From: Acidobacteriaceae bacterium
GTDB lineage: Bacteria > Acidobacteriota > Terriglobia > Terriglobales > Acidobacteriaceae
Length of the DNA stretch: 64,000 bases
Reading direction: 5' to 3'
NCBI GenBank assembly: GCA_003134995.1
Contig: PLDC01000014.1
Span: forward strand, 62,001-126,000
The notes under the pieces were generated by a model. That model saw nothing but the letters and a program-made list of their open reading frames with translations. It was not told the origin of the DNA and did no database searches. Position numbers and translations under genes: made by a program. Below, piece after piece: positions 1 through 64,000 of this stretch; position 1 is the stretch's first letter, and each line of letters opens with the position of its first letter.

Positions 1-1497
1 GTCCTGCACATTGGTGAGGTCGGCGCTCACCTGAATCGTGTCCCCATGCTGCACCACCCTGCCGGTAAGCAACGCGTCGACGGTTAACTCCTTGCCAACT
101 TTTTCCACGTCTACATCTTTGCCTTTGTAACGGAAAACGGAGTTGCGGGATTTCACTTTCAAGTCTGGCACATGGGCGAGGCTGGCGATTAAAGATTCAG
201 TGAGGCCGTCGCTGAGCAGATCAGTATCCGCGTTGCCGCCCACGTTCGAGAACGGAATCACTGCGATCGATTCGACTTGCGAAGTTGAAGACCTGCCTCG
301 CCAATACCAGATGCTGCCTGCTGCAATCGCGATCAGCAAGATGGTCACGGCTGCGATCCAATACTTGCGGCCCGAGGTTGCCAGGCTTGCGGCCGGCAAT
401 ACTGTAACGGACGATCCCGATCGACTGCCCGGCGTAAGGCCCGAAGTTAAATCGGCAGCCGACGCGGAACCTGAACTCGCCGCCACCGGCTGCCCCGAAG
501 CAGAAGGCGCTGCTGTCACCGAAGCTGACCCTGAAGCCGGCGTCGTCACCGCAGTGCTCGCACTCACCCCAGAACTTCTTCCGGAATCAAGCTCGCGCTT
601 CAGCCGCTTCAAATCGGCGCGCATCTCCGAGGCCACCTGATAGCGCAGGTCGCGATCTTTCTCGAGAGCCTTGTTGATGATGCGCTCCAACTCCGCCGGC
701 AAATTAGGATTCAGCCGCACCGGCGCAGTGGGCGCGCGATTCAGAATCGCGTCAAAGATCACAGCTGAAGTATTGCCCGTGAACGGCTGCTTGCCCGTCG
801 CCGCTTCATACAGCACAGCGCCAAAAGAAAACAGGTCGGTGCGCACATCGAGTTCTTCGCCGCGCGCCTGTTCCGGCGACATATAAGTGACCGTGCCCAC
901 CGTGCTACCCGGACTGGTAAGGTTCGCAGGATCGACCGCAGCTGTCGCCAGAGTCACTCCCGCAAACTCGTAATTTGTCTGGGACGGTCCCGCCACTTTC
1001 GCCAGACCGAAGTCGAGCACCTTCGCCTGCCCGCGTTTTGTGATGAACAGGTTTGCCGGCTTGATGTCGCGATGAACAATTCCCGCAGTGTGCGCGACAT
1101 CCAGCGCGTCGGCAATCTGCACGCCGAAGTCGACTAACTGCTCTACCGAAATCGGCTTGCCCTCGATGCGGTATTTCAAAGTTGTGCCTTCGAGGTACTC
1201 CATCACAAGGTACTGCCGCGCTTCATCCGGGCGACCTCCAGCACGATCTTCGCCGATGTCGTAGATGGTGCAGATATTGGGATGATTGAGAGCCGACGCA
1301 GCCTGAGCCTCGCGCCGAAATCGCTCCAAAGCCTGAGGGTCATTCGCCACGTCATCAGGCAGAAACTTCAGCGCGACAAAACGGCGCAGTCGGGTGTCCT
1401 CAGCTTTGTAAACCACGCCCATGCCGCCGCCACCTAGCTTTTCAACAATGCGATAGTGCGAGATGGTTTGGCCAATCATGCTCTGGTTGGTCGTCAT
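1..1497 (-). CDS. Ser/Thr protein kinase, membrane-anchored (C-terminus beyond window)
   Basis: The 499 visible residues start with a complete Hanks-type kinase domain: glycine loop [10 protein letters not shown] (22-31), VALK lysine, HRDIKPAN catalytic loop and DFGLAK. A Ser/Ala-rich juxtamembrane stretch, one membrane helix (about 380-399) and the start of a TolB/FlgO-like periplasmic segment ([12 protein letters not shown]) follow. By analogy to its upstream paralog a TPR region should lie beyond base 1. The start codon forms an ATGA overlap with the stop of the upstream kinase gene, so translation is probably coupled. The cytoplasmic domain should phosphorylate Ser/Thr; its ligand and targets are unknown. 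Confidence 0.93.
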
Positions 1498-3923
1498 GGT
1501 CTGGCCTCGTCCGCAGTTGGCGGAAGTCCTATCTTGCGCACCAGTTCGGCATAGCGCGGATCGGTGCGCAATGAATCCATGGCAAAATCGGTCGGAAGCT
1601 CGATTGTGTTGGTATCGTGCTCCTGATAGGCGGTGTTGAGCCATTGGAAGGCATGGTCCTTGTCGCCCGAATCAGCGTACATTTGCGCAATCAGGTAAGG
1701 ATAAACGTAGCCACCCGACCGTTTGCGCTGCGCGAGCCAAACTTCGAGGCCCTTGCGCTCGGCGACATTCCATCCACCAGCGCGAAATCCCGCATCAATG
1801 GCTGACGCCCACTCCATGTAATTCTTGTCGCCCTCCAGCTTGGAAGCCTTATCCCACTCCTCGATGGCCTCGGGATACTTGCGCATCCCCCAATACGCGT
1901 TAGCCATCTCGCCATGGGCACGGCCAAAGGATGGATTGTCAGCGATGACCTTCTTGTAAATTTCAATCGCCTTATCAAATTGGCGGGCATAAGCGTAAGC
2001 CTGAGCCTCTTGCGCTGCGATGATCGGCGAGAGCGGATCGAGTTGATGAGCGCGTGTGCCTTCATCAATGGCATCCTGCGCCCGGCCGCCAATTTCACAC
2101 AGTCCCTCGGAGAGCCACTGATGCGCAGTGGCGTCGCTGGGATCAAGCTCCAGCGCCTTTCTGAACTCGGCCTCGCCCCCGGCGAAGTCCCAACTGTATT
2201 CCATCATCTGTCCGCCTAAAACAGCGTGCGGATGAGCAAGCGTGGGGTCAAGCTCCAACGCCTTTTTGGCTGCAGCGATTCCTTTCAACGCGGTTTCGGT
2301 GGGATCGCCGCCGTAGCTGCTGAGCGTGGTGTATGCGTCGGCAATACCGGAGTATGCCAGGGCATAATTGGGATCTTTTTCGAGCGCCTGGTTGAACAGC
2401 GATATTGCGGTTTTGATGTCGGCGTTCGTCCGCTTATCCCAATAGAAGCGGCCCTTCACGTAGAGCTGGTAGGCTTCCGGATTCTGCGTGCCCTGTTTCG
2501 TGACCAGTTGCTTATCCGCGCCCGTCAACTTGGCGCGCAGTTTGTCGGCAATATCGCCGGCGATCTGCTGCTGCAACGTGAGAATGTCGGAAGCTTTCCG
2601 TTCGTACTGCTCGCCCCAAAGTGCGGTATTGTCCCGCACATTAATCAGCTCGGCGCCAACCTGAATCGAATCTCCGTGCTGCACCACCCGGCCGGTGAGC
2701 AGCGCGTCAACGATCAGTTCCTTCCCAACTTGTTGGACGTCGACGTCTTTATTTTTATAGCGAAACACCGAGTTGCGCGATTTCACCTTGAGGTCAGGAA
2801 TATGTGCAAGGCTCGCGATAATCGACGCCGTGAGGCCGTCGCTGAGCAGATCGGTGTCGGCGTTGCCTCCGGAGCTGGCGAAGGGGATGACGGCGATGGA
2901 ATCGATTTGCGAGGCGCTTGCTTTGGCGTTCGTGCGCCAGTACACGACGCCGGCGGCGGCAAGCAAAGCCAGTACCACAACGGCTGCCGCGATGCCGTAC
3001 TTACGAGCCGAACTCACCGGGGCCGCAGCAGCGGCCGCCGGAACGGACTTGCCCGATTCGCTGTCGCGTTTCAGCCGCTGCAAGTCCGTCCGCATATCCG
3101 AGGCGTGCTGGTAACGGAGTTCGCGGTCTTTCTCCAACGCTTTGTTAACTACATCTTCGAGCTTTGGCGGAAGATCGGGATTCAGGCGAACGGCCGGAAC
3201 CGGCGCCTTGTTGAGAATGGCGTCGAAGATTGTGGCAGTGCTTTCTCCGCGAAACGGCGACTGCCCCGTGGCCATCTCGTAGAGAACAGAGCCGAAAGAG
3301 AAAATGTCGGTGCGGACGTCGAGTTCTCGCGCCCGCGCTTGTTCCGGCGACATGTAACACACAGTGCCGAGCGTGGAACCAGGACTAGTCAAATGTTCTT
3401 CGACCGCAGTCATCGTGTCGGCTGAGGCGACTTGACTTGACGAACCGGAAGGCGTCCCGACCTTCGCCAGCCCGAAATCCAAAATCTTGGCATGTCCGCG
3501 TTCAGTGAGAAAGATATTGGCTGGCTTAATGTCCCGATGCACAATGCCCTTGGAGTGCGCGGCGTCCAGGGCGTCTGCGATTTCGATGGCGAGGCCAAGC
3601 AAGACGTCGGTATCCAGCGGCTTTCCGCCGATGCGATGCTTCAGCGTCCTGCCCTCCAGATACTCCATGGCAATGAACGCGGCAGCTTCTTCTTCGCCGA
3701 TATCGTAGATGGTGCAAATATTGGGATGGTTCAGCGCGGAAGCGGCCTGGGCTTCGCGCTTGAAACGGGCCAGCGCCTGAGGATCGCGCGCAAGTTCGTC
3801 GGGCAAGAATTTAAGGGCAACGAAACGCTGCAGGCGAGTGTCTTCCGCTTTGTAAACCACGCCCATCCCGCCGCCGCCGAGCTTTTCAACAATGCGGTAA
3901 TGGGAGATGGTTTGGCCGATCAT
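1494..3923 (-). CDS. Ser/Thr protein kinase with TPR sensor region
   Basis: 809 aa. Kinase domain at about 9-285 with [10 protein letters not shown] (16-25), Lys38 in VALK, HRD (129-131) and DFG (149-151), all residues needed for activity. A single membrane helix at about 309-328 is followed by a TolB/FlgO-like domain (SIAVIPF at 342) and, from about residue 480, several TPR units (for example [19 protein letters not shown]). The topology implies a cytoplasmic kinase and an extracytoplasmic protein-binding region. It is a paralog of the downstream kinase and probably shares its mRNA (ATGA overlap). The about 240 bases upstream, before the next gene, would hold the promoter. Confidence 0.95.
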
Positions 3924-4161
3924 CTGGGGTCGATGGTTCTTGCTCGATTCGCGCAGACGCCCTCTGCGGGTCGATTCATCTTACGGACGAGGACTCCGCA
4001 CGTCAACGAACGAGAGCTTGCTCAGAGTTTTAGCCGTCAATAACAAACGAACTCGAGACACAGCACGCGTGCAGGGCAAAAATATCGATCCTAAAGGCGA
4101 GTTTGCGGAGATCAAGGCGGGAGCGCAGCCCGAAATCCGACATTATTCGAGGTCCGCTGAC

Positions 4162-4599
4162 TCATGCCCGAGTTGTCAAAGGTTGCGAACGATAGCCCTT
4201 GGTTGCCTCTGGCCGCTCTGACACAAGCACGATCGCTCCCTCGGCCCGCGGAAAATGTTGAAGCAGTCGAATCTCACCAAGAGGTATCTGCAAAGCCTCC
4301 AATGTAGCAACGAGGGTATCGGATGTTGGAAGAACCGACACTCTCTCCAACTTGTGAGCATTGTCCCGAGTGAGGTGCTTCAGGAGAACTGTCGTTATCG
4401 CAGGAATTGTGGCATTCAGCCCTCCGCGATCAATCCAAGGAGCACTTAGCACCAAGTTCCATCTGTCGCTCAATCCCGTTTCTGAGGGCACTAACATAGC
4501 GAGGGAAAAGTCGCGGTTCTCTCCAATCATTTGTTGGAGAGACATGACCACCTGCTTCACCAGAGGGGTTGGGTTTGTTACCAGCGTCGTGAGAGCCAT
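4162..4599 (-). CDS. hypothetical protein, downstream partner of HEPN protein
   Basis: 145 aa, no recognised family. It has mixed alpha/beta character with a hydrophobic core (WNLVLSAPWID, then GAIVLVSERP near the C-terminus), no signal peptide and no membrane helix. It overlaps the end of the upstream HEPN gene by 22 bases in another frame, so the two are almost surely co-transcribed and may work together. The function is unknown; a toxin-antitoxin-like partnership is only an inference from the HEPN context. Confidence 0.75.
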   Translation of the reverse strand: MALTTLVTNPTPLVKQVVMSLQQMIGENRDFSLAMLVPSETGLSDRWNLVLSAPWIDRGGLNATIPAITTVLLKHLTRDNAHKLERVSVLPTSDTLVATLEALQIPLGEIRLLQHFPRAEGAIVLVSERPEATKGYRSQPLTTRA

Positions 4600-4997
4600 G
4601 TGAAAACTCCGTCAGGTTTCGATGTCAGGCTGTCCAAGATAACCTTGGCTGCATTTGCGTTGTATTTGCCGGGCGCGTCATAACGCTGCTCGGGATCCCA
4701 CTCGACGGCCTTTGACCAATTGTCAAAGAGCGCTTTATTTTTCTTGACGTCGATCTCGGTGGTCAGCCCCGCAAGTACTTTCAGCTGATCGAGGCTATGA
4801 ACCTTAAAAGCCCTCCCGATATCTCCGGCCAGTGGATATTGTTCGAGTCGAAGCAAGCGGCATATTCGAGCCTTAAGCCCAAGCTCCACCGCATACCCTG
4901 CCAGGTAAACACACCCGTCATAGAAATGCGCTTTATAGAGGGCCTGGGCTTCCCGCAATCTCAGGCGAGAAAGCTCCTGCAGATCTTTTCGAGTCAT
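4578..4997 (-). CDS. HEPN domain-containing protein
   Basis: 139 aa. The N-terminal helical hairpin (LRLREAQALYKAHFYDGCVY, then LAGYAVELGLKARICR) is typical of the HEPN family, which includes partners of nucleotidyltransferases and RNA-cleaving toxins. The RxxxxH motif of ribonuclease-active HEPN proteins is not apparent, so this copy may be a binding or antitoxin-type member. SD GGAGG lies about 9 bases before the ATG. It is the first gene of a two-gene unit with the overlapping 145-aa protein. No MNT nucleotidyltransferase gene is adjacent. Confidence 0.82.
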   Translation of the reverse strand: MTRKDLQELSRLRLREAQALYKAHFYDGCVYLAGYAVELGLKARICRLLRLEQYPLAGDIGRAFKVHSLDQLKVLAGLTTEIDVKKNKALFDNWSKAVEWDPEQRYDAPGKYNANAAKVILDSLTSKPDGVFTWLSRRW

Positions 4998-5088
4998 GGA
5001 ACTCGCCCTCCACGTCCACGCTAGAAGTCTAATATAGTCGCTCGGCTTTCTCGAAGCTGGCTTGTTAAATTATGAGGACTGTCGTGTC

Positions 5089-5133
5089 AAAAAACAAAAC
5101 GGCGGAGATTCGCATGCACTGCGAACTCCGCCG
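5089..5133 (-). terminator. Rho-independent terminator of bactofilin gene
   Basis: On the minus strand a hairpin of about 14 bp (CGGCGGAGTTCGCA against TGCGAATCTCCGCCG, loop about 5 bases, one unpaired base) is followed by TTTTGTTTTTTG. It lies about 70 bases past the bactofilin stop and is oriented to end that transcript. Confidence 0.85.
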
Positions 5134-5152
5134 CTGATCTTTTCCCCGCGTG

Positions 5153-5194
5153 AAAGCCGGTCTCGCGCGAAAACCGAAATCGCGAACCGGCTTT
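5153..5194. repeat. inverted repeat just past bactofilin stop
   Basis: AAAGCCGGT and ACCGGCTTT form perfect 9-bp arms, with an inner TCGCG/CGCGA pairing. There is no T-run, so it may be a 3-prime RNA-stabilising hairpin upstream of the true terminator. Confidence 0.7.
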
Positions 5195-5202
5195 ACGACA
5201 AC

Positions 5203-5766
5203 CTACGCGCGAGCGCCCACTGCTGCCGGCTCTGGCGCGGATACGCTTTCATCCTTGCCATTGGGCTTGGACTGATTCTGCGTCTGGGCAGGCGTGCCGC
5301 CCTTGCGGATGTCGATGCCGCCCTTGAAGTAGGCGCCGTCTTCAATCGAGATGCGGGCCGCGACTACGTCTCCGGTGAGCGAACCGTCGCTGCGGATATC
5401 TACGCGGTCGCTGGCCGTCAGGTTGCCGCGCACCTTGCCGAGCACGACGATCTCGCGGGCATTGATGTTGGCCGCGACGACGCCATTCCGGCCAATCGTG
5501 ACGCGGTTGCCAGCCAGGCTGATCGAACCCTCGACCCGGCCGTCGATGTAGAGCGATTCCGATCCGGTAACCTCGCCCTTGATCACCAGCGATTTGCCGA
5601 TCGTGGCCTGGTCCGCGCTAGTGGTGGGCGTCGAGGTCGCGGGACGCGGGCCAACCGGGGCGGGTTCACTCGCCATGGTTGCGGGCATACTCGGGGTAGA
5701 CATGGTTGGACGCTCCGGTTCGGCTGGCCGCCCGGGGGTCTGAGGCTGATTCGTCGGCTTCCACAT
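5203..5766 (-). CDS. bactofilin (polymer-forming cytoskeletal protein)
   Basis: 187 aa. A Pro/Thr-rich flexible N-terminus (about 55 residues) precedes the DUF583/bactofilin beta-helix, a run of short hydrophobic/Gly repeats such as SLYIDGRVEGSISL and GKVRGNLTA, followed by a short tail. Bactofilins self-assemble without nucleotide into membrane-associated filaments that guide cell shape or polarity. The start is placed at MWKPTNQ because AGGAAAGGAAC sits directly upstream; an in-frame upstream GTG would add 20 residues without a better SD. Apparently monocistronic with its own terminator. Confidence 0.93.
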   Translation of the reverse strand: MWKPTNQPQTPGRPAEPERPTMSTPSMPATMASEPAPVGPRPATSTPTTSADQATIGKSLVIKGEVTGSESLYIDGRVEGSISLAGNRVTIGRNGVVAANINAREIVVLGKVRGNLTASDRVDIRSDGSLTGDVVAARISIEDGAYFKGGIDIRKGGTPAQTQNQSKPNGKDESVSAPEPAAVGARA

Positions 5767-6096
5767 GGATGAAAAGTTCCTTTCCTGGTTGGGATTAGGG
5801 ATCACGCGCCGCACTTGCGTGACCAAATCGAATTGTACTCCCCTGTCTCAAAATGAGCGCTGTGGAAAAGCCTTTATTTTCAACATAGTTTCCTAGGTTG
5901 GTACGTCCTCCTGTGTGGGTCAGGACACAGTGACCAAACCTGCTGTCCCTCCCATTTCGACCTTCTCACCGTGTAAGGTTTCCCGAAAAAACTTCGCCAG
6001 GCAACAATTCCACATGCTCCTCGGAGTATGCTCTTGGCTCGTACCTTTCTCGAACTCGTTCGTCAAAGATCTCATCCACTTCGCAGGGAGCACGTT
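5767..6096. other. 330-base region between divergent bactofilin and DinB genes
   Basis: This divergent intergenic region should carry the promoters of both neighbours. I see only a small hairpin (CTGTGT/GACACAG near 5910) and no convincing -35/-10 pair, ORF or RNA gene. Confidence 0.5.
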
Positions 6097-6660
6097 ATGT
6101 CCGACTCAGCCGTCGTCACTCCTCCAGCTTTCGTCATCGCCCGGCCGCAACCCGGCGAATACGCCCCCTACTACGACCGCTACATTTCTTTAGTCCAAGG
6201 CGAAGACATTCTCGACACGCTCGATCAACAGCGCCGCCAGACCATGCTCCTGCTCTCCGGCCGCAACGATGAAGATGGAGACTTTCGCTACGCTCCCGGC
6301 AAGTGGAGCGCGAAGGAAGTTCTCGGCCACGTCTGCGATACTGAACGCATCTTCGCGTACCGCGCTCTGCGCATCGCGCGCGCCGACGCCACTCCGGTAG
6401 AAGGCTTCGAGCAGGATGACTACGTGCGCAATGGACCATTTGCGCAGCGCCCGCTCGCCGACCTCGTAGAAGACTTCATCGCGGTGCGCCGCGCCACGCT
6501 CTCGCTGTTGCGTAATCTCGACGAAGCCGCATGGTCGCGCCGCGGCATCGCCAACAATAATGAAGTGACCGTGCGCGCGCTGGCGTACACCATCGCCGGA
6601 CACGAACTGCATCACCGCAGAATTCTGGAAGAGAAGTACTTTGCCGCGAGTCGTCGATAG
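6097..6660 (+). CDS. DinB-family protein
   Basis: 187 aa. The four-helix DinB/YfiT fold is indicated by APGKWSAKEVLGHVCDTE, with the first metal ligand His78, and by the C-terminal AGHELHHRRIL, which supplies two more histidines. Family members bind a divalent metal and are mostly uncharacterised; some are thiol-dependent transferases. The start MSDSAVV is chosen because GGGAG lies 6 bases upstream. The next gene, also DinB-fold, starts 9 bases downstream, so the two form an operon. Confidence 0.88.
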   Translation: MSDSAVVTPPAFVIARPQPGEYAPYYDRYISLVQGEDILDTLDQQRRQTMLLLSGRNDEDGDFRYAPGKWSAKEVLGHVCDTERIFAYRALRIARADATPVEGFEQDDYVRNGPFAQRPLADLVEDFIAVRRATLSLLRNLDEAAWSRRGIANNNEVTVRALAYTIAGHELHHRRILEEKYFAASRR

Positions 6661-6669
6661 CTCGATGCC

Positions 6670-7170
6670 ATGTCTTCCCGCGCACTGACTGAACTTCTCC
6701 ACGGCAAAGGTGCCCACGCCGATCCTGTCGCCTGCGTTGAGGATCTTTCCGCCGAACTAGCGGAGCGCCACGTAGAAGGCTTCCGTCACTCGATCGCTCA
6801 ACTAGTCTTCCACATGAATTACTGGATGGACTACGAACTGCGCCGTATTCGCGGCAAGAGGCCTCCGTATCCTGAGCACAACTCGGAGAGCTTTCCAATT
6901 ACACCTTCGATGAATCCGGAAGAATGGGACCGGACAAGAACGCATCTAGTCACACTGTTGGCCGATTTCGCGAACCTGGCGAATTCGTCGCAGCAGGAAC
7001 TCGACCGTCAGATCGAAACGGTGCACGAAGGCGATAAGAAGGTAGCGGGCACGCTCGAAGCTGTACTCTGGCAGATGGTCGCGCACAACAGCTATCACAC
7101 CGGCCAGATCGCAATGATCCGGCGCACGCTCGGCGCCTGGCCACCACGCGGCGGCGGGGACACCTGGTAG
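6670..7170 (+). CDS. DinB-family protein (second of pair)
   Basis: 166 aa. DinB-like four-helix protein with histidines in FHMNYWMDYE and the C-terminal AHNSYHTGQIAMIRR, a signature of metal-binding DinB_2 proteins. It lies 9 bases after another DinB-fold gene and differs from it in sequence, so the pair may be an old duplication or form a heterodimer. Substrate unknown. Confidence 0.88.
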   Translation: MSSRALTELLHGKGAHADPVACVEDLSAELAERHVEGFRHSIAQLVFHMNYWMDYELRRIRGKRPPYPEHNSESFPITPSMNPEEWDRTRTHLVTLLADFANLANSSQQELDRQIETVHEGDKKVAGTLEAVLWQMVAHNSYHTGQIAMIRRTLGAWPPRGGGDTW

Positions 7171-7216
7171 ACACATTCAGCTTGGAAATTGTAGTTTGCA
7201 CGAGGAGGGCAGCGCG

Positions 7217-7693
7217 ATGAGGATCATGACAATTTGCTTCTTGTTGTTTCCACTACTTTTCACCGCACAGACCAGTGCGGAAACAGACGAGCATGCCATC
7301 CGTGCAGTTATGGATCGATTTATGGATGCCTGGAATCATCACGACGCCAAGGCATTTGCTGCGGTGTTCGCAGAAGACGCCGATTTCACCAACGTGCGCG
7401 GCATCGGCGCAAGCGGCCGCCAGAAGATTGAAGACTTCCACGCGCCCGTGTTTGCCACCATTTTCAGTAAGAGTCACCAGGAATATACCGACGTCAAGAC
7501 ACGGTTTATCCGTCCCGACATTGCAGCCGTCGATGTTCATTGGAAAATGACCGGCGTTATCGACGCGCAAGGCAATCCGCGGCCGGACCGGGAGGGACTC
7601 CTGAATTTCGTGATGGCGAAGAATGCGGGGCGTTGGGAAATCTTGGTGATGCACAATCTGGATCTTTCCGCGCTGCCTCCGCCGCCGAAATAA
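7217..7693 (+). CDS. secreted SnoaL/NTF2-like protein (SgcJ/EcaC type)
   Basis: 158 aa. A signal peptide (MRIMTICFLLFPLLFTAQ, Ser-Ala cleavage region) precedes an NTF2-like cone fold: AVMDRFMDAWNHHDAKAF, then FAEDADFTNVRG, and a C-terminal sheet ending in GRWEILVMHNLD. The family holds small isomerases, ligand-binding proteins and unknowns, and no catalytic assignment is possible. GAGGAGGG 7 bases before the ATG supports this start over an upstream in-frame ATG. Confidence 0.87.
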   Translation: MRIMTICFLLFPLLFTAQTSAETDEHAIRAVMDRFMDAWNHHDAKAFAAVFAEDADFTNVRGIGASGRQKIEDFHAPVFATIFSKSHQEYTDVKTRFIRPDIAAVDVHWKMTGVIDAQGNPRPDREGLLNFVMAKNAGRWEILVMHNLDLSALPPPPK

Positions 7694-7752
7694 AAGAAGT
7701 TCACCGCTGGTGCGGTATCCTGAAGCTGACGGCTGATAGCTGACAGTTTCCC

Positions 7753-10350
7753 ATGCTTTCCGATTCGACCATTCTGAAACACATCGCCCGCCAGCCCAAG
7801 CGGTCTGCCGGATTCAAGCAGCTCGTGCGCGAGCTGGGCCTGCGCGGAGAAACCCGCAGCCAGCTCGACGAGCAACTGCAGAAGCTGGTGGCTGCAGGCG
7901 AACTCGTTCAACTGAATTCCGATCGCTACGCTCTTCCGCAACCCGCCGCCGGCAGGAACGATAAGAATATGGTCGTCGGCCGCCTCACCATGCACCGTGA
8001 CGGTTTCGGTTTCGTCATCCCCGATGCAAGTTCGCTGAGTGCATCTCTCAAGACGCGCCTCGCCGGAGATATTTTTATTCCGCCGCACGCGATCGGCAAC
8101 GCCATGCATGGCGATCGCGTGCTGGTCGACATCGCCGCGATTCGTCCCGATGGCCGCGCCGAGGGCCGCATCGTGCGCCCGGTAGTGCGCGCGCACCCCA
8201 CGGTAGTCGGGATTTTTCACTACAGCCCTCGCCACAATTTCGTGAAGCCAATCGACAGCAAGATCACGATGGACATTGCGATCCCACCCGGCGCGGAGTA
8301 TCCACAAACCAAAACCGCAGAGAACGCGGAGGACACCGAGAATCGAAAAAAGAGAGAAAAAAAATCTGTCGACCGCGTGCTCGGCGACGAGGCCGCCCAC
8401 CACTCGCAATGGGACGATCTCGAAGGCGTAGTCGTCGATGTAGAACTCACCGACTGGCCCACACCCACGCAAAATCCGCGCGGGCGCGTGATCGAGATTC
8501 TCGGCCGGCAAGACGACTTCGGAGTCGACGTCGAAATCACCATCCGCAAATTTCACCTTCCGCACCATTTTCCCGCAGCCACGCTCGAAGAAGCGCAAAA
8601 TATTCCTGCTGTCATCCCGGCAGAGGAACTTCGTCAGCGCCGCGATTTCCGCGCGCTGCCCATCGTCACCATCGATGGAGAAACCGCGCGCGACTTCGAC
8701 GACGCAGTAACGGTCCGCTACCTTCTCGACGGAAATTTCGAGCTGCAGGTCCACATCGCCGACGTCGCCCAGTACGTCACGCCCGACTCCGCACTCGATC
8801 AGGAGGCCCGCCTGCGCGGCACCAGCGTCTACTTTCCAGACCGCGCCGTTCCCATGCTGCCGCTCGAACTCTCCACCGACATTTGCAGCCTGCGGCCGCA
8901 CCTCGACCGGCTGGTTCTGTCGTGCGTGATGCGAATCGATCCGCGCGGCGAAATCGTTGGCTACGAGTTGTGTGAAGGCGTAATCCGCTCGGCTGAAAGA
9001 ATGACCTACACCGCCGTCAACGCCGTAATCGAAGGCGATGCCGCAGCGCGCGAACGTTACGCGCCACTCGTCCCTACATTCGAACTCATGCGCGATCTCG
9101 CGATGATTCTCAACCGCAAGCGCCAGCGCCGCGGATCGATTGACTTCGATCTCCCCGAGCCGGTCATCGAGTTCGACGAATTCGGATTAATGAAGAGCAT
9201 CACGCGATCAGAGCGCAACATCGCCCATCGCCTGATCGAAGAGTTCATGCTCTCGGCCAACGAATGCGTCGCGCAATATCTGGAATCAAAGCGCATCGCC
9301 TCTCTGTATCGAATTCACGAGAAGCCGGACGCCAAGCGCGTTTACGATTTCGAAGTGATCGCCGCGACCTTCGGCTATTCGTTGGGCGTGGGACCGCTGC
9401 CCATTCATCGTGTGCAGTTCAAGAGCGACCGCCGCGCTGCACGCGGCGCCGGCAAACAGGCACGCACGATCGAAGTTCCCAAAGATGTTCACATCACGCC
9501 GCGCATGTATCAGAAGCTGGCCGCGAAGATCGCCGGCAAGCCGGAAGAGCGCATCCTGAGCTACCTGATGCTGCGCTCGCTCAAGCAAGCACGCTACTCA
9601 GAAGAAAATGTTGGTCACTTCGCGTTGGCCGCAACGACTTATACCCACTTCACGTCGCCGATCCGCCGCTATCCAGATTTGATCGTGCATCGCATATTGA
9701 AAGACGTCCTGCGCAAATCGGCGGAGATTCACGACGGCGAGATCCCGGTCGGAGTATTTCCTGCTGCGTCCGTCGCCGTGGAAGAACGCTTCAGCTCCGC
9801 GTCGAGCGCCACGCAAGACCAAAAGGCTTTAGCTACCGCGGAAGCAGACACGCCTTCCCCTTGGTCGAAGCGCCGCGACCACGCCGCGCATCGCGAAGCG
9901 CACGAACCCCTCGGCGGTCCCATCAAACTAGAAGAACTGCACGAGATCGCCGAAGAGTCCAGCCAATCTGAGCGCCGCGCCGACGACGCCGAGCGCGAAC
10001 TCATGGAGTGGAAGAAGGTTAAGTTCATGCAGGACCGCGTGGGCGAAGACTTTGACGGACTCATCACCAGCGTCACCAAGTTCGGCTTCTTCGTCGAACT
10101 CACTGATATGTTCGTCGAAGGCTTGGTCCCGCTGAACACGCTAACCGACGACTACTACACCTTCCACGAAAACACGCGCCAGATCATCGGCCAGCACACG
10201 CGCAACACCTACAGCCTGGGACAAAGAATTCGCGTCTTGGTCGACCGTATCGATCCCGTAGAGAAAAAAATCCAGTTCGCTGTTCTCGAAGAAGCGCCGC
10301 GCCGCCCATCGACGAAACCCTCCTCCAAGAAATCGAAACGCAAAAAGTAG
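7753..10350 (+). CDS. rnr: ribonuclease R (3'-5' exoribonuclease)
   Basis: 865 aa. In order: N-terminal winged-helix and cold-shock domains, RNB catalytic domain with the acidic cluster ARDFDDAV (about 312) that binds the Mg ions, and a C-terminal S1 domain (DFDGLITSVTKFGFFVEL) with a basic tail. It degrades structured RNA processively and serves mRNA/rRNA turnover. Two low-complexity insertions stand out: about residues 185-215, built from repeat-type sequence, and about 665-712, Ala/Ser/Glu-rich between the RNB end and S1. The 5' flank carries a short mosaic repeat ending at the ATG. Confidence 0.96.
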   Translation: MLSDSTILKHIARQPKRSAGFKQLVRELGLRGETRSQLDEQLQKLVAAGELVQLNSDRYALPQPAAGRNDKNMVVGRLTMHRDGFGFVIPDASSLSASLKTRLAGDIFIPPHAIGNAMHGDRVLVDIAAIRPDGRAEGRIVRPVVRAHPTVVGIFHYSPRHNFVKPIDSKITMDIAIPPGAEYPQTKTAENAEDTENRKKREKKSVDRVLGDEAAHHSQWDDLEGVVVDVELTDWPTPTQNPRGRVIEILGRQDDFGVDVEITIRKFHLPHHFPAATLEEAQNIPAVIPAEELRQRRDFRALPIVTIDGETARDFDDAVTVRYLLDGNFELQVHIADVAQYVTPDSALDQEARLRGTSVYFPDRAVPMLPLELSTDICSLRPHLDRLVLSCVMRIDPRGEIVGYELCEGVIRSAERMTYTAVNAVIEGDAAARERYAPLVPTFELMRDLAMILNRKRQRRGSIDFDLPEPVIEFDEFGLMKSITRSERNIAHRLIEEFMLSANECVAQYLESKRIASLYRIHEKPDAKRVYDFEVIAATFGYSLGVGPLPIHRVQFKSDRRAARGAGKQARTIEVPKDVHITPRMYQKLAAKIAGKPEERILSYLMLRSLKQARYSEENVGHFALAATTYTHFTSPIRRYPDLIVHRILKDVLRKSAEIHDGEIPVGVFPAASVAVEERFSSASSATQDQKALATAEADTPSPWSKRRDHAAHREAHEPLGGPIKLEELHEIAEESSQSERRADDAERELMEWKKVKFMQDRVGEDFDGLITSVTKFGFFVELTDMFVEGLVPLNTLTDDYYTFHENTRQIIGQHTRNTYSLGQRIRVLVDRIDPVEKKIQFAVLEEAPRRPSTKPSSKKSKRKK
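8308..8385 (+). repeat. in-frame repeat-derived insertion in rnr
   Basis: The bases translated as KTAENAEDTENRKKREKKS match the intergenic word accgcagagaacgcggaggac, which also occurs as arms of the inverted repeat at 50990-51096. The segment keeps the frame and falls before the catalytic domain. Confidence 0.65.
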
Positions 10351-10376
10351 GGCCGGCGGTTCGCCAGACTTTTCGC

Positions 10377-10430
10377 AACATTGTCATCCTGAGCGCAGCC
10401 GTTCTTCAGGCGGAGCGAAGGATCTCCCTC
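10377..10430. repeat. mosaic intergenic repeat (tgtcatcctgagcg type)
   Basis: Sequence of the form ttgtcatcctgagcgcag...ggagcgaaggatct follows rnr and precedes the tRNA gene. It resembles short mosaic repeats common between genes of related bacteria and contains no ORF or terminator T-run. Confidence 0.5.
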
Positions 10431-10561
10431 TCAACCGCTTCAGCGCGTAAGCCAAACGGCTCCGCGCAGCCTCAACCCCGAGCTCAAGTCGCCCAGCGTA
10501 GTGTAAACTGGTTTGGTAAAGCCCCATCCGCCGCGAATCAAAGCAGCGGGTTCCTTCCTAG

Positions 10562-10639
10562 TCGGGACGTGGCTCAGCCTGGTAGAGCACTCGCTTGGGG
10601 TGCGAGGGGTCGCCAGTTCAAATCTGGCCGTCCCGACCA
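10562..10639 (+). tRNA. tRNA-Pro (anticodon GGG)
   Basis: A 78-base cloverleaf: acceptor arms TCGGGAC/GTCCCGA, D-arm with GGCTCAGCCTGGTAGAGC, anticodon stem CTCGC/GCGAG with loop TTGGGGT (anticodon GGG), T-arm GCCAG-TTCAAAT-CTGGC, and an encoded CCA end. It decodes CCC (and CCU by wobble). Confidence 0.97.
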
Positions 10640-10841
10640 TTTATCTCTTGGGTCTTAAGCCTTACGTGTCAGTCCATAAGGAAGCAAAGCCCCGCCTGAA
10701 CCAAGAAAAGCACTTTGATCGAAGCCGCCTCTCCCGCACAATCCAGTTAAGGTTTCCAGCTATCAGGCTGGCCGTTGTGCCGCCCTTCGTCGCAGTTCTT
10801 TCCAAGCCGCAGTCGCAAGTAGTTCACACACGGGGGTTCTT

Positions 10842-11042
10842 ATGTCCGGGCAAGTCATTCTGTACTTCGAGGACCAGGCCGACGCCTTGCGTTTCGCTTT
10901 GGCCGCAGGGTCGGTGATGGCGGGCGATCGCGCCAGCGTAACTGAAAATCTGATTCAGGAAACGTCACGCGTAAGCCGCATCCGACTGGACGCCGCCAAC
11001 GAAGGCAAGATCAAAAAGGCATCGCCGGAGCGCGTGGCGTAA
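10842..11042 (+). CDS. small hypothetical protein
   Basis: 66 aa, starting MSGQVILYFEDQADALRFAL; a short GGGGG stretch lies before the ATG. It looks like a compact alpha/beta protein (beta strand, then an Ala-rich helix) with a basic C-terminus. No family recognised and no clear operon partner. Even codon use and the SD-like site favour a real gene. Confidence 0.62.
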   Translation: MSGQVILYFEDQADALRFALAAGSVMAGDRASVTENLIQETSRVSRIRLDAANEGKIKKASPERVA

Positions 11043-11118
11043 GACTGCTGACGTAGGCCATGCCTCATAGCCTTCGGAATGAAAGGTTTTAGAACCCGGC
11101 TCCAACACCTGCTACCCG

Positions 11119-11523
11119 CTACCCCGTGCGTCGCGCGGAGAGCAGATTCAAGATCTCGCGCAAGCCCTGCCGGATGTGCTGAATTTCCGCGCCGGACTGC
11201 GCGGGAAATGGAATCGCCGCCTGCCCTTTTTCGTTCTTCGCCTCAGAGCGCAGTTGCTGGCGCGCGCCCACGATCGTGAATCCCTGCTCGTAGAGAAGTT
11301 CCTTAATCCGCAGCACGCTTTCCACGTCGCGCCTTCGGTACATGCGCTGGCCCGTGCTGCTTTTCACCGGCTTGAGTTGCGTAAACTCGCTCTCCCAAAA
11401 GCGCAACACATAAGCCGGAAGCCGGCACAGCGTCGCCACTTCGCCAATGCGAAAGTAGAGTTTGTCCGGGATGAAAATTTCATCCGTCTTGTTCTTGCCC
11501 GCGCTCTTCTTCTTCGCACTCAT
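11119..11523 (-). CDS. MerR-family transcriptional regulator
   Basis: 134 aa. After a Lys-rich leader the MerR winged helix-turn-helix is clear: [26 protein letters not shown] and [19 protein letters not shown]. The C-terminal helix would be the dimerisation coiled coil, and no Cys-rich metal site is visible. The type ([13 protein letters not shown]) is common as an orphan HTH next to tRNA genes in related genomes. The start is uncertain: upstream in-frame ATGs at 11559 and 11607 lack well-spaced SD sites. Confidence 0.88.
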
Positions 11524-11597
11524 GTTCGGCGCACCCAGGTGGTTCCACAATTGTGACATACCCTCGAGAGATCGACATGAAGAATTTTGAAATTGAG

Positions 11598-11682
11598 CCG
11601 TTAGCAATTGGCAATTAGCACTCGGGCGCAGAGGCTAATTGCCAACCGCCAATGGCTATTTGCTAACTGCCAACTGCTCCAA
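11598..11682. repeat. inverted repeat (ttagcaattggc type)
   Basis: ttagcaattggcaattagc faces gctaattgccaaccgccaatgg and further copies of the word ttgccaa/aactgcc. It belongs to the mosaic repeat class of the window and contains no ORF. Confidence 0.65.
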
Positions 11683-11721
11683 AAAGGAAACGCCTCTCAA
11701 GAGGTGCTTCTCCTGAGAGGC
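11681..11721 (-). terminator. Rho-independent terminator of micro-ORF transcript
   Basis: On the minus strand GCCTCTCA...TGAGAGGC (8-bp stem, loop 14 bases that pairs further) is followed by GTTTCCTTTTT. It lies about 45 bases past the stop of the 12-codon ORF. Confidence 0.75.
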
Positions 11722-11764
11722 TGGTTAAATTCTCGGCCCATGCGAAGTATCGTTTCGCAAACGG

Positions 11765-11803
11765 TTAGTGTTTCTTCTTTTTTGCCTTCTTCTTCGTTGC
11801 CAT
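11765..11803 (-). CDS. 12-aa lysine-rich micro-ORF
   Basis: The coding stretch reads MATKKKAKKKKH and stop. A near-perfect SD GGAGGAACC ends 4 bases before the ATG. A candidate promoter lies 110-140 bases upstream and a terminator lies downstream, so it sits in its own roughly 230-base transcription unit. It may be a real micropeptide, a leader-type ORF, or the translated part of a small RNA. No function assigned. Confidence 0.55.
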   Translation of the reverse strand: MATKKKAKKKKH

Positions 11804-11910
11804 GAAGGTTCCTCCGTGAACGATTTTCCCTTGCAAAGGGTTTCACAAATTACAGAACCCAATCGCAAACGCCACCCAACGTCTAGTACAGGAAGCGTTC
11901 TTAATACAAG

Positions 11911-11939
11911 ATATTGCGGCAGTATGAATGCAGTGTCAA
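11911..11939 (-). promoter_or_regulatory. candidate promoter of micro-ORF unit
   Basis: On the minus strand TTGACA (a perfect -35) is followed after 17 bases by CAATAT (3 of 6 matches to TATAAT). Between promoter and ATG a small hairpin CCCTT-TGC-AAGGG occurs in the leader. Confidence 0.5.
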
Positions 11940-11970
11940 CACAATTATGCATTGAACGTAAGAATTCCTT

Positions 11971-12124
11971 GCAAACCCGTCGGTGGTCCTTCGTCGTTGG
12001 TCGTTGGCCACACCCTTCCTCGAACGGTGCTAGTCGCTCAAGGTTTGGGATGCATAAACTCGAAGCCAAAGCGATGAACGACGTCGATCAACGACCAACG
12101 ACGAAGGACCAACGACGGGTTTGC
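11971..12124. repeat. inverted repeat (ccaacgaccaacgacg type)
   Basis: Arms of about 35 bases (gcaaacccgtcggtggtcc... at 11971-12007 and its near-exact complement at 12089-12124) surround an 80-base centre. The same words occur inside dnaG at 31831-31888. The right arm ends 35 bases before the hydantoinase B start. Confidence 0.85.
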
Positions 12125-12159
12125 GCGGCCAACGACGATTCTGCGATACACTGCGCCTC

Positions 12160-13797
12160 ATGCGCCGCGATCCTATCGAACTGGAAATCTTCAAAAATCT
12201 CTTTCACTCCATTGCCGAAGAGATGGGCGCGGCGCTGCGTCGTACCGCGTTTTCGCCCAACATCAAGGAGCGGCGCGATTATTCGTGCGCTGTGTTCGAT
12301 GGAGCGGGCGAAGTCATCGCCATGGGCGACCACATGCCGGTGCATCTTGGTTCGATGCCCATGTCGGTACAAGCCGCGATTGCAGCATGTCGAATGATGC
12401 CGGGCGACGTGGTCATGCTGAATGATCCTTTCCGTGGAGGAACCCATCTTCCAGACATCACCCTGGTAGCCCCGGTTTACGTGCACCGCGGAGACACTCG
12501 CAGCGCCGAACCAAGAAATTCTCGCCGCAGAAAAGCCGCAGCCCATCCTGATTTCTATGTAGCCTCGCGAGCCCACCACGCCGACGTGGGCGGAGCCTTC
12601 GCCGGATCGATGGGCCTATGCCGCGAGATTTATCAGGAAGGCTTTCGCATGCCTCCCGTTCGCCTCGTGCGTGCAGGCACAACGGATCGCGATGTACTCG
12701 CTCTTCTTCTCAACAACGTGCGCACGCCCGAAGAACGTGAAGGCGACCTGGGCGCGCAGCTAGCCGCCTGCCACACCGGAGCCGAGCGGCTAAAAGAAGT
12801 GTGTGCGCGCTACGGCATCGACCAAGCCAAGAGCGCGGGGCAGGAACTGCTCGCCTATTCCGAAGAACTGATGCGCGCATTCCTGCTGCGCGTTCCACCC
12901 GGCACGTATTCTGCCGAGGATTTTCTGGACAACGACGGCATCAGCGATAACCCTGTGAAGATCGCCGTCACCCTGAAGGTAGAGCAGCAAAAAGCGCGCT
13001 CCGTACAGCCAGTAGTCACAGTAGATTTCTCGGGTAGCGACCCCCAGGTCGAAGGCAGCATAAACGCAGTCGAGGCGATCACGTACTCAGCGTGCTTCTA
13101 CGTTTTTCGCTGTCTCTTGGCAGAAGACGTTCCCGCAACCGCAGGCCTCATGCGGCCCATCCAAGTAATCGCTCCGGAAGGCACAATAGTGAACGCACGT
13201 CCACCGGCCGCAGTTGCAGGAGGCAACGTAGAAACCTCACAGCGCATTGTCGACGTCCTGCTTCGCGCACTCGCGCAAGCGATCCCAGATCGCATCCCAG
13301 CGGCGGCGGCGGGCACCATGAATAACCTCACCATCGGCGGAATCGATCCGCGCACACGCGAGCCCTTTGCCTACTACGAGACGATCGCCGGCGGCATGGG
13401 AGCGCGCCCCACCAATCCCGGCGTCTCCGGCGTTCATACGCACATGACGAATTCGCTGAACACTCCCACCGAGGCATTGGAGTACGCCTATCCCCTGCGA
13501 GTCAGGCGCTATTCGCTCAGGCCCGGCAGCGGCGGCGCGGGTAAGCAGCGCGGCGGCGACGGAATTATCCGCGAGCTTGAAGTATTGACCGATTGCGAAG
13601 TCACGCTGCTCTCCGACCGTCGCACGCGCGGCCCCTGGGGATTGGCTGGCGGCAAGCCAGGTTCGGCGGGAAAAGCCAGCGTGATCCGCAACGACGGATC
13701 AATCGAAGAGATGCCGAGTAAATTCAGCACCCGTCTGGGAACAAGAGAGCGCATCAGGATCGAGTCGCCAGGAGGCGGCGGCTGGGGCGTGAGTTGA
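12160..13797 (+). CDS. hydantoinase B/oxoprolinase family protein
   Basis: 545 aa, the size and fold of the HyuB/5-oxoprolinase B subunit: MRRDPIELEIFKNLFHSIAE, ERRDYSCAVFD, the DPFRGGTHLPDI motif, RAHHADVGG, and the C-terminal GGGGWG. Family members hydrolyse hydantoins or 5-oxoproline, or carboxylate ketones, with an A subunit (HyuA). No HyuA gene is adjacent, so the exact substrate is open. A basic stretch of about 22 residues (about 108-130, DTRSAEPRNSRRRK) before RAHHADVGG looks inserted. The start is set at the ATG after the upstream repeat. Confidence 0.9.
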   Translation: MRRDPIELEIFKNLFHSIAEEMGAALRRTAFSPNIKERRDYSCAVFDGAGEVIAMGDHMPVHLGSMPMSVQAAIAACRMMPGDVVMLNDPFRGGTHLPDITLVAPVYVHRGDTRSAEPRNSRRRKAAAHPDFYVASRAHHADVGGAFAGSMGLCREIYQEGFRMPPVRLVRAGTTDRDVLALLLNNVRTPEEREGDLGAQLAACHTGAERLKEVCARYGIDQAKSAGQELLAYSEELMRAFLLRVPPGTYSAEDFLDNDGISDNPVKIAVTLKVEQQKARSVQPVVTVDFSGSDPQVEGSINAVEAITYSACFYVFRCLLAEDVPATAGLMRPIQVIAPEGTIVNARPPAAVAGGNVETSQRIVDVLLRALAQAIPDRIPAAAAGTMNNLTIGGIDPRTREPFAYYETIAGGMGARPTNPGVSGVHTHMTNSLNTPTEALEYAYPLRVRRYSLRPGSGGAGKQRGGDGIIRELEVLTDCEVTLLSDRRTRGPWGLAGGKPGSAGKASVIRNDGSIEEMPSKFSTRLGTRERIRIESPGGGGWGVS

Positions 13798-13883
13798 GGC
13801 ACTGCAACTTTTTTCGAGATTGATTAATCGTGCGTGGCGGAGTACACGTTAAGCGGAAGGCACAATTAAGCGCCGGGGCTACT

Positions 13884-13928
13884 GCAAAAGATCGATTAGC
13901 AAAAGATCGATGAACAAAAGATCGGTAG
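13884..13928 (+). repeat. 15-bp tandem repeat, three copies
   Basis: Three successive units of GCAAAAGATCGATTA, the third degenerate, sit 30 bases before the start of the 116-aa membrane protein gene. They could be a regulator site or a slippage product. Confidence 0.8.
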
Positions 13929-13957
13929 GAACGGCCGAATAGAAAGAGTATCCATCT

Positions 13958-14308
13958 ATGCACATCGTCAAATCCGTTGGAGTACTCTCTGTCGCCAAGA
14001 TTATGGGAATGATGTACGCCTGTATGGCACTGATCTTTGCACCATTCCTTCTCCTGATTGGAGTGATGGCATCCGCCTTTGGCCAGCAGAAGAATCCCTT
14101 GGCCGGCTTCTTTAGCGTTGGCATTGCAGTACTCATGCCGATCTTTTATGGTGCGATCGGTTTCATTGCAGGCCTGCTCGGCGCCTTGCTCTACAACTTG
14201 TTCGCCCGCTGGGTCGGCGGCTTCGAATTGCAATTGGAGGTCCAGCCCCAGACTCTCACCGCGCCCTACCCAATCATCCCGCCCACGAACCCAGCATCGA
14301 ATTCATAA
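13958..14308 (+). CDS. small integral membrane protein (DUF3566-like)
   Basis: 116 aa. Two strong membrane segments (MYACMALIFAPFLLLIGVM and GIAVLMPIFYGAIGFIAGLL), then LLYNLFARWVGGFELQL and a Pro-rich cytoplasmic tail. The opening VGVLSVAKIMGMMY resembles DUF3566 membrane proteins. Function unknown. No SD is obvious before the ATG; the tandem repeat lies upstream. The next gene starts 9 bases after the stop. Confidence 0.83.
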   Translation: MHIVKSVGVLSVAKIMGMMYACMALIFAPFLLLIGVMASAFGQQKNPLAGFFSVGIAVLMPIFYGAIGFIAGLLGALLYNLFARWVGGFELQLEVQPQTLTAPYPIIPPTNPASNS

Positions 14309-14317
14309 GCAGTTTCC

Positions 14318-14866
14318 ATGACAGATCTCGCGACTCACTATCTCGACGAAGCCCACCGCCAATTCCGCGGGCACAAGCGTCTGGCCGAGGGAGCAATGGC
14401 GCAACTCAAAGACCATGAATTGTTCCTCGCCCTTGACCCCGAGTCGAATTCCATCGCACTCATCGTCAAGCACATGGCCGGCAACATGCGTTCACGCTTC
14501 ACCGACTTCCTCATCACCGACGGAGAGAAACCCGACCGCTATCGCGACCAGGAATTCGAACTCAGCCCCACGACCACGCGCGCCGACCTCACCAAGATGT
14601 GGGAAGAGGGCTGGACGCGCCTGTTTTCCACAATCGAGGCGCTCAAACCGGAAGACATCATGCGCAAAGTCACCGTCCGCGGCGAGCCGCATACGGTGTT
14701 GCAAGCGATCAACCGCCAGATCGCGCACTACGCCTACCACACCGGGCAGATTGTTTTCATAGCCAAGCACATCCGCTCCAGCAAGTGGAAGAGCCTGAGC
14801 ATTCCGCGCGGCAAGTCGGAAGATTACAAAACACTCCCTCCAAAGCCTTCCAAACCCCTGAGTTAG
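14318..14866 (+). CDS. DUF1572/DinB-fold protein
   Basis: 182 aa. DUF1572 signature: VKHMAGNMRSRFTDFL, then HTVLQAINRQIAHYAYHTGQ, with histidines placed as metal ligands of the DinB-like four-helix bundle. It is the third DinB-fold gene of the window and follows a membrane protein gene by 9 bases. Enzymatic role unknown. Confidence 0.88.
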   Translation: MTDLATHYLDEAHRQFRGHKRLAEGAMAQLKDHELFLALDPESNSIALIVKHMAGNMRSRFTDFLITDGEKPDRYRDQEFELSPTTTRADLTKMWEEGWTRLFSTIEALKPEDIMRKVTVRGEPHTVLQAINRQIAHYAYHTGQIVFIAKHIRSSKWKSLSIPRGKSEDYKTLPPKPSKPLS

Positions 14867-14938
14867 AAACAGCCAACCCTCCCGCGGTGCTAGAATCATA
14901 CGTTTTGTGTCTAAGTCTGAATTCATAAGGTAGTGTTT

Positions 14939-15991
14939 ATGCCATCCACGATGCTGGCGGTTGTTAAGCCAGAGGCCGCACCGGGCGCCGAAATTCGCGA
15001 AGTCAAAATCCCCGCCTTCGGACGCAACGACGTGCTCGTCAAAGTGAAGGTCGCATCCATCTGCGGCACCGACCTGCACATCTATAACTGGGACCGCTGG
15101 GCCCAGAACCGAATTCACCCTCCGCTCATCCCCGGCCACGAGTTCTGCGGAGAGGTCGCCGCGTTCGGCGATGAAGTCACCAGCGTAAGACAAGGAGATT
15201 TCGTTTCCGCCGAGATGCACGTGGCGTGCGGCAAGTGCCTGCAGTGCCGCACCGGCGAGGCTCACATCTGCCAGAACGTGAAGATCATCGGCGTAGATGC
15301 CAACGGAGCCTTCGCCGAATACGTTGTCATTCCTGAATCCAACATCTGGAAGCTCGATCCCGGCATTCCGCAGGAATACGCTTCGATTCTCGATCCGCTC
15401 GGCAACGCGGTTCACACCGTGCTAGCCGGCGAGATCGCCGCGAAAACCGTAGCCATCACGGGATGTGGGCCCATCGGCCTGTTCGCCATTGCCGTAGCGC
15501 GGGCCGTAGGCGCGACCACCGTGTTCGCCATCGAAATAAACGAACACCGCCGCAAACTCGCCCGCGAGATGAAGGCCGACTATGTCATCGATCCCTCGAA
15601 AGAAAACGCCAGCGCAGTAATCATGGAAAAGACCGGCGGCCTTGGCGTGGATGTAGTCCTAGAAATGGCCGGGCATCCCGACTCGATCAGAACAGCCTTC
15701 GATATCGTGCGTCGCGGCGGCAGAATTTCTCTTCTCGGCCTGACCTCGAAACCCATCGCAGTAAATTTCTCCGAAGACATTATTTTCAAAGGCATCACCG
15801 TGCAAGGCATTAACGGACGCCGCATGTACCAGACCTGGTACCAGATGACCGCCCTATTGAAAGCAGGAAAACTCGATCTGCATCCGGTAATCACCGACCG
15901 CATCCCCATGAAAGATTTTTCCAAAGCAATGGAGCGCCTGAAAACCGGCGAAGCCAGTAAAATACTGGTATATCCCAACGGCATGAAATGA
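14939..15991 (+). CDS. tdh: L-threonine 3-dehydrogenase
   Basis: 350 aa, a zinc medium-chain dehydrogenase. Catalytic Zn ligands Cys42 (ICGTDLHIYNWDRW), His67 and Glu68 (GHEFCGEV); structural Zn ligands Cys97, Cys100, Cys103 and Cys111 (ACGKCLQCRTGEAHIC); Rossmann motif GCGPIGLFA. It oxidises threonine to 2-amino-3-oxobutyrate with NAD+. The product feeds Kbl, encoded two genes downstream, giving glycine and acetyl-CoA. The ATG at 14939 with AAGG upstream is preferred to an in-frame GTG two codons earlier. Confidence 0.96.
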   Translation: MPSTMLAVVKPEAAPGAEIREVKIPAFGRNDVLVKVKVASICGTDLHIYNWDRWAQNRIHPPLIPGHEFCGEVAAFGDEVTSVRQGDFVSAEMHVACGKCLQCRTGEAHICQNVKIIGVDANGAFAEYVVIPESNIWKLDPGIPQEYASILDPLGNAVHTVLAGEIAAKTVAITGCGPIGLFAIAVARAVGATTVFAIEINEHRRKLAREMKADYVIDPSKENASAVIMEKTGGLGVDVVLEMAGHPDSIRTAFDIVRRGGRISLLGLTSKPIAVNFSEDIIFKGITVQGINGRRMYQTWYQMTALLKAGKLDLHPVITDRIPMKDFSKAMERLKTGEASKILVYPNGMK

Positions 15992-16089
15992 CCGTGCGTA
16001 ACGGCTCGTGTGGCGCGAACACTCCTGTCCGCGAACGCTTAAAGCCAAAGAAGCACATGCAGGATTACATTCGCCGCCGGAAGTGACCT

Positions 16090-16566
16090 ATGGCCCTAGA
16101 TGCTTTTGTACGCTGCACCTGCATTCGCGACGGCAAGGCGAAACCGCACCCGCTGCCCGACCGCCTAACTTTCGACGAGGCCGGCGACCCCCTGCTGACC
16201 GGCGATCCCACCGAAGAAGAGTGGGAGGCTCACGATAAATGGCTCGCAGACTCCTGCGAGCACGAAGGATTTATTTTGTCGTTCTTCCTCGGCAACATCA
16301 CAAAAGTTGGAAACCTGCGCAGCTTTCTTCGTCATCTGCAAGGCAAGCCCGGTCCAAGGTTTCCCGTACTGCTCGAAAAGGTTCTCTACAACGGCACCCA
16401 CACCGGCGACTGGGTCCCCATCAAGGATTCGCCGAAGCTGCTGAAAGAAGTCAACACGGTGCTGCACTCCAGCGACATCCTGGCCGACTCCGAGAAAGAA
16501 TTCTTCAACAACATGAAACTTCTCTGCGAAGCCAGCATTCAGACCGGAAACCCAATTATGTTCTAA
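16090..16566 (+). CDS. hypothetical protein between tdh and kbl
   Basis: 158 aa, acidic, starting MALDAFVRCTCIRDGKAK with a CxC near the N-terminus and the conserved-looking LSFFLGNITKVGNLR. No signal peptide or membrane segment. No family is recognised. Its place between the two threonine-degradation genes suggests co-transcription but proves no role in the pathway. Confidence 0.8.
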   Translation: MALDAFVRCTCIRDGKAKPHPLPDRLTFDEAGDPLLTGDPTEEEWEAHDKWLADSCEHEGFILSFFLGNITKVGNLRSFLRHLQGKPGPRFPVLLEKVLYNGTHTGDWVPIKDSPKLLKEVNTVLHSSDILADSEKEFFNNMKLLCEASIQTGNPIMF

Positions 16567-16593
16567 ATATTGATCCTGTGAGCGACAGACCTG

Positions 16594-16636
16594 TTTCGAA
16601 TCCGTGTTGATCCGTGCAAATCCGTGGCTAACGTTT
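16594..16636. repeat. atccgtg-type repeat before kbl
   Basis: The words gaatccgtgttgatccgtg and caaatccgtggct are repeated almost word for word in reverse orientation context at 19195-19231 between pyrB and pyrC. The element ends about 10 bases before the kbl ATG. Confidence 0.75.
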
Positions 16637-16646
16637 TCGAGGTTCT

Positions 16647-17861
16647 ATGACCCCCGCAACCCGCACCAACCCGCTCTCCTATCTAACCACTCAGCTCAAC
16701 GAACTAAAAGCCAAAGGCACGCACTTCAAGCTGCGCGTGCTGGACGACGAGCAGGCCCCGGTCTGCACCTTCGACGGCAAGAAAGTAATCAACCTCGCCT
16801 CGAACAATTACCTCGGACTGACCACGCATCCCAAGCTCCGTGAGGCCGCGCTAGAAGCCACGCGCAAATACGGCGTCGGATCGGGCGCGGTGCGGACCAT
16901 CGCCGGCACCATGAAAATCCACATGGAGCTCGAAGAAAGGATCGCGCGCTTCAAGAACGTCGAAGCCTGCGTAGTTTTCCAATCAGGGTTCGCGGCCAAC
17001 GCAGGCACGGTTTCAGCCGTGCTGGGCAAAGAAGATTTCATCATCTCCGACGCGCTCAACCACGCCTCAATCATCGACGGCGCGCGCCTATCGAAGGCGC
17101 AGATTCTAGTCTTCCGTCACAAAGATGTAGCCCACGCCGAAGAACAGCTAGCCAGCATTGAGGACAAACCGGGCAAAAAGCTGCTGATCACCGACGGCGT
17201 CTTCTCCATGGATGGAGACATCGGCCCGCTCCCAGGCCTCTGCGACGCCGCCGAAAAATACGGTGCAATCATGATGGTCGACGACGCCCACGCCTCCGGA
17301 GTCCTGGGCCGCAACGGCCGCGGCACCATCGACCACTTCAACGTGCACGGCCGCGTCGATATTCAAGTAGGAACCCTATCCAAAGCCATCGGCGCGCTAG
17401 GCGGCTACGTCTGCGGCACCCGCGACCTGATCGACTTTCTCTACCACCGCGCCCGCCCATTTTTATTTTCGACGTCGCATCCGCCCTCGGTAGCGGCAAC
17501 CTGCATCGCGGCCTTCGATGTTTTAGAAAACGAACCCGAGCGCATGGAAAAACTCTGGGAGAACACGCGCTTCTGGAAAAAAGAACTAGCCCTGCTAGGC
17601 TTCGACATCGGGGGCCGCTCCACGCCAGCCAGCGAAACTCCAATCACGCCAATCATCATCGGCGACGGCAAACTCACCATGGACTTCTCCCGCGAACTCT
17701 TCCAAGAAGGAGTCCTAGGCACCGGCATAGCATTCCCCACAGTCCCCGAAAGCAAAGCCCGCATCCGCACCATCATGACGGCCACGCACACAAAGGAAGA
17801 ATTGGATCAGGCGTTAGAAGTGCTGGGACGCGTGGGCAAGAAAATGGGGATCGTGAGTTGA
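16647..17861 (+). CDS. kbl: glycine C-acetyltransferase (2-amino-3-ketobutyrate CoA ligase)
   Basis: 404 aa, alpha-oxoamine synthase family of PLP fold-type I enzymes. Visible: SNNYLGLTTHP, GSGAVRTIAGT, DDAHASGVLG and the PLP lysine in GTLSKAIGALGG (about Lys246). It splits 2-amino-3-oxobutyrate with CoA into glycine and acetyl-CoA, following Tdh. The length and absence of BioF-specific context favour Kbl over 8-amino-7-oxononanoate synthase. It ends one base before the pyrC stop on the other strand (convergent). Confidence 0.94.
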   Translation: MTPATRTNPLSYLTTQLNELKAKGTHFKLRVLDDEQAPVCTFDGKKVINLASNNYLGLTTHPKLREAALEATRKYGVGSGAVRTIAGTMKIHMELEERIARFKNVEACVVFQSGFAANAGTVSAVLGKEDFIISDALNHASIIDGARLSKAQILVFRHKDVAHAEEQLASIEDKPGKKLLITDGVFSMDGDIGPLPGLCDAAEKYGAIMMVDDAHASGVLGRNGRGTIDHFNVHGRVDIQVGTLSKAIGALGGYVCGTRDLIDFLYHRARPFLFSTSHPPSVAATCIAAFDVLENEPERMEKLWENTRFWKKELALLGFDIGGRSTPASETPITPIIIGDGKLTMDFSRELFQEGVLGTGIAFPTVPESKARIRTIMTATHTKEELDQALEVLGRVGKKMGIVS

Positions 17862-19181
17862 TCAGTCCGCCCGGTAAACGATCTTCCCGCCGACAATCGT
17901 CGCCACCACCTTCCCCGTAAACTGCCATCCATCAAACGGAGTGTTGCGCGACAACGACCGCGACTTGGCAGCTTCAAACGTCCAGCGCTTCTTGGGATCG
18001 AAGATAGTCACATCGCCGAAGTTGCCGCGTTCGAGCGACCCGCGCCCGCGCAGGTCAAAAACACGCGCCGGACCAGCCGTGAAGAGTTCCACGATGCGAG
18101 CCAGCGGAATCTTGTGCTCGCGGTGAAGTTTGGTTATCGCCAACGCCAAAGCAGTTTCCAGCCCAGTGATGCCGAAAGCAGCGCGCTCGAACTCGACCTG
18201 CTTTTCATGTGACGCGTGCGGAGCGTGGTCCGTGGCAATCGCGTCCACAGTGCCATCGGCGAGCGCAACCAGAATCGCTTCGCGGTCAGCAGCCGAGCGC
18301 AGCGGAGGATTCATCTTGAAATTCGTGTTGTACTCGCCCACATCTTCGTCGAGCAAAGTGAAGTGGTGAGGCGTAACTTCGCAAGTGACGCGAGCCTTCG
18401 CACGCTTGCCACGTCGCACCGCCTTCAGCGCGTCGGACGTGGAAAGATGCGCCACGTGGAGGCGCGACTCGCGAATCTGCTGCGCAAGATTGACGTCGCG
18501 CTCCACAATGCCTGCCTCAGCAGCAGCCGGCATACCGCGCAGCCCTAGCCGAAAGCTTGTCGCGCCCTCGTTCATGGAGCAATGCTCTGTGAGCCGCGTA
18601 TCTTCAGCATGCTGCACCACGGGCAAATTCAGCTCAGCTCCAAGCCGCAGTGCTGCACGCATAACCTCATCGTCGAGAATCGGCTTGCCGTCGTCGGTGA
18701 CGGCGACAGCACCCGCCCGCTGCAAGGCAGCAAAATCAGTCAGCGACGCACCGCGCGAGCTGCGCGTAGCAGCCGCGATGGGAAAAACGTTAACCACAGC
18801 GCCGCGCTCAGGACGCCGCAACCACGCAACCCATTCGTCCGTATCGACCACCGGCAAAGTATTCGGCATCGTGCACACCGAAGTGAAACCTCCAGCAGCC
18901 GCAGCAGCCGTTCCACTGGCGATCGTCTCCTTATAGTTTTGTCCCGGCTCGCGCAGGTGAACATGCAGGTCGATGAATCCCGGAGCGACGATCAGTCCGC
19001 GCGCGTCGAACTTTTCGTCCGCGCCGCCACGCACTTTGTTGGGCGAAGCAACCTCAGCGACGCGGCCATCGCGCAGCAAAATATCCATCGGCGCGTTGAT
19101 CTTCGCCGCGGGGTCGATCAAATGTCCGCCCTTGATCAGCAAGCTCGCGCTCTCTCGTCGTTGGCTTTTAGCATTCAGCAT
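17862..19181 (-). CDS. pyrC: dihydroorotase
   Basis: 439 aa, class I amidohydrolase. Metal ligands HVHLREPGQ (His73, His75), NTLP substrate loop, DHAPH near the C-terminus and a GRG motif. It cyclises carbamoyl-aspartate to dihydroorotate. It lies directly downstream of pyrB, as in many bacteria where the two proteins associate. The annotated ATG falls within a mosaic repeat, so residues 1-13 may be repeat-encoded; a TTG at 19142 preceded by GAGAGAG would start at LLIKGGHLIDP and fits the family N-terminus better. Confidence 0.95.
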   Translation of the reverse strand: MLNAKSQRRESASLLIKGGHLIDPAAKINAPMDILLRDGRVAEVASPNKVRGGADEKFDARGLIVAPGFIDLHVHLREPGQNYKETIASGTAAAAAGGFTSVCTMPNTLPVVDTDEWVAWLRRPERGAVVNVFPIAAATRSSRGASLTDFAALQRAGAVAVTDDGKPILDDEVMRAALRLGAELNLPVVQHAEDTRLTEHCSMNEGATSFRLGLRGMPAAAEAGIVERDVNLAQQIRESRLHVAHLSTSDALKAVRRGKRAKARVTCEVTPHHFTLLDEDVGEYNTNFKMNPPLRSAADREAILVALADGTVDAIATDHAPHASHEKQVEFERAAFGITGLETALALAITKLHREHKIPLARIVELFTAGPARVFDLRGRGSLERGNFGDVTIFDPKKRWTFEAAKSRSLSRNTPFDGWQFTGKVVATIVGGKIVYRAD

Positions 19182-19231
19182 TCAGCACTCAGCCCAATCT
19201 GTGTGAATCCGTGAAAATCCGTGGCTCATTT
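19170..19231. repeat. mosaic repeat between pyrB and pyrC
   Basis: agcattcagcattcagcactcag is followed by tgtgaatccgtgaaaatccgtgg. The latter matches the kbl leader repeat (16594-16636). The element overlaps the 3' end of pyrB and the proposed pyrC start. Confidence 0.8.
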
Positions 19232-20140
19232 AGCTTTTCCCAGCGCACGCGCCAAAATCGCCATTCGCGTCGGCACACCATTGCGAATCTCATCGACAAT
19301 CACGGACTGAGGTCCATCCGCCACTTCAGCAGTTAGCTCCAGTCCTCGAATAATCGGCCCAGGATGCATCACGATAGCATCGCGCCGAGCCAGTTTTAGA
19401 CGCGCCGCCGTCATCTGGTAACGCGTAATGTAATCCTGCAAGTGAATCTTCTGCCCGGCAAGGCGTTCCTTTTGCAGGCGCAACAGCATGACCACATCCG
19501 TCCCGCGCAACGCATCTTCGATGTGACGAGTGACGCGCAGCCCAGAAGCCAGCGTCGTGGAAACATCCGGCACAAACTCCGGCGGACCGCACAAGGCGAT
19601 CTTCACTCCGAACTTCGTCAGCAGATGGCAGGCCGAGCGCGCGACGCGGCTGTGATAGATATCGCCGATGATCGCTACCTGCAATCCCTTGAACGATTTT
19701 TTGTGTTTCAGAATGGTGAAGGCATCGAGCAGGGCCTGCGACGGATGCTCATGCATGCCATCGCCCGCGTTGATGATGGGAATGTCGAGGTGCGCCGCCA
19801 TCAAGTGAGGCGCGCCCGCACACGGATGCCGCAGCACGATCGCATCCGCGCCCACAGCGCGCAGAGTGTAGCCGGTGTCGAGCAGCGATTCGCCCTTCTC
19901 GATGCTCGATCCCGAAGACTGCACCAGCGTGGTGATAGCGCCGAGCGACTTGGCTGCGATCTCGAAAGACGAACGCGTGCGCGTCGAAGCCTCGTAAAAC
20001 AACAGTACGATGCGCTTGTTGCGCAACAGCGGACGCGCTTTCAAAGGATTCATCCGCCGGGCCAGCTTCAGCAGGCCCAGGATCTCTTTTTCCTCCAGGT
20101 GCTCGATACCGAGCAGTGAACCGCGTGCCGGCTTATTCAT
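19226..20140 (-). CDS. pyrB: aspartate carbamoyltransferase catalytic subunit
   Basis: 304 aa from MNKPARGSLLG. Carbamoyl-phosphate site STRTR (52-56), HPCAGAPH, HPSQALLDAFTI and HPGPIIRGLEL are all present. It condenses carbamoyl phosphate with aspartate, the committed step of pyrimidine synthesis. No PyrI regulatory subunit is adjacent, pointing to a class that binds PyrC. No SD is visible at this ATG or at in-frame ATGs up to 84 bases upstream, so the start is uncertain. Confidence 0.95.
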   Translation of the reverse strand: MNKPARGSLLGIEHLEEKEILGLLKLARRMNPLKARPLLRNKRIVLLFYEASTRTRSSFEIAAKSLGAITTLVQSSGSSIEKGESLLDTGYTLRAVGADAIVLRHPCAGAPHLMAAHLDIPIINAGDGMHEHPSQALLDAFTILKHKKSFKGLQVAIIGDIYHSRVARSACHLLTKFGVKIALCGPPEFVPDVSTTLASGLRVTRHIEDALRGTDVVMLLRLQKERLAGQKIHLQDYITRYQMTAARLKLARRDAIVMHPGPIIRGLELTAEVADGPQSVIVDEIRNGVPTRMAILARALGKAK

Positions 20141-20268
20141 TGCGTAAGAATTCAAACCGTGCATCATACGCGGCCAGCGTGGCCCGCGGCAAGGCCGCTT
20201 CTTTGTCGCGGGAACAGACCACAATGTGAGATGGCCTTTGGCGGCTGTGATGTCAGGAAGGCGACAGC

Positions 20269-20964
20269 TTATGTCCGGTTCCTGCGGCCGAAAAAGACGC
20301 CAGTCAAGGCGCCGCCGATGCCACCTGCGGCAACCGAGATTAAGACAAAACCTACCATTCCAAGAACTAGCTTAGTAGCCAGACCTTCTGGCTTGCTCAG
20401 AAACTCGAGAGTCGCTTGCATTTGCGGGTCATTGGAACGAGACGCGACCTGTTGAAGGGCATCCAGCAATTGCTGGCGAATCTCGCCACCGGCATGCAAC
20501 ACCGCGAACAGAATGGCGGAGAATATCGCGAATACCGCAGAAGAGAAAAGGCTGGTGACCGCGCCCAGTTGCGCTCCAGAGCGCGCGTCGACTCTCCGCG
20601 CGAGGTTTCGGCGTTGGTAAAAAATAACCGCCAGACATCCTGCGCCCAGCGTGGCCAATGGCGGAACCATCAGCCGCAGCAGCATCACCACGATGGAAAT
20701 CAAGGCGGCCATCGCGCAGACGCGAAGCGCCCGCCGCCATTCGATCCCATTGAAAATCACGGGGGCACTCAGGGGCTCTGAGATGATCGGCGAATCCAGC
20801 GGAAAAACAGGTACGTCATCGATCGAGCCATTCGACGAAGCACTCCCGGCCGCGACCGCCACCGTTTCCGGCATGGCCACGCGAATCTGGGGCGCGCCGC
20901 ATTGCAGGCAGAAGGCCTTTCCGTCTTCAATACTTTGCCCGCACTTGTAGCAGGGATGATCCAT
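20269..20964 (-). CDS. zinc-ribbon membrane protein
   Basis: 231 aa. N-terminal zinc ribbon CYKCGQSIEDGKAFCLQCG (two CxxC pairs) and a Pro/Ser-rich linker, then four hydrophobic segments (ALRVCAMAALISIVVMLL; PPLATLGAGCLAVIFY; SLFSSAVFAIFSAILFAVL; LVLGMVGFVLISVAAGGIGG). The C-terminus is basic. The zinc-ribbon/multi-TM design is common in proteins of unknown function in soil bacteria. It stands alone on this strand, about 130 bases before pyrB. Confidence 0.85.
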   Translation of the reverse strand: MDHPCYKCGQSIEDGKAFCLQCGAPQIRVAMPETVAVAAGSASSNGSIDDVPVFPLDSPIISEPLSAPVIFNGIEWRRALRVCAMAALISIVVMLLRLMVPPLATLGAGCLAVIFYQRRNLARRVDARSGAQLGAVTSLFSSAVFAIFSAILFAVLHAGGEIRQQLLDALQQVASRSNDPQMQATLEFLSKPEGLATKLVLGMVGFVLISVAAGGIGGALTGVFFGRRNRT

Positions 20965-21170
20965 CGGACCTCAGAGCAGGACTGGCCTGCAGGACTAGCC
21001 TGAAGGTATCGTACGAGGAACGGCGCGCGCAAGGCGCACGGGGAGTTTGACCTCTGTCAGCGCCTTACAAAATCAGATTTGTGCAATTCTGACCAGACAT
21101 ACGTGCTGAAACGGACTAGTTTGGGGCCTCATTCAACGAGGGCATTTACCTGATTAGAAAGGACAAGATC

Positions 21171-21608
21171 ATGAGATCAGCCGCATCTATTGTCGTCACT
21201 CTATTTGCGCTTCTAGCGGTGTGCAGTCTTACTGCCTCGGCGCAATACAACGTTCCCACTGGCCTTACCGTTACTTTTACCGGCGTTAATGGGACAGAAA
21301 CAAGAGTTAATTTCTACGTTTCAGCGCAGGGATTGCCCTCCAGCAACATGCAGGGAAGAGAAGTATTGTTAACCTATACTACGGACGAATCAGGCTACAA
21401 GGTGTACACCGCATGTGAAGACTCAGAACTTAGTGCATCTGGATCAGGCTCGTGCGGGTTCTATGCTAGCATTATTGGCGCTGTGTATACTTTTACAGCG
21501 TCATTCCTGGGCTCTTATGACGGCGCGGCGGGAAAATATTGGTTCCTGCCGTCGTCACTTAGCTGGGTGGGGACGTGCTCTCCTGTATGTTCTGGCCCCG
21601 ACAATTGA
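21171..21608 (+). CDS. secreted hypothetical protein
   Basis: 145 aa. A signal peptide (MRSAASIVVTLFALLAVCSL, cleavage after ASA) is followed by a beta-rich domain with four Cys residues (CEDSELSASGSGSCGF; C-terminal GTCSPVC) likely paired as disulphides. Function not recognised. It is preceded by AAAGGACAAG as a plausible SD. The divergent zinc-ribbon gene lies about 200 bases upstream. Confidence 0.78.
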   Translation: MRSAASIVVTLFALLAVCSLTASAQYNVPTGLTVTFTGVNGTETRVNFYVSAQGLPSSNMQGREVLLTYTTDESGYKVYTACEDSELSASGSGSCGFYASIIGAVYTFTASFLGSYDGAAGKYWFLPSSLSWVGTCSPVCSGPDN

Positions 21609-21848
21609 GCGAATCGTTCCGCGACGAGACCCGCGAGGGGTCTGCTCGATCTAGAACGGACGAAGGCAGCGGCCCACTCGGGCCCACAGTTGGCTCGAGT
21701 GGGCCTAGCTCTTGATATGCGGCAAAAACCCGTGCTGCCCCCGCTAGGGATCTTCCACAAAATAATTTCATCGCGGTAAGCCATTTCCGCCGTTTCCGGC
21801 AACTAACCTCAGACGTTTTAATTCCACGATCACGATGAGGTGCTGAAG

Positions 21849-22208
21849 ATGAACAACTTAATTCAATCGATTCTCAAGACAGCAGTGTATTTTCTGGATC
21901 AAACGAACCAAGTCGCAAGCGATGTGCGCGACCGCGTTTCCGACACAGTTGATCGTGCCAGCGACCGGATGTCAGACCTTCGCAGCCAAGCCGAAGATCT
22001 GTATGAGGGCGAAGATCACACATTTCGCAATGTCATGACCTTCGTCGCTGGAGTGGGCGTCGGTGTGGGCGCCGCCATTCTATTTGCTCCGGCGAGCGGT
22101 CAGGAAATCCGCAACTCGATCGGCGAAAAAGTACAGGACATCGGCGACCGGGTTCGTGGCCGCTTCTCGTCCGAAGCCAGAAACGCTACTGGAACAGAAG
22201 GCATCTAG
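21849..22208 (+). CDS. YtxH-domain protein
   Basis: 119 aa. An N-terminal amphipathic region rich in Asp/Arg/Ser (VRDRVSDTVDRASDRMSDL) precedes the YtxH core: a Gly-rich membrane segment VAGVGVGVGAAILFAP followed by SGQEIRNSIGEKVQDIG. YtxH proteins are small membrane-linked stress proteins without known activity. GAGG 8 bases before this ATG supports it over an in-frame GTG at 21840. A remnant of another stress-protein gene follows. Confidence 0.88.
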   Translation: MNNLIQSILKTAVYFLDQTNQVASDVRDRVSDTVDRASDRMSDLRSQAEDLYEGEDHTFRNVMTFVAGVGVGVGAAILFAPASGQEIRNSIGEKVQDIGDRVRGRFSSEARNATGTEGI

Positions 22209-22280
22209 GTTTTTTCTACAAGGCACAAGCCCAAGTCGGAAGGCAATATGCCGTCCGGCTCGGGCGGTCGTACGCCTTGA

Positions 22281-22534
22281 GTCGGCGTCGGCGGCGCGGT
22301 CGGCGGCATCACCGGCGCTCTGGTTGGCATGGGCATTCCGGAGTACGAGGCCAAGCGCTATGAAGGACGCGTAAAGGATGGCGGCATCCTCTGTCGGTAC
22401 ACTCGGATGATTCCAATTGGACCAAGCGGGCGAAAGAAATTCTGGAGAGCACGGGCGCTCAGGATATTTCTTCGACCGGCGAGACCAAGGGCGACTTTTC
22501 CAATACTGACAAGCCGATGCAGCGCGCGAGCTAG
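22281..22534 (+). pseudogene. remnant of general-stress-protein-17M-like gene
   Basis: One frame gives VGVGGAVGGITGALVGMG and IPEYEAKRYEGRVKDGGIL. After one or two lost bases near 22388 another frame continues DDSNWTKRAKEIL, STGAQDISSTGETKGDFS and NTDKPMQRAS-stop. This is the C-terminal half of the Gly-rich stress protein often found with YtxH/CsbD genes. The N-terminal half is missing, so the gene is truncated and frameshifted. The rest of 22209-22765 holds no other gene. Confidence 0.75.
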
Positions 22535-22765
22535 TTAGCGCATCGACATACAATCCATATAAGAAGGGAATCTGCGGACTTAGTATCATCCAAAGATTAC
22601 ACTTTCCACGTTCAGGCCTTCTCTAGTTATCCCCATCTCTGCGAACTTATTATCTCGCCCGCACCACTAACTCACGTGGGTCAATAGTGCTCAGTATTCC
22701 GAAGCTGGAAGTCGGATACTCAAGACTCAACACAGTTTCCACGTAATAAGTCAAAGGAGAATGTA

Positions 22766-23974
22766 ATGTTTGCGATCAGATCTTCACGCTTGTGCGCCTT
22801 CCTCTGCAAAAGGTTCGCGTATCTACTTCCAGTTTTGCTGATTGGCTTTTCGGCTGCCGCGCAGTCAGTAACGATTACCAGTCCCACCAGTAACTCCACC
22901 AATCCCAGCGCAGTCCAGATTACGGCTTATGCATCGAACGAGCCGCCTACTTTCGATCACTACGAAATCTGGGACGCTAACGGTAGCCAGGCGGGATACA
23001 AGCTGGGTACCGTACCGAAAACATCCACTCCCAACGCCCTCTATGTTTTGCCGAACGGGAAGCATGTTTTATCTGTGCTTGCGGTCAACGCAGCCGGCGG
23101 TTCGGGCGGGGTGCTAAATGAAGCCAGCGTAACTTTTACAGTGGCAGAGAGTTGCACCGACTCGAGCACGGTGCAATGCAACCTCGATCAACTTGGCATC
23201 CAGAATCCGCAAAGTAACTGCAACCCGCCGCAGGAAGCGTTATGGGTAGGAAATCCCTGTGGAGCACAAGGGGGTGGAAGTACCGAGCCGAAGAGTATCA
23301 GTATCTCCCAACCTACGGAGAGCACCATACCAGACGCGGGCAATACGACCTTGAATGGAAAGTCGCTTCTCTTGTCGGAAGTTCCTTCGGGCGCTTATTC
23401 GAATGTGATTTTCATTGCGTACAGCCCCACTACGACAGGGACGACCGTGGATTCGCACTGGATTCTCGACGAATACGTATATCTTCCGGACCCGGCAGCT
23501 AATCAATCTTTGGAACTTGATGCCTACTACGTAATCGACAGCGTGTGGACCTCATTCACGACTCAATGCGCGTTTATCTACAATGGCGGACCGGGTTATT
23601 GGGCCGTGTACGGAGGCGACGGTGGTTGGGCATATCTGGATGGCAGCAACGGAGCGCCCAACGTACCCTGCACCACGAGCCTATTTTCCACACCATGGCC
23701 GAATTCGGGTGATCCTACCTTTACAGGATGGCATCACATCGTCTGGAATTTTATACGTAATGACGACAGCCACGGAAATGGCTACGTGACCTACACGTCG
23801 TTACAATTCGACGGAACGACTTACACTTTGAACTACACTCCGACCTACGACACTCCTGGGTCGGCTGGCAACAATGGCGACTTCGCGGCCTTAGTACAAC
23901 TTGATGGGACTTCGAACGAGAACCTTAGCCCTAGTGTCTACGTGAATGAGTTGAACATCACGCACACTCTTTAG
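22766..23974 (+). CDS. secreted protein with Ig-like N-terminal domain
   Basis: 402 aa. Signal peptide (ending GFSAAAQS), then an Ig-like region SVTITSPTSNSTNPSAVQIT...VTFTVAE, a Cys-bearing linker, and a C-terminal beta-sandwich-like part (WYAVYGGDGGW-like aromatic motifs, GWHHIVWNF, LNYTPTYDTPG) suggestive of a lectin/glucanase-like fold. Such proteins are plentiful in Acidobacteriota; ligand and function are unknown. AAAGGAGAATGT precedes the ATG as SD. Confidence 0.85.
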   Translation: MFAIRSSRLCAFLCKRFAYLLPVLLIGFSAAAQSVTITSPTSNSTNPSAVQITAYASNEPPTFDHYEIWDANGSQAGYKLGTVPKTSTPNALYVLPNGKHVLSVLAVNAAGGSGGVLNEASVTFTVAESCTDSSTVQCNLDQLGIQNPQSNCNPPQEALWVGNPCGAQGGGSTEPKSISISQPTESTIPDAGNTTLNGKSLLLSEVPSGAYSNVIFIAYSPTTTGTTVDSHWILDEYVYLPDPAANQSLELDAYYVIDSVWTSFTTQCAFIYNGGPGYWAVYGGDGGWAYLDGSNGAPNVPCTTSLFSTPWPNSGDPTFTGWHHIVWNFIRNDDSHGNGYVTYTSLQFDGTTYTLNYTPTYDTPGSAGNNGDFAALVQLDGTSNENLSPSVYVNELNITHTL

Positions 23975-24051
23975 TAGTAATGTGAATAGGTTGCTTGGGA
24001 CGGCGGCAGGCGATTCGAAAGCTTGCCGCTTCCCTGCATATAAGACGCATT

Positions 24052-25173
24052 CTAAGCCAGTAGCTTGGCGGCATCTTTGGCGTAATAGGTCAGGATAATG
24101 CTGGCTCCTGCGCGATGGATACTCTGAAGGGATTCCATCATGACGCGATCACGTTCGATCCAGCCGTTGCGGGCGGCGGCCTCGATCATGGCGTATTCGC
24201 CGGAAACCTGATAGGCGGCCAGCGGCAGATCGAAGCGCAGCCGCGCTGCGGCAATGACGTCGAGATAAGGCATGGCGGGTTTCACCATGATCATGTCGGC
24301 GCCTTCGTCAATGTCGAGCTCGATTTCGCGCATGGCTTCGCGCAGGTTGGCTCCATCCATTTGATACGAGCGGCGGTCGCCGAATTGCGGGGCCGAGTCG
24401 GCGGCTTCGCGGAATGGCCCGTAGAATCCCGAGGCAAACTTGGCCGCGTAGGAAAGTATCGGCGTGTTGATGAAGTTGGCTTCGTCGAGAGCACGGCGTA
24501 TGGCGGCAACGCGGCCATCCATCATGTCGGACGGGGCGATGATGTCGATGCCAGCGCGAGTTAGAGAAACCGAAGTGCGGGCCAGTAGTTCCAGGCTGCC
24601 GTCGTTGTCGATTTCAAATCTGGATTCAACCGCGCTGGCCACCATTGATGCCAGCTCGTCGATAACTTTTACTTTCTCATCCTCATTCTTCGCTGGCTTC
24701 ACCGCTACCCTGGGCGTCTCAGTGGCCGTGTCTCTGGCGGCCGCTCCCAGCGACATAGGCGCCGATGAAGATTTCACGATGCCGCAATGGCCATGCGACA
24801 TGTATTCGCAGAGGCAAACGTCACCCATTAGAATCAAGTCCGGGACTTCGCGTTTCATGGCGCGGGCAGCCTGCTGCACAATGCCATCGTCGGCCCAGGC
24901 GCCGGTGGCGACCTCATCCTTTTTATCTGGTAGTCCGAAAAGGATTACAGCGGGCACGCCGAGGGAATAAACGTCCCGAGCTTCTTTCACCGCTTCATCC
25001 ACCGAGAGATTAAACACGCCCGGCATCGATCGAATCTCCTTGCGTATACCTTCGCCAGGGCAAACGAACATGGGATAGACGAAGGCCTCGGGAGTGAGTC
25101 GGTTTTCGCGCACAAGATCGCGAAGCTGCGCGGTGCGGCGAAGACGGCGAAGACGGGTAACGGGAAAGGCCAT
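24052..25173 (-). CDS. hemB: delta-aminolevulinic acid dehydratase (porphobilinogen synthase)
   Basis: 373 aa, joining two 5-aminolevulinates into porphobilinogen for tetrapyrrole synthesis. Zn cysteines in [14 protein letters not shown], Schiff-base lysines in [15 protein letters not shown] and [12 protein letters not shown]. Usual length is about 325-340; the extra about 45 residues ([18 protein letters not shown] to [10 protein letters not shown]) are inserted right after the Cys-rich lid, near the active site. AGGTGG 5 bases before the chosen ATG sets the start. Confidence 0.95.
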
Positions 25174-25402
25174 GAGAACCACCTGGCAAGAATTTAGCGC
25201 CTTCTAACTTTTAATTCTAGCAGGGCCACGCCGCGAGGACGTGTCCTACGTCATAGGTGTCAGGTCTTGGGACGAGACCTCGTCTCTAACCAAAACTGCC
25301 GAATACTACCACGCAAGACCCAATTCCCGTGTGACCAAAGTAATCAGTTCGAAGCTAAGCCAGCGCGAGAATCTCCGCTTTTTTCCATAAAATGAGAGGC
25401 GG

Positions 25403-27178
25403 ATGAGTCTGTTCAAACGACATCGTGGGTTTGCACTCGCGGGCGGCATTACGCTCGCGTTCGCCGTGGTGTCGCTGACGGTGCCGCGCGGCCCGGCCCT
25501 GACTACAATTTTTGATTTCGGATATCTGCTGCTAACGCTCTCGACGGGCGGCGTTATGCTGGCGAATGCATGGTCTTCGCACGGTGCGAACCGGCGCTTT
25601 TGGGCGCTCATGGGATCGGGATGCATTCTCTGGGCCTGCAATCAAGCAGCTTGGGTCTATTGCGAGGTTTTGCGCCACATAAACTTTCCCGACCCTTCGA
25701 TCATGGATGTGTTTCTTTTTCTCCACCTGGTTCCTATGATCGCGGCGGTCGGATTGCGCCCGCATCGCCATCAAGGCGGGCAGAAGTTCCACGTCGGCGC
25801 GCTAGATTTTCTCCTGCTAGTGGTCTGGTGGGTATTCCTGTACGCATTCGTCGTGTTCCCGTCGCAGTACATCTCGTTAAATGTGGCGGAGTACGACCGC
25901 AACTTCGGCCCACTCTACCTGGTCGAGAGCGGCGTCCTGGTCGTGGCACTGGGAATCGCCTCTCATGGCGCATCCACCGCGTGGAAGAAGGTCTACCTGA
26001 ATCTGATGGCGGCGAGCGCGCTCTATGCGCTGGAGTCGCAGGCCGTGAACCTGGGTCTCGCCAACGGATCGTACTACACCGGAAGTCTCTATGACATTCC
26101 GCTGATGGCCGCAGCGACTTGGATGTTAGCGACTGCGCTCAACGCGCGCGCATCGCAGCCCGAATCCGCGCCTACCGAAGGCAAGAATGAAAGTAGAGAT
26201 CGAGATACGGACACATGGGGTGCCATGGCATTGCGCCTTGCCATGCTGGCGATCCTTTCGCTGCCGGTGCTCGGCCTCTGGGCCTTCCGCTGGGACCACT
26301 CTCCCGCTCTGGCCCGGACATTCCGCCTCTTCACCACACTCGCGGCAATGCTCGTGCTGGGCGTGTTCGTGTTCATGCGCCAGTATCTTCAGGATCAAGC
26401 GCTGATCCACTTGCTCGAGGATTCGCGGCGCAGCTTCGAGAATGAGCAACGCTTGCAGAGTCACCTGGTGCAGCGAGAAAAACTGGCTTCACTCGGCCAG
26501 CTCGTTGCCGGCGCAGCACATGAGATCGACCATCCTCTCACCGCCGTCATGGAGTATTCCGAAAAGCTGTGGTCGAAGGAGCGCTTGACCGGCAATCAGG
26601 ATGCACTGGTGCGCAAGATTGTGAACCAGTCTCAGCGCACGCGCGAGCTGGTTGCGAACCTGCTGAGCTTTGCGCAGCAAGGCTCGGGCGAAAAGACGAT
26701 GGTCGATCTATCCATGCTTCTGCAGCGCAGCGTGCAAATGCGCGGGCTGCAGCATCACGATCAGAAAATCCGAATCGAGATTTCGATCAAACCGCACTTG
26801 CCCACGGTTTTGGGCAACGGCCACCAGTTGTTCCAGGCCTTCGCCCAGATCGTCGAAAATGCGTTGGACGCACTCGAAGAAGCTGGCGGAGGTCTGCTTC
26901 AGGTGAGCGCGCGCAATGAGAACGAAGAAATTATCGTGCAGTTTTCCGACAGCGGGCCCGGCATAAAAGAACCGCATCGCGTCTTCGATCCGTTCTACAC
27001 GACCAAGCCGATCGGCAAGGGTACTGGCCTCGGTCTGAGCGCCGTCTACGGCGTCGTGCAAGATCATCAGGGACAGATCACGTGCCAGAACAAACCTGAA
27101 GGCGGCGCGGTTTTCGTGCTTCACCTGCCCGTGGCGAGTCCAGCCGCATCCCAGGCGCTGGCGGCGGCCCAGTCGTAA
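25403..27178 (+). CDS. membrane-bound sensor histidine kinase
   Basis: 591 aa. About eight N-terminal membrane helices (residues 8-320) form the sensor. A short coiled coil leads to the HisKA domain with phospho-acceptor His373 in GAAHEIDHPLTAV, where the family usually has HEINNPL. The HATPase domain follows: N-box VENALDA, SDSGPGI, DPFYTTK, GTGLGLS. No response regulator gene is adjacent, so the partner is encoded elsewhere. The signal is unknown. Confidence 0.93.
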   Translation: MSLFKRHRGFALAGGITLAFAVVSLTVPRGPALTTIFDFGYLLLTLSTGGVMLANAWSSHGANRRFWALMGSGCILWACNQAAWVYCEVLRHINFPDPSIMDVFLFLHLVPMIAAVGLRPHRHQGGQKFHVGALDFLLLVVWWVFLYAFVVFPSQYISLNVAEYDRNFGPLYLVESGVLVVALGIASHGASTAWKKVYLNLMAASALYALESQAVNLGLANGSYYTGSLYDIPLMAAATWMLATALNARASQPESAPTEGKNESRDRDTDTWGAMALRLAMLAILSLPVLGLWAFRWDHSPALARTFRLFTTLAAMLVLGVFVFMRQYLQDQALIHLLEDSRRSFENEQRLQSHLVQREKLASLGQLVAGAAHEIDHPLTAVMEYSEKLWSKERLTGNQDALVRKIVNQSQRTRELVANLLSFAQQGSGEKTMVDLSMLLQRSVQMRGLQHHDQKIRIEISIKPHLPTVLGNGHQLFQAFAQIVENALDALEEAGGGLLQVSARNENEEIIVQFSDSGPGIKEPHRVFDPFYTTKPIGKGTGLGLSAVYGVVQDHQGQITCQNKPEGGAVFVLHLPVASPAASQALAAAQS

Positions 27179-27236
27179 AAGCACCAACTCTATTGCCAGC
27201 CCGTTCCGCGGCTCCGGTCCTGTAACATTAATTCCA

Positions 27237-29750
27237 ATGTCTCAACCGCTCCTCCACAACTCCGCGCGCGTGCTCGAGTTCCACGCTCTCCGCGACCTTC
27301 TCCGCGGATACGCATCCTCGCCGCTAGGCCAGTCGCGGATCTCAGCGCTTGCTCCTTCCACCGAATCCTCCTGGATCGCCGAGCAGCAAGAGATGACCGC
27401 GGAGGTTCGAGAATTTCGCCGCGCAGGTGGCCACTTCGATTTTTCTGGCTTGCTCGATGTCACAACGCTCGTAACAAAATCCCGGATCGCAGGCGCAGTA
27501 CTCGAAACCACCGAGATTCGCGATGTCCTGCTGATCGTAGACCGCGCCGCCGAGTGGCGCGAGATCGCGTTCCATCCGCCGGCGAACATGAAGAGCGGCT
27601 GGCAACGAACGCTCACTCTTTCCGAGGGCGTGCCCGACTTCTCCGAGTTCCTTCGGCATTTTCGAAATAAGATCGAGCCCGATGGAACCCTGGATGACCG
27701 CGCATCTCCCGAACTGGCGCGCATTCGCCGCGACATTGAAAGGCAGCGTCGCGTAATTCAGGAATCCCTGCGCGGATACTTGCGCCGTCTGGCCGAGGGT
27801 GGCGCGGTACAGGATGAACTGATCACCATCCGCGGTGAGCGTTTCGTCATCCCGGTAAAGATTGAGCAGAAACGCCGCGTGCAAGGCGTTGTTCACGGAG
27901 CGAGTTCGAGCGGCCAAACCGTCTTCGTCGAGCCGCTCGAAACCATCGACCAGAACAATGAACTCGTGCGCCTGCTCGATGAAGAACTGGCCGAGATACA
28001 TCGCATCCTTCTCGAGATGACGCGCCGCATCGGCGAGCAGGCGGCAGCGATCCTCGCCTCAGTCGACGTGCTGAGCGAGTTGGAACTGCAATTCGCCAAA
28101 GCCCGCTTCGCCGAAGACTACAACTGCGTGGCCGTACAAATCACCGGGGACAAACAAGAACCATTTGGGGACGGCCGCAAACCTGCTCTGGACGCCGAAG
28201 CCCCGAGCGAAGCCGAGGGGAAAGCGAGCCTGATTCTGCAAAACGCCCGCCACCCACTTCTCGAACGAAATCTAAAGCAAAAAAATCTCGCAATAATCCC
28301 AATCACAGTGGAGCTAGAAGGTGCCCGCCGTCAGCTAGTGATCACCGGCCCTAACACCGGCGGCAAAACGGTGACGCTCAAAACCGTCGGGCTGCTGGCG
28401 CTGATGGCTCAGTCAGGAATCCCGGTTCCGGCCGACCGCGCCGAGATGCCAGTGTTCGATGCCGTTCTCGCCGATATCGGCGACTATCAATCCATCGAAC
28501 AGAATCTCTCAACTTTTTCGGCGCACGTTACGAACATTGATTTCATTTCTCGAGCCGCGACCGCCGACTCGCTCGTCCTGCTCGATGAACTGGGTTCGGC
28601 GACCGATCCCGAAGAAGGTGCTGCATTGGCGGTCGCGATTGCCGGATACTTTAGCCGCATCAGCTGCATGACGGTGATCTCCACTCATCACACTTCTTTG
28701 AAGGTCTACGGCGCGAATACTCCGGGTGTGATCAACGCGTCGGTAGGCTTTAACGAAATCACATTGCAGCCCACGTATGAATTGAAGATGGGAGTTCCAG
28801 GCGCATCGGCGGGAATCAATATCGCGCAGCGGCTGGGATTGAATCCCGCGATCATCGATGCGGCCCGCTCGCGCCTGGGCACGCAAGCCCGCGACGTAGG
28901 CGAATTTCTCGACAAACTTCACGCCGGCCTGCGCGAGATGGAAAGCGAGCGCCTCCATCTGAAAACACGAGAGCAAGAAATAGAGCAAGAGAAAACCCGC
29001 CTCGCCTCGGAAGGCAAAAAAGAACAGCAGGCAAAAATCCGTGAGATGGAGAAAAAACTCGAGAGCGTGCTGCGCGATTTTGAATACCACGCCCGCGAGG
29101 CGGTGAATGCCGTCCAGGAAAAAGCAGCCGCACAGAAAGTTTCAAAAGAAGCCGAAAGAAAGATCGCAAAATTGCGCCGCGAATTCCGAGAGCAGTTCGA
29201 TTCCACCGTAGTGGCTCACGCCAGCGGAGCCGATGAAGGCGACCCCCACGCTCAGCCGCAGGTAGTAAAGCACGTGGCCGTAGGCGACTCAGTCAAGCTG
29301 AAATCAACCGGACGCGCTGCAACCATCCTGCGCAACCTGGACGACTCTCACTTCGAAGTATCCATGGGCGCGATGAAGATGAAGATCGCGCGCGACGATA
29401 TTGCCGAAGTGTTCGCCAGCGCGAGGTCGGCAGATTCTCCTTTAAAAGCGGCCCGAGCGCGCGGAATCTCCGTGTCGCTGAATAACGAGAACGAAGGCCA
29501 AAACGCGCCATCAGAAATCAACGTGATCGGCTACAACGTAGACGACGCGACGCGCGCCGTAGAAAAGTTTGTCGATCACGCATTCTTGGCCGGCCTGCCA
29601 CGCGTCCGCGTGGTCCACGGCAGCGGCATGGGCATCCTCCGCAAAGCTTTGCGGCAAGCGTTGCAGCAGCATCCACACGTCGAGTCAGTAGCCGAACCTC
29701 CGCAGAATGAAGGCGGCGGCGGCGCTACGGTGGTGGAGTTACGGGTTTAG
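27237..29750 (+). CDS. mutS2: MutS2 (Smr-domain endonuclease/ribosome-rescue ATPase)
   Basis: 837 aa. MutS-type clamp/lever region, ATPase with Walker A GPNTGGKTVTLKT (about 371) and LLDELGSATDPEEGAALA Walker B, a long charged coiled coil (about 560-650), a KOW-like part and a C-terminal Smr domain with VHGSGMGILR. MutS2 acts on branched DNA and, in Bacillus, on collided ribosomes. A 16-residue stretch (about 315-330, KPALDAEAPSEAEGKAS) before the ATPase looks like a repeat-encoded insertion. It lies 58 bases after the kinase gene. Confidence 0.96.
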   Translation: MSQPLLHNSARVLEFHALRDLLRGYASSPLGQSRISALAPSTESSWIAEQQEMTAEVREFRRAGGHFDFSGLLDVTTLVTKSRIAGAVLETTEIRDVLLIVDRAAEWREIAFHPPANMKSGWQRTLTLSEGVPDFSEFLRHFRNKIEPDGTLDDRASPELARIRRDIERQRRVIQESLRGYLRRLAEGGAVQDELITIRGERFVIPVKIEQKRRVQGVVHGASSSGQTVFVEPLETIDQNNELVRLLDEELAEIHRILLEMTRRIGEQAAAILASVDVLSELELQFAKARFAEDYNCVAVQITGDKQEPFGDGRKPALDAEAPSEAEGKASLILQNARHPLLERNLKQKNLAIIPITVELEGARRQLVITGPNTGGKTVTLKTVGLLALMAQSGIPVPADRAEMPVFDAVLADIGDYQSIEQNLSTFSAHVTNIDFISRAATADSLVLLDELGSATDPEEGAALAVAIAGYFSRISCMTVISTHHTSLKVYGANTPGVINASVGFNEITLQPTYELKMGVPGASAGINIAQRLGLNPAIIDAARSRLGTQARDVGEFLDKLHAGLREMESERLHLKTREQEIEQEKTRLASEGKKEQQAKIREMEKKLESVLRDFEYHAREAVNAVQEKAAAQKVSKEAERKIAKLRREFREQFDSTVVAHASGADEGDPHAQPQVVKHVAVGDSVKLKSTGRAATILRNLDDSHFEVSMGAMKMKIARDDIAEVFASARSADSPLKAARARGISVSLNNENEGQNAPSEINVIGYNVDDATRAVEKFVDHAFLAGLPRVRVVHGSGMGILRKALRQALQQHPHVESVAEPPQNEGGGGATVVELRV
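28180..28227 (+). repeat. in-frame repeat-like insertion in mutS2
   Basis: The word ctggacgccgaagccccgag with cgaagccgagggg resembles the intergenic/dnaG word cctgccctgagcggggcgaaggg and has no counterpart in typical MutS2 proteins as I know them. Length keeps the frame. Confidence 0.5.
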
Positions 29751-30053
29751 CTTTGTCTCAGTACTCCGACATTTTCCCATCCCTCCTCAACCCCTACCCC
29801 TAGTTTTTCCAGAATTGAGGTAGGGTGCTTCGACTGCGGAGGGCCGTCCTCCCGACGGTCCTCCTTCGCTCCAGCATGAAAAAGGCTTGGAAGTTTTGTA
29901 ACGATCCGCGTTTCCTCTGCACTATTCCATGGAATCAACAAGTTCGCGTTCGGGCGAGCCAGGGGAAGCACGCGGGTAGAAGCCCGCGCGTCCATCCTTA
30001 GTTCACATCGGTACGTATCTGTTCGCTAGTCGAAAAATTGAGAGGAGTCGAAT
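29751..30053. other. 303-base intergenic region with two hairpins
   Basis: It contains a hairpin GGAGGGCCGTC-CTCCC-GACGGTCCTCC (29838-29864, 11 pairs with one G-T) that may end the mutS2 transcript, and a second GCGGG-TAGAA-GCCCGC-type hairpin at about 29967-29992 of the window's mosaic repeat class. No ORF with an SD is visible. The promoter of the next gene should lie in the last 60 bases. Confidence 0.6.
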
Positions 30054-30971
30054 ATGCGTTCACTTAAGGTTGCGATCGTAGTGATTTGCCTGGTAGTTCC
30101 AATGGTTGCCGGGTCTCCACATACCAACTCGTTTACCTTTTCCATCATCTCGTTGCCGATTTATCCGCACGGCATTAACCCGACCCGCGGCATCGTGGGC
30201 GATTTCTGTTGTGTCACCGATAGTTTCGGCGACACCAACGACTTTATCGGTTTTATCCAGGGACAGGGTCCGTTCAATTTTCTGCTGCTACAGCCTTCCG
30301 GGGCGGCGACCAGCTACGCCACGGGAATCAATGCTTCGGGCGATGTAGTCGGCGGATTTTGTACGGCGTCCGATCCGTGTGCGGAACTGGTAGGCGAACA
30401 CGGATATGAGTTCCAAGGCGTCGAATTTGGCGGACCCATCTTTAACCAGATCGACTACCCGGGTGCCTCCTCGACGACCGCCAACGGGATCAATAACGCC
30501 GGCGTAATTGTAGGCACCTACTGCCTCAGCGAAACGGCATGTCCATGGGACGTGGGCGACCATGGATTCATGGACAGCGGCGGTACATTCACGGCGATCA
30601 ATTATCCGGGTGCAACCACCACCAGCGCGTTGGCCATTAATACATTCGGCGTGGTCGTGGGTGCCTACAACTCCGGATCGCAGTTGCATGCCTACATACT
30701 GAGCGCCGGAGTCTACACCACGATTGACCCGCCGGGAGCCGTCTCTGCCGAAGCCGAGGGCATTAACAGCTCGGGCGAAGTGGTCGGCACCTACCTCGAC
30801 GGATCGAACAAAACGCACGGTTTCACTTACGTGAGTGGCGTCTTCACCAACGTCGATGTGCCAGGAGCCCTCATCACGACGACCACTGGCATTGACGATC
30901 AGGGTGAGATTGTCGGCTCGTACCAAGTGGCCAGCGGGGCGTACATCGGGTACGGCGGAAAGCCGCAGTAG
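30054..30971 (+). CDS. secreted HAF-repeat propeller-like protein
   Basis: 305 aa. Signal peptide (VAIVVICLVVPMVAG), then about six repeats of roughly 40-48 residues of the form GIN(N/S)xGxVVGxY...GF...F..IDYPGA, known as HAF-type repeats and predicted to form a beta-propeller or beta-solenoid outside the cell. AGAGGAGTCG precedes the ATG. No catalytic residues can be assigned. The family is strongly expanded in Acidobacteriota. Confidence 0.87.
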   Translation: MRSLKVAIVVICLVVPMVAGSPHTNSFTFSIISLPIYPHGINPTRGIVGDFCCVTDSFGDTNDFIGFIQGQGPFNFLLLQPSGAATSYATGINASGDVVGGFCTASDPCAELVGEHGYEFQGVEFGGPIFNQIDYPGASSTTANGINNAGVIVGTYCLSETACPWDVGDHGFMDSGGTFTAINYPGATTTSALAINTFGVVVGAYNSGSQLHAYILSAGVYTTIDPPGAVSAEAEGINSSGEVVGTYLDGSNKTHGFTYVSGVFTNVDVPGALITTTTGIDDQGEIVGSYQVASGAYIGYGGKPQ

Positions 30972-31184
30972 GAATGATTTGAGCTGGGAGGGATCGTCTT
31001 TTAGCCGTCTTCTTAGACGATCTCTCCTCCAAATCTGGTTGACAAGACTGCTGGTTCCAGTTTTTCCTAGGGGTTCAACGGATAACCGCGAAATTCCACA
31101 GCTTCTCCACAGCAAAAGGGCTCGGGCACAGTTCCATCGTCGGTCTATCTGCCACAATCCATACGGAGCAGTGTGTTTCCCCTC

Positions 31185-33167
31185 ATGATTGAGTCGGGCG
31201 AGTTTAAAGAGACGGTAAAGCAGCAGGCGGATATCGTCCGCGTCATCGGCGACTACATCAAGCTGAAAAAGGCTGGGGCGCAGAACTATTCGGGGCTTTG
31301 TCCCTTTCATGGCGAGAAGACTCCGTCGTTTTCGGTGCACGCCACGCGGCAGTTCTATCACTGCTTCGGCTGCGGCGTCTCTGGAGACGTCTTCAGCTTC
31401 GTCCAGAAGATCGAGAACATCACCTTCCCTGAGAGTGTCCGGCTGGTGGCGCAAAAGCTGGGCATCCCGCTTCCCAAGGCCACGTATTCAAGTCCAGCGG
31501 AAGCTCGTGACGCCAAGCTGCGCGCGCAGTTGCTCGACGCCCAGGAACGCGCCGCCGTTTTTTTCCAGGATTGCCTGAAGCGTCCCGAAGGAGCGCGAGC
31601 GCGCGAGTATCTAACCGGCCGCGGTTTGGATGCAGAGACCATTGCCCACTTCCGCATCGGCTTCGCCCCAGATTCCGGTTTCCAACTGCGCGACCGCTTA
31701 GCCGGGGAATTCAGCGAAGAGGTTTTGCGCGAGAGCGGACTGTTCTCGTGGAAGCAGGAAGAAAGCCGTCAGCCATCAGCCATCAGCCGTCAGCCAAACC
31801 AGAGCGATGCCGCCGAAAGCGAGAGCAGCCCGCCAACGACCAACGACCGTTTTGAGCCTGCCCTGAGCGGGGCGAAGGGACCAACGACGGTTTACTCCAA
31901 ATTCCGCAACCGCGTAATGTTCCCCATCACCAACGACGCCGGAAAAATCATCGCCTTCACCGGACGAACCCTCGCCACCGACGAGAAGTCCGGTCCAAAG
32001 TATTTGAATTCTCCAGAGACGGGCATCTATTCCAAGGGTCGCGTTCTCTTCAACCTCGACAAAGCGAAAGAAGCCATTCGCAAACTCGATTACGCCATCC
32101 TCGTCGAAGGCCAGATGGATTGCATTTCCGTCTACGCCGCCGGGTTGCACAACGTGATCGCCAGCTCAGGCACGGCATTCACCGAGGTGCAGGCGAAGCT
32201 GCTCGGACGCTTCAGCAAGAACGTAGTCGTCAACTTCGATCCGGACACTGCTGGTGCCAAGGCCACGGAACGCACGCTCGGCCTGCTGGTCGAAGAAGAG
32301 TTTCAGATTAAAGTGTTAACGCTCGAGCAGGGTTTCGATCCCGATCTCTTCATTCGCCGCAAAGGCAAAGACGCCTATGGCGAGGCCCTGCGAGGCTCGC
32401 AGAAATACTTCGACTACCTGATCGATCGAGCTCGCAGTAACTTTCCGGTGCGCAGCCCCGAAGGCAAACAGAAAGCCGTGCTCTATCTCTTGCCGCACAT
32501 TCAGCGCATCCCCAGCCGCATTGTTCGTGACGAGCTAGCCCAGGAAATCGCGCAGAAGTTGGGAATTGATTCGGCTGTATTGCGGCAAGAGCTGCGGCAC
32601 GTCGCGGCAAACCGTTCGGCCGCAACGCTAAAATCCGCACCGGAAGCGCAAGCCACCGACGCCGAGCGAATCCTGATCCGCGCTCTGGCCTCGGCACGGC
32701 AGATGAATCCTGACGCTGAGCATCTCTCCGCCCGCGATGGCGCTGAAGAAGAATTTGACCCAGCGCGTCAAGCCCAGTACGCGTTCCAGAGCGAAGGCCT
32801 GCATCGCGGTCTGGCCACCGAATCCCTCGTCGAAGCCCTGCTCAACGCCGCCGCCGAAATTGCCGATGTAATGGAAGTGCCTTGCTCCCAGACCGAGCGC
32901 CGCATGCTGGCTTCCATCCTGCTGAAAGAGGAGGAAGAACTCAGTCCCGAGCGCTTAGAGGGCGCCGTTCGCGCTCTCCGCCGCATTCACCTGCGGCGCC
33001 GCCTCGAGCAGGTGCAGCGCGAACTAACCAAGCCCGGACTGAGTGACGATAAGGTATTGAGGAACGAACTGCTTCTGGAAAAGGACCGCCTAAGCCGCGC
33101 CTTGCGGGATCCCAGCCTCGCCGAAGACGGCTTGCGGCCCGGTCCCGGAAACCAGAAAACAGCGTGA
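31185..33167 (+). CDS. dnaG: DNA primase
   Basis: 660 aa. CHC2 zinc finger (CPFHGEKTPSFSV and YHCFGCGVSGDVFSF), RNA-polymerase core, TOPRIM (ILVEGQMDCISVYAAG; FDPDTAG) and C-terminal helicase-binding domain. It synthesises Okazaki primers at the fork. Residues about 191-235 are repeat-encoded and inserted before VYSKFRNRVMFPI, a surface loop region. rpoD follows after 220 bases, a classical macromolecular-synthesis pair. A GTG 12 bases upstream with GGAG before it is an alternative start. Confidence 0.96.
   Translation: MIESGEFKETVKQQADIVRVIGDYIKLKKAGAQNYSGLCPFHGEKTPSFSVHATRQFYHCFGCGVSGDVFSFVQKIENITFPESVRLVAQKLGIPLPKATYSSPAEARDAKLRAQLLDAQERAAVFFQDCLKRPEGARAREYLTGRGLDAETIAHFRIGFAPDSGFQLRDRLAGEFSEEVLRESGLFSWKQEESRQPSAISRQPNQSDAAESESSPPTTNDRFEPALSGAKGPTTVYSKFRNRVMFPITNDAGKIIAFTGRTLATDEKSGPKYLNSPETGIYSKGRVLFNLDKAKEAIRKLDYAILVEGQMDCISVYAAGLHNVIASSGTAFTEVQAKLLGRFSKNVVVNFDPDTAGAKATERTLGLLVEEEFQIKVLTLEQGFDPDLFIRRKGKDAYGEALRGSQKYFDYLIDRARSNFPVRSPEGKQKAVLYLLPHIQRIPSRIVRDELAQEIAQKLGIDSAVLRQELRHVAANRSAATLKSAPEAQATDAERILIRALASARQMNPDAEHLSARDGAEEEFDPARQAQYAFQSEGLHRGLATESLVEALLNAAAEIADVMEVPCSQTERRMLASILLKEEEELSPERLEGAVRALRRIHLRRRLEQVQRELTKPGLSDDKVLRNELLLEKDRLSRALRDPSLAEDGLRPGPGNQKTA
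31759..31890 (+). repeat. in-frame mosaic repeat inserted in dnaG
   Basis: gccgtcagccatcagccatc is followed by ccaacgaccaacgaccg and a cctgagcggggcgaaggg word, then ccaacgacgg. Each word also occurs between genes in this window (for example 11971-12124 and 7728-7752). 132 bases, a multiple of three, read as Ser/Pro/Gln-rich peptide. Confidence 0.85.
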
Positions 33168-33225
33168 AACAAAATGGACCTTAAAATCATCTAAGTATTT
33201 AGGGCAGTTACAGATAGCGGCGGGC

Positions 33226-33330
33226 GGTGGGAAATTCAAGGGGCAACTGATAGACGGAGCAGCACTTATATGTTAAAGTCTATAAGTTTGTGCTAGGCGC
33301 ACAACTCCGCGCTACCCCAAGTTTCCCACC
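33226..33330 (+). ncRNA. candidate structured RNA upstream of rpoD
   Basis: GGTGGGAAA (33226-33234) pairs with TTTCCCACC (33322-33330), closing a 105-base element. Inside, AGCACTTATA pairs with TATAAG...GTGCT and CGGAG faces CTCCG, giving a long branched helix. It ends 57 bases before the rpoD start. It could be a regulatory leader or an independent small RNA. The strand and biological role are inferred from location only. Confidence 0.45.
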
Positions 33331-33387
33331 TTTCAAACTGCATCACACGCTCCGCGCGAGCGAATTGACGAATTTGAGGAACACCTT

Positions 33388-35079
33388 TTGGCTCTCGAAG
33401 ACAAGTACGACGACATAAAAAAGCTGGTCGATGCCGGCAAGGAAAAAGGGTATTTAACCTACGACCAGGTAAACGAACTCATCCCTCAGGATGTGGTGAG
33501 CCCCGACGACCTCGACGACCTGCTTACAACGATCGGGACGCAGGGCATTGATGTGCTCGAAGGCCCCAAGCTGCCTTCCGCCGCGCTCGATAAAAAGTTT
33601 GAAGAAGGCGAAGAGAGTGACGACGTTGAGCTCGACCTCACTCCCGGCGCGCTCGAAAAAACCAACGACCCCGTTCGCATGTATTTGCGCGAGATGGGAA
33701 CCGTGCCCCTCCTCACGCGCGAAGGCGAAGTGGAAATCGCTAAGAGGATCGAGCGTGGCCAGATTCGCGTGCTCAAAGCGCTCTCCCGCTCTCCGATCGT
33801 CATCCACGAATTGCTGGCGATGGGCGAAGACCTTAAGAAAGGTGTGCGCTCCATCAAGGAAGTCGTCACCTTCGACGAAGAGGAGATTACGCAGGAAATC
33901 CTTGACGCCCGTCTGAACGAATTCACCGGCAAGATCGACAACATGGCGAAGCTGTACAAGAAGGTCGCCGTGGTGCAGGAAAAATACGCGGCCGTGTCGC
34001 TGAAGAAGCGTCCCAAGGACCATCGCCGCGCCCGCAAAAACTTCGCGCGCGCCATCGTGAAGGTCTCCATCGCGGTGCGCAAGCTGGGATTCACCAATGC
34101 CGAGCGCAAGCGCCTCATCGACCGCGTCAACAAGACGGTCGACAGCATGCGTTCGCTCGACCGCCAGGCTGGCAACCTCGAGCGCAAGGCCGACGCCACG
34201 CGCAGCGAAGATCAGAAGAAAGAATACCGCCGGCAGGCGCGCGCCGTCCGCGGCGAAATCGAAAAGCTCGAAGTCGAAGCCGGACTCCTTTTCCAGGAGA
34301 TCAAGCGCACGCAGCGCGAAATCATCCAGGGAGACATGGATGCGGAGCAGGCCAAGCGCGAACTGATTGAGGCCAACCTGCGCCTTGTGGTTTCGATCGC
34401 GAAAAAGTACACCAACCGCGGCCTGCAGTTCCTCGATTTAATTCAGGAAGGCAACATCGGCCTAATGAAAGCCGTCGACAAGTTCGAATACCGCCGCGGC
34501 TACAAATTTTCCACATATGCCACGTGGTGGATTCGGCAGGCGATTACTCGTGCAATTGCTGATCAAGCGCGTACGATTCGCATCCCGGTCCACATGATCG
34601 AGACCATCAACAAGCTGATCCGCACCTCGCGGCAGCTGGTGCAGGAACTGGGACGCGAACCCACCAGCGAAGAAATCGCCAAGCGCATGGACATTCCCGT
34701 AGCGAAAGTGCGCAAGGTATTAAAGATCGCACAGGAGCCGATCTCGCTCGAAACTCCAATCGGCGAAGAAGAAGATTCGCATCTAGGCGACTTCATCGAA
34801 GATCGCGCCGTAGTCTCTCCGGCCGAAGCCGTGATCAACGTCAACCTCAAGGACCAGACCGGCCAGGTCCTGCGCACGCTAACCCCGCGCGAAGAAAAAG
34901 TAATCAAGATGCGCTTCGGCCTCGAAGATGGCAGCGAGCACACGCTCGAAGAGGTCGGCCAGTCGTTCGCCGTAACCCGCGAACGCATCCGCCAGATCGA
35001 AGCCAAGGCACTGCGCAAGCTGCGGCACCCATCGAGGTCGCGCAAGCTGCGGGCGTTTATGGATGGAGTTCGGGACTAG
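33388..35079 (+). CDS. rpoD: RNA polymerase primary sigma factor (sigma-70)
   Basis: 563 aa. Region 1.1 (acidic N-terminus), 1.2 ([10 protein letters not shown]), a long non-conserved region, region 2 ([30 protein letters not shown]), 3 and 4 ([32 protein letters not shown]). It directs housekeeping transcription. The start codon is TTG: GAGGA lies 7 bases upstream, and the reading [15 protein letters not shown] matches the family N-terminus, with no nearby in-frame ATG. Confidence 0.97.
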
Positions 35080-35188
35080 CGGCCTGGCCCGGCCCTCACC
35101 AAAACTATAAACCTCTGTGGAAAAGCAGTGCCAAAATAAGGCGAACGGAAAGCGTATGATGAATCCTCCGCAAAGGGAGGACAGAAAA

Positions 35189-35401
35189 ATGGCCGACCGC
35201 AAACAATTCCTTCGCGATGTCGAAGTTGATCCAGAACTCACAAAAGTGTTGGAAGATTCCAAGGCGAAAGCGGTAACTGAGGACGAGCTGCGGCAGCAAC
35301 GAATCAGCTTCGCATTCGGCAATGCGCCATTTGGCTCGGAAGGCCGCATCACGAAAGATAGCGTCAGAATAGCGTCAGAGAATATCAAGCTGCTGCCGTA
35401 A
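35189..35401 (+). CDS. small hypothetical protein preceding fic
   Basis: 70 aa, starting [20 protein letters not shown] behind a strong GGGAGGA SD. Charged helical N-terminal half, then [20 protein letters not shown]. An 11-bp tandem duplication (atagcgtcaga twice, 35359-35380) lies near the 3' end. The Fic gene starts 27 bases after its stop, so it may be an accessory or inhibitory partner. The canonical (S/T)xxxE(G/N) inhibitory motif is not evident. Confidence 0.7.
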
Positions 35402-35427
35402 CGCCGCAGCTTTTTACACCTCTTCCG

Positions 35428-36024
35428 ATGTCTGTCAGAGAAAAAGACGACCCTGCCCTATACACGAAAATTCAGGAGCAAAACCTCCTCCGGCAATATG
35501 ACCTGTTATCAAATTGCATCGAAATTGGCCTGAAAAAGGGCATCGAGGCATTCGATAAATACACGCTGTGGGCACTGAACTACGCAGCGGTTTCGAACAT
35601 CTGCCAGCTGGGTGGGCGCTACCGCGAGGGACCTATCAGAGTTGGGAACCACTTGCCACCGCATTTCCACGATGTGCCCAAGCTCATGGATGCGTTCTTT
35701 TCACTCATTCATGAAAATTGGACTATCGTCGATCATCCGACGACCCTTGCAGCGTTTGCCTTGTGGAATCTCAACTGGATACACCCGTTTGTAGAGGGCA
35801 ACGGCAGAACGGCGAGAGCAGCTTGCTATTACCTGATCTGCCTAAAACAAGGGCGAATCCTGGGCGGGAAGAAAACTGTCCCTGAGCGAATTCGTGAGGA
35901 CCGAGCCCCTTATATTGCCGGACTGCAAGCGGCAGACCGCGCCTACGAAAAAGGCCAATACGATGTTACCGAGTTGGCCAAATATCTGGCAGGACTCTTG
36001 AAAGGACAGCTTTCCGAACCCTGA
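35428..36024 (+). CDS. Fic-family protein (AMP-transferase fold)
   Basis: 198 aa. The active-site motif [12 protein letters not shown] (119-130) matches HPFxxGNGRxxR, so the catalytic His is intact. The flap region upstream ([17 protein letters not shown]) and helices fit the core Fic domain. Such proteins transfer AMP or other nucleotide parts to Ser/Thr/Tyr hydroxyls of targets, often as toxins. No inhibitory helix motif is seen within the protein. It probably forms an operon with the 70-aa gene and ends in a terminator. Confidence 0.93.
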
Positions 36025-36049
36025 CGGGCTCTAGGCTCTGGAGCGATAG

Positions 36050-36074
36050 GCCCCGAGTGATCTTCGGGGCTTTT
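36050..36074 (+). terminator. Rho-independent terminator after fic
   Basis: GCCCCGA-gtgatct-TCGGGGC stem followed by TTTTGCTTTT, 26 bases past the fic stop. Confidence 0.8.
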
Positions 36075-36104
36075 GCTTTTCGCAGAATCGCCGAGCTGGA
36101 ATCC

Positions 36105-36344
36105 TCATCGGATCTGCGGAATCGCAGGAACTGGCAGGTCCTCTTCTGCAGAGGCGGCCGCGAAGGCAATCGCGGCCTGAACATCCTCAGCCTTCAGGGC
36201 TGGAAAATCAGCGAGGATCGCCTCGATAGGATCGCCAACGGCCAAGCTGGCCAGCACTGTACGAAGCGCAACCCGAGTGCCCCGGAGAGCCGGCTCGCCG
36301 CCGCAAATCTGCGGGTCTCTTACGATCCTGTCCTCGTGCTTCAT
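36105..36344 (-). CDS. DUF433 domain protein (VapB45-like antitoxin type)
   Basis: 79 aa. RIVRDPQICGGEPALRGTRV and the helical remainder (LASLAVGDPIEAILADFPAL, EDVQAAIAFAA) are the DUF433 signature, a winged HTH usually encoded beside a DUF5615 PIN-like toxin. Here the space downstream is only about 80 bases and holds the fic terminator, so the toxin is absent. AAGGG 10 bases upstream supports the start at MKHEDR. Confidence 0.9.
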   Translation of the reverse strand: MKHEDRIVRDPQICGGEPALRGTRVALRTVLASLAVGDPIEAILADFPALKAEDVQAAIAFAAASAEEDLPVPAIPQIR

Positions 36345-36451
36345 CGGCGGATAACCCTTATCCCGAGCCGTCGTCTTCCCGCACATCGTACTCTACCGCA
36401 AACTTAATCTACTTTGACTCATCCCTCCACCCTTTTGATAATCAACAAGTA

Positions 36452-36481
36452 ACCCGTAATCTCATTCGGTGTACCCGTAAT
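36452..36481 (+). promoter_or_regulatory. paired ACCCGTAAT operator boxes over the XRE start
   Basis: ACCCGTAAT occurs at 36452-36460 and again at 36473-36481, exactly 21 bp apart. The second box contains the ATG of the XRE gene. TAATCTCATT and AATGAGACTA also face each other as imperfect dyads. The same box forms a perfect palindrome at 38519-38539. This layout resembles the C-boxes of restriction-modification controller proteins, whose mRNAs are often leaderless. Confidence 0.65.
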
Positions 36482-36749
36482 GAGACTACGGCCCAAAATA
36501 GGTCGTTTGCCAAAGAAAGCAGAACCCGACCTTCGGACCAAATTCGGCCGCCGTGTCCGCGCGCTCCGCGAGGCGCGAGGCCTGACTCAAGAGCAACTGG
36601 CAGAACGAGCTGAGATCTCTGTGGACTTCCTCAGTCTAATTGAACGCGGCCGTAATTCACCCTCGTTTGAGAACCTTGAGTCGTTGGCGCGTGCCCTGGG
36701 ATTGGCTGTAGCTTCTCTCTTCACATTTTCGCAGGCGGATAGCCGATGA
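36480..36749 (+). CDS. XRE-family HTH regulator, C-protein-like
   Basis: 89 aa, the size of restriction-modification controller proteins. HTH: FGRRVRALREARGLTQEQLA, ERAEISVDFLSLIERGRNSP, SFENLESLARALGLAVASLF. No SD precedes the ATG, which instead lies in an ACCCGTAAT box, consistent with a leaderless, self-controlled transcript. Its stop overlaps the start of the next small ORF (ATGA), and a nuclease-like gene follows. The likely role is timing expression of the neighbouring nuclease/methyltransferase genes; this is inference from layout. Confidence 0.88.
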   Translation: MRLRPKIGRLPKKAEPDLRTKFGRRVRALREARGLTQEQLAERAEISVDFLSLIERGRNSPSFENLESLARALGLAVASLFTFSQADSR

Positions 36750-36892
36750 AGCTGAACGGCACCTTCACTCTTATAGACAGGGGACGCATCGCGGAGGGCT
36801 CGGAGTGGGCAGAGTCTCACGGCGCCATTGTGCGCGCGATATTAGCGATGTCGTGGAAGCCGGAAAGCGCGGGCTTTCGAATCCCTCGGTGA
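36746..36892 (+). CDS. 48-aa ORF translationally coupled to XRE gene
   Basis: Its ATG overlaps the XRE stop as ATGA; it reads MKLNGTFTLIDRGRIAEGSE and ends SAGFRIPR. It is short and ends 12 bases before the nuclease-like gene. It may be a genuine small partner or the stump of a truncated gene. No family assigned. Confidence 0.5.
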   Translation: MKLNGTFTLIDRGRIAEGSEWAESHGAIVRAILAMSWKPESAGFRIPR

Positions 36893-36904
36893 CGGTCTGA
36901 ACGA

Positions 36905-37813
36905 ATGGCGAACCCTTACAAATCGCAAGTAATCGAGCTGCTGCGAAAGCGCTTTGGGGAGATACGAAAAATAAAGGGCAGCGAATCGCTGTTCGTGGTC
37001 GGGGATGAAGCGGCGCGGGTCTACTTTCGCTATTCAAAACTTTACCCCGGCGGACGGACGTTTTTTGGGCTCCGCGAGGTCGACCTTCGACAGCTTGAAG
37101 GGCACAATGCGTACCTGTGCTTCCTGCTTGACGACGGCTCGCCTCCCCTTTTCCTCCCCTACGCGGACTTCGAGGAGGTTTTCCACAACGCTGAAACGGC
37201 AAAGGATGGACAGTACAAGGTTCAGCTTTATAAGGACGGTGGGCTGCAGCTTTATGTTGCCCGACAGGGGCGCTTCAACGTCGAGGGATACGTCGGATTA
37301 GGGGCCCTTGAAGGCGCGATGGACCCCGGCCGATTACGTCAAGCCCGAGCGTTGTCGCACTCACAGGTACAGACGCTCCTGGCCGGCATCGGACACTCGA
37401 AGGGCTACGACGTCTGTGTGCCGGAGAGCGACGTCGGCAGACTCGACTGGTCTCTGACGGCGCGATTCCCACTCCGGCCGTCGCCGCCGGCGGGCTTCGA
37501 GCGAGTCCGGGCCATTTTGACGGAGATTGACGTAATGTGGGTGGCAAGCGGCGGTAACAAAATAGAGGGCCTCTACGAGGTCGAACACTCCACCCCCGTT
37601 TACTCGGGGCTCCTGCGTTTCAACGATATTCTCCTGACCGACCCGAAGGTCTCGCGGTTTTCGATAGTGTCCAACGACAGACGGCGCGATTTGTTCTCGC
37701 GGCAGTTGTTTCGCCCAACGTTTAAAAAGAGCGGGCTAGCCGAGCTGTGCAGTTTCCTCGAATATGCAAACGTGTTCGAGTGGCATCAACGTTGCAGGCA
37801 AACCACCGTGTGA
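36905..37813 (+). CDS. predicted PD-(D/E)XK-type nuclease (restriction-endonuclease candidate)
   Basis: 302 aa. The C-terminal half has the layout LSHSQVQTLLAGIGHSKGYD, then LTEIDVMWVASGG, GLYEVEHSTPVYSGLLRFND, and SIVSNDRRRDLFSRQLFRPT. I associate this D...ExE pattern with a group of uncharacterised restriction-like nucleases; the ExE pair recalls BamHI rather than the usual ExK. The N-terminal half is unrecognised. It follows a C-protein-like regulator and precedes a broken methyltransferase gene. The catalytic assignment is inference. Confidence 0.65.
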   Translation: MANPYKSQVIELLRKRFGEIRKIKGSESLFVVGDEAARVYFRYSKLYPGGRTFFGLREVDLRQLEGHNAYLCFLLDDGSPPLFLPYADFEEVFHNAETAKDGQYKVQLYKDGGLQLYVARQGRFNVEGYVGLGALEGAMDPGRLRQARALSHSQVQTLLAGIGHSKGYDVCVPESDVGRLDWSLTARFPLRPSPPAGFERVRAILTEIDVMWVASGGNKIEGLYEVEHSTPVYSGLLRFNDILLTDPKVSRFSIVSNDRRRDLFSRQLFRPTFKKSGLAELCSFLEYANVFEWHQRCRQTTV

Positions 37814-37839
37814 GAAATCCATTACCGGAGGAGGAAATA

Positions 37840-38058
37840 ATGAAGCGCTGGCTTGTCGTTGTTGAGGGTGACATCGAACCTCGACTTGAAGGGCCCTTCA
37901 GGAGCGAAAGGAAGCGAATTGCCGCCGCCAGGGCGCACCGCGAGGATGATCCCGAAAAGCGCGATGGACTATTCGGGCTAGACATCAACGCGTCGGGTTC
38001 GCCCGAGATCTACGCCTTCGCCTCCTGCGAGGTCAGCCCCGAAAACGACGCGACGTGA
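37840..38058 (+). CDS. small hypothetical protein
   Basis: 72 aa, MKRWLVVVEGDIEPRLEGPF onward, ending SPEIYAFASCEVSPEN. A strong GGAGGAGG SD sits 5 bases before the ATG, favouring it over the in-frame start in the preceding gene. An N-terminal beta strand, a basic helix (FRSERKRIAAARAHRED) and a C-terminal beta part suggest a compact soluble fold. Found 26 bases after the nuclease-like gene, probably in the same operon. Function unknown. Confidence 0.72.
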   Translation: MKRWLVVVEGDIEPRLEGPFRSERKRIAAARAHREDDPEKRDGLFGLDINASGSPEIYAFASCEVSPENDAT

Positions 38059-38077
38059 GCCGTGTTCTTAGGAGCTA

Positions 38078-38509
38078 CTACAGGCGCTCAGTAGTCTGGT
38101 ACGTTACGTCTTTGCCGCAGTGTCGGCACGCCTGAATGGGAATGCGCACGGCATCGCGAATCGAAGACGCGGGGCGTCTGGCCTTTGACGTAGTACAGCA
38201 TGCCATAGTGGCTCGGCGATAGTCGGTTTGGTATCGGTCGGCTGTGAGCCTTATCTTCGGGAGGTTGTACACGAAGAGGCTCCCCCCGGGGGCCAACACC
38301 CTGGTGGCTTCCTTTAACCACGCCTTGCTCCATTCAAGGTACTTCTCTTCTGGAAGATCGTTAGACCCTGAGCGGCCATATTTCTTGTTCAGGTTGAAGG
38401 GAGGGTCAGCGAAGAAAGTGTGGACAGAACCGGTCCTTAGCGATTGTAGAACTTCTAGGCAGTCTCCCTTAAAGAGTTGCCCGAGTTCCGTTTGATGGAC
38501 TAATTCCAT
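38078..38509 (-). pseudogene. decayed beta-class DNA methyltransferase gene
   Basis: Starts MELVHQTELGQLFKGDCLEV; motif IV is DPPFNLNKKYG (35-45) and SLFVYNLPK follows. Then the family text continues in another frame (PSHYGMLYYVKGQTPRVFD), shifts back (AVRIPIQACRHCGKDV) and stops. About 35 residues are missing after NLPK, and the entire C-terminal part with the SAM-binding FGGSGT motif is gone. The gene therefore cannot yield an active enzyme. Its start lies 10 bases from a perfect ACCCGTAATA palindrome. Confidence 0.8.
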
Positions 38510-38518
38510 GGTCGTAAT

Positions 38519-38539
38519 ACCCGTAATATTATTACGGGT
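38519..38539. promoter_or_regulatory. perfect 21-bp palindrome with ACCCGTAATA arms
   Basis: Arms ACCCGTAATA and TATTACGGGT are exact reverse complements around one T, 9 bases from the methyltransferase ATG (minus strand) and 8 bases from the HigA stop. The arm is the same box found twice at the XRE start (36452, 36473). Probable binding site of the XRE regulator. Confidence 0.7.
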
Positions 38540-38547
38540 TCGCGCCG

Positions 38548-38853
38548 TTAGCAAGTCACGATTGGTCGTGTGGTGGATGCAACATGTGGAAATCTCGGCA
38601 CCGCCGGTTGCCGTCCCTGCCGCGCCCGCCACAGGTCGTACTGCGACTGCATGTTCATCCACAGCTCTGGCGTAGTGCCCAGGGCGGCCGACAGGCGGAT
38701 GGCCATGGCGGCGGAGATTCCGGCCTTGCCGTTCAGCACGCGCGATAGCGTCACGCGTGTAGTCCGCAGATGGGCTGCTGCGGTGGTCACGGCCAGGTCT
38801 CCCAGATATTCGCGAAGAACCAGACCCGGATGGGAAGGATTGTGCATTGGCAT
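38548..38853 (-). CDS. higA: HigA-family antitoxin (orphan)
   Basis: 101 aa. HigA/VapI HTH: HPGLVLREYLGDLAVTTAAA, HLRTTRVTLSRVLNGKAGIS, and the ending GTTPELWMNMQSQYDLWRAR. AAGGAG 5 bases before the ATG. HigA normally neutralises the RelE-fold HigB toxin, encoded just upstream; here the upstream 350 bases show no HigB frame or its C-terminal motif, so the antitoxin is solitary. It may act as a stand-alone repressor. Confidence 0.92.
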   Translation of the reverse strand: MPMHNPSHPGLVLREYLGDLAVTTAAAHLRTTRVTLSRVLNGKAGISAAMAIRLSAALGTTPELWMNMQSQYDLWRARQGRQPAVPRFPHVASTTRPIVTC

Positions 38854-39207
38854 TGACGCTCCTTCGGCTTAATGAACGGCTCTATTTAGTTTATCGCGAC
38901 ATGCGTCGAGCGAGTCGAAGGTTGTGGCGATTCGAAGGAAGGCATACCTCAGGCGCTAAAGCGCGACCCTCTTGCAGCAGCGCAACGGCACGACTGAACG
39001 TCGTGCCCTTCCCGATCCTCGTCGCGCTCTTTCCGATCCCCTTTCTCATCTCGCGGTTCCTCATCCCTGATTCCCATTTTGGGATCGTTCCCGCTTTTTT
39101 CTTATAATTTTCTTGCCTTCGTTTGCAAATAGCTATTCAATAAATAGATGAGGCGGCGTTCGCGAGTTTTTCCACGAATGCCGCCTTTTTCGTTCTGAGG
39201 TGGGTAG
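38854..39207. other. 354-base region upstream of higA with repeat fragments
   Basis: No HigB-like frame in either strand. It contains a GGCACGAC-tgaac-GTCGTGCC hairpin near 38990, the words caggcgctaaagcgc (mosaic repeat class), an A/T-rich stretch near 39100 that could hold a promoter, and the terminator at 39150-39190. Confidence 0.55.
39150..39190 (+). terminator. terminator-like hairpin upstream of PD-(D/E)XK gene
   Basis: AGGCGGCGTTCG pairs with CGAATGCCGCCT (one G-T) and is followed by TTTTTC. It ends only 18 bases before the next ATG, so it may be an attenuator in that gene's leader. Confidence 0.65.
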
Positions 39208-39741
39208 ATGAAGAAGCGGAACAAGCGGAAGCTGAAAATCCCAGACAAGAAACTCCGCGGCGAGTGGGCTGAGATGCATTTCATGGTGCGCGCGACCGAC
39301 CATGACCTGCCGGTGAGCAGGCCTTGGGGAGATTCGAGGAGCTATGACTTTGTTGTGGGATGGCCGGGACATTTTAAGGCGGTGCAAGTGAAATCCACCA
39401 CGTTCGAAGTGGAGGAGGGTTACGTCTGTAGCGTAAGTGGCCACCAGCCGTATCCGCCGGGCTCGTTTGATTTCCTCGCGGCTTACGTTATTTTCGAAGA
39501 CGCCTGGTACATCATTCCTGCGGAAAAAGTTGAGGGCTTAACAAAGCTAACGCTCTTCCCGCAGTCGGGAAGGTCGAAGTACGAGAAGTATCGCGAGGCG
39601 TGGCATCTGCTCCTTCGAGACGCGGACGCCGAGCCGGGACACGTTGATGATATCCAGGGATGCGCGGAGGAATTTCCGACGGAATGGGCTGAAGCCGGAG
39701 CAGAAACATCGTTGCTGACTGACGGCTCCCTCGGAGGCTGA
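39208..39741 (+). CDS. PD-(D/E)XK endonuclease of the PF11645 type
   Basis: 177 aa. KLRGEWAEMHFMVRATDHDL (the helix with the first Glu), SRPWGDSRSYDFVVGW (Asp), and FKAVQVKST (QxK) give the full PD-(D/E)XK active site, followed by DFLAAYVIFEDAWYIIPAE. The family was first described with cyanobacterial group I introns and is common as a stand-alone gene in Acidobacteriota. SD GAGGTGGG. It is bracketed by terminator hairpins on both sides, so it forms an isolated cassette; no intron is recognisable nearby. Confidence 0.85.
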   Translation: MKKRNKRKLKIPDKKLRGEWAEMHFMVRATDHDLPVSRPWGDSRSYDFVVGWPGHFKAVQVKSTTFEVEEGYVCSVSGHQPYPPGSFDFLAAYVIFEDAWYIIPAEKVEGLTKLTLFPQSGRSKYEKYREAWHLLLRDADAEPGHVDDIQGCAEEFPTEWAEAGAETSLLTDGSLGG

Positions 39742-39766
39742 AGCGCGGTTGATTTCTCTACGTTTT

Positions 39767-39794
39767 ACGGCGCGGCCTGAAGCCGCGCCGTTTT
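39767..39794 (+). terminator. Rho-independent terminator of PD-(D/E)XK gene
   Basis: ACGGCGCGGC-ctgaa-GCCGCGCCGT, a perfect 10-bp stem followed by TTTT, 25 bases past the stop. Confidence 0.88.
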
Positions 39795-40011
39795 CAATAC
39801 AAGCGCCGAGTGCTTCGTTAGTTCCGTTTGGGATTTCGTCCACCGTTTTCCTCAAGCTTCCACAAGGAAGTCTCGTCGTCCACAGCTTCTGCACAACGGA
39901 GAATAGTTTTTCTGTTGCGGGCCGCGGCATTCAGGAACACAGTGGGTTCAGCGAATACGTGGCAATTCTCAAAGCTTGCCGATTGATGATTGCGGTGACG
40001 CCGGTGGCAGA

Positions 40012-40455
40012 CTGGCAATTCTCGAGGGTGAATTGCCAGGGGAAATTCGGAAACGCGCGCGAGTGCGTGCCGATGCCCGGGCATTGCGGCCTCCTCCACA
40101 GTGCGCTCTTTGGGCGAACTGGGCCGTTGGCTAGCCGCAGAGGTTGCAGAGAAGTGATTCTCTGAATCACGCTTCTGCCGCCAGTGCCGGTAAATGTGGC
40201 ACTCGTAATTTTTTGCGAGCGCTGTCGGACCGGTACCGTCATCTCGCCGCTCCTAAGCGGCGGGAAGGCAAGACGAGGGATCCACGAACGATGCGGTACC
40301 GATGGCTGGTCGGTACCGCATTTGTTTTTTTGCCGCCGCTCATGCGGCGAGAAAATTCAGGCTACGCTTGGAATCAGTGCGGCCTTTTCCGATGATCTGA
40401 AATCAACACCGAAATCGAATCGGCGGACAAGAGCGTCCGCAGTCAGGCTGCGGAC
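40012..40455. other. gene-less stretch with seven stable hairpins
   Basis: From 39795 to 40442 no supported ORF exists. Hairpins: 40012-40039 (CTGGCAATTC, perfect 10 bp), 40151-40175 (GAAGTGATTC/GAATCAC-CTTC), 40183-40214 (AGTGCC/GGCACT then six T), 40245-40262 (CGCCGCT/AGCGGCG), 40291-40331 (ATGCGGTACCGA perfect 12 bp, then a T-run), 40334-40349 (CGCCGC/GCGGCG) and 40435-40455 (GTCCGCAG/CTGCGGAC, overlapping the end of the next gene). Two have terminator tails on the plus strand. This fits one or more small RNAs or a repeat cluster. Confidence 0.5.
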
Positions 40456-41342
40456 TGTTGTTGATAGGCCGGGACGAAGGACTCGGCCACGAAGTTTTCG
40501 TAGGATGTTGGCGTGGTGTTGCGGGAGGTGCGTGGTTCGAGTGCCCGCATGTATCCCGAGTTGAGTGAGCCGCACATTTCTAGAAGCAGGCCGACGAACT
40601 GGTCGGACATTCCCATTTGAACCATGGCGACTCGAATCTGGTCGTCGGGCGGATTGACGTACTTGAGATCGGGTTTGCCGATCGCCTTGCCGATGATGGT
40701 GGCGACTTCGTTGTAATCGAGATCGCGTTCACCCAGCAGTTCGCGAGTCTGCTTGCCGCGGAAAGCCAGGCTCACGAGTGCGTCGGCGGCTGCCGCTCCG
40801 ATGTCGCGAGAGGCGATCATGGTGAGTTTGAGATCGGGGCGAATGGGCCCGATCGCTGCGCCGGCAGCGCGAATGGCTCCAACCTGGCCTAGAGTATTTT
40901 CCATAAAATATCCGGCACGCAGATGGAGTACGTTCGCGGTATCGATGTGGTTGAGTTTTTGCTCGAGGTTGTGGAGGCCGACGACGGGGCCGGTTCCGTG
41001 GGCTTTATCGGCCCCGATGCTGCTGAGAGAAACGATATTTTTGATGCCTGTGTTTTTTACGGCGGCCGCGATGGCGTCGCTGACACGCTCCTCGTAACCG
41101 AGAGGGTCGGTGCTGGCGGGGTTGGGCGGAATCATTACGTAGGCTGCGTCAGCGTGGTTGAAGGCTTTGGTGATGGCGGCTGCATCGGTGAGGTCGCCGA
41201 CAAAAATCTCAGCACCCTGCGCCGCGTGAGACTGTAAGTGAGTTGCGTTTCTGCCGACGACGCGAACCTTTTGCTGGCGGGCTAGAAGATTCTGCGCCAC
41301 GATGTGTCCGGTGTTGCCGCTTGCTCCTAGAACTACGTACAT
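40443..41342 (-). CDS. NmrA-like NAD(P)-binding oxidoreductase
   Basis: 299 aa from MYVVLGASGNTG. Atypical SDR with GASGNTG nucleotide motif, VRVVGRNATHL, GDLTDAAAI and LSSIGADK. The C-terminal part includes a substrate lid. The family covers NAD(P)-sensing proteins and quinone/NADPH reductases (QOR2/YwnB types). GGAGG 5 bases before the ATG fixes the start; the upstream in-frame ATG lacks an SD. Monocistronic. Confidence 0.9.
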   Translation of the reverse strand: MYVVLGASGNTGHIVAQNLLARQQKVRVVGRNATHLQSHAAQGAEIFVGDLTDAAAITKAFNHADAAYVMIPPNPASTDPLGYEERVSDAIAAAVKNTGIKNIVSLSSIGADKAHGTGPVVGLHNLEQKLNHIDTANVLHLRAGYFMENTLGQVGAIRAAGAAIGPIRPDLKLTMIASRDIGAAAADALVSLAFRGKQTRELLGERDLDYNEVATIIGKAIGKPDLKYVNPPDDQIRVAMVQMGMSDQFVGLLLEMCGSLNSGYMRALEPRTSRNTTPTSYENFVAESFVPAYQQQSAA

Positions 41343-41555
41343 AGTGACCTCCATTGTTAGGTTGGATGCGGGGGAGAGGGATTGGACTCCGAGGGAGGCC
41401 GACCTGTTCAGAAATGAGCGCGGCCGTGCTAGATCAAGTTGCACCGGGCTCTACAAGGAACTGACTGGAAAGACTGACGCACAAGAACCGTTTTAGGAAT
41501 AACTCACATCGATTGAAACGCGGGAGGCGGGCGACACATTAGCCCGCCTTCTTTG

Positions 41556-42128
41556 TCAAGTCAGATCCCACCGCACAACAACACGATAGAGTATAAATTT
41601 GAATGCTTCCCAGATGCAGCGGAATAAGCAGAATGTTCTCGCTGCTGTCCACCAATTTCGCTTCATGTACTGTGCAACGCTTCCATAGGTGACGCAGTGA
41701 ACGTGTTCCGGTTTTTCGTGAGCTATGTCTTCGTTGTCACCCAACTTGCTTAACCATCCGCCACCAAAGAATCGCTGCCTTGCCATGTGTGTAACGCCGA
41801 CCGCATCCGCATAGATAGCAATCTTCTGATAGCCAAGCTCAAAACCAGAATCGTTGCACGCTTGATAACCAAACCTTCTCTGAAACATATCCATAAAATC
41901 CACCACAGGAACCGGGGTGAACACAGGATACTTCTGGAATCCAGGCGGCTAGTAAAATGTTGGATGATCCCACGGCCACCACTTGCGATCCGTTCGGCAG
42001 GCGGCCCAAGCGATGCACTGGTAGCCGTTATCCTGCGGACTCTTGATTGACCACTTAGCGTTTGGGAGATGAGTAAATTCCGGATACAACATAGTGCGGG
42101 CTTCGGCTGCACTTCGGAATACGATCAT
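41556..42128 (-). pseudogene. DUF7689-like gene interrupted by an amber codon
   Basis: From ATG 42128 the frame reads AKWSIKSPQDNGYQCIAWAA, CRTDRKWWPWDHPTFY, then TAG (41951-41949), then PPGFQKYPVFTPVPVVDFMD, ARQRFFGGGWLSKLGDNEDI and YGSVAQYMKRN. Trp (TGG) is expected at the TAG, so one G-to-A change split the gene. The C-terminus carries an extra hydrophobic tail (CIWEAFKFILYRVVV). It follows its presumed partner by 2 bases. Read-through or a downstream GTG restart could give partial product. Confidence 0.78.
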
Positions 42129-42130
42129 CC

Positions 42131-42646
42131 TTACAGTCGTCCTTCAACCTCACCCCATCTTATCCATGCAGCAGTTATCTTGTCTGTTCGCCCATAGTCT
42201 TTGGGGTTGATTGGATTGTGCTGCGTCAGGTAACTAAGAGCCAATGACCATTCCCTGTGGCTGTCTTTCAGGTCGTGCAACATGAAGCGAATAATATCTC
42301 GCTTGTTCTTGGAACTTTCTGCGCTCATTCCAAGAATAGCCTGATAGCTGGGGTGCATCATTTTCTGGAGCGGAGACGACATGTGGGCGGTCTCTCTGCC
42401 CCATTTCTCTGCCTCTTCATGGAATCGTTGCTCAAGAGTTTTCTTGTTTTCTTCTACCGCAGGCGCCGCCTCGACATTGCAGTCGTCCGCAAGGCACACC
42501 TCCGCGGCAGACCGATTTTGCTCCAACATTTCGACAAGCAATCTGCTGAGCGGTTCCCCGCCCCAGTACGGTTTGGGGGTGGGGCACCATCCCATTAAGT
42601 CGATCTCTTCGGCCCGTATAATGGTTGGACAGAGCGCGTCTGGCAT
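42131..42646 (-). CDS. hypothetical protein paired with DUF7689 gene
   Basis: 171 aa. The C-terminal half, HPSYQAILGMSAESSKNKRD, HDLKDSHREWSLALSYLTQH and NPINPKDYGRTD, is a recognisable conserved pattern often encoded next to DUF7689-type genes. The N-terminal half (Cys/Trp-rich WCPTPKPYWGG) looks unrelated. No signal peptide. The role is unknown; the gene pair is a mobile accessory type in many phyla. Co-transcribed with the interrupted downstream gene. Confidence 0.75.
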   Translation of the reverse strand: MPDALCPTIIRAEEIDLMGWCPTPKPYWGGEPLSRLLVEMLEQNRSAAEVCLADDCNVEAAPAVEENKKTLEQRFHEEAEKWGRETAHMSSPLQKMMHPSYQAILGMSAESSKNKRDIIRFMLHDLKDSHREWSLALSYLTQHNPINPKDYGRTDKITAAWIRWGEVEGRL

Positions 42647-42649
42647 GAT

Positions 42650-43372
42650 TTATTCTTTTTCCCTCGGAATTCCAAAGAGGCGAATGTTATTAACAGCAGC
42701 GTTCAGAGTTTTCGCTTTATCTTCCGCCCGTTGGATAATTTTCTTTAGGGCTTGCAAATCCTCTGCGCCCAAGGAAACATAGAAACTGCGATGTTTCTGG
42801 CTGTCTTGCTCATGGTAGGCAAGTTTCAAAGTGTGCATGGCGAGCATCGCCTTCGGTCCTTCTTCGATGTTCGGGCCAAACACTGGGCGCAAGTCGGTCA
42901 GAATGCGAGCGTGACAAAACGTGCGCTCATCCTCCGTTGCTAGATCGTGCGTCTTCGCAACGAGCGCAAACACTTCAGCGTTAAGCAGTGTTAGGAGTTT
43001 CCCCGCAAAGTCGGCTCTCTGTTCGTGAGGCAATCGCACTTCCGAATCAAGACCCTCCATTGCGTCACACACAGCATCTACAAATTCCTCAACCGTCGTA
43101 GTGTCTCTTTGCGATTTAATCTCGTAGAGCGTGACAAGCACTTCCAATATCTGTTTGAAATTGGTAATGTGAGCGCGAGAAGCAGTTGTTGTAACGGCAG
43201 TCAACGTCGCCCTTGGATCAGTCGAGATTTCTATATCGCTGTCAGACCGTTGACTTTGTGCGGGCGCAACTTGGTCAAGGATGGACCGGATTTCTTGCAC
43301 GTCCTGCTCGGATAATGAGCGAATCGAGGACAACGAACTGCGGTAGCGCTCAGGGATGTTTAGCTTGGCCAA
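42650..43372 (-). CDS. hypothetical alpha-helical protein
   Basis: About 240 aa if started at the TTG at 43372 (AAGGA 8 bases before it), reading LAKLNIPERYRSSLSSIRSL and onward; the frame stays open to 43477. The protein is helical and charged (ISTDPRATLTAVTTTASRAH, EFVDAVCDAMEGLDSEVRLP) with no membrane segment in the core. It ends 3 bases before the next gene, so the three minus-strand genes form an operon. No family recognised. Confidence 0.7.
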   Translation of the reverse strand: MAKLNIPERYRSSLSSIRSLSEQDVQEIRSILDQVAPAQSQRSDSDIEISTDPRATLTAVTTTASRAHITNFKQILEVLVTLYEIKSQRDTTTVEEFVDAVCDAMEGLDSEVRLPHEQRADFAGKLLTLLNAEVFALVAKTHDLATEDERTFCHARILTDLRPVFGPNIEEGPKAMLAMHTLKLAYHEQDSQKHRSFYVSLGAEDLQALKKIIQRAEDKAKTLNAAVNNIRLFGIPREKE

Positions 43373-43635
43373 CGTTAATATCCTTGCATCTCTTGAACTG
43401 AGCGGGGATCGGAATTTGTACCAAGAGAAAAATAGCACGAGCGTCTGTGCAAAAGCTGTGGAAGCCAGTGTAAACAAGGGTTCCTAAATGCCTTCCCACT
43501 CAATAGTTTAGCACAGAATAAAAAGAATCATGAAAGGCACTTGACACAGAAGTGATTGCACTGATTTATGTGCACACGAATTGCAGTTGCCGTCGATTAG
43601 GTATAATCAGCGCATGAAACCTCTACCGCCGCCCG

Positions 43636-43773
43636 ATGTTCCCGGGCAAGACGGAGTTTCAGAGATTTGACAATGCTGTGCGCCAGGTGCTCACGGTCTC
43701 CAAGGAAGAACTTCTTAAACGGGAAGCGCGGGAGAAGAGGCAAACGGAAGTGAAGCGGCCCAAGAAGTCGTGA
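43636..43773 (+). CDS. 45-aa small protein, probably 5'-frameshifted
   Basis: MFPGKTEFQRFDNAVRQVLT, then a Lys/Arg-rich tail ending KRPKKS. In another frame an ATG at 43614 reads MKPLPPPDVPG and would join this frame if one C near 43646 were absent, matching the longer form of this common small family (PDVPG.TE..R.DNAVR). So it is either a frameshifted gene or one restarted at an internal ATG. It ends directly against the convergent neighbour. Confidence 0.6.
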   Translation: MFPGKTEFQRFDNAVRQVLTVSKEELLKREAREKRQTEVKRPKKS

Positions 43774-44079
43774 CTAGCGACAGCCGTGCCACAAACTATA
43801 AAACGATAGCCCTAGTTCCAGAGCGACGAAGAGGGTAATGGAAACTTCCATCGCGAGGTTCCAGCTTTCTCGCCGTTCCTGTATATCGTATTGCTCCCTG
43901 AGCCAAGGCTTCATAAATTCGCGCAAATTCCCAACCGTCAACCGTCCTTTATCGTCTTCATAAACCGGCACCCCAATGTCCTGCGTGAAGTAGGCTCGGA
44001 CAATCTCAACGCCCAACTCCTCGAAGACCTGACGATAACGCTGGTTAATATCGGCTTCCCTGATGTGAATCCATCTCAC
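43774..44079 (-). CDS. hypothetical protein with C-terminal membrane anchor
   Basis: 101 aa. N-terminal helical, charged region (EADINQRYRQVFEELGVEIV), central REFMKPWLREQYDIQERRES and a single membrane helix at the C-terminus (AMEVSITLFVALELGLSFYS). No family recognised. It could anchor or oligomerise as a tail-anchored protein. The stop abuts the convergent 45-aa gene. Confidence 0.65.
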   Translation of the reverse strand: MRWIHIREADINQRYRQVFEELGVEIVRAYFTQDIGVPVYEDDKGRLTVGNLREFMKPWLREQYDIQERRESWNLAMEVSITLFVALELGLSFYSLWHGCR

Positions 44080-44142
44080 TGCTCCAGCCTAAGCCCTTCC
44101 GTCTATTCTGCCAAGTACGTTAGTGCCGCAAAGTCAAAAGCA

Positions 44143-44160
44143 GCGGGCAGGAGTGCCCGC
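44143..44160. repeat. short mosaic hairpin
   Basis: GCGGGCA-ggag-TGCCCGC followed by tccacac. The same design (GCGGGCG...CGCCCGC with tccacac) recurs at 46036-46052, and relatives sit at 29967 and in purH. Confidence 0.7.
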
Positions 44161-44185
44161 TCCACACAGCCACTGCTCCACGCAA

Positions 44186-45031
44186 TCAACTCTTCTTGCG
44201 GGGTTTCAGGGATTCCCAGTCTTTGTCGGTCAGGGCGCGGCCCAGGTTGCTGAATTCGCCGGCGCCTTGGAGGAATTCTCCGCCGTCCATGCGAATTACT
44301 TCTCCGTTGATGTAGGACGAGCCGTCGCTGATCAGGAACGCGGCTAGATTTGCTAATTCTTCTTTTGTGCCGAAGCGGTGCATGGGGTTGCGGTCGAGCG
44401 CTAAAACTTCTAGTTCGGGACGCGGGAGAACGCGCGAGAACGCGCCTTGCGTGGGAATGGGGCCGGGCGCTATTGCATTCATGCGGATTCCGCGATTGCC
44501 CCACTCGACGGCGAGGCTGCGGGTGAGGGCTTCTACTCCAGCTTTCGAGACGGCGGATGGAACCACATAAGCCGAGCCTACTGGCGCGTACGTAGCGGAG
44601 ATGCTTAGCACCGTGCCGGGGTGGTTGGCTTTGAGCCAGCGGCGTCCGCAGGCCATGGTGGCGTGGAGCGTGCCGAGGAGCACGATGCCGATTACAGATT
44701 CGAAGGCGCGCGGGGAAAGTTCTTCGGTGCGGGCGATGAAATTTCCGGCGGCGTTGTTGACCAGGACATCTAGCGGGCCGGATTTCCAGATCGCGTCGAT
44801 CATGGTCTCGACTGCTTCGAGATTGCGGACGTCGCAGGGGAGTGCGTGGATTGGACCTTGCGTTGTAGCGGAAAGTTCGGCGGTGGTTTTTTGCAGGACT
44901 TCTTCGCGGCGTCCGCAGATGTAGACTGTCGCGCCTAGCTGGAGGAAGCGGTTGGCCATGGCTTTGCCAAGGCCTGTGCCGCCGCCTGTGATGAGGATGC
45001 GCTTGGAGTTGAGAAGATTGTCGCTGAACAT
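44186..45031 (-). CDS. SDR-family enoyl-CoA/2,4-dienoyl-CoA reductase-like
   Basis: 281 aa. Classical SDR: ITGGGTGLGKA (14-24), NNAAGNFI, and SAVSKAGVEALTRSLAVEWG. The usual catalytic Tyr of YxxxK is Ser here, as in the peroxisomal-type 2,4-dienoyl-CoA reductase branch, and the C-terminal GAGEFSNLG fits that branch. Likely a NADPH-dependent reductase of unsaturated fatty acyl-CoA in beta-oxidation. A long open reading frame in another register here is only a codon-bias shadow. Confidence 0.88.
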   Translation of the reverse strand: MFSDNLLNSKRILITGGGTGLGKAMANRFLQLGATVYICGRREEVLQKTTAELSATTQGPIHALPCDVRNLEAVETMIDAIWKSGPLDVLVNNAAGNFIARTEELSPRAFESVIGIVLLGTLHATMACGRRWLKANHPGTVLSISATYAPVGSAYVVPSAVSKAGVEALTRSLAVEWGNRGIRMNAIAPGPIPTQGAFSRVLPRPELEVLALDRNPMHRFGTKEELANLAAFLISDGSSYINGEVIRMDGGEFLQGAGEFSNLGRALTDKDWESLKPRKKS

Positions 45032-45074
45032 TCGTGCTTGACCTCGGTTCGGAGTTACTGCCAGCGAACAGCAG

Positions 45075-45240
45075 GTTCCTCACCGGGCTTCGCCCGGCTC
45101 GGAATGACAACATCAAAGGCTTGAATGACAAGTTATTAAATCGGGACGACAAATTATACAGAGCGAGGGCGAGACGCCACTTCGGCAAGCTCAGGGCAGG
45201 CTCTCGCGACAGCCGGCGGGACGCCGGCGCTACACGTGCG
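45075..45240. repeat. mosaic of short repeats
   Basis: In a row: ggttcctcaccgggcttcgc (CCGGGC-ttc-GCCCGG hairpin), ggctcggaatgac, cggcaagctcagggcaggct and cggcgggacgccggcgctac. These words are all of the intergenic repeat class seen through the window. No gene. Confidence 0.75.
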
Positions 45241-45978
45241 CTAAGCTGCGCACGCGACGCGGAAGCCGTAGTCGGCGTAGTGGAAGTCGGGAGGGATGCT
45301 GGAGCGGGCGGAGCAGCGGGAGACTTTTATGTGATGGCGCCATGATCCGCCGCGAGAGGCTTTGCGGTGGCTCAGTCCTGCGCGGAGTTCGGGGCCGCGC
45401 GGATTTTGCTCGGGCGAGACGGCGTAATAGTTGGGATCGTACCAGTCGCTGCACCACTCGTGGACGTTGTCGCACATATTATAGAGGCCGAAATTGTTGG
45501 GCGCGTATTGGGCCACGGGCTCGGGTCCGGTTTGCCAGCGAGTGGCGTAGTCGGGGAGGGATTGCGGAGCATCGTTGCCCCAGGGGAAATCGGTTTGCTC
45601 TCGATCGGCGCGGGCGGCGCGCTCCCATTCAGCTTCGGTGGGGAGGCGGCAGGGGCGGCAGGTTTGATCGGCTAGCCACTGGCAGTAACGGTCTGCGTCG
45701 AACCAGGAGACTCCGGTGACCGGTTGCTGGGGCTGATTGAAGTTTGGGTCTTGCCAGAATGAGGGAGGGTCGGAGTTCGTGTCGCGAAGGAAGAGCGAGT
45801 ATTCGGCGTTGGTGACTTGTGTTGCAGCTAGGAGGAAAGATTCGATCCAGACGCGATGGATGGGCCATTCGCACTCCTGACCGTTTTGAGATCCCATTAG
45901 AAACCAGCCTTCGGGGATCGGGACTAGCGTGGGCTCGATGGCCACGCCGGGTTGGGAGTGAGTGTGCGTCGCTGCCAT
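45241..45978 (-). CDS. SUMF1/formylglycine-generating-enzyme-fold protein
   Basis: 245 aa. MGSQNGQECEWPIHRVWIES, QVTNAEYSLFL, PVTGVSWFDADRYCQWL, RLPTEAEWERAAR, NVHEWCSDWYDPNYY, ASRGGSWRHH and YADYGFRVA are the SUMF1 framework. The first active-site Cys of true FGEs (in the RGGS-following segment) is replaced, leaving only the SRCSARSS Cys, so sulfatase activation is unlikely. The fold more probably serves ligand binding or an EgtB-like iron site. Confidence 0.9.
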   Translation of the reverse strand: MAATHTHSQPGVAIEPTLVPIPEGWFLMGSQNGQECEWPIHRVWIESFLLAATQVTNAEYSLFLRDTNSDPPSFWQDPNFNQPQQPVTGVSWFDADRYCQWLADQTCRPCRLPTEAEWERAARADREQTDFPWGNDAPQSLPDYATRWQTGPEPVAQYAPNNFGLYNMCDNVHEWCSDWYDPNYYAVSPEQNPRGPELRAGLSHRKASRGGSWRHHIKVSRCSARSSIPPDFHYADYGFRVACAA

Positions 45979-46035
45979 GATTTCACTTGGCGGAAGCTAG
46001 CGAACCCCTTGTGCATGCAGCATCGCCAAAAGCTC

Positions 46036-46052
46036 GCGGGCGAGGCGCCCGC
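46036..46052. repeat. short mosaic hairpin downstream of recA
   Basis: GCGGGCG-agg-CGCCCGC followed by gtccacac, the same design as 44143-44160. Confidence 0.7.
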
Positions 46053-46087
46053 GTCCACACGAGTTGTGCCGCTTCACTCCGGCTATT

Positions 46088-47200
46088 TTAGCGCTTTGCC
46101 GCTATTGGCGCTCTAGCTGTTTCCGGTGGCGCGCTTGGCATGGTTGTGACTCTTGCGCTTTGTGGCGGAGTCTGCGCCGGAGTTGCTGCTGGATGCGCTG
46201 GCGGCGTTGCGACCAGGCCCAGCGCTTTGCGCACTTCGGCGTCGAGCTTGGCCATGGTGTCCTTGTTGTCTTTGAGGAACTGACGGGCGTTTTCGCGGCC
46301 CTGGCCGATGCGCTCGCCTTTGTAGCTGAACCACGAGCCTGATTTTTCGAGGAGGTTGTTGTTGACGGCGACGTCGAGCAGGTCGCCTTCGCGCGAAATG
46401 CCTTCTCCGTAGAGGATGTCGAACTCGGCTTCGCGGAACGGGGCTGCTACTTTATTCTTCACGATCTTGGTTCGGGTGCGCGACCCGGTGACTACATCTC
46501 CGTCTTTAATCGCGGCGATGCGGCGAATATCGATTCGTACTGAAGAATAAAATTTCAAAGCTTTTCCGCCGGTGGTCGTTTCCGGGTTGCCGAACATCAC
46601 GCCGATTTTTTCTCGAATTTGATTAATAAAGATCAGGCAGGTTCGCGACTTGGAAACCGTTCCCGTCAGCTTGCGCAGGGCTTGCGACATCAGGCGGGCC
46701 TGAAGGCCCATGTGGCTGTCTCCCATTTCGCCGTCGAGTTCGGCCTTGGGCACGAGCGCTGCTACGGAATCTACTACCAGCACGTCAATGGCGTTTGAGC
46801 GTACTAGGGCTTCGGTGATCTCGAGCGCCTGCTCGCCGTAGTCCGGTTGCGAGACCAGCAGGTTGTCGACGTCGACGCCCAACTTTTTCGCATAGCCGGG
46901 ATCGAGCGCGTGCTCGGCGTCGACGAAGGCCGCCATGCCGCCCGCTTTCTGCGCCTCGGCAATCACTTGAAGCGTAATGGTGGTCTTGCCGGAGGATTCC
47001 GGGCCGAAAACTTCAATCACACGTCCGCGGGGAAAGCCACCAACGCCCAGCGCGGCGTCGAAGGAGATGGAGCCGGTCGAAATCACCGAGATGGGGACGA
47101 TCGCTTCCTTCGAGCCCAGGCGCATGATCGAGCCTTTGCCGAACTGCTTTTCGATCTGCGCGAAAGCTAACTCGATTGCCTTGCCGCGTTCATCCGCCAT
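46088..47200 (-). CDS. recA: recombinase RecA
   Basis: 370 aa. Walker [38 protein letters not shown] Walker B, DNA loops L1/L2 ([29 protein letters not shown]) and a C-terminal domain with a long Ala/Pro/Thr tail. It forms filaments on ssDNA for strand exchange and LexA autoproteolysis. AAGGAGC SD. Monocistronic by spacing; no recX or lexA nearby. Confidence 0.98.
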
Positions 47201-47208
47201 GGGAGTGT

Positions 47209-47247
47209 GCTCCTTAGAATGCTTTTATTGCGTCTGGGCGGATTATA
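47209..47247 (-). promoter_or_regulatory. recA promoter -10 and SD
   Basis: On the minus strand TATAAT (47247-47242) is preceded by TG, an extended -10. The leader of about 40 bases ends with AAGGAGC. I see no E. coli-type (CTG-N10-CAG) or Bacillus-type (GAAC-N4-GTTC) LexA box. Confidence 0.6.
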
Positions 47248-47341
47248 CATACAGATCGAAGCGAATAAAAGGCGAATCTTGATAATAAACAGTGGAAATC
47301 GTTCCGAAATGGGCAAACAATCGACGGTACCTCGGCGTCTT

Positions 47342-47644
47342 TCATGCGGATCCCACAATTATCGCGGCGCATCCGGCTACGGCAAAAATGATCCCGATTC
47401 CGAGGAACAGAACCTGAGATCCCTTCTCCCCAGCGCGCGCCCAGAAGCGGGCAACGGACGGCCGACTGGCCTGTGTTCTGGCGAAGAACTCCCGTCCGGT
47501 TGTCTTACAAAAGAATACATTCGTGATACCAATCACGAGAAAGAATCCTGCGAAGAGTTTGCCGTCTGGTAACGGTCTGGACACATAAAGCATGAGGGAC
47601 ATCCAGACGGCGAGGACTACGAGCAGTGCGATAACCCAGCGCAT
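47342..47644 (-). CDS. small membrane protein downstream of thyX
   Basis: 100 aa with three membrane helices (MRWVIALLVVLAVWMSLMLY; LFAGFFLVIGITNVFF; VLFLGIGIIFAVAGCAAIIV) and a basic loop (RTQASRPSVARFWARAGEK) between the last two. It starts 11 bases after the thyX stop, so it is co-transcribed. No family assigned. Confidence 0.75.
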   Translation of the reverse strand: MRWVIALLVVLAVWMSLMLYVSRPLPDGKLFAGFFLVIGITNVFFCKTTGREFFARTQASRPSVARFWARAGEKGSQVLFLGIGIIFAVAGCAAIIVGSA

Positions 47645-47655
47645 AGAAGCTTAAC

Positions 47656-49353
47656 CTACCGCTGCAGCAAATCCACCGGCGCCGTCACATCGTGCACGCG
47701 GAAATATTTGGCGAGTGCGGGATACTTGCGCGCCACGGCCTCATACATTGCATAGGCCACGTTGCGGTAGGAGACGTGGCCGGCTGGCGTGGTGCGGAGT
47801 TCGGAGATGTAGACGACCTCGGCGAAATCCATTTTGAAGAGGGCGCGCTTGCGATAGGCGAGCGGGATTGCGTACTGCGAATTCTCTTCGGCTTCGGGCG
47901 CGTTGCGGGCGGCCAGCTTTTCTATTGCCGCTTGCACGCGGCGCATGGCGGCATCGTAGCGGAGGCGCATGCCGGCGTCTTCGACGTCGAGCAGCATTTC
48001 GTGGCCGTGCTGCGTGGTGAAGGGCTGCATGACCTGGATGCAGCGGCGGTGACGGTGCATGTCGCGGAAGCCGCCGGTATCCATGAGGATGTCGAAGCGG
48101 AACTGCTGGCCGGCGCGGAAGCCGCGCAGCATTTCGTCGTGCTTGCCGCGATGGCGCAGGCCGAGGTCAATGATCTCGCGGCGATAGCGCTCGCCGGAAA
48201 CCTGCAGCGCCTGGCGGACCTGGCGATAAGAATGGTGGCAGTGCTCGTAGAGTAAAGTGGTTGCGATTTCGACTTCGAGCGGTTCTTCGTCGAGCAGGTC
48301 GACGATTGCCTTCGACGGCGCGACCGACTCGCTCTTCATTAATTCGGTCGCAGCCTGGCGCAGTTCGCGGCGGGTTTCCATTTCGTACGGATTCGGGTCG
48401 GCGTACTTCACCAGCGTGGGCGCTACTCGAACTTCGTGGAGCAACTCCTGTTCGGCGCGCGCGCCTAGTTCGGGATTCACGGCTCGAATATCGTCCACCA
48501 ATTTCTTCAGCGATTCGGCGTTCACGTTGTAGGCGGCCGACGTTGCTGCCTTCTTTAGCGACTCGCCTAGGACTCGTACCTCTTTGTGCGTGTGCGAGAG
48601 CAGGTGCGCGACCTGAGTTTCCAGCGTGCGGGCGTTGACGATCTCGCCCAACGACGTATTCGTGGCCAGCGGGAGCAGGTAGCGCGTGATGTCGAAGGCG
48701 CGAGCTTTCAGCGTGCGCTCGTAGGTCTCCTGCTTCATCTCGGCGGGCTTGGGAGTGATGTTGATCAGGTGCTGCGTCATGTGCGCCGAGAGCGCCTGAT
48801 ATTCGGCGAAGAGAAAATCGAGCGTGTCGCAGTAGAGCTGGCGGGCTTCGTTGTTGGCTGGGCTAGTGGAGCCGAAGTCCGGGATGTAGTAGCCGCTCTT
48901 TTTAAAATCCTGGTAGCGGGTGGAGCGCTCCTGGCCATCCCAGCGCTGCTCGTCGGCGAGTTCGATGGCGGCTAGAATCGAGAGCCGCTCGACTGCGAGC
49001 GCAATGTGCGCGAGATCAGCGATCGAGCGATGGCCGTACTGGAAATAAAACGTGTTGAGAAATTTCTCGGCTTTCTGCGAACTGATCTCGCGCAGCGATT
49101 CCTTCATCGAGAGCGATGAGCGCGAATACTTGGCCATGGCGTAGGCCTGGATCTCCGGCTCAACGCCGTAGACGGCGAAGACTTCGGTGGACGGAGCTTC
49201 GGGCTGCTTTTCAACGGGCGCGGGATTCTCCGTGGCTGAAGCTCGCTGCGGCGATCTGTGTCCCGGACCAGCTGAAGTCGAATCGGCAGGCGATGGTTTC
49301 TGGTTGGAAGGCTCGGGCATGGTGATCACTTCATTCGTCACAGTTGTAGGCAT
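47656..49353 (-). CDS. thyX: FAD-dependent thymidylate synthase, two-domain form
   Basis: 565 aa, about twice the usual 220-260. After a Pro/Ser-rich leader (1-55), the first ThyX domain has KFLNTFYFQYGHRSIADLAH and ERSTRYQDF; the second (about 330-565) has FDILMDTGGFRDMHRHRRCI with the RHR signature, and FKMDFAEVVYISELRTTPAG. ThyX methylates dUMP with methylene-THF and FADH2. Since active sites form between subunits, the fused copy may work as an internal pseudo-dimer. The start is not supported by an SD. Confidence 0.9.
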   Translation of the reverse strand: MPTTVTNEVITMPEPSNQKPSPADSTSAGPGHRSPQRASATENPAPVEKQPEAPSTEVFAVYGVEPEIQAYAMAKYSRSSLSMKESLREISSQKAEKFLNTFYFQYGHRSIADLAHIALAVERLSILAAIELADEQRWDGQERSTRYQDFKKSGYYIPDFGSTSPANNEARQLYCDTLDFLFAEYQALSAHMTQHLINITPKPAEMKQETYERTLKARAFDITRYLLPLATNTSLGEIVNARTLETQVAHLLSHTHKEVRVLGESLKKAATSAAYNVNAESLKKLVDDIRAVNPELGARAEQELLHEVRVAPTLVKYADPNPYEMETRRELRQAATELMKSESVAPSKAIVDLLDEEPLEVEIATTLLYEHCHHSYRQVRQALQVSGERYRREIIDLGLRHRGKHDEMLRGFRAGQQFRFDILMDTGGFRDMHRHRRCIQVMQPFTTQHGHEMLLDVEDAGMRLRYDAAMRRVQAAIEKLAARNAPEAEENSQYAIPLAYRKRALFKMDFAEVVYISELRTTPAGHVSYRNVAYAMYEAVARKYPALAKYFRVHDVTAPVDLLQR

Positions 49354-49400
49354 GGGAGTGTTTGCATGTTAATCGGCGGGGAAACAATCCGCAATGCGAA

Positions 49401-50162
49401 ATGCGGAGACCGGGTCTAGACTGTCAGGTGCGTCCTCTGCTCAAGGTCGTCGAGCACCGTCCGTGGCCGTTGCCTGCGGGCCCGTGGGTGATGACACAGA
49501 CCTGGCACGATTTGCTTTTTGCTCACTGGCCGGTGCCGCTGGCCGCGATGCGGCCCCTTGTTCCTGCACAACTGGCGCTCGATACTTTCGATGGCCAATG
49601 CTGGGCGGGAGTGATTCCATTTCGCATGAGCGGTATTCGCGGGCGCGGAATGCCGGCGCTGCCAGGTCTCTCTCGCTTTCCAGAGCTGAACGTGCGCACA
49701 TACGTGACCCACGGCGGCAAGGCGGGCGTCTACTTTTTCAGTCTTGACGCCGGTAATCTTTCGGCGGTCTGGGCTGCACGCAGGTTCTACCACTTGCCTT
49801 ATTTTCATGCGGCAATGTCTTCGAAGGAAGTCGGCGGAAGTATTCGTTACTCCTCTCGCCGTTTCCAGGGCGGTGCGGAATTTCGTGGACAGTACCGGGC
49901 CGTCGCTGAAGAGCGCGTGCGCGAGAAGGGGTCGATTGAAAACTGGCTCACAGAACGGTACTGCCTCTATACGGTTCACGAAGGCCCCGTGTATCGCGGA
50001 GAAATTCATCACGCGCCGTGGCCCCTGCAGGATGCGGAAGCTGAGTTCGAAACCAACACTGTCGCATCGGCTGCCGGGATTTCGCTGACCGCCACTGCGC
50101 CACTTCTGCAGTTCGCACGCCGGCTTGAGGTTCTGATCTGGCCGTTGCGGCGCGCCGAATAG
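49401..50162 (+). CDS. YqjF/DUF2071 family protein
   Basis: 253 aa. PWPLPAGPWVMTQTWHDLLF, AHWPVPLAAMRPLVPAQLAL, GQCWAGVIPFRMSGIRGRG, FPELNVRTYVTHGGKAGVYF and FYHLPYFHA form the DUF2071 acetoacetate-decarboxylase-like barrel. Enzymatic activity has not been shown for the family. It is divergent from thyX with a shared promoter region of under 100 bases. The start is uncertain; a GTG at 49428 is an alternative. Confidence 0.88.
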   Translation: MRRPGLDCQVRPLLKVVEHRPWPLPAGPWVMTQTWHDLLFAHWPVPLAAMRPLVPAQLALDTFDGQCWAGVIPFRMSGIRGRGMPALPGLSRFPELNVRTYVTHGGKAGVYFFSLDAGNLSAVWAARRFYHLPYFHAAMSSKEVGGSIRYSSRRFQGGAEFRGQYRAVAEERVREKGSIENWLTERYCLYTVHEGPVYRGEIHHAPWPLQDAEAEFETNTVASAAGISLTATAPLLQFARRLEVLIWPLRRAE

Positions 50163-50238
50163 AGTCAGCGGCGCGTATAATCTCACGTTCCGACGTACAG
50201 TTTTTTAATCTGGACTTGAAGCAAACTCTGGAGAACTC

Positions 50239-50982
50239 ATGTCGCTTTCAGGACGTGTGGCGTTCGTGACCGGCGCGTCGCAAGGTATTGGACGAGCCTG
50301 CGCGCTGAAGCTCGCCACAGAAGGCGCGGCCGTTGCCGTCGCCGCGCGTAATCAGGAGAAGCTGAACGAACTGGTGAATGAAATCGCCGCCGCAGGCGGT
50401 AAGGCTGCGGCCTTTGCTCTCGACGTCACCGACGAAGAGCAGGTCAAGGCGACGATCAAGGCTGCCGGCGCGCAGTTTGGCAAGATCGACATCCTGGTTA
50501 ACAACGCTGGTATCACTCGCGACCAGCTCGTCATGCGCATGAAGCGGGCTGACTGGGACGCGGTGCTGCAAACGAATCTCACCTCCGCTTATCTTTGTAT
50601 TCAGGCGGTTTCGATGCTCATGATCAAACAGCGCTGGGGGCGCATCATTAATATCGCGAGCGTTTTCGGCCAGATGGGGCAGGCTGGGCAGGCGAACTAC
50701 TCGGCATCGAAGGCCGGGTTGATCGGATTGACCATGGCGATTGCGCGCGAGCTGGGATCGCGCAACATTACTTGCAACGCGGTCGCTCCGGGCTTCATCG
50801 AAACCGCCATGACAGAAGTGCTTGGCGACGAGTTCAAGCAGAACGCCGCCAAACAGATTCCGCTCGGTCGCGTTGGTTCGCCCGCCGATGTGGCCAGCGC
50901 TGTGGCTTTTCTTGCTTCGGATGAGGCTTCCTACATTACCGGCCACGTGCTGAATGTTAACGGCGGGATGCTGATGGGGTAG
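50239..50982 (+). CDS. fabG: 3-oxoacyl-[acyl-carrier-protein] reductase
   Basis: 247 aa. SDR with TGASQGIGRA, NNAGITRDQLVMRMK, catalytic Tyr/Lys in YSASKAG (about 154-158) and the FabG C-terminus GHVLNVNGGMLMG. It reduces 3-oxoacyl-ACP with NADPH in fatty-acid elongation. CTGGAGAACTC is the SD. No acpP/fabF genes are adjacent, so it is detached from the usual fab cluster. Confidence 0.94.
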   Translation: MSLSGRVAFVTGASQGIGRACALKLATEGAAVAVAARNQEKLNELVNEIAAAGGKAAAFALDVTDEEQVKATIKAAGAQFGKIDILVNNAGITRDQLVMRMKRADWDAVLQTNLTSAYLCIQAVSMLMIKQRWGRIINIASVFGQMGQAGQANYSASKAGLIGLTMAIARELGSRNITCNAVAPGFIETAMTEVLGDEFKQNAAKQIPLGRVGSPADVASAVAFLASDEASYITGHVLNVNGGMLMG

Positions 50983-50989
50983 GAGTTTT

Positions 50990-51096
50990 TACCGCCGAGC
51001 ACGCAGAGCACGCGGAGAAAATATGAAGCTGGATTCGTCCAAGGAATCAAAACTTGAGGTTCCCTCGGCGTTCTCTGCGTCCTCGGCGGTGAAAAG
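50990..51096. repeat. inverted repeat (accgcagagcacgc type) overlapping a gene start
   Basis: accgccgagcacgcagagca at 50990 and its near-complement gcgttctctgcgtcctcggc at 51068 form the arms. The left arm supplies the GGAG of the next gene's SD and the right arm encodes its residues 13-22. Confidence 0.8.
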
Positions 51097-51562
51097 CTTG
51101 TCGTTTTTTCAGGCTGAATCGCCCGCGCAGATTGCGCAGGCACGCGAACTGTTTCTCGAGTACGCGCAGTCGCTCGGCTTCAGCCTGTGTTTTCAGAATT
51201 TCGACAAGGAACTTGCTGGACTGCCGGGCGACTATGCTCCGCCGGAGGGCCGGTTACTTCTTGCGGAATGCGAAGGTCAACTCGCTGGATGTGTTGCGAT
51301 TCACAAGCTGGAAGCCGGCATCTGCGAGATGAAGCGGCTGTACCTGCGTCCGCAGTTTCGTGGCAAGGGCGTGGGACGCGCGCTGGCCGAGCGTATTATT
51401 TCCGACGCGCGCCAGATCGGCTATCGACGCATGCGCCTCGATACCGTCGAGCCCGTGATGAAAGATGCGGTCGCGATGTATGGCAAGCTGGGGTTCAAGG
51501 AAATTCCCCCGTACTGCGCAAACCCTATTGCGGGTGCGTTGTATATGGAGTTGGAATTGTGA
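51023..51562 (+). CDS. GNAT-family N-acetyltransferase
   Basis: 179 aa. Acetyl-CoA motif A: EMKRLYLRPQFRGKGVGRAL followed by AERIISDARQIGYRRMRLDT, then AVAMYGKLGFKEIPPYC. Substrate unknown. The first about 22 residues (SKESKLEVPSAFSASSAVK) are encoded by an inverted repeat; a GTG at 51086 would start at SLSFFQAE and fit the family better, though the ATG has a repeat-derived GGAG at good distance. Confidence 0.9.
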   Translation: MKLDSSKESKLEVPSAFSASSAVKSLSFFQAESPAQIAQARELFLEYAQSLGFSLCFQNFDKELAGLPGDYAPPEGRLLLAECEGQLAGCVAIHKLEAGICEMKRLYLRPQFRGKGVGRALAERIISDARQIGYRRMRLDTVEPVMKDAVAMYGKLGFKEIPPYCANPIAGALYMELEL

Positions 51563-51582
51563 ATACTGAGAGGTCTAAAACC

Positions 51583-52338
51583 ATGAAGAAGAGTCTAACG
51601 TTGATTCTTGTCGCGATGTTCATTTTTGCATCGTTATCGTTCGCCGCCGACAGCAAAACGGTTTCCTACCAAAGCGGCGATGAGACCGTGCAAGCTCTGC
51701 TCTACAAGCCTGCCGGCAAGGGACCATTTCCCGCCGTGATTGTGATCCACGAGTGGTGGGGTCTTAACGACTGGGTCAAAGATCAAGCGTCGAAGCTGGC
51801 CGACCAAGGCTATGCGGCTCTGGCGATTGATTTATATCGCGGCAAAGTAGCGACCACGCCAGACGAGGCTCACCAATTGATGCGCGGAGTTCCGGAAGAC
51901 CGCGCCAAGCGCGACCTGCACGCGGCTTTCAAATTCCTCGCAGATCAACCGAACGTGAAGCAGAACCGCATCGGCGCAATCGGATGGTGCATGGGCGGCG
52001 GCTACGCGCTCGACGCGGCTCTGCAGGAGCCGACGCTCGCGGCCGATGTGATCAACTACGGCCATCTCGCCACCGACCCCGATGCGCTCAAGAAAATTAA
52101 TGCTCCCATCCTTGGATTATTCGGCGCTCTGGATCAGGGCATCCCGGCCAACGATGTGAGGAAGTTCGCCGAGACTCTGCAGGGCATGGGAAAGAAGATT
52201 GACATCAAGATTTACGACGATGCCGGCCACGCCTTCGAAAATCCCAACAACAAAAGCGAACCGGGCTACCGCGCGGCCGACGCGGCCGACGCCTGGACGC
52301 GCACCGTAAACTTTTTGGCGGACAACTTGAAAAAATAA
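51583..52338 (+). CDS. secreted dienelactone hydrolase family protein
   Basis: 251 aa. Signal peptide (MKKSLTLILVAMFIFASLSF-AA) and alpha/beta hydrolase of the DLH type: VIVIHEWWGLNDWVK, nucleophile Cys in GWCMGGGYAL, acid in GALDQG, His in DAGHAFENP. The triad C-D-H is complete. It cleaves dienelactones or related esters in the periplasm. GAGAGG SD. The same frame is open far upstream into the GNAT gene, but the signal peptide marks the start. Confidence 0.92.
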   Translation: MKKSLTLILVAMFIFASLSFAADSKTVSYQSGDETVQALLYKPAGKGPFPAVIVIHEWWGLNDWVKDQASKLADQGYAALAIDLYRGKVATTPDEAHQLMRGVPEDRAKRDLHAAFKFLADQPNVKQNRIGAIGWCMGGGYALDAALQEPTLAADVINYGHLATDPDALKKINAPILGLFGALDQGIPANDVRKFAETLQGMGKKIDIKIYDDAGHAFENPNNKSEPGYRAADAADAWTRTVNFLADNLKK

Positions 52339-52482
52339 CTCGGGCCGACGTCGTCCGCCCGAGTGATCATTTCTTGCACACTGTGTAAGGATCAGTGGCG
52401 GATCGCCCGGGTGACTCTAGAATTGCACTGGTTTTGTCATAGCACTAATTTCCACTTGCAAGAAAATGCCGCCGTGGTTAAT

Positions 52483-52860
52483 ATGTCGCATCCTGCAATG
52501 CTCCCTCAGATCAATATCGGACAAACCATTCGGGACTACCGGCTGCAGAAAGGTATGTCCCAGGGCGACATCGAGAAGCGCACCGGCCTGCTGCGCTGCT
52601 ACCTTTCGCGCGTAGAGAACGGGCATACCATCCCGTCGCTCGATACCTTGTCGAAAATTGCCGGAGCGATGGAGATTGCGCTGTCGCAATTCTTCTCCGA
52701 GTCGGGACACAGCAACGGCTCGAAGGGATTGCCGCAACTCTCCGACGACGAAGTCCGCTTCCTGAGCCAGGTCCGCCGCTACGCCACCAACCTGAATGAC
52801 AGCGACCGGAAGCTGGTGCTGGCGATGGTGAAGAAGATGGCGTCGAATTCGAGTAAGTAG
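52483..52860 (+). CDS. XRE-family HTH regulator
   Basis: 125 aa. HTH: IGQTIRDYRLQKGMSQGDIE, KRTGLLRCYLSRVENGHTIP, SLDTLSKIAGAMEIALSQFF, then a C-terminal helical segment (DDEVRFLSQVRRYATNLNDS). A widespread Acidobacteriota regulator type; target unknown. No good SD; a second ATG five codons on (MLPQINIG) is possible. An inverted repeat follows the stop. Confidence 0.88.
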   Translation: MSHPAMLPQINIGQTIRDYRLQKGMSQGDIEKRTGLLRCYLSRVENGHTIPSLDTLSKIAGAMEIALSQFFSESGHSNGSKGLPQLSDDEVRFLSQVRRYATNLNDSDRKLVLAMVKKMASNSSK

Positions 52861-52866
52861 CTTTTA

Positions 52867-53022
52867 GCCGTTAGCTCTTAGCCTTTAGCTCAAACCTTCG
52901 CTTATAGTTGATATGCTAGCCCCTCTCCGTTTATGACCCAAGCTGCAGCGGCCCTTGGCGTCGTCGCCAGCGCTATCCTCCGTAGGATTCAAGCTAAGAG
53001 CTAAAGGCTAAGAGCTAAAGGC
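52867..53022. repeat. inverted repeat (ttagctcttagcc type)
   Basis: 25-base arms, gccgttagctcttagccttt... at 52867-52891 and the complement at 52998-53022, match at 24 positions. The arms themselves are internally tandem. The about 106-base centre has no ORF. Confidence 0.9.
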
Positions 53023-53113
53023 TGAGTACTTTCGTACCATGTCCCTCGGTGCCCACTGGGTACCTCGCCCCCGCCGCCGCTTCTCACTACACTGTTCACT
53101 TGGAGACTCCCGA

Positions 53114-53764
53114 GTGACCACTGACGAAGAACTGGTTGTGCTTGAGACTCAGCTGCGGCGGCTGAAAATCGAGTACGAAGTCTACTTCAGCAATCCGACC
53201 AAGCGGCCTCCCACGGACGTGGAGTGGAAGGTGCTATCGCTGCTGCGCAAGTTTTCCGACGGCGGACGCATGAGCTTCTCGCAGCGCTTCCGCTACAACG
53301 AAATGGCGCAGCGTTACGCCATCTACAGCGACCTGTGGCGCAAGAAGTCGCGCATCCGCGAGGAAGGCTATCGCCGGCCGCAGGATGCGCTGCTTGCCGT
53401 GCAGGGCGTGCGTCCTGACGTGGAAGAGCACAAACCGCAGCACAATCCGGTTTACGGGTTAAGTCATGCTGCCACTGCCGGCGCCGCCACGGCAGCGGCC
53501 GAAGCTCCGGTGAGCTCGCAGCCGGTTACTTTGCACAGCGCCGCGGACAAAGTTGGGCGCGAACAGGTAGAGCGCTTGTTTAACACGCTGGTCGCGGCCA
53601 AAAAGAAAGCTGGAGAAAAAGTCTCCGGCAACCTGGATTCGTTTTCTACCTTCGTGCAGAAGAAGACCGACGAGATCCGCAAGCAGTACGGCTGCCAGGA
53701 TGTAGAGTTCTCCGTCGAGCTTGCTGGGGGGCAGGTTAAGTTGAAGGCTAAGGCGAAAGCTTAG
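53114..53764 (+). CDS. MXAN_5187-like C-terminal domain protein
   Basis: 216 aa from GTG with GGAG 8 bases upstream. LETQLRRLKIEYEVYFSNPT, KRPPTDVEWKVLSLLRKFSD and FRYNEMAQRYAIYSDLWRKK fit the MXAN_5187 C-terminal domain first described in Myxococcus. An Ala-rich linker leads to REQVERLFNTLVAAKKKAGE and a C-terminal strand (DVEFSVELAGGQVKLKAKA). Probably an intracellular scaffold or regulator; no enzymatic motif. Its last 22 codons are duplicated at 54335. Confidence 0.82.
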   Translation: MTTDEELVVLETQLRRLKIEYEVYFSNPTKRPPTDVEWKVLSLLRKFSDGGRMSFSQRFRYNEMAQRYAIYSDLWRKKSRIREEGYRRPQDALLAVQGVRPDVEEHKPQHNPVYGLSHAATAGAATAAAEAPVSSQPVTLHSAADKVGREQVERLFNTLVAAKKKAGEKVSGNLDSFSTFVQKKTDEIRKQYGCQDVEFSVELAGGQVKLKAKAKA

Positions 53765-53772
53765 GCCAACCC

Positions 53773-54309
53773 GTGACTGTTCCCGATGAATTCGGCGCTG
53801 TTTTTCTAGCACAGCTGGCCACGCTTGCGCTAATTAGAATCTGGGAAGCGGGGCGCCAGGCATCGCGGGAAGAACTTGGAAACCGCCCTCGACCACCTCA
53901 TGACGGCGTCCACCTGATTTTCACCGGACTCGCGATTGTTCTCGGTCTCGTCCTACTGATCATTCTGGTCTCCCGACCGATCCGCCTTCCATCAGTAGCA
54001 GGAGGCGGCAGCATACTCGTCCCGCTCGTTGCTTTTTTTACCTTTGTCTATCTCATCTTCGTGATCGGAATCGGTTCAGGCCACCACGCAAGCGGGGACA
54101 AGTCCAGTCCCTGGCTTAGCGGTCTTCGTTTGCTTGCGACTGCGGCGCTGTTAGTCGCCGCGATGATGCTCCCGATGTTCTTACTTCCTTACACGCGGAT
54201 CCCGCATCGGAATCAAGGCTGGCTCGCGTGTCTCATTGGAGTCGGTGTGGTCGTTGTCTGGCAATTGATAGTGCGTAGGATTCACCGCAGCAGGAGCCCT
54301 GCGCCCTAG
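53773..54309 (+). CDS. membrane protein, captured gene
   Basis: 178 aa from GTG. Four membrane helices (LIFTGLAIVLGLVLLIILVS; SILVPLVAFFTFVYLIFVIG; LLATAALLVAAMMLPMFLLP; WLACLIGVGVVVVWQLIV) and a basic C-terminus. No family recognised. It lies between the two copies of the MXAN_5187-like gene's 3' end, so it probably arrived by recombination. No SD is obvious; it starts 8 bases after the preceding stop. Confidence 0.68.
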   Translation: MTVPDEFGAVFLAQLATLALIRIWEAGRQASREELGNRPRPPHDGVHLIFTGLAIVLGLVLLIILVSRPIRLPSVAGGGSILVPLVAFFTFVYLIFVIGIGSGHHASGDKSSPWLSGLRLLATAALLVAAMMLPMFLLPYTRIPHRNQGWLACLIGVGVVVVWQLIVRRIHRSRSPAP

Positions 54310-54334
54310 GCGACGTGGCCAGCGACCGCTGAAT

Positions 54335-54397
54335 CAGGATGTGGAGTTCTCCGTCGAGCTTGCCGGAGGGCAAGTTAAGTTGAAGGCGAAGGCGTAG
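54335..54397 (+). pseudogene. duplicate 3' end of MXAN_5187-like gene
   Basis: 20 codons (QDVEFSVELAGGQVKLKAKA and stop) repeat 53696-53758 with five base changes, all at synonymous third positions. The copy is thus the tail of a diverged homologous gene, left when the upstream part was replaced or the intervening DNA was inserted. Confidence 0.85.
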
Positions 54398-54434
54398 ATC
54401 TGTGCGGCTTTCGATTTACATACTTCCTGTGAAA

Positions 54435-54460
54435 GCGCCGGCCTCGGGTGAGGCCGGCGC
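54435..54460 (-). terminator. hairpin after PQQ-propeller gene
   Basis: GCGCCGGCCTC-gggt-GAGGCCGGCGC, a perfect 11-bp stem, lies 27 bases past the minus-strand gene's stop and is followed there by TTTC. A terminator or mosaic hairpin. Confidence 0.65.
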
Positions 54461-54487
54461 CTAAAAGCCGTTCTTTGGTCTCATCGT

Positions 54488-55672
54488 TCAGTCCAGCCCG
54501 AAAGCTAAGAGTGACCCGGTGAAGCTGTAGATGTCACCTATCGGGAAATAAACCATGCCCTTGGCTACGGCTGGCGAGCCACCCCCGAGTGTGCCGGAAA
54601 TGGGATAGCTCCACAGCAGGGCGCCTGTGCTGGCGTTGAGCGCATACAACGAGTTGTCGCTCGAGATGCTGGTGCTCTGGGTCGTGATATACACCACACC
54701 ATTGGCGACGGCTGGCGATGAGGCGACGTTGCCGATGGTGAGATATTTCCATAGAAGAGCGTGGGTACTGGCCTCGAAGGCGTACACGTACCCGTCGTAG
54801 GAGCCGACATAAACAACGCCGCCGGCGACGGCCGCCGAGCCTGCAATCTGGCCGCCCGTGGTGTAGCTCCACAGAAGCGTTCCGGTCGAGGCTTTCAGCG
54901 CGTAGAACTTGTTATCGTCGGAACCGATGTAAACCACTCCATTCGCGACCGCGGGCGTAGCCTCGATAAAGGCGCCGGTGGCGAAACTCCATATTTTGGC
55001 GCCGGTGGTGGCATTCAGCGCATACACGCTGTTGTTCTCGGATCCCAAATAGACTACTCCGTCCACCACGGCGGGTGCGCCCCAGATCTGCGTGCCTGTG
55101 TCATAGGTCCACAGAAGTGCTCCGGTCGTCGCGTTCAGCGCGTACAGGGTACCGCTATAATCGCCGCAGTACACCACACCGTCGGCCACTGTCGGCGTGG
55201 CATACGAGCCGTTGATCGTGGGGTAGCTCCACAGCAGGGTGCCGGTGCTGGCGTTGACCGCATAGATCACGCCGGGTACGCCGGGATACACCGAGCTGAA
55301 ATAAACCACGCCGTTCGCCACGGCGGGCGACGAGTATATCCAGCTGCCGACTTCGGTGAAGTAGCTCCACAGCTTGGCGCCGGTGGTGGCGTTCCACGCG
55401 TACATATTGCCGTCGTACGCGCCGGCGTAGACCACGTTATTCAGCTCGGCGGGCGAGGAGAACACCGGTACTCCGGGGGAGTAGCTCCACTTCAGTGTCA
55501 AGTTCGGAACATTCTGCACGCTGAGCGTTTTTTCGTACGTGTTCCAGCGGTGCATGTTGGTGCGAGTGAACTCGCTCCAGTTGTTGATGGCAATGCCGTC
55601 GGATTGCTGGCCCCATGCCAGGCTTGCAAAACAGATGGACAAAACGATTGTCGAGACGCGGATGCGCAACAT
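54488..55672 (-). CDS. secreted PQQ-like beta-propeller protein
   Basis: 394 aa. Signal peptide (STIVLSICFASLAWG), then about eight repeats of the form VVYxGSxDxxxYALNATTGALLWSY of about 42 residues, the PQQ/BamB-type blade. No catalytic Asp/Cys pair or haem site, so it is likely structural or binding rather than a quinoprotein dehydrogenase. GGAGG 6 bases before this ATG fixes the start. The blades are nearly identical at places, a mark of recent internal duplication. Confidence 0.9.
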   Translation of the reverse strand: MLRIRVSTIVLSICFASLAWGQQSDGIAINNWSEFTRTNMHRWNTYEKTLSVQNVPNLTLKWSYSPGVPVFSSPAELNNVVYAGAYDGNMYAWNATTGAKLWSYFTEVGSWIYSSPAVANGVVYFSSVYPGVPGVIYAVNASTGTLLWSYPTINGSYATPTVADGVVYCGDYSGTLYALNATTGALLWTYDTGTQIWGAPAVVDGVVYLGSENNSVYALNATTGAKIWSFATGAFIEATPAVANGVVYIGSDDNKFYALKASTGTLLWSYTTGGQIAGSAAVAGGVVYVGSYDGYVYAFEASTHALLWKYLTIGNVASSPAVANGVVYITTQSTSISSDNSLYALNASTGALLWSYPISGTLGGGSPAVAKGMVYFPIGDIYSFTGSLLAFGLD

Positions 55673-55888
55673 GACGAACCTCCAGTTATTTTGAGATTTG
55701 TGGAACTCGGCCCGTCGAAGCATTCAGTCGGACGGAGGAGAATGGAACAAAGGGGAGGGAGAAACGACCGAACACCGCAACGTTTGCACAAGGGAATGCG
55801 ATTGTCAAGGGCCTCTATTTAAAAAAGACGCCATTTTCCCAACTTGGGACTCAGCCCTGATCGAGCACGCTAAAAAAAACGACTGCTC

Positions 55889-55991
55889 ATTGCTGATAGA
55901 ATCTTCGGTCGCTCCGCACTCATACTTCATATCCGAGGCCAATCATGTCCCGCAACAGTTCCCGCATCCAGCGCGCCATCCTCAGCGTTAC
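55889..55991 (+). repeat. duplicate of purH leader and first 16 codons
   Basis: tgctgatagaatcttcggtc... to the codons [16 protein letters not shown] repeats 56482-56583 with about eight changes, most silent within the coding part. After SVT the copy diverges and soon stops. The about 385-base interval 55673-56056 holds nothing else I can support, apart from the PQQ-gene promoter. Confidence 0.88.
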
Positions 55992-56056
55992 CGCTGCTTT
56001 CCGCCGTAGGCTATCATCCACGGTAGGTTAACCGTGAAAAGACGAAAGGCGAAACA

Positions 56057-56476
56057 ATGGCGGACAACAAAACCAAGCCCACAAAAGTAAGCGTAGCGGG
56101 ATTTATCAATGCCCTCACGGACCCAGCCAAGCGTGCAGACGCGAAGGCCCTCGTCAAGTTAATGCAAAGTGCGGCTGGGGAGAAGCCGAAGATGTGGGGG
56201 CCATCGATTATTGGCTTCGGCAGCCACCACTACAAATACGAGAGCGGGCGTGAGGGCGATATGCCATTGATCGGTTTTTCGCCGCGTAAGGCCGCACATG
56301 TTCTGTATGGCATGAACGCATCCAGCGACTCCAAGGCGCCGCTCGCAAAGCTCGGCAAGTGCACCACCGGCAAGGGCTGCCTTTACATTAAGAAGCTCGC
56401 TGATGTGGACCAGGAAGTGTTGGGGATTATCGCCTCCAAAGCTGTCGCTGCCACGCGAGCGCGGAGCCCGAATTAA
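56057..56476 (+). CDS. DUF1801 (YdhG-like) protein
   Basis: 139 aa. VAGFINALTDPAKRADAKAL, GEKPKMWGPSIIGFGSHHYK, GDMPLIGFSPRKAAHVLYGM and KLGKCTTGKGCLYIKKLADV are the DUF1801 signature, a small YdhG-like fold of unknown activity. AAAGGCGAAACA is an SD-like site. The gene is framed by the duplicated purH 5' regions (55889 and 56482), pointing to a capture event upstream of purH. Confidence 0.9.
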   Translation: MADNKTKPTKVSVAGFINALTDPAKRADAKALVKLMQSAAGEKPKMWGPSIIGFGSHHYKYESGREGDMPLIGFSPRKAAHVLYGMNASSDSKAPLAKLGKCTTGKGCLYIKKLADVDQEVLGIIASKAVAATRARSPN

Positions 56477-56537
56477 GCAAGATTGCTGATAGAATCTTCG
56501 GTCGCTCCGCACTCATCTTTCATACCCGAGGCCGATC

Positions 56538-58169
56538 ATGTCCCGCAGCAGTTCCCGCATCCAGCGCGCCATTCTGAGCGTCACCGACAAAACCGGACTC
56601 GTCGATTTCGCGCGCCAACTCTCCGGCCTCGGCATCGAACTCGTCTCAACCGGAGGTACGGCCAAGCTACTGCGCGATTCCGGCATCGCCGTCAAAGACA
56701 TTTCCGAACTCACCGGCTTTCCTGAAATGCTCGATGGGCGCGTGAAGACGCTGCATCCTAAGGTTCACGGCGGCATTCTGCATCGGCGCGAAAATTCGGT
56801 GCACGTTGCCGCTGTCGCCGAGCATGGCATTCAGCCGATCGACATGGTGGTGGTGAATCTTTACGCCTTTGAAAAAACTGCCGCCAAGCCTGGGGTGGCG
56901 TTCGAAGAGCTGATCGAGAATATCGATATCGGCGGACCATCGATGATCCGCTCGGCCGCCAAGAATTTTCACGATGTTGCCGTCGTTACTTCTCCGGCGG
57001 ACTATCCGGCAATCGCCGATGAGCTCGTTCGCTCGAGCGGAGCGCTCTCGCTCGAAACCAAGTGGCGGCTGGCGCAGAGGGCATTCGCCACCACTGCGGC
57101 TTACGATTCCGCAATCGCATCGACGCTGGAAGCAATCCCCGACATCGCCTCGGACCCTGTGAGGACGGGCGCCCTCGCCCGTCCGGCGGAGCGAAGCTCC
57201 GCAGCAATCTTTCCGCACACCTTGCGCCTGTCGTTCCAGAAAACGCTCGACCTGCGCTACGGCGAGAACCCGCACCAGAAGGCCGCGATGTACTCGGACG
57301 GCTCAGGCGTGGGTGTCGCGAATGCGCGCCAACTTCAGGGAAAAGAACTTTCTTATAACAACATCGTCGACCTGCAAGCCGCGTGGGACCTGGCGCAGGA
57401 ATTCAATGATTCCGGAATCGATGATTCCCAAATGAACGATCCCTTTTGCGCCATCGTCAAGCACACCAATCCCGCCGGGGCGGCCACTGGCAAGACTCTG
57501 GCCGAAGCGTACAAACGCGCGCTCGAATGCGATCCGGTCTCAGCGTTCGGCGGGGTCATTGGCGTGAATCGTCCCATCGACGGCGAAGCCGCGGAAGAAA
57601 TGCACAAACTCTTTCTCGAAGTAATCGCAGCGCCCAGTTTCGACGATGCCGCCAAAGCCCGCTTTGCAAGCAAGAAGAATCTTCGCCTAGTCGAAGTGAA
57701 AGCCGCGCCGCAGAAGTGGATTCTGAAGAACGTCTCCGGCGGAATTCTTTTGCAAGACAACGACGTGCGTCCGTTACAAGACGTCGACCTCAAAGTCGTC
57801 AGCCAGCGTGCCCCTACGTCCGAAGAAATGCGTGCGCTGCTGTTTGCATGGAAGGTTTGCAAGCATGTTAAGTCGAACGCGATCGTCTACGCGCGCGATG
57901 GGCAGACCGTCGGCGTGGGCGCGGGACAGATGAGCCGCGTCGATTCCGCGAAAATCGGCGCGATGAAAGCGCAACTGCCTCTGCAGGGAACGGTCGCCGC
58001 TTCCGATGCCTTCTTCCCGTTTCCCGATGGCGTTGAAGAAATCGCGAAGGCAGGAGCGACCGCGATCATTCAGCCCGGAGGCTCGCAGCGCGACCCCGAA
58101 GTGATTGCAGCCGCCGATCGCCTGGGACTCGCAATGCTGTTCACTGGCGTGCGCCACTTCCGGCACTAA
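56538..58169 (+). CDS. purH: bifunctional AICAR formyltransferase/IMP cyclohydrolase
   Basis: 543 aa. IMP cyclohydrolase domain ([53 protein letters not shown]) and AICAR transformylase domain from about 225 ([76 protein letters not shown]). It catalyses the last two steps of IMP synthesis. About 16 residues at 207-222 ([16 protein letters not shown]) in the interdomain linker are repeat-encoded. Confidence 0.97.
57158..57205 (+). repeat. double hairpin inserted in frame in purH
   Basis: GGACGGGCG-ccct-CGCCCGTCC and, directly after, GCGGAG-cgaag-CTCCGC. The design matches the mosaic hairpins at 44143 and 46036. The insertion is a multiple of three and sits between the two catalytic domains. 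Confidence 0.8.
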
Positions 58170-58192
58170 ATGGCGAAGTCAAAAATCAAGCC

Positions 58193-58303
58193 TTTAACCG
58201 CAAAGAGCGCCAAAGCCGCGCAAAGAACGCGAAGAAAAAACGGGAAATAGCGCGAGTTTTTCTTTGCGACCTTTGCGATACCTTCGCGCTCTTTGCGGTT
58301 AAA
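58193..58303. repeat. inverted repeat (ttaaccgcaaagagcgc type) in 442-base gap
   Basis: TTTAACCGCAAAGAGCGC (58193-58210) and its exact complement (58286-58303) are 18-base perfect arms, with further pairing inside (aagaacgcgaagaaaaa/tttttctttgcgacc). The remaining gap to 58611 holds only a probable promoter of the TPR gene; no ORF. Confidence 0.88.
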
Positions 58304-58611
58304 TGCTTTCTTGTCCCGCGGTACAAATTTGTCGGGACGAGACTAATTTCGCTTCACTAATCTTGACGTTCCACGCAATCAAGTCCCCTCGGTCGCTGTA
58401 CTTCCGGGCTGCCGCGCGGCTCGCGTGCAGCGAAGTGTTTTTCCCAATCTGCTCCTTGCCGGGTTAGAATTAAAGCACCCCACCCCCGGCGGTTTTGCAT
58501 CCAAGAATTATGCTTCCGGGAAGTGCATGAAGCTCTAAACGAGACGTTCTAATAGAGCAGTTTATAGAGCGAATGTCCGATGGAACTAATTCCAGCTGAG
58601 TAAGGTCGAGC

Positions 58612-60714
58612 ATGAATCGAATTTTTCGCGCCGTTTTAGTGTTCTCTATTTTCGCGGCGGCCGCGGCCGCGGCCGCGCAAAACGCTCCTGCCTCACCCGG
58701 CGGGGCGAAGCCGGCAGAGTCGAAAGAAGGTCGCGACAAATCTCCGTCTTCCGCTCGCAAAGTAGACCGCGCCGTCGCCTACTACCACTACACGCTGGCG
58801 CACATGTATGAGGAGCAGGTTGCGGTTTACGGTCGCAGCGAGTTGGCGACCAAAGCCATGGAAGAATACCGGCTGGCCATCGAGGCCGATCCGTCGTCTG
58901 AGTTCCTGACCTCCGGTCTTGCCGAGCTCTACGTGAAGACGGGACGCATCCGCGACGCCGTCTTGCAGGCGCAAGACATTCTCAAGCGCGACCCTAACAA
59001 TCTGGAAGCGCACAAGCTGCTGGGCCGGATTTATCTGCGGTCGCTCGGCGATATGCCGGGCGGCGGCAACGGTTCCGATAACGTGCTCAAGCTCGCCATC
59101 GAGCAGTACGAACAGATTGTGAAGATCGAGCCCGACAGCGTGGACGACCACCTTCTGCTCGGCCGCCTCTATCGCCTGAACAATGATTTAATCAAGGCGG
59201 AAGCGGAACTAAAGATCGCGGTAAAGCTCGACCCCGATTCGGAAGAAGCCATCACCACGCTTTCTCTGCTTTACAGCGACGAAGGCGACACCACAAAGGC
59301 GCTACAAGTTCTGAGCGCCGTGCCCGACACCGGGCGCTCGGCCAAGCTGTACGCCGCGCTGGGCGCCACTTACGAACAGCGCAAAGAGTACAAAAACGCA
59401 ATCGACGCCTACAAGCACGCGATCCAGTTGGACCGCGACAATCTCGACGCGATTCGCGGCCTCGCGGAAAATCTTTTGAACGATGGCCAGGTCGACGCCG
59501 CGCTCGATCAGTTCAAGGTAATCGCCGACGCCAATCCTGAAGATGCGCAGACGTATCTCCGCATCTCCGAGATCTACCGCCGCCAGGGAAAATACGATGA
59601 AGCGCTCGACAGCCTGAAGAAGGCTGAAGCCATGGTTCCCGATTCGGTGGAAATTCCCTACAACGTCGCAGTCGTGTATGAGGCCCAGGCTCGCTACGAC
59701 GAAGCCGCAAAGATTCTGCAGGACCTGCTGAAGAAAACCGAGAAGCCCGAGAGCAGCTACTCCCAGGGCGATCGCAATAATCGCGCCATCTTCATCGAGC
59801 GCCTCGGCATGGTCTATCGCGACCAGGAAAATTATCCCGCTGCGGTGGAAGCTTTCCGCAAGATGATTCCGCTCGGCGACGACAACGCGCGCACTGGTTA
59901 TCAGGACATAATCGATACCTACCGCGAAGCCAAGCAGTGGCCTGAAGCCACGGCAGCCGCCGAAGAAGCAGTGCAAAAGCTGCCGAACGACCACGAACTG
60001 CGCATGGTGCTGGACGCTCAACTCGCCGACACCGGCGATCCCGAAAAGCCACTCGCCGATGTGCGTTCCATGCTCAAAGGCAAGCCGGAAGACCGCGACG
60101 TTTACCTGCGCCTCTCCATTATGTACACGCGGCTGAAGCGCTGGAGCGACGCCGAAGAAGCTCTCAACAAAGCCGAACAGCTTTCCACGAAAGCCGACGA
60201 TAAGGAGTACGTTTACTTCCTGCGTGGTTCAACTTTTGAGCGCGAGAAGAAATACGATCAGGCCGAGGCCGAGTTCAAGAAAATACTGGCTGCGAATCCG
60301 CAGAGCGCCGCGACCCTCAACTATCTCGGCTATATGAATGCCGACCGCGACGTCCGACTAGAAGAGTCGCTGAACTACATCAAGACGGCCGTGAGCCTGG
60401 AGCCCACCAACGGCGCCTATCTGGATTCGCTAGGCTGGGCATATTACAAACTCGGCAAGTACGACCTCGCCGAAGAAACGCTGAACAAGGCATCTTTGCG
60501 TATGGGTTCCGACCCAACCGTGCAGGATCACCTCGGCGATCTCTACCAGAAGACTGGCCGACTGAAGCTGGCCGCAGCCCACTGGGAGCGCGCAGTCGAA
60601 GAGTGGAACAAGACCATCGGATCCGAGCTAGACACCGATCTCTACGCGGCCACGCAGAAAAAACTCGACGCCGCCAAAGTACGGCTGGCTAAAGAAGGAT
60701 CGGGAAATCAGTAG
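58612..60714 (+). CDS. secreted tetratricopeptide-repeat protein
   Basis: 700 aa. Signal peptide with an Ala run (FSIFAAAAAAAAQ, encoded by a GCGGCC repeat), then about 15-17 TPR units across residues 50-680 (for example AIDAYKHAIQLDRDNLDAIRGLAENL and AEAEFKKILAANPQSAATLNYLGYM). It probably scaffolds proteins in the periplasm or outer membrane. The lone membrane element is the signal. It stands alone behind the inverted repeat. Confidence 0.9.
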   Translation: MNRIFRAVLVFSIFAAAAAAAAQNAPASPGGAKPAESKEGRDKSPSSARKVDRAVAYYHYTLAHMYEEQVAVYGRSELATKAMEEYRLAIEADPSSEFLTSGLAELYVKTGRIRDAVLQAQDILKRDPNNLEAHKLLGRIYLRSLGDMPGGGNGSDNVLKLAIEQYEQIVKIEPDSVDDHLLLGRLYRLNNDLIKAEAELKIAVKLDPDSEEAITTLSLLYSDEGDTTKALQVLSAVPDTGRSAKLYAALGATYEQRKEYKNAIDAYKHAIQLDRDNLDAIRGLAENLLNDGQVDAALDQFKVIADANPEDAQTYLRISEIYRRQGKYDEALDSLKKAEAMVPDSVEIPYNVAVVYEAQARYDEAAKILQDLLKKTEKPESSYSQGDRNNRAIFIERLGMVYRDQENYPAAVEAFRKMIPLGDDNARTGYQDIIDTYREAKQWPEATAAAEEAVQKLPNDHELRMVLDAQLADTGDPEKPLADVRSMLKGKPEDRDVYLRLSIMYTRLKRWSDAEEALNKAEQLSTKADDKEYVYFLRGSTFEREKKYDQAEAEFKKILAANPQSAATLNYLGYMNADRDVRLEESLNYIKTAVSLEPTNGAYLDSLGWAYYKLGKYDLAEETLNKASLRMGSDPTVQDHLGDLYQKTGRLKLAAAHWERAVEEWNKTIGSELDTDLYAATQKKLDAAKVRLAKEGSGNQ

Positions 60715-60760
60715 GGGCGGCCTATTTGCCCCGCTCTGACTCCCGGAGTACCATTTGTTT

Positions 60761-60988
60761 ATGACGTCTAGGCACAAAGCGGTGAGCACAGCCTCAAGCA
60801 CAGAACCGCGTTTGAGCGCTCTCCGCAGCGCTCCACCCGATAGCTGGATTGCGCTTTCTGAGGATGAAAGTGCCCTCATCGCCGTAGGTTCCACTTATGA
60901 AGAAGTCGTGGCGAAGAGCGAAAAAGCCGGTGTATCCGATCCCATTTTAATCAAGACGCCGAAGAGTTGGGCTCCGTTTTCAATGTGA
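60761..60988 (+). CDS. small DUF5678-like protein
   Basis: 75 aa. PPDSWIALSEDESALIAVGS, TYEEVVAKSEKAGVSDPILI and KTPKSWAP match the short DUF5678 pattern (W.A...E..V.A.G.....A...A...G...P). It overlaps the start of the next gene by 22 bases. The pair is common together. A TTG two codons upstream is another possible start. Confidence 0.75.
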   Translation: MTSRHKAVSTASSTEPRLSALRSAPPDSWIALSEDESALIAVGSTYEEVVAKSEKAGVSDPILIKTPKSWAPFSM

Positions 60989-61407
60989 GCATAAGGATCC
61001 CTTACAAGAAGTTCCCCGACACAAGGGGCGAGGTCGGATACTTCGCCGCAATACCGGTCAATATAGCGCTTCCCGCGAAGAACTCGCCACGATCCAAAAG
61101 ATTTGAGGCCATCATAGATTCCGGGGCTACTCGTTGTGTGTTTCACGCGCAACTTGGTAAAGCCATCGGACTGGATGTCATCAAGGGAGAGCCGGAAACC
61201 ACCAACGGCATTGCAGGGCCGACGACAGTCTACCTTCACAACATATCTCTCTACGCGCCGGGAGGGATTATCGCGCTCTGCGCCGCTTTTTCGCTTGATC
61301 TGCCTATCGCCGGGCTGCTTGGGATGAGGGGATTTTTCGACAACTTTAAAATTACATTCGATCCTACCGTTCTTCAATGCGAGCTTGAGAGACTTTACCT
61401 GGCCTGA
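60967..61407 (+). CDS. retropepsin-like aspartic protease-fold protein
   Basis: 146 aa. FEAIIDSGATRCVFHAQLGK holds the DSG motif (as D-T/S-G of retropepsins) and LPIAGLLGMRGFFDNFKITF is the matching C-terminal hydrophobic-Gly block. A single catalytic Asp per chain implies a homodimer. The start is TTG at 60967, inside the preceding gene, so translation is coupled. Substrates are unknown; the family is usually paired with the DUF5678-type small protein. Confidence 0.8.
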   Translation: MGSVFNVSIRIPYKKFPDTRGEVGYFAAIPVNIALPAKNSPRSKRFEAIIDSGATRCVFHAQLGKAIGLDVIKGEPETTNGIAGPTTVYLHNISLYAPGGIIALCAAFSLDLPIAGLLGMRGFFDNFKITFDPTVLQCELERLYLA

Positions 61408-61478
61408 GTTTCGAGCGGGCCGGCATCACACTGTGCCGTGACTCACTCCTTGGCAGTCAACAATGCTAAACTTCCACC

Positions 61479-62600
61479 ATGCTGGCCGGCTACGCGGTGC
61501 ATGCAGAACACTCCCGCGGACGCCGTTTCCCTGAACCGCCTCATCCCTACCGCAACGATTTTCAGCGTGATCGCGACCGCGTCATCCACGCTCGCGCCTT
61601 TCGCCGGCTCGAGGATAAGACTCAGGTTTTCACGCGCCGCTATTCCGACCACTTCCGCAACCGCCTCACTCACACCATCGAAGTAGCGCAGATCACGCGC
61701 ACCGTCGCCGGAGCGCTCTCCCTCAACGTGGATCTCGCCGAAGCGCTCGCGCTGGTGCATGATCTCGGCCATCCTCCATTCGGCCACGCCGGCGAAAAGG
61801 CCCTTGATGCCGCCATGCGCGCCCACGGCCTCTTCTTCGACCACAACCTGCATGCCCTGCGCATCGTCGAAGATTTCGAGCAGCGCTACGCCGCCTTTCG
61901 CGGCCTGAATCTAACCTTCGAAGTGCGCGAAGGCATCATCAAGCACTCGCGCGATTACGATGCCGCGAAACATCCGGAACTCGCGGAGTATCTTCTCGAC
62001 CAACGCCCTCCGCTAGAAGCCCAGCTCATCGACCTCACCGACGAAATCGGCTACAACACCGCCGACCTCGACGACGGCTACGAAGCCCATCTCCTCACGC
62101 TAGAGCAAATTCGCGCCGGCGTGCCCGTCTTCGAGCAATTCTTCCGCGAAGTCGAACAGACGTATCCGAACGCCCCCGAAAAATTAAAATTCAACGAAAC
62201 TCTGAAAAAAGTTTTCAACCGCCTAACCGGCGACCTGATCACGAATACTCAGACGCGGTTAAAACAATCGAGCATCGAAACGTTAGAAGATGTCCGCCGA
62301 CACGAAGAGCGCGTAGCCGCCTTCAGCCCCGCAGCAGAAGCAGAACGCAAGCAGATCAAAGACTTCCTCTACGAGAATCTTTATTACAGCGCGTCGCTCT
62401 CTGAAGAAAAAGACGACGCCGAGCGCATCATCTCAGAACTATTCGTCTTCTGGATGGAGCGACCATCCGCCCTGCCGCATTACTACCAGGAGAAAGCCCA
62501 GCAGGAATCTCTACCCAGAGTAGTCTGCGATTACATAGCAGGTATGACCGACCATTTCATCATCGAGCAATACGAAAAGCATTGCGGCAAGGAGTCGTAA
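61479..62600 (+). CDS. dgt: deoxyguanosinetriphosphate triphosphohydrolase-like protein
   Basis: 373 aa. HD-domain metal site: RLTHTIEVAQITR (first His), HDLGHPPFGHAGE (His94-Asp95), LTDEIGYNTADLDDG (Asp). The family hydrolyses dNTPs to deoxynucleosides and triphosphate, setting dNTP pools; FRRLEDKTQVFTRRYSDHFR is the Dgt/type-2 signature. The start MLAGYAVHAEHSRGR is the first in-frame ATG after the preceding gene. Confidence 0.93.
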   Translation: MLAGYAVHAEHSRGRRFPEPPHPYRNDFQRDRDRVIHARAFRRLEDKTQVFTRRYSDHFRNRLTHTIEVAQITRTVAGALSLNVDLAEALALVHDLGHPPFGHAGEKALDAAMRAHGLFFDHNLHALRIVEDFEQRYAAFRGLNLTFEVREGIIKHSRDYDAAKHPELAEYLLDQRPPLEAQLIDLTDEIGYNTADLDDGYEAHLLTLEQIRAGVPVFEQFFREVEQTYPNAPEKLKFNETLKKVFNRLTGDLITNTQTRLKQSSIETLEDVRRHEERVAAFSPAAEAERKQIKDFLYENLYYSASLSEEKDDAERIISELFVFWMERPSALPHYYQEKAQQESLPRVVCDYIAGMTDHFIIEQYEKHCGKES

Positions 62601-62802
62601 TCATCAGGGATTAAAGGCGAAAAACAGCGTCAAAGCCCCAGATTTACCCCGTGATACCCCGTGCACTCCGTGGTAAAGGTCTTCGAGGTCATGAAGTGGC
62701 ACAACTCAGGTTTCCGATCTCCATACAGCAGTTTTTATATCAGGTTTCCCAAAATTACCCTCCCGGAACCCTTCCAGTTATCCCCACCGCCCATACCGCG
62801 AG

Positions 62803-63064
62803 TATAATCTCTTACATATCAAGCACTTAGCCCGTCAACCTGCGGAGCAGGTTTGGCATCCCACATGTAATACAAAGGGCAGGTGCCAGCAGAGATTTGG
62901 GTGCCTGAAGTTTTCAGGTATGCGTTGCGTCAGCGCACACCGGCAAAGCGGCCACCGCATTGCTTCGGCTGTTTAGGGGACGCAATTAAAAATCACGCAA
63001 CACGCCCGTTACGGCGTGCTGGAGTGGAGCCCCCAAACGCTCCCCCAACTTGGAGGAACTTATC
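62803..63064 (+). promoter_or_regulatory. promoter and long structured leader of ompA-like gene
   Basis: A perfect TATAAT at 62803-62808 (weak -35, ttatcc) would start an about 250-base leader with hairpins AACCTGC-gga-GCAGGTT (62837-62853), CCTGAA-gtt-TTCAGG (62904-62918), and CACGCC-cgttac-GGCGTG (63001-63018), ending in GGAGG before the ATG. The gap 62601-62800 holds a mosaic-type accccgtg word (62650-62685) and nothing else I can name. No known riboswitch consensus is met. Confidence 0.5.
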
Positions 63065-63931
63065 ATGAACCGCCGCATTCTAGTTACTCTGCCACTGGCC
63101 GCATTGCTCGCGCTTCCGGCTATGGCGCAAACTTCGTCTTCATCGACTCAAGATCAATCCACGCCAGCTATGCAGCAGTCGACACAGTCCGCCGACAATG
63201 CAACCGGCAAGCAGCCTCTGCAACCACCCAGCCGCGAAGGCTTCTGGGGACGCGTGAATCCGTTCGCCCGCAAGAACTACGTCAAGCGGCAGACCGATCC
63301 CATTCGCGACCGCGTCAATGAGTTGGACGACTTGACCGCCTCCAACAGCAGAAATATCAAAGACACAGACGCGCGCGCCCAAGCCGGAATCCAGCTAGCC
63401 TCAAACAAGGCCGCTGAAGCCGACCAGCACGCCATCGACGCCGGCAACAAGGCCACCATGGCGCAGCAGAGCGCGCAGCAGGCCAGCACCCGCATCCAGA
63501 CCGTCGAAACGGTCGTAGGCAACATCGATCAATACAAGGCCTCGAACCAAACCGAAATCCGTTTCCGTCCGGGCCAGACCGTGCTGAGCAAGAACGCCAA
63601 GGACGCACTCGATGAAATGGCGACCAGCGTACAAGGCCAGCGCGGCTACATCATCGAAGTGCAGGGCTTCTCGTCCGGCAAAGGCCAGATCGCAATCCAA
63701 AGCTCGCAGAAGATGGCCGAGTCCGTGGCGCGCTACCTGGTCCTCAACCACGAGATTCCCGTCTACCGCATCTACATCGTCGGCATGGGCAACGCCCCGG
63801 TTGAAGGCGCAGAGACCAAGCACATCAGCGGCGGACGAGTAGAAATCAGCCTGCTGAAGAACGACCTGGAGCAGCTCTCCAGCAACTCGTCAGCACCAAA
63901 CTCAATGGACGCGCCACAACAGCCGAAATAA
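63065..63931 (+). CDS. OmpA-family outer-membrane-linked protein
   Basis: 288 aa. Signal peptide (MNRRILVTLPLAALLALPAM-AQ), a Gln/Ser-rich stretch, a helical coiled-coil region rich in Ala (IQLASNKAAEADQHAIDAGN...), and a C-terminal OmpA-like domain: TEIRFRPGQTVLSKNAKDAL, YIIEVQGFSSGKGQIAIQSS, ARYLVLNHEIPVYRIYIVGM. The last binds peptidoglycan. The helical middle part replaces the usual beta-barrel, so the protein is periplasmic or lipid-tethered by other means. A strong GGAGG supports the start. Confidence 0.9.
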   Translation: MNRRILVTLPLAALLALPAMAQTSSSSTQDQSTPAMQQSTQSADNATGKQPLQPPSREGFWGRVNPFARKNYVKRQTDPIRDRVNELDDLTASNSRNIKDTDARAQAGIQLASNKAAEADQHAIDAGNKATMAQQSAQQASTRIQTVETVVGNIDQYKASNQTEIRFRPGQTVLSKNAKDALDEMATSVQGQRGYIIEVQGFSSGKGQIAIQSSQKMAESVARYLVLNHEIPVYRIYIVGMGNAPVEGAETKHISGGRVEISLLKNDLEQLSSNSSAPNSMDAPQQPK

Positions 63932-64000
63932 TTAGTCAAATCACCTGGGACCAAGGGCACGCCTCGCTCAAAGTCCCTCCCCCAAAAAACCCTTCGCGCA

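Follow-up and report, generated by a model that had tools for sequence, protein, structure and literature searches.

How can a bacterium keep a nuclease gene behind the gene of a controller (C) protein when the methyltransferase of the same locus is dead? The window analysed here is the whole stretch of 64,000 nt from contig PLDC01000014.1 (GCA_003134995.1, Acidobacteriaceae bacterium; contig positions 62,001-126,000), and all coordinates of the locus are window positions (Table 1). Restriction and methyltransferase genes are called R and M, their remnants R' and M', and loci used for comparison bear L numbers. We read the locus as a C-controlled restriction-modification (R-M) locus of BamHI type that was taken over by a foreign nuclease while the C circuit was kept, and give this reading as a whole a probability of roughly 0.7.

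Table 1. Features of the locus in window coordinates; the three operators are predicted from sequence only.
Feature	Position	Strand	Remarks
Left C operator, box ACCCGTAAT with imperfect second arm	36452..36472	+	predicted
Right C operator	36473..36493	+	predicted; spans C start codon
C-like XRE regulator, 89 aa	36480..36749	+	ORF; codon 10, a TTG at 36507, may serve as a later start
R', remnant of BamHI-family restriction gene (48-aa ORF)	36746..36892	+	open; homology 36746-36883, 46 codons; 4-nt overlap with C
Block in place of 3' parts of R and M	about 36884..38104	.	edges inferred from homology ends
PD-(D/E)XK-like nuclease gene, 302 aa	36905..37813	+	open; D209, E225, E227 conserved
72-aa gene	37840..38058	+	open; start is an ATG inside a 103-aa frame
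M', remnant of BamHI-type system's methyltransferase	38105..38509	-	motif IV kept, frame changes mid-gene, motif I lost
C operator before M', perfect 21-bp palindrome	38519..38539	-	predicted

The regulator and its predicted operators

The word ACCCGTAAT occurs four times in the window (36452-36460, 36473-36481 and 38519-38527 on the plus strand and 38531-38539 on the minus strand), as compared with 0.14 copies expected, and none of 100 shuffles reached four. Two copies lie upstream of the regulator gene at a spacing of 21 bp, the second covering the ATG at 36480; taken as 21-mers the two sites abut, and both are imperfect palindromes with six of nine right-arm bases fitting in each, the chance of at least six being 0.01 per site. 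The remaining two form the palindrome at 38519-38539, 9 bp from the M start at 38509, and a perfect palindrome before M together with its arm before C arose in 4 of 5000 letter shuffles. All four boxes, the pair 21 bp apart and the perfect palindrome beside the M start are where the original prediction had placed them, and a genome-wide check found the word not to be frequent elsewhere: the 5.62-Mb genome holds 14 copies versus 17 of the reversed control word, so that the 10 copies outside the locus are background. Among kin loci, L170 has ACTTTAGTCTG in front of both C and M. L133 has a perfect palindrome overlapping its M start that shares nine bases with the C upstream region; the joint box test, which required 7 arm bases, failed at this locus.

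The best PADLOC match of the regulator is HTH_VI (E 2e-16), followed by Control_protein (E 3e-14), and comparison with PDB (37 sequences matched) places DdrOC and ClgR ahead of C.BclI and C.AhdI. As HTH_VI, DdrOC and ClgR outrank the C-protein matches, the identification of the regulator as C rests on its place and its boxes; the nearest of the C proteins compared is that of an intact BamHI-type locus, L170 (45% identity over 65 residues). The window shares with C-controlled type II R-M systems the small XRE regulator before R and the repeated operators before C and M, at which binding is predicted. In such systems the C stop and the R start overlap or lie within about 20 nt, according to the available part of PMC2997769, and the 4-nt overlap of C with R' in the window agrees with this rule. 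A C-protein-like regulator with putative operators shared by the C and M genes had been proposed for this locus, and this part of the proposal holds.

The surroundings of the locus contain several further genes. A Fic/DOC gene (35428-36024, plus strand; E 1e-16) and a DUF433 gene (36105-36386, minus strand; E 3e-20) lie between rpoD and C, giving the stretch the look of a small island. A HigA-family antitoxin gene (38548-38853, minus strand; NCBIfam, E 3e-27) stops 9 bp short of the palindrome, and none of the listed ORFs beside it is annotated as HigB. A 177-aa gene 0.7 kb beyond the locus (39208-39738, plus strand) matches Pfam PDDEXK_5 (E 3e-15) and PADLOC 'homing endonuclease' (E 7e-11).

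Remnants of a BamHI-type R-M system

In a search with a profile built on 11 BamHI-type N-termini, the 48-aa ORF coupled to C ranks first among the 1747 window frames (E 3e-8, the runner-up at 0.063), scoring 30.4 bits as against 14.0 bits for the best of 20,000 shuffles, and again first of the 1747 with a profile of five N-termini (E 1e-5; next frame 0.34). Its alignment with BamHI-type N-termini is gap-free from residue 1. With the Pfam BamHI model alone it reaches only E 0.24 in the whole genome, yet this is the model's best place there. Two of the ten neighbourhoods read around relatives of M', those of L090 and L091, have an intact M convergent with a ~202-aa gene that matches Pfam BamHI (E 3e-42 and 2e-52) and resembles the 48-aa ORF in its first 46 residues. 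Judged by this homology, the ORF retains 46 codons from the start of a BamHI-family restriction gene that has been truncated; no homology extends past residue 46.

M' matches positions 1-53 of 221 of Pfam N6_N4_Mtase only. Its homology runs from 38509 to 38105 with a central stretch (38255-38163) in another frame and ends at CRHCGKDV; everything beyond, including motif I, is missing, whereas intact relatives reach the FGGSGTT motif. Relatives of M' were found in 65 of 396 genomes (its own counted), and neighbourhoods were read for 10 of the 11 best outside its own genome. M' is closest to the M genes of intact BamHI-type loci (E 2e-35 to L133), which identifies it by homology as the methyltransferase of the BamHI-type system. 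It is, to judge from the loss of motif I and the changed frame, dead, as had been claimed. Neither a complete R nor a complete M is present at the window locus, with R reduced to 46 codons and M devoid of motif I, and the suspicion that the locus had decayed is borne out in both genes. Of the other N6_N4 methyltransferases in the genome two are intact, C1 and C18; they have at most 22% identity over 240 residues to an M of BamHI type, and among them there is no sign of a stand-in for M.

The original layout can be read from relatives. A search for PF02923 found matches in 8 of 389 genomes of the class (E 0.001 or better), and all eight loci were read. C, R and a convergent M are present in L170, L171 and L174; L172 has R and M with no C detected, as does L090, and L173 has C and R followed by the end of the contig. 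The remaining three comprise an R with a stop, without C and with no clear M (L169), a piece of R (L175), and C with a piece of R (L176). C, R and M are likewise all present in L091 and L133, the latter on a viral contig. The overlap of C and R measures 4 nt in L091, L133, L171, L173, L174 and the window, and 14 nt in L170. In five of six intact loci the stop codons of R and M are -9 to +7 bp apart (153 bp in L133); the window instead has ~1.2 kb with the 302-aa nuclease gene and the 72-aa gene at this junction. The window thus resembles BamHI-family systems (PF02923) in the N-terminus of R', in an M' of the same kind and in the C/R overlap and convergent M of L091, L133, L171 and L174, but differs in that about three quarters of R, including the catalytic region, and the SAM-binding part of M are gone.

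Two of these loci have features of their own. The M of L091 (4138-5379, minus strand) carries an N-terminal XRE-like fusion, matched by the C query at residues 4-64, and adjoins a separate C gene, and the intact C, BamHI-type R and M of L133 (4759-6653) are located on a 38-kb IMG/VR viral contig.

Taken together, the C gene with its boxes, both remnants and their missing parts, the layout of intact relatives and a nuclease of another family, all visible in the sequence, point to the following origin. The locus would have begun as a C-controlled type II R-M system of BamHI type, with C and R overlapping by 4 nt, a convergent M, two operators in tandem upstream of C and a perfect one upstream of M. 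DNA carrying the PD-(D/E)XK-like nuclease gene would then have taken the place of the adjoining 3' portions of R and M and so inactivated both genes. We consider this replacement by foreign DNA highly probable.

The 302-aa nuclease and its family

The nuclease gene starts 12 bp after the R' stop and is the next complete gene behind C. No Pfam, NCBIfam or PHROG match was found for the protein, while PADLOC REase_II matches it (E 5e-6) together with all nine family members scanned. Eleven aligned relatives are invariant at Q156, G167, D176, I208-D209, E225-V-E227, Y233-S-G and R238, and the nuclease-like D...ExE motif that had been noticed in the window copy is accordingly conserved. A model of the C-terminal domain is fair (pLDDT 73.9, pTM 0.76) and has ID and EVE on adjacent strands, with E in place of the motif K; the model of the whole protein is poor (pLDDT 48.5). 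The best Foldseek matches of the domain model include Can2, YaeQ, Card1, BsoBI and PspGI, none below E 0.001, and sequence searches gave no credible solved relative; a PD-(D/E)XK fold is a candidate for the protein.

The last ~150 residues have relatives in 24 other genomes of 396 and on 89 plasmids, although none of the plasmid proteins matches more than 80% of the protein length; among the matches listed, 7 of 20 plasmid records are annotated as type II restriction endonuclease. Proteins so annotated that carry the EVEH(S/T)T domain have the C-terminal domain in common with the window nuclease, including the invariant Q, G, D, ID, EVE, YSG and R, but differ in the N-terminus. Close relatives alone share the N-terminal ~140 residues, and the N-termini of the remaining members are different. 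This region, where a modified-base reader domain might lie, has no Pfam match; a distant relative has a weak EVE match at its N-terminus (E 0.3), and the available part of a paper on EVE (PMC7641849) contains nothing on the nuclease domain. Comparison of the window and L009 nucleases gave a pS of 0.80, which is saturated, and a pN of 0.19, indicating that the protein has been kept, and all ten nuclease copies are free of internal stops. A phage origin was rejected: there was no match in 50,697 phage records and none by peptide patterns in viral contigs, and an alignment scan returned three distant relatives only. We found no recognised account of the family in the literature, a negative that says little as the family has no name to search by.

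Company of the nuclease in other genomes

A nuclease search of the class gave matches in 28 of 389 genomes (E 1e-5 or better). With the window's own genome excluded, there are ten close relatives, comprising eight full-length proteins, a piece at a contig end (L156) and L009. Nine of the ten adjoin R-M genes or pieces of them, or eight if L009 is left out, where the match is of 21 residues. The density of R-M families predicts 0.06 of nine, and the chance of eight of nine is about 3e-18 if related loci are treated as independent. An intact methyltransferase adjoins the nuclease in L148 only, where it lies upstream with an intact DpnI gene, and a piece of a DpnI 3' end lies downstream. The C-terminal half of a methyltransferase, M2, is downstream of the nuclease in L149 and is 89% identical to an intact M2 elsewhere in that genome, and the N-terminal part of M2 is found upstream in L150, L152 and L155, at 5, 67 and 21 bp respectively. 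A BglII-type R without its N-terminus lies 160-290 bp downstream in L150, L151, L154, L155 and L156, with an internal stop in L151, L154 and L155. In L009 the M2 match (E 0.002) is 120 bp upstream, and a BglII piece is located on the same contig about 12 kb away. M2 traces seen by eye in L151 and L154 were not confirmed by tblastn, and no R-M gene or piece was found beside the nuclease of L153. By contrast, a methyltransferase-like motif, and no more than a motif, occurs in a neighbouring ORF in ~4 of 22 distant relatives of the C-terminal domain (L049, L050, L056 and L063). At L063 (3128-5785) the distant 247-aa relative lies between ORFs with one such motif each (DPPY and FMGSGT).

In L160 a BglII-type R, M2 and a DpnI-like gene stand intact side by side, so that a single entry into such a cluster may account for the contexts outside the window, and the safe count is two settings. 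The row occupies 1054-6439, with a further methyltransferase gene upstream and the DpnI assignment based on resemblance to L148, and combines a cutter of unmethylated DNA with a likely cutter of methylated DNA.

All nine close relatives with downstream sequence have a conserved ~60-aa gene after the nuclease (L152 ends too soon); its profile was built from seven relatives and found the copies in L156 and L009, the latter with a broken frame. The 72-aa gene of the window was considered as a homologue, which the searches did not support, as they gave no detectable match; its one relative is on a Polaromonas plasmid (40%, E 2e-5). With no kinship detected between the two genes, the window does not carry the two-gene unit of the relatives. 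The DNA of L148 and L149 is 88% identical over a segment that begins 30 bp upstream of the nuclease and ends 169 bp downstream of it, and the rest of the compared stretch does not match. The two belong to a single genus, and rearranged flanks around an inherited gene would explain this sharing as well as movement does.

Alternative explanations

The original prediction took the nuclease to be the endonuclease of the window M, and one could accordingly see in it the cognate enzyme of a C-R-M system whose M has died. Its position on the same strand behind C, its restriction-type motif and the PADLOC REase_II match would agree with this. However, the exact place of R is occupied by a BamHI-family remnant, intact C and M relatives pair with a BamHI-type R, and the relatives of the nuclease have no C and other neighbours than the window copy. 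As partner of the window M the nuclease is contradicted by R' and by the layout of the intact relatives; the old partner was the 48-aa ORF, truncated and of another family than the nuclease, and we regard the cognate explanation as hardly credible. With it goes the puzzle of an active nuclease without a protector, which the dead M does not pose since it belonged to a dead BamHI-type enzyme. The nuclease also differs in this respect from type II restriction enzymes with a cognate methyltransferase, having no linked intact one.

More weight attaches to ordinary decay, in which deletions broke the R-M genes first and the nuclease and 72-aa genes came in afterwards by chance, functionally unconnected with C. 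BamHI-type loci have decayed without the nuclease in L169, L175 and L176, which counts against our preferred reading, M' has several lesions, and defence genes cluster. Against this, the block fits the R/M junction, with both remnants ending there, and broken R-M company recurs in nine of ten relatives when 0.06 of nine would be expected (loci taken as independent); we therefore judge chance arrival unlikely. A homing-type nuclease that cuts methyltransferase genes and copies its own gene into them would account for the M fragments that closely abut the nuclease in L150, L152 and L155 and follow it in L149, and for two kinds of M having been struck. The edges of M differ between loci, though, deletions are present on both flanks, and in none of the loci is the nuclease flanked by the two parts of one M, so that the precise insertion between two host-gene parts that is typical of homing endonuclease genes was not seen among the loci compared. 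Homing is for these reasons very improbable.

Control and tolerance of the nuclease

If the locus was taken over as we propose, C would still drive and limit its own operon and so set the level of the nuclease, while the operator before the dead M would merely tie up C. By eye, an AT-rich stretch resembling a -10 box lies just before the nuclease in L148, L149 and L153 but not in the window, where DNA homology to L148 begins one base before the nuclease ATG. This suggests that the window copy may depend on C, and we put the odds that C controls the nuclease at even.

The nuclease would also have to work without a methyltransferase of its own, either as a cutter of modified DNA or with its target protected in some other way. 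That the gene is open beside broken M genes in other genomes makes it the likeliest view that none is needed, although for the claim itself we see the balance as equal. The host would have survived because M, now dead, was the partner of the BamHI-type enzyme, which is dead as well. A modification-dependent (Type IV-like) enzyme would explain survival without M, the sole hint of one being the weak EVE-like N-terminus.

Relation to known systems and implications

The Esp1396I genes are in convergent order, and C binds most strongly at M. The C proteins of known systems first activate their own operon and later restrain it, and Esp1396I has a box before each gene, M included, according to the available part of PMC4824078. 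The window likewise has boxes before C and M, its circuit being predicted from these sites, but differs from the Esp1396I type in that R and M are remnants, an unrelated nuclease stands behind C and the box sequence is another.

There are earlier cases of a foreign gene taking the place of R-M genes. In Helicobacter pylori, hrgC replaced the PabI R-M system, with pieces of M and R left at its sides, and at a second locus it carries a piece of M along (PMC4615327, available part); hrgA similarly replaced hpyIIIR (PMC4687069, available part). As far as these parts of the two papers go, the likeness lies in a foreign gene in place of R-M genes with remnants flanking it, whereas HrgC is a small membrane protein (<100 aa) and not a nuclease, and neither a C protein nor operators were kept. 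Kinship between HrgA and the nuclease was not established from plasmid annotation or literature. New in the present case is that the replacing gene encodes a nuclease, that R and M were lost jointly while the controller and operators stayed, and that broken R-M genes recur as neighbours of the nuclease.

The nuclease family, usually with its ~60-aa gene, is associated with R-M loci and may tend to end up in them; that it is a true mobile module we find conceivable yet doubtful. Still more tentative, and on the unlikely side, is the proposal of a mobile nuclease module specialised in the takeover of type II R-M loci, which would replace the M/R junctions of unrelated systems (BamHI type; BglII/M2/DpnI) and need no methyltransferase, the window copy having captured C and its operators. 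If this were true, a circuit built to time R against M would now regulate a stand-alone nuclease. R-M pairs are regarded as hard to lose, as a cell deprived of M is left open to attack by R; under our preferred reading of a BamHI-type locus taken over by a foreign nuclease, R and M would have gone together, removed by a third gene that left the timing circuit in place. The locus thereby raises the questions of whether an unrelated effector can inherit a C-protein circuit, and whether there is a class of nucleases that spreads at the expense of R-M systems.
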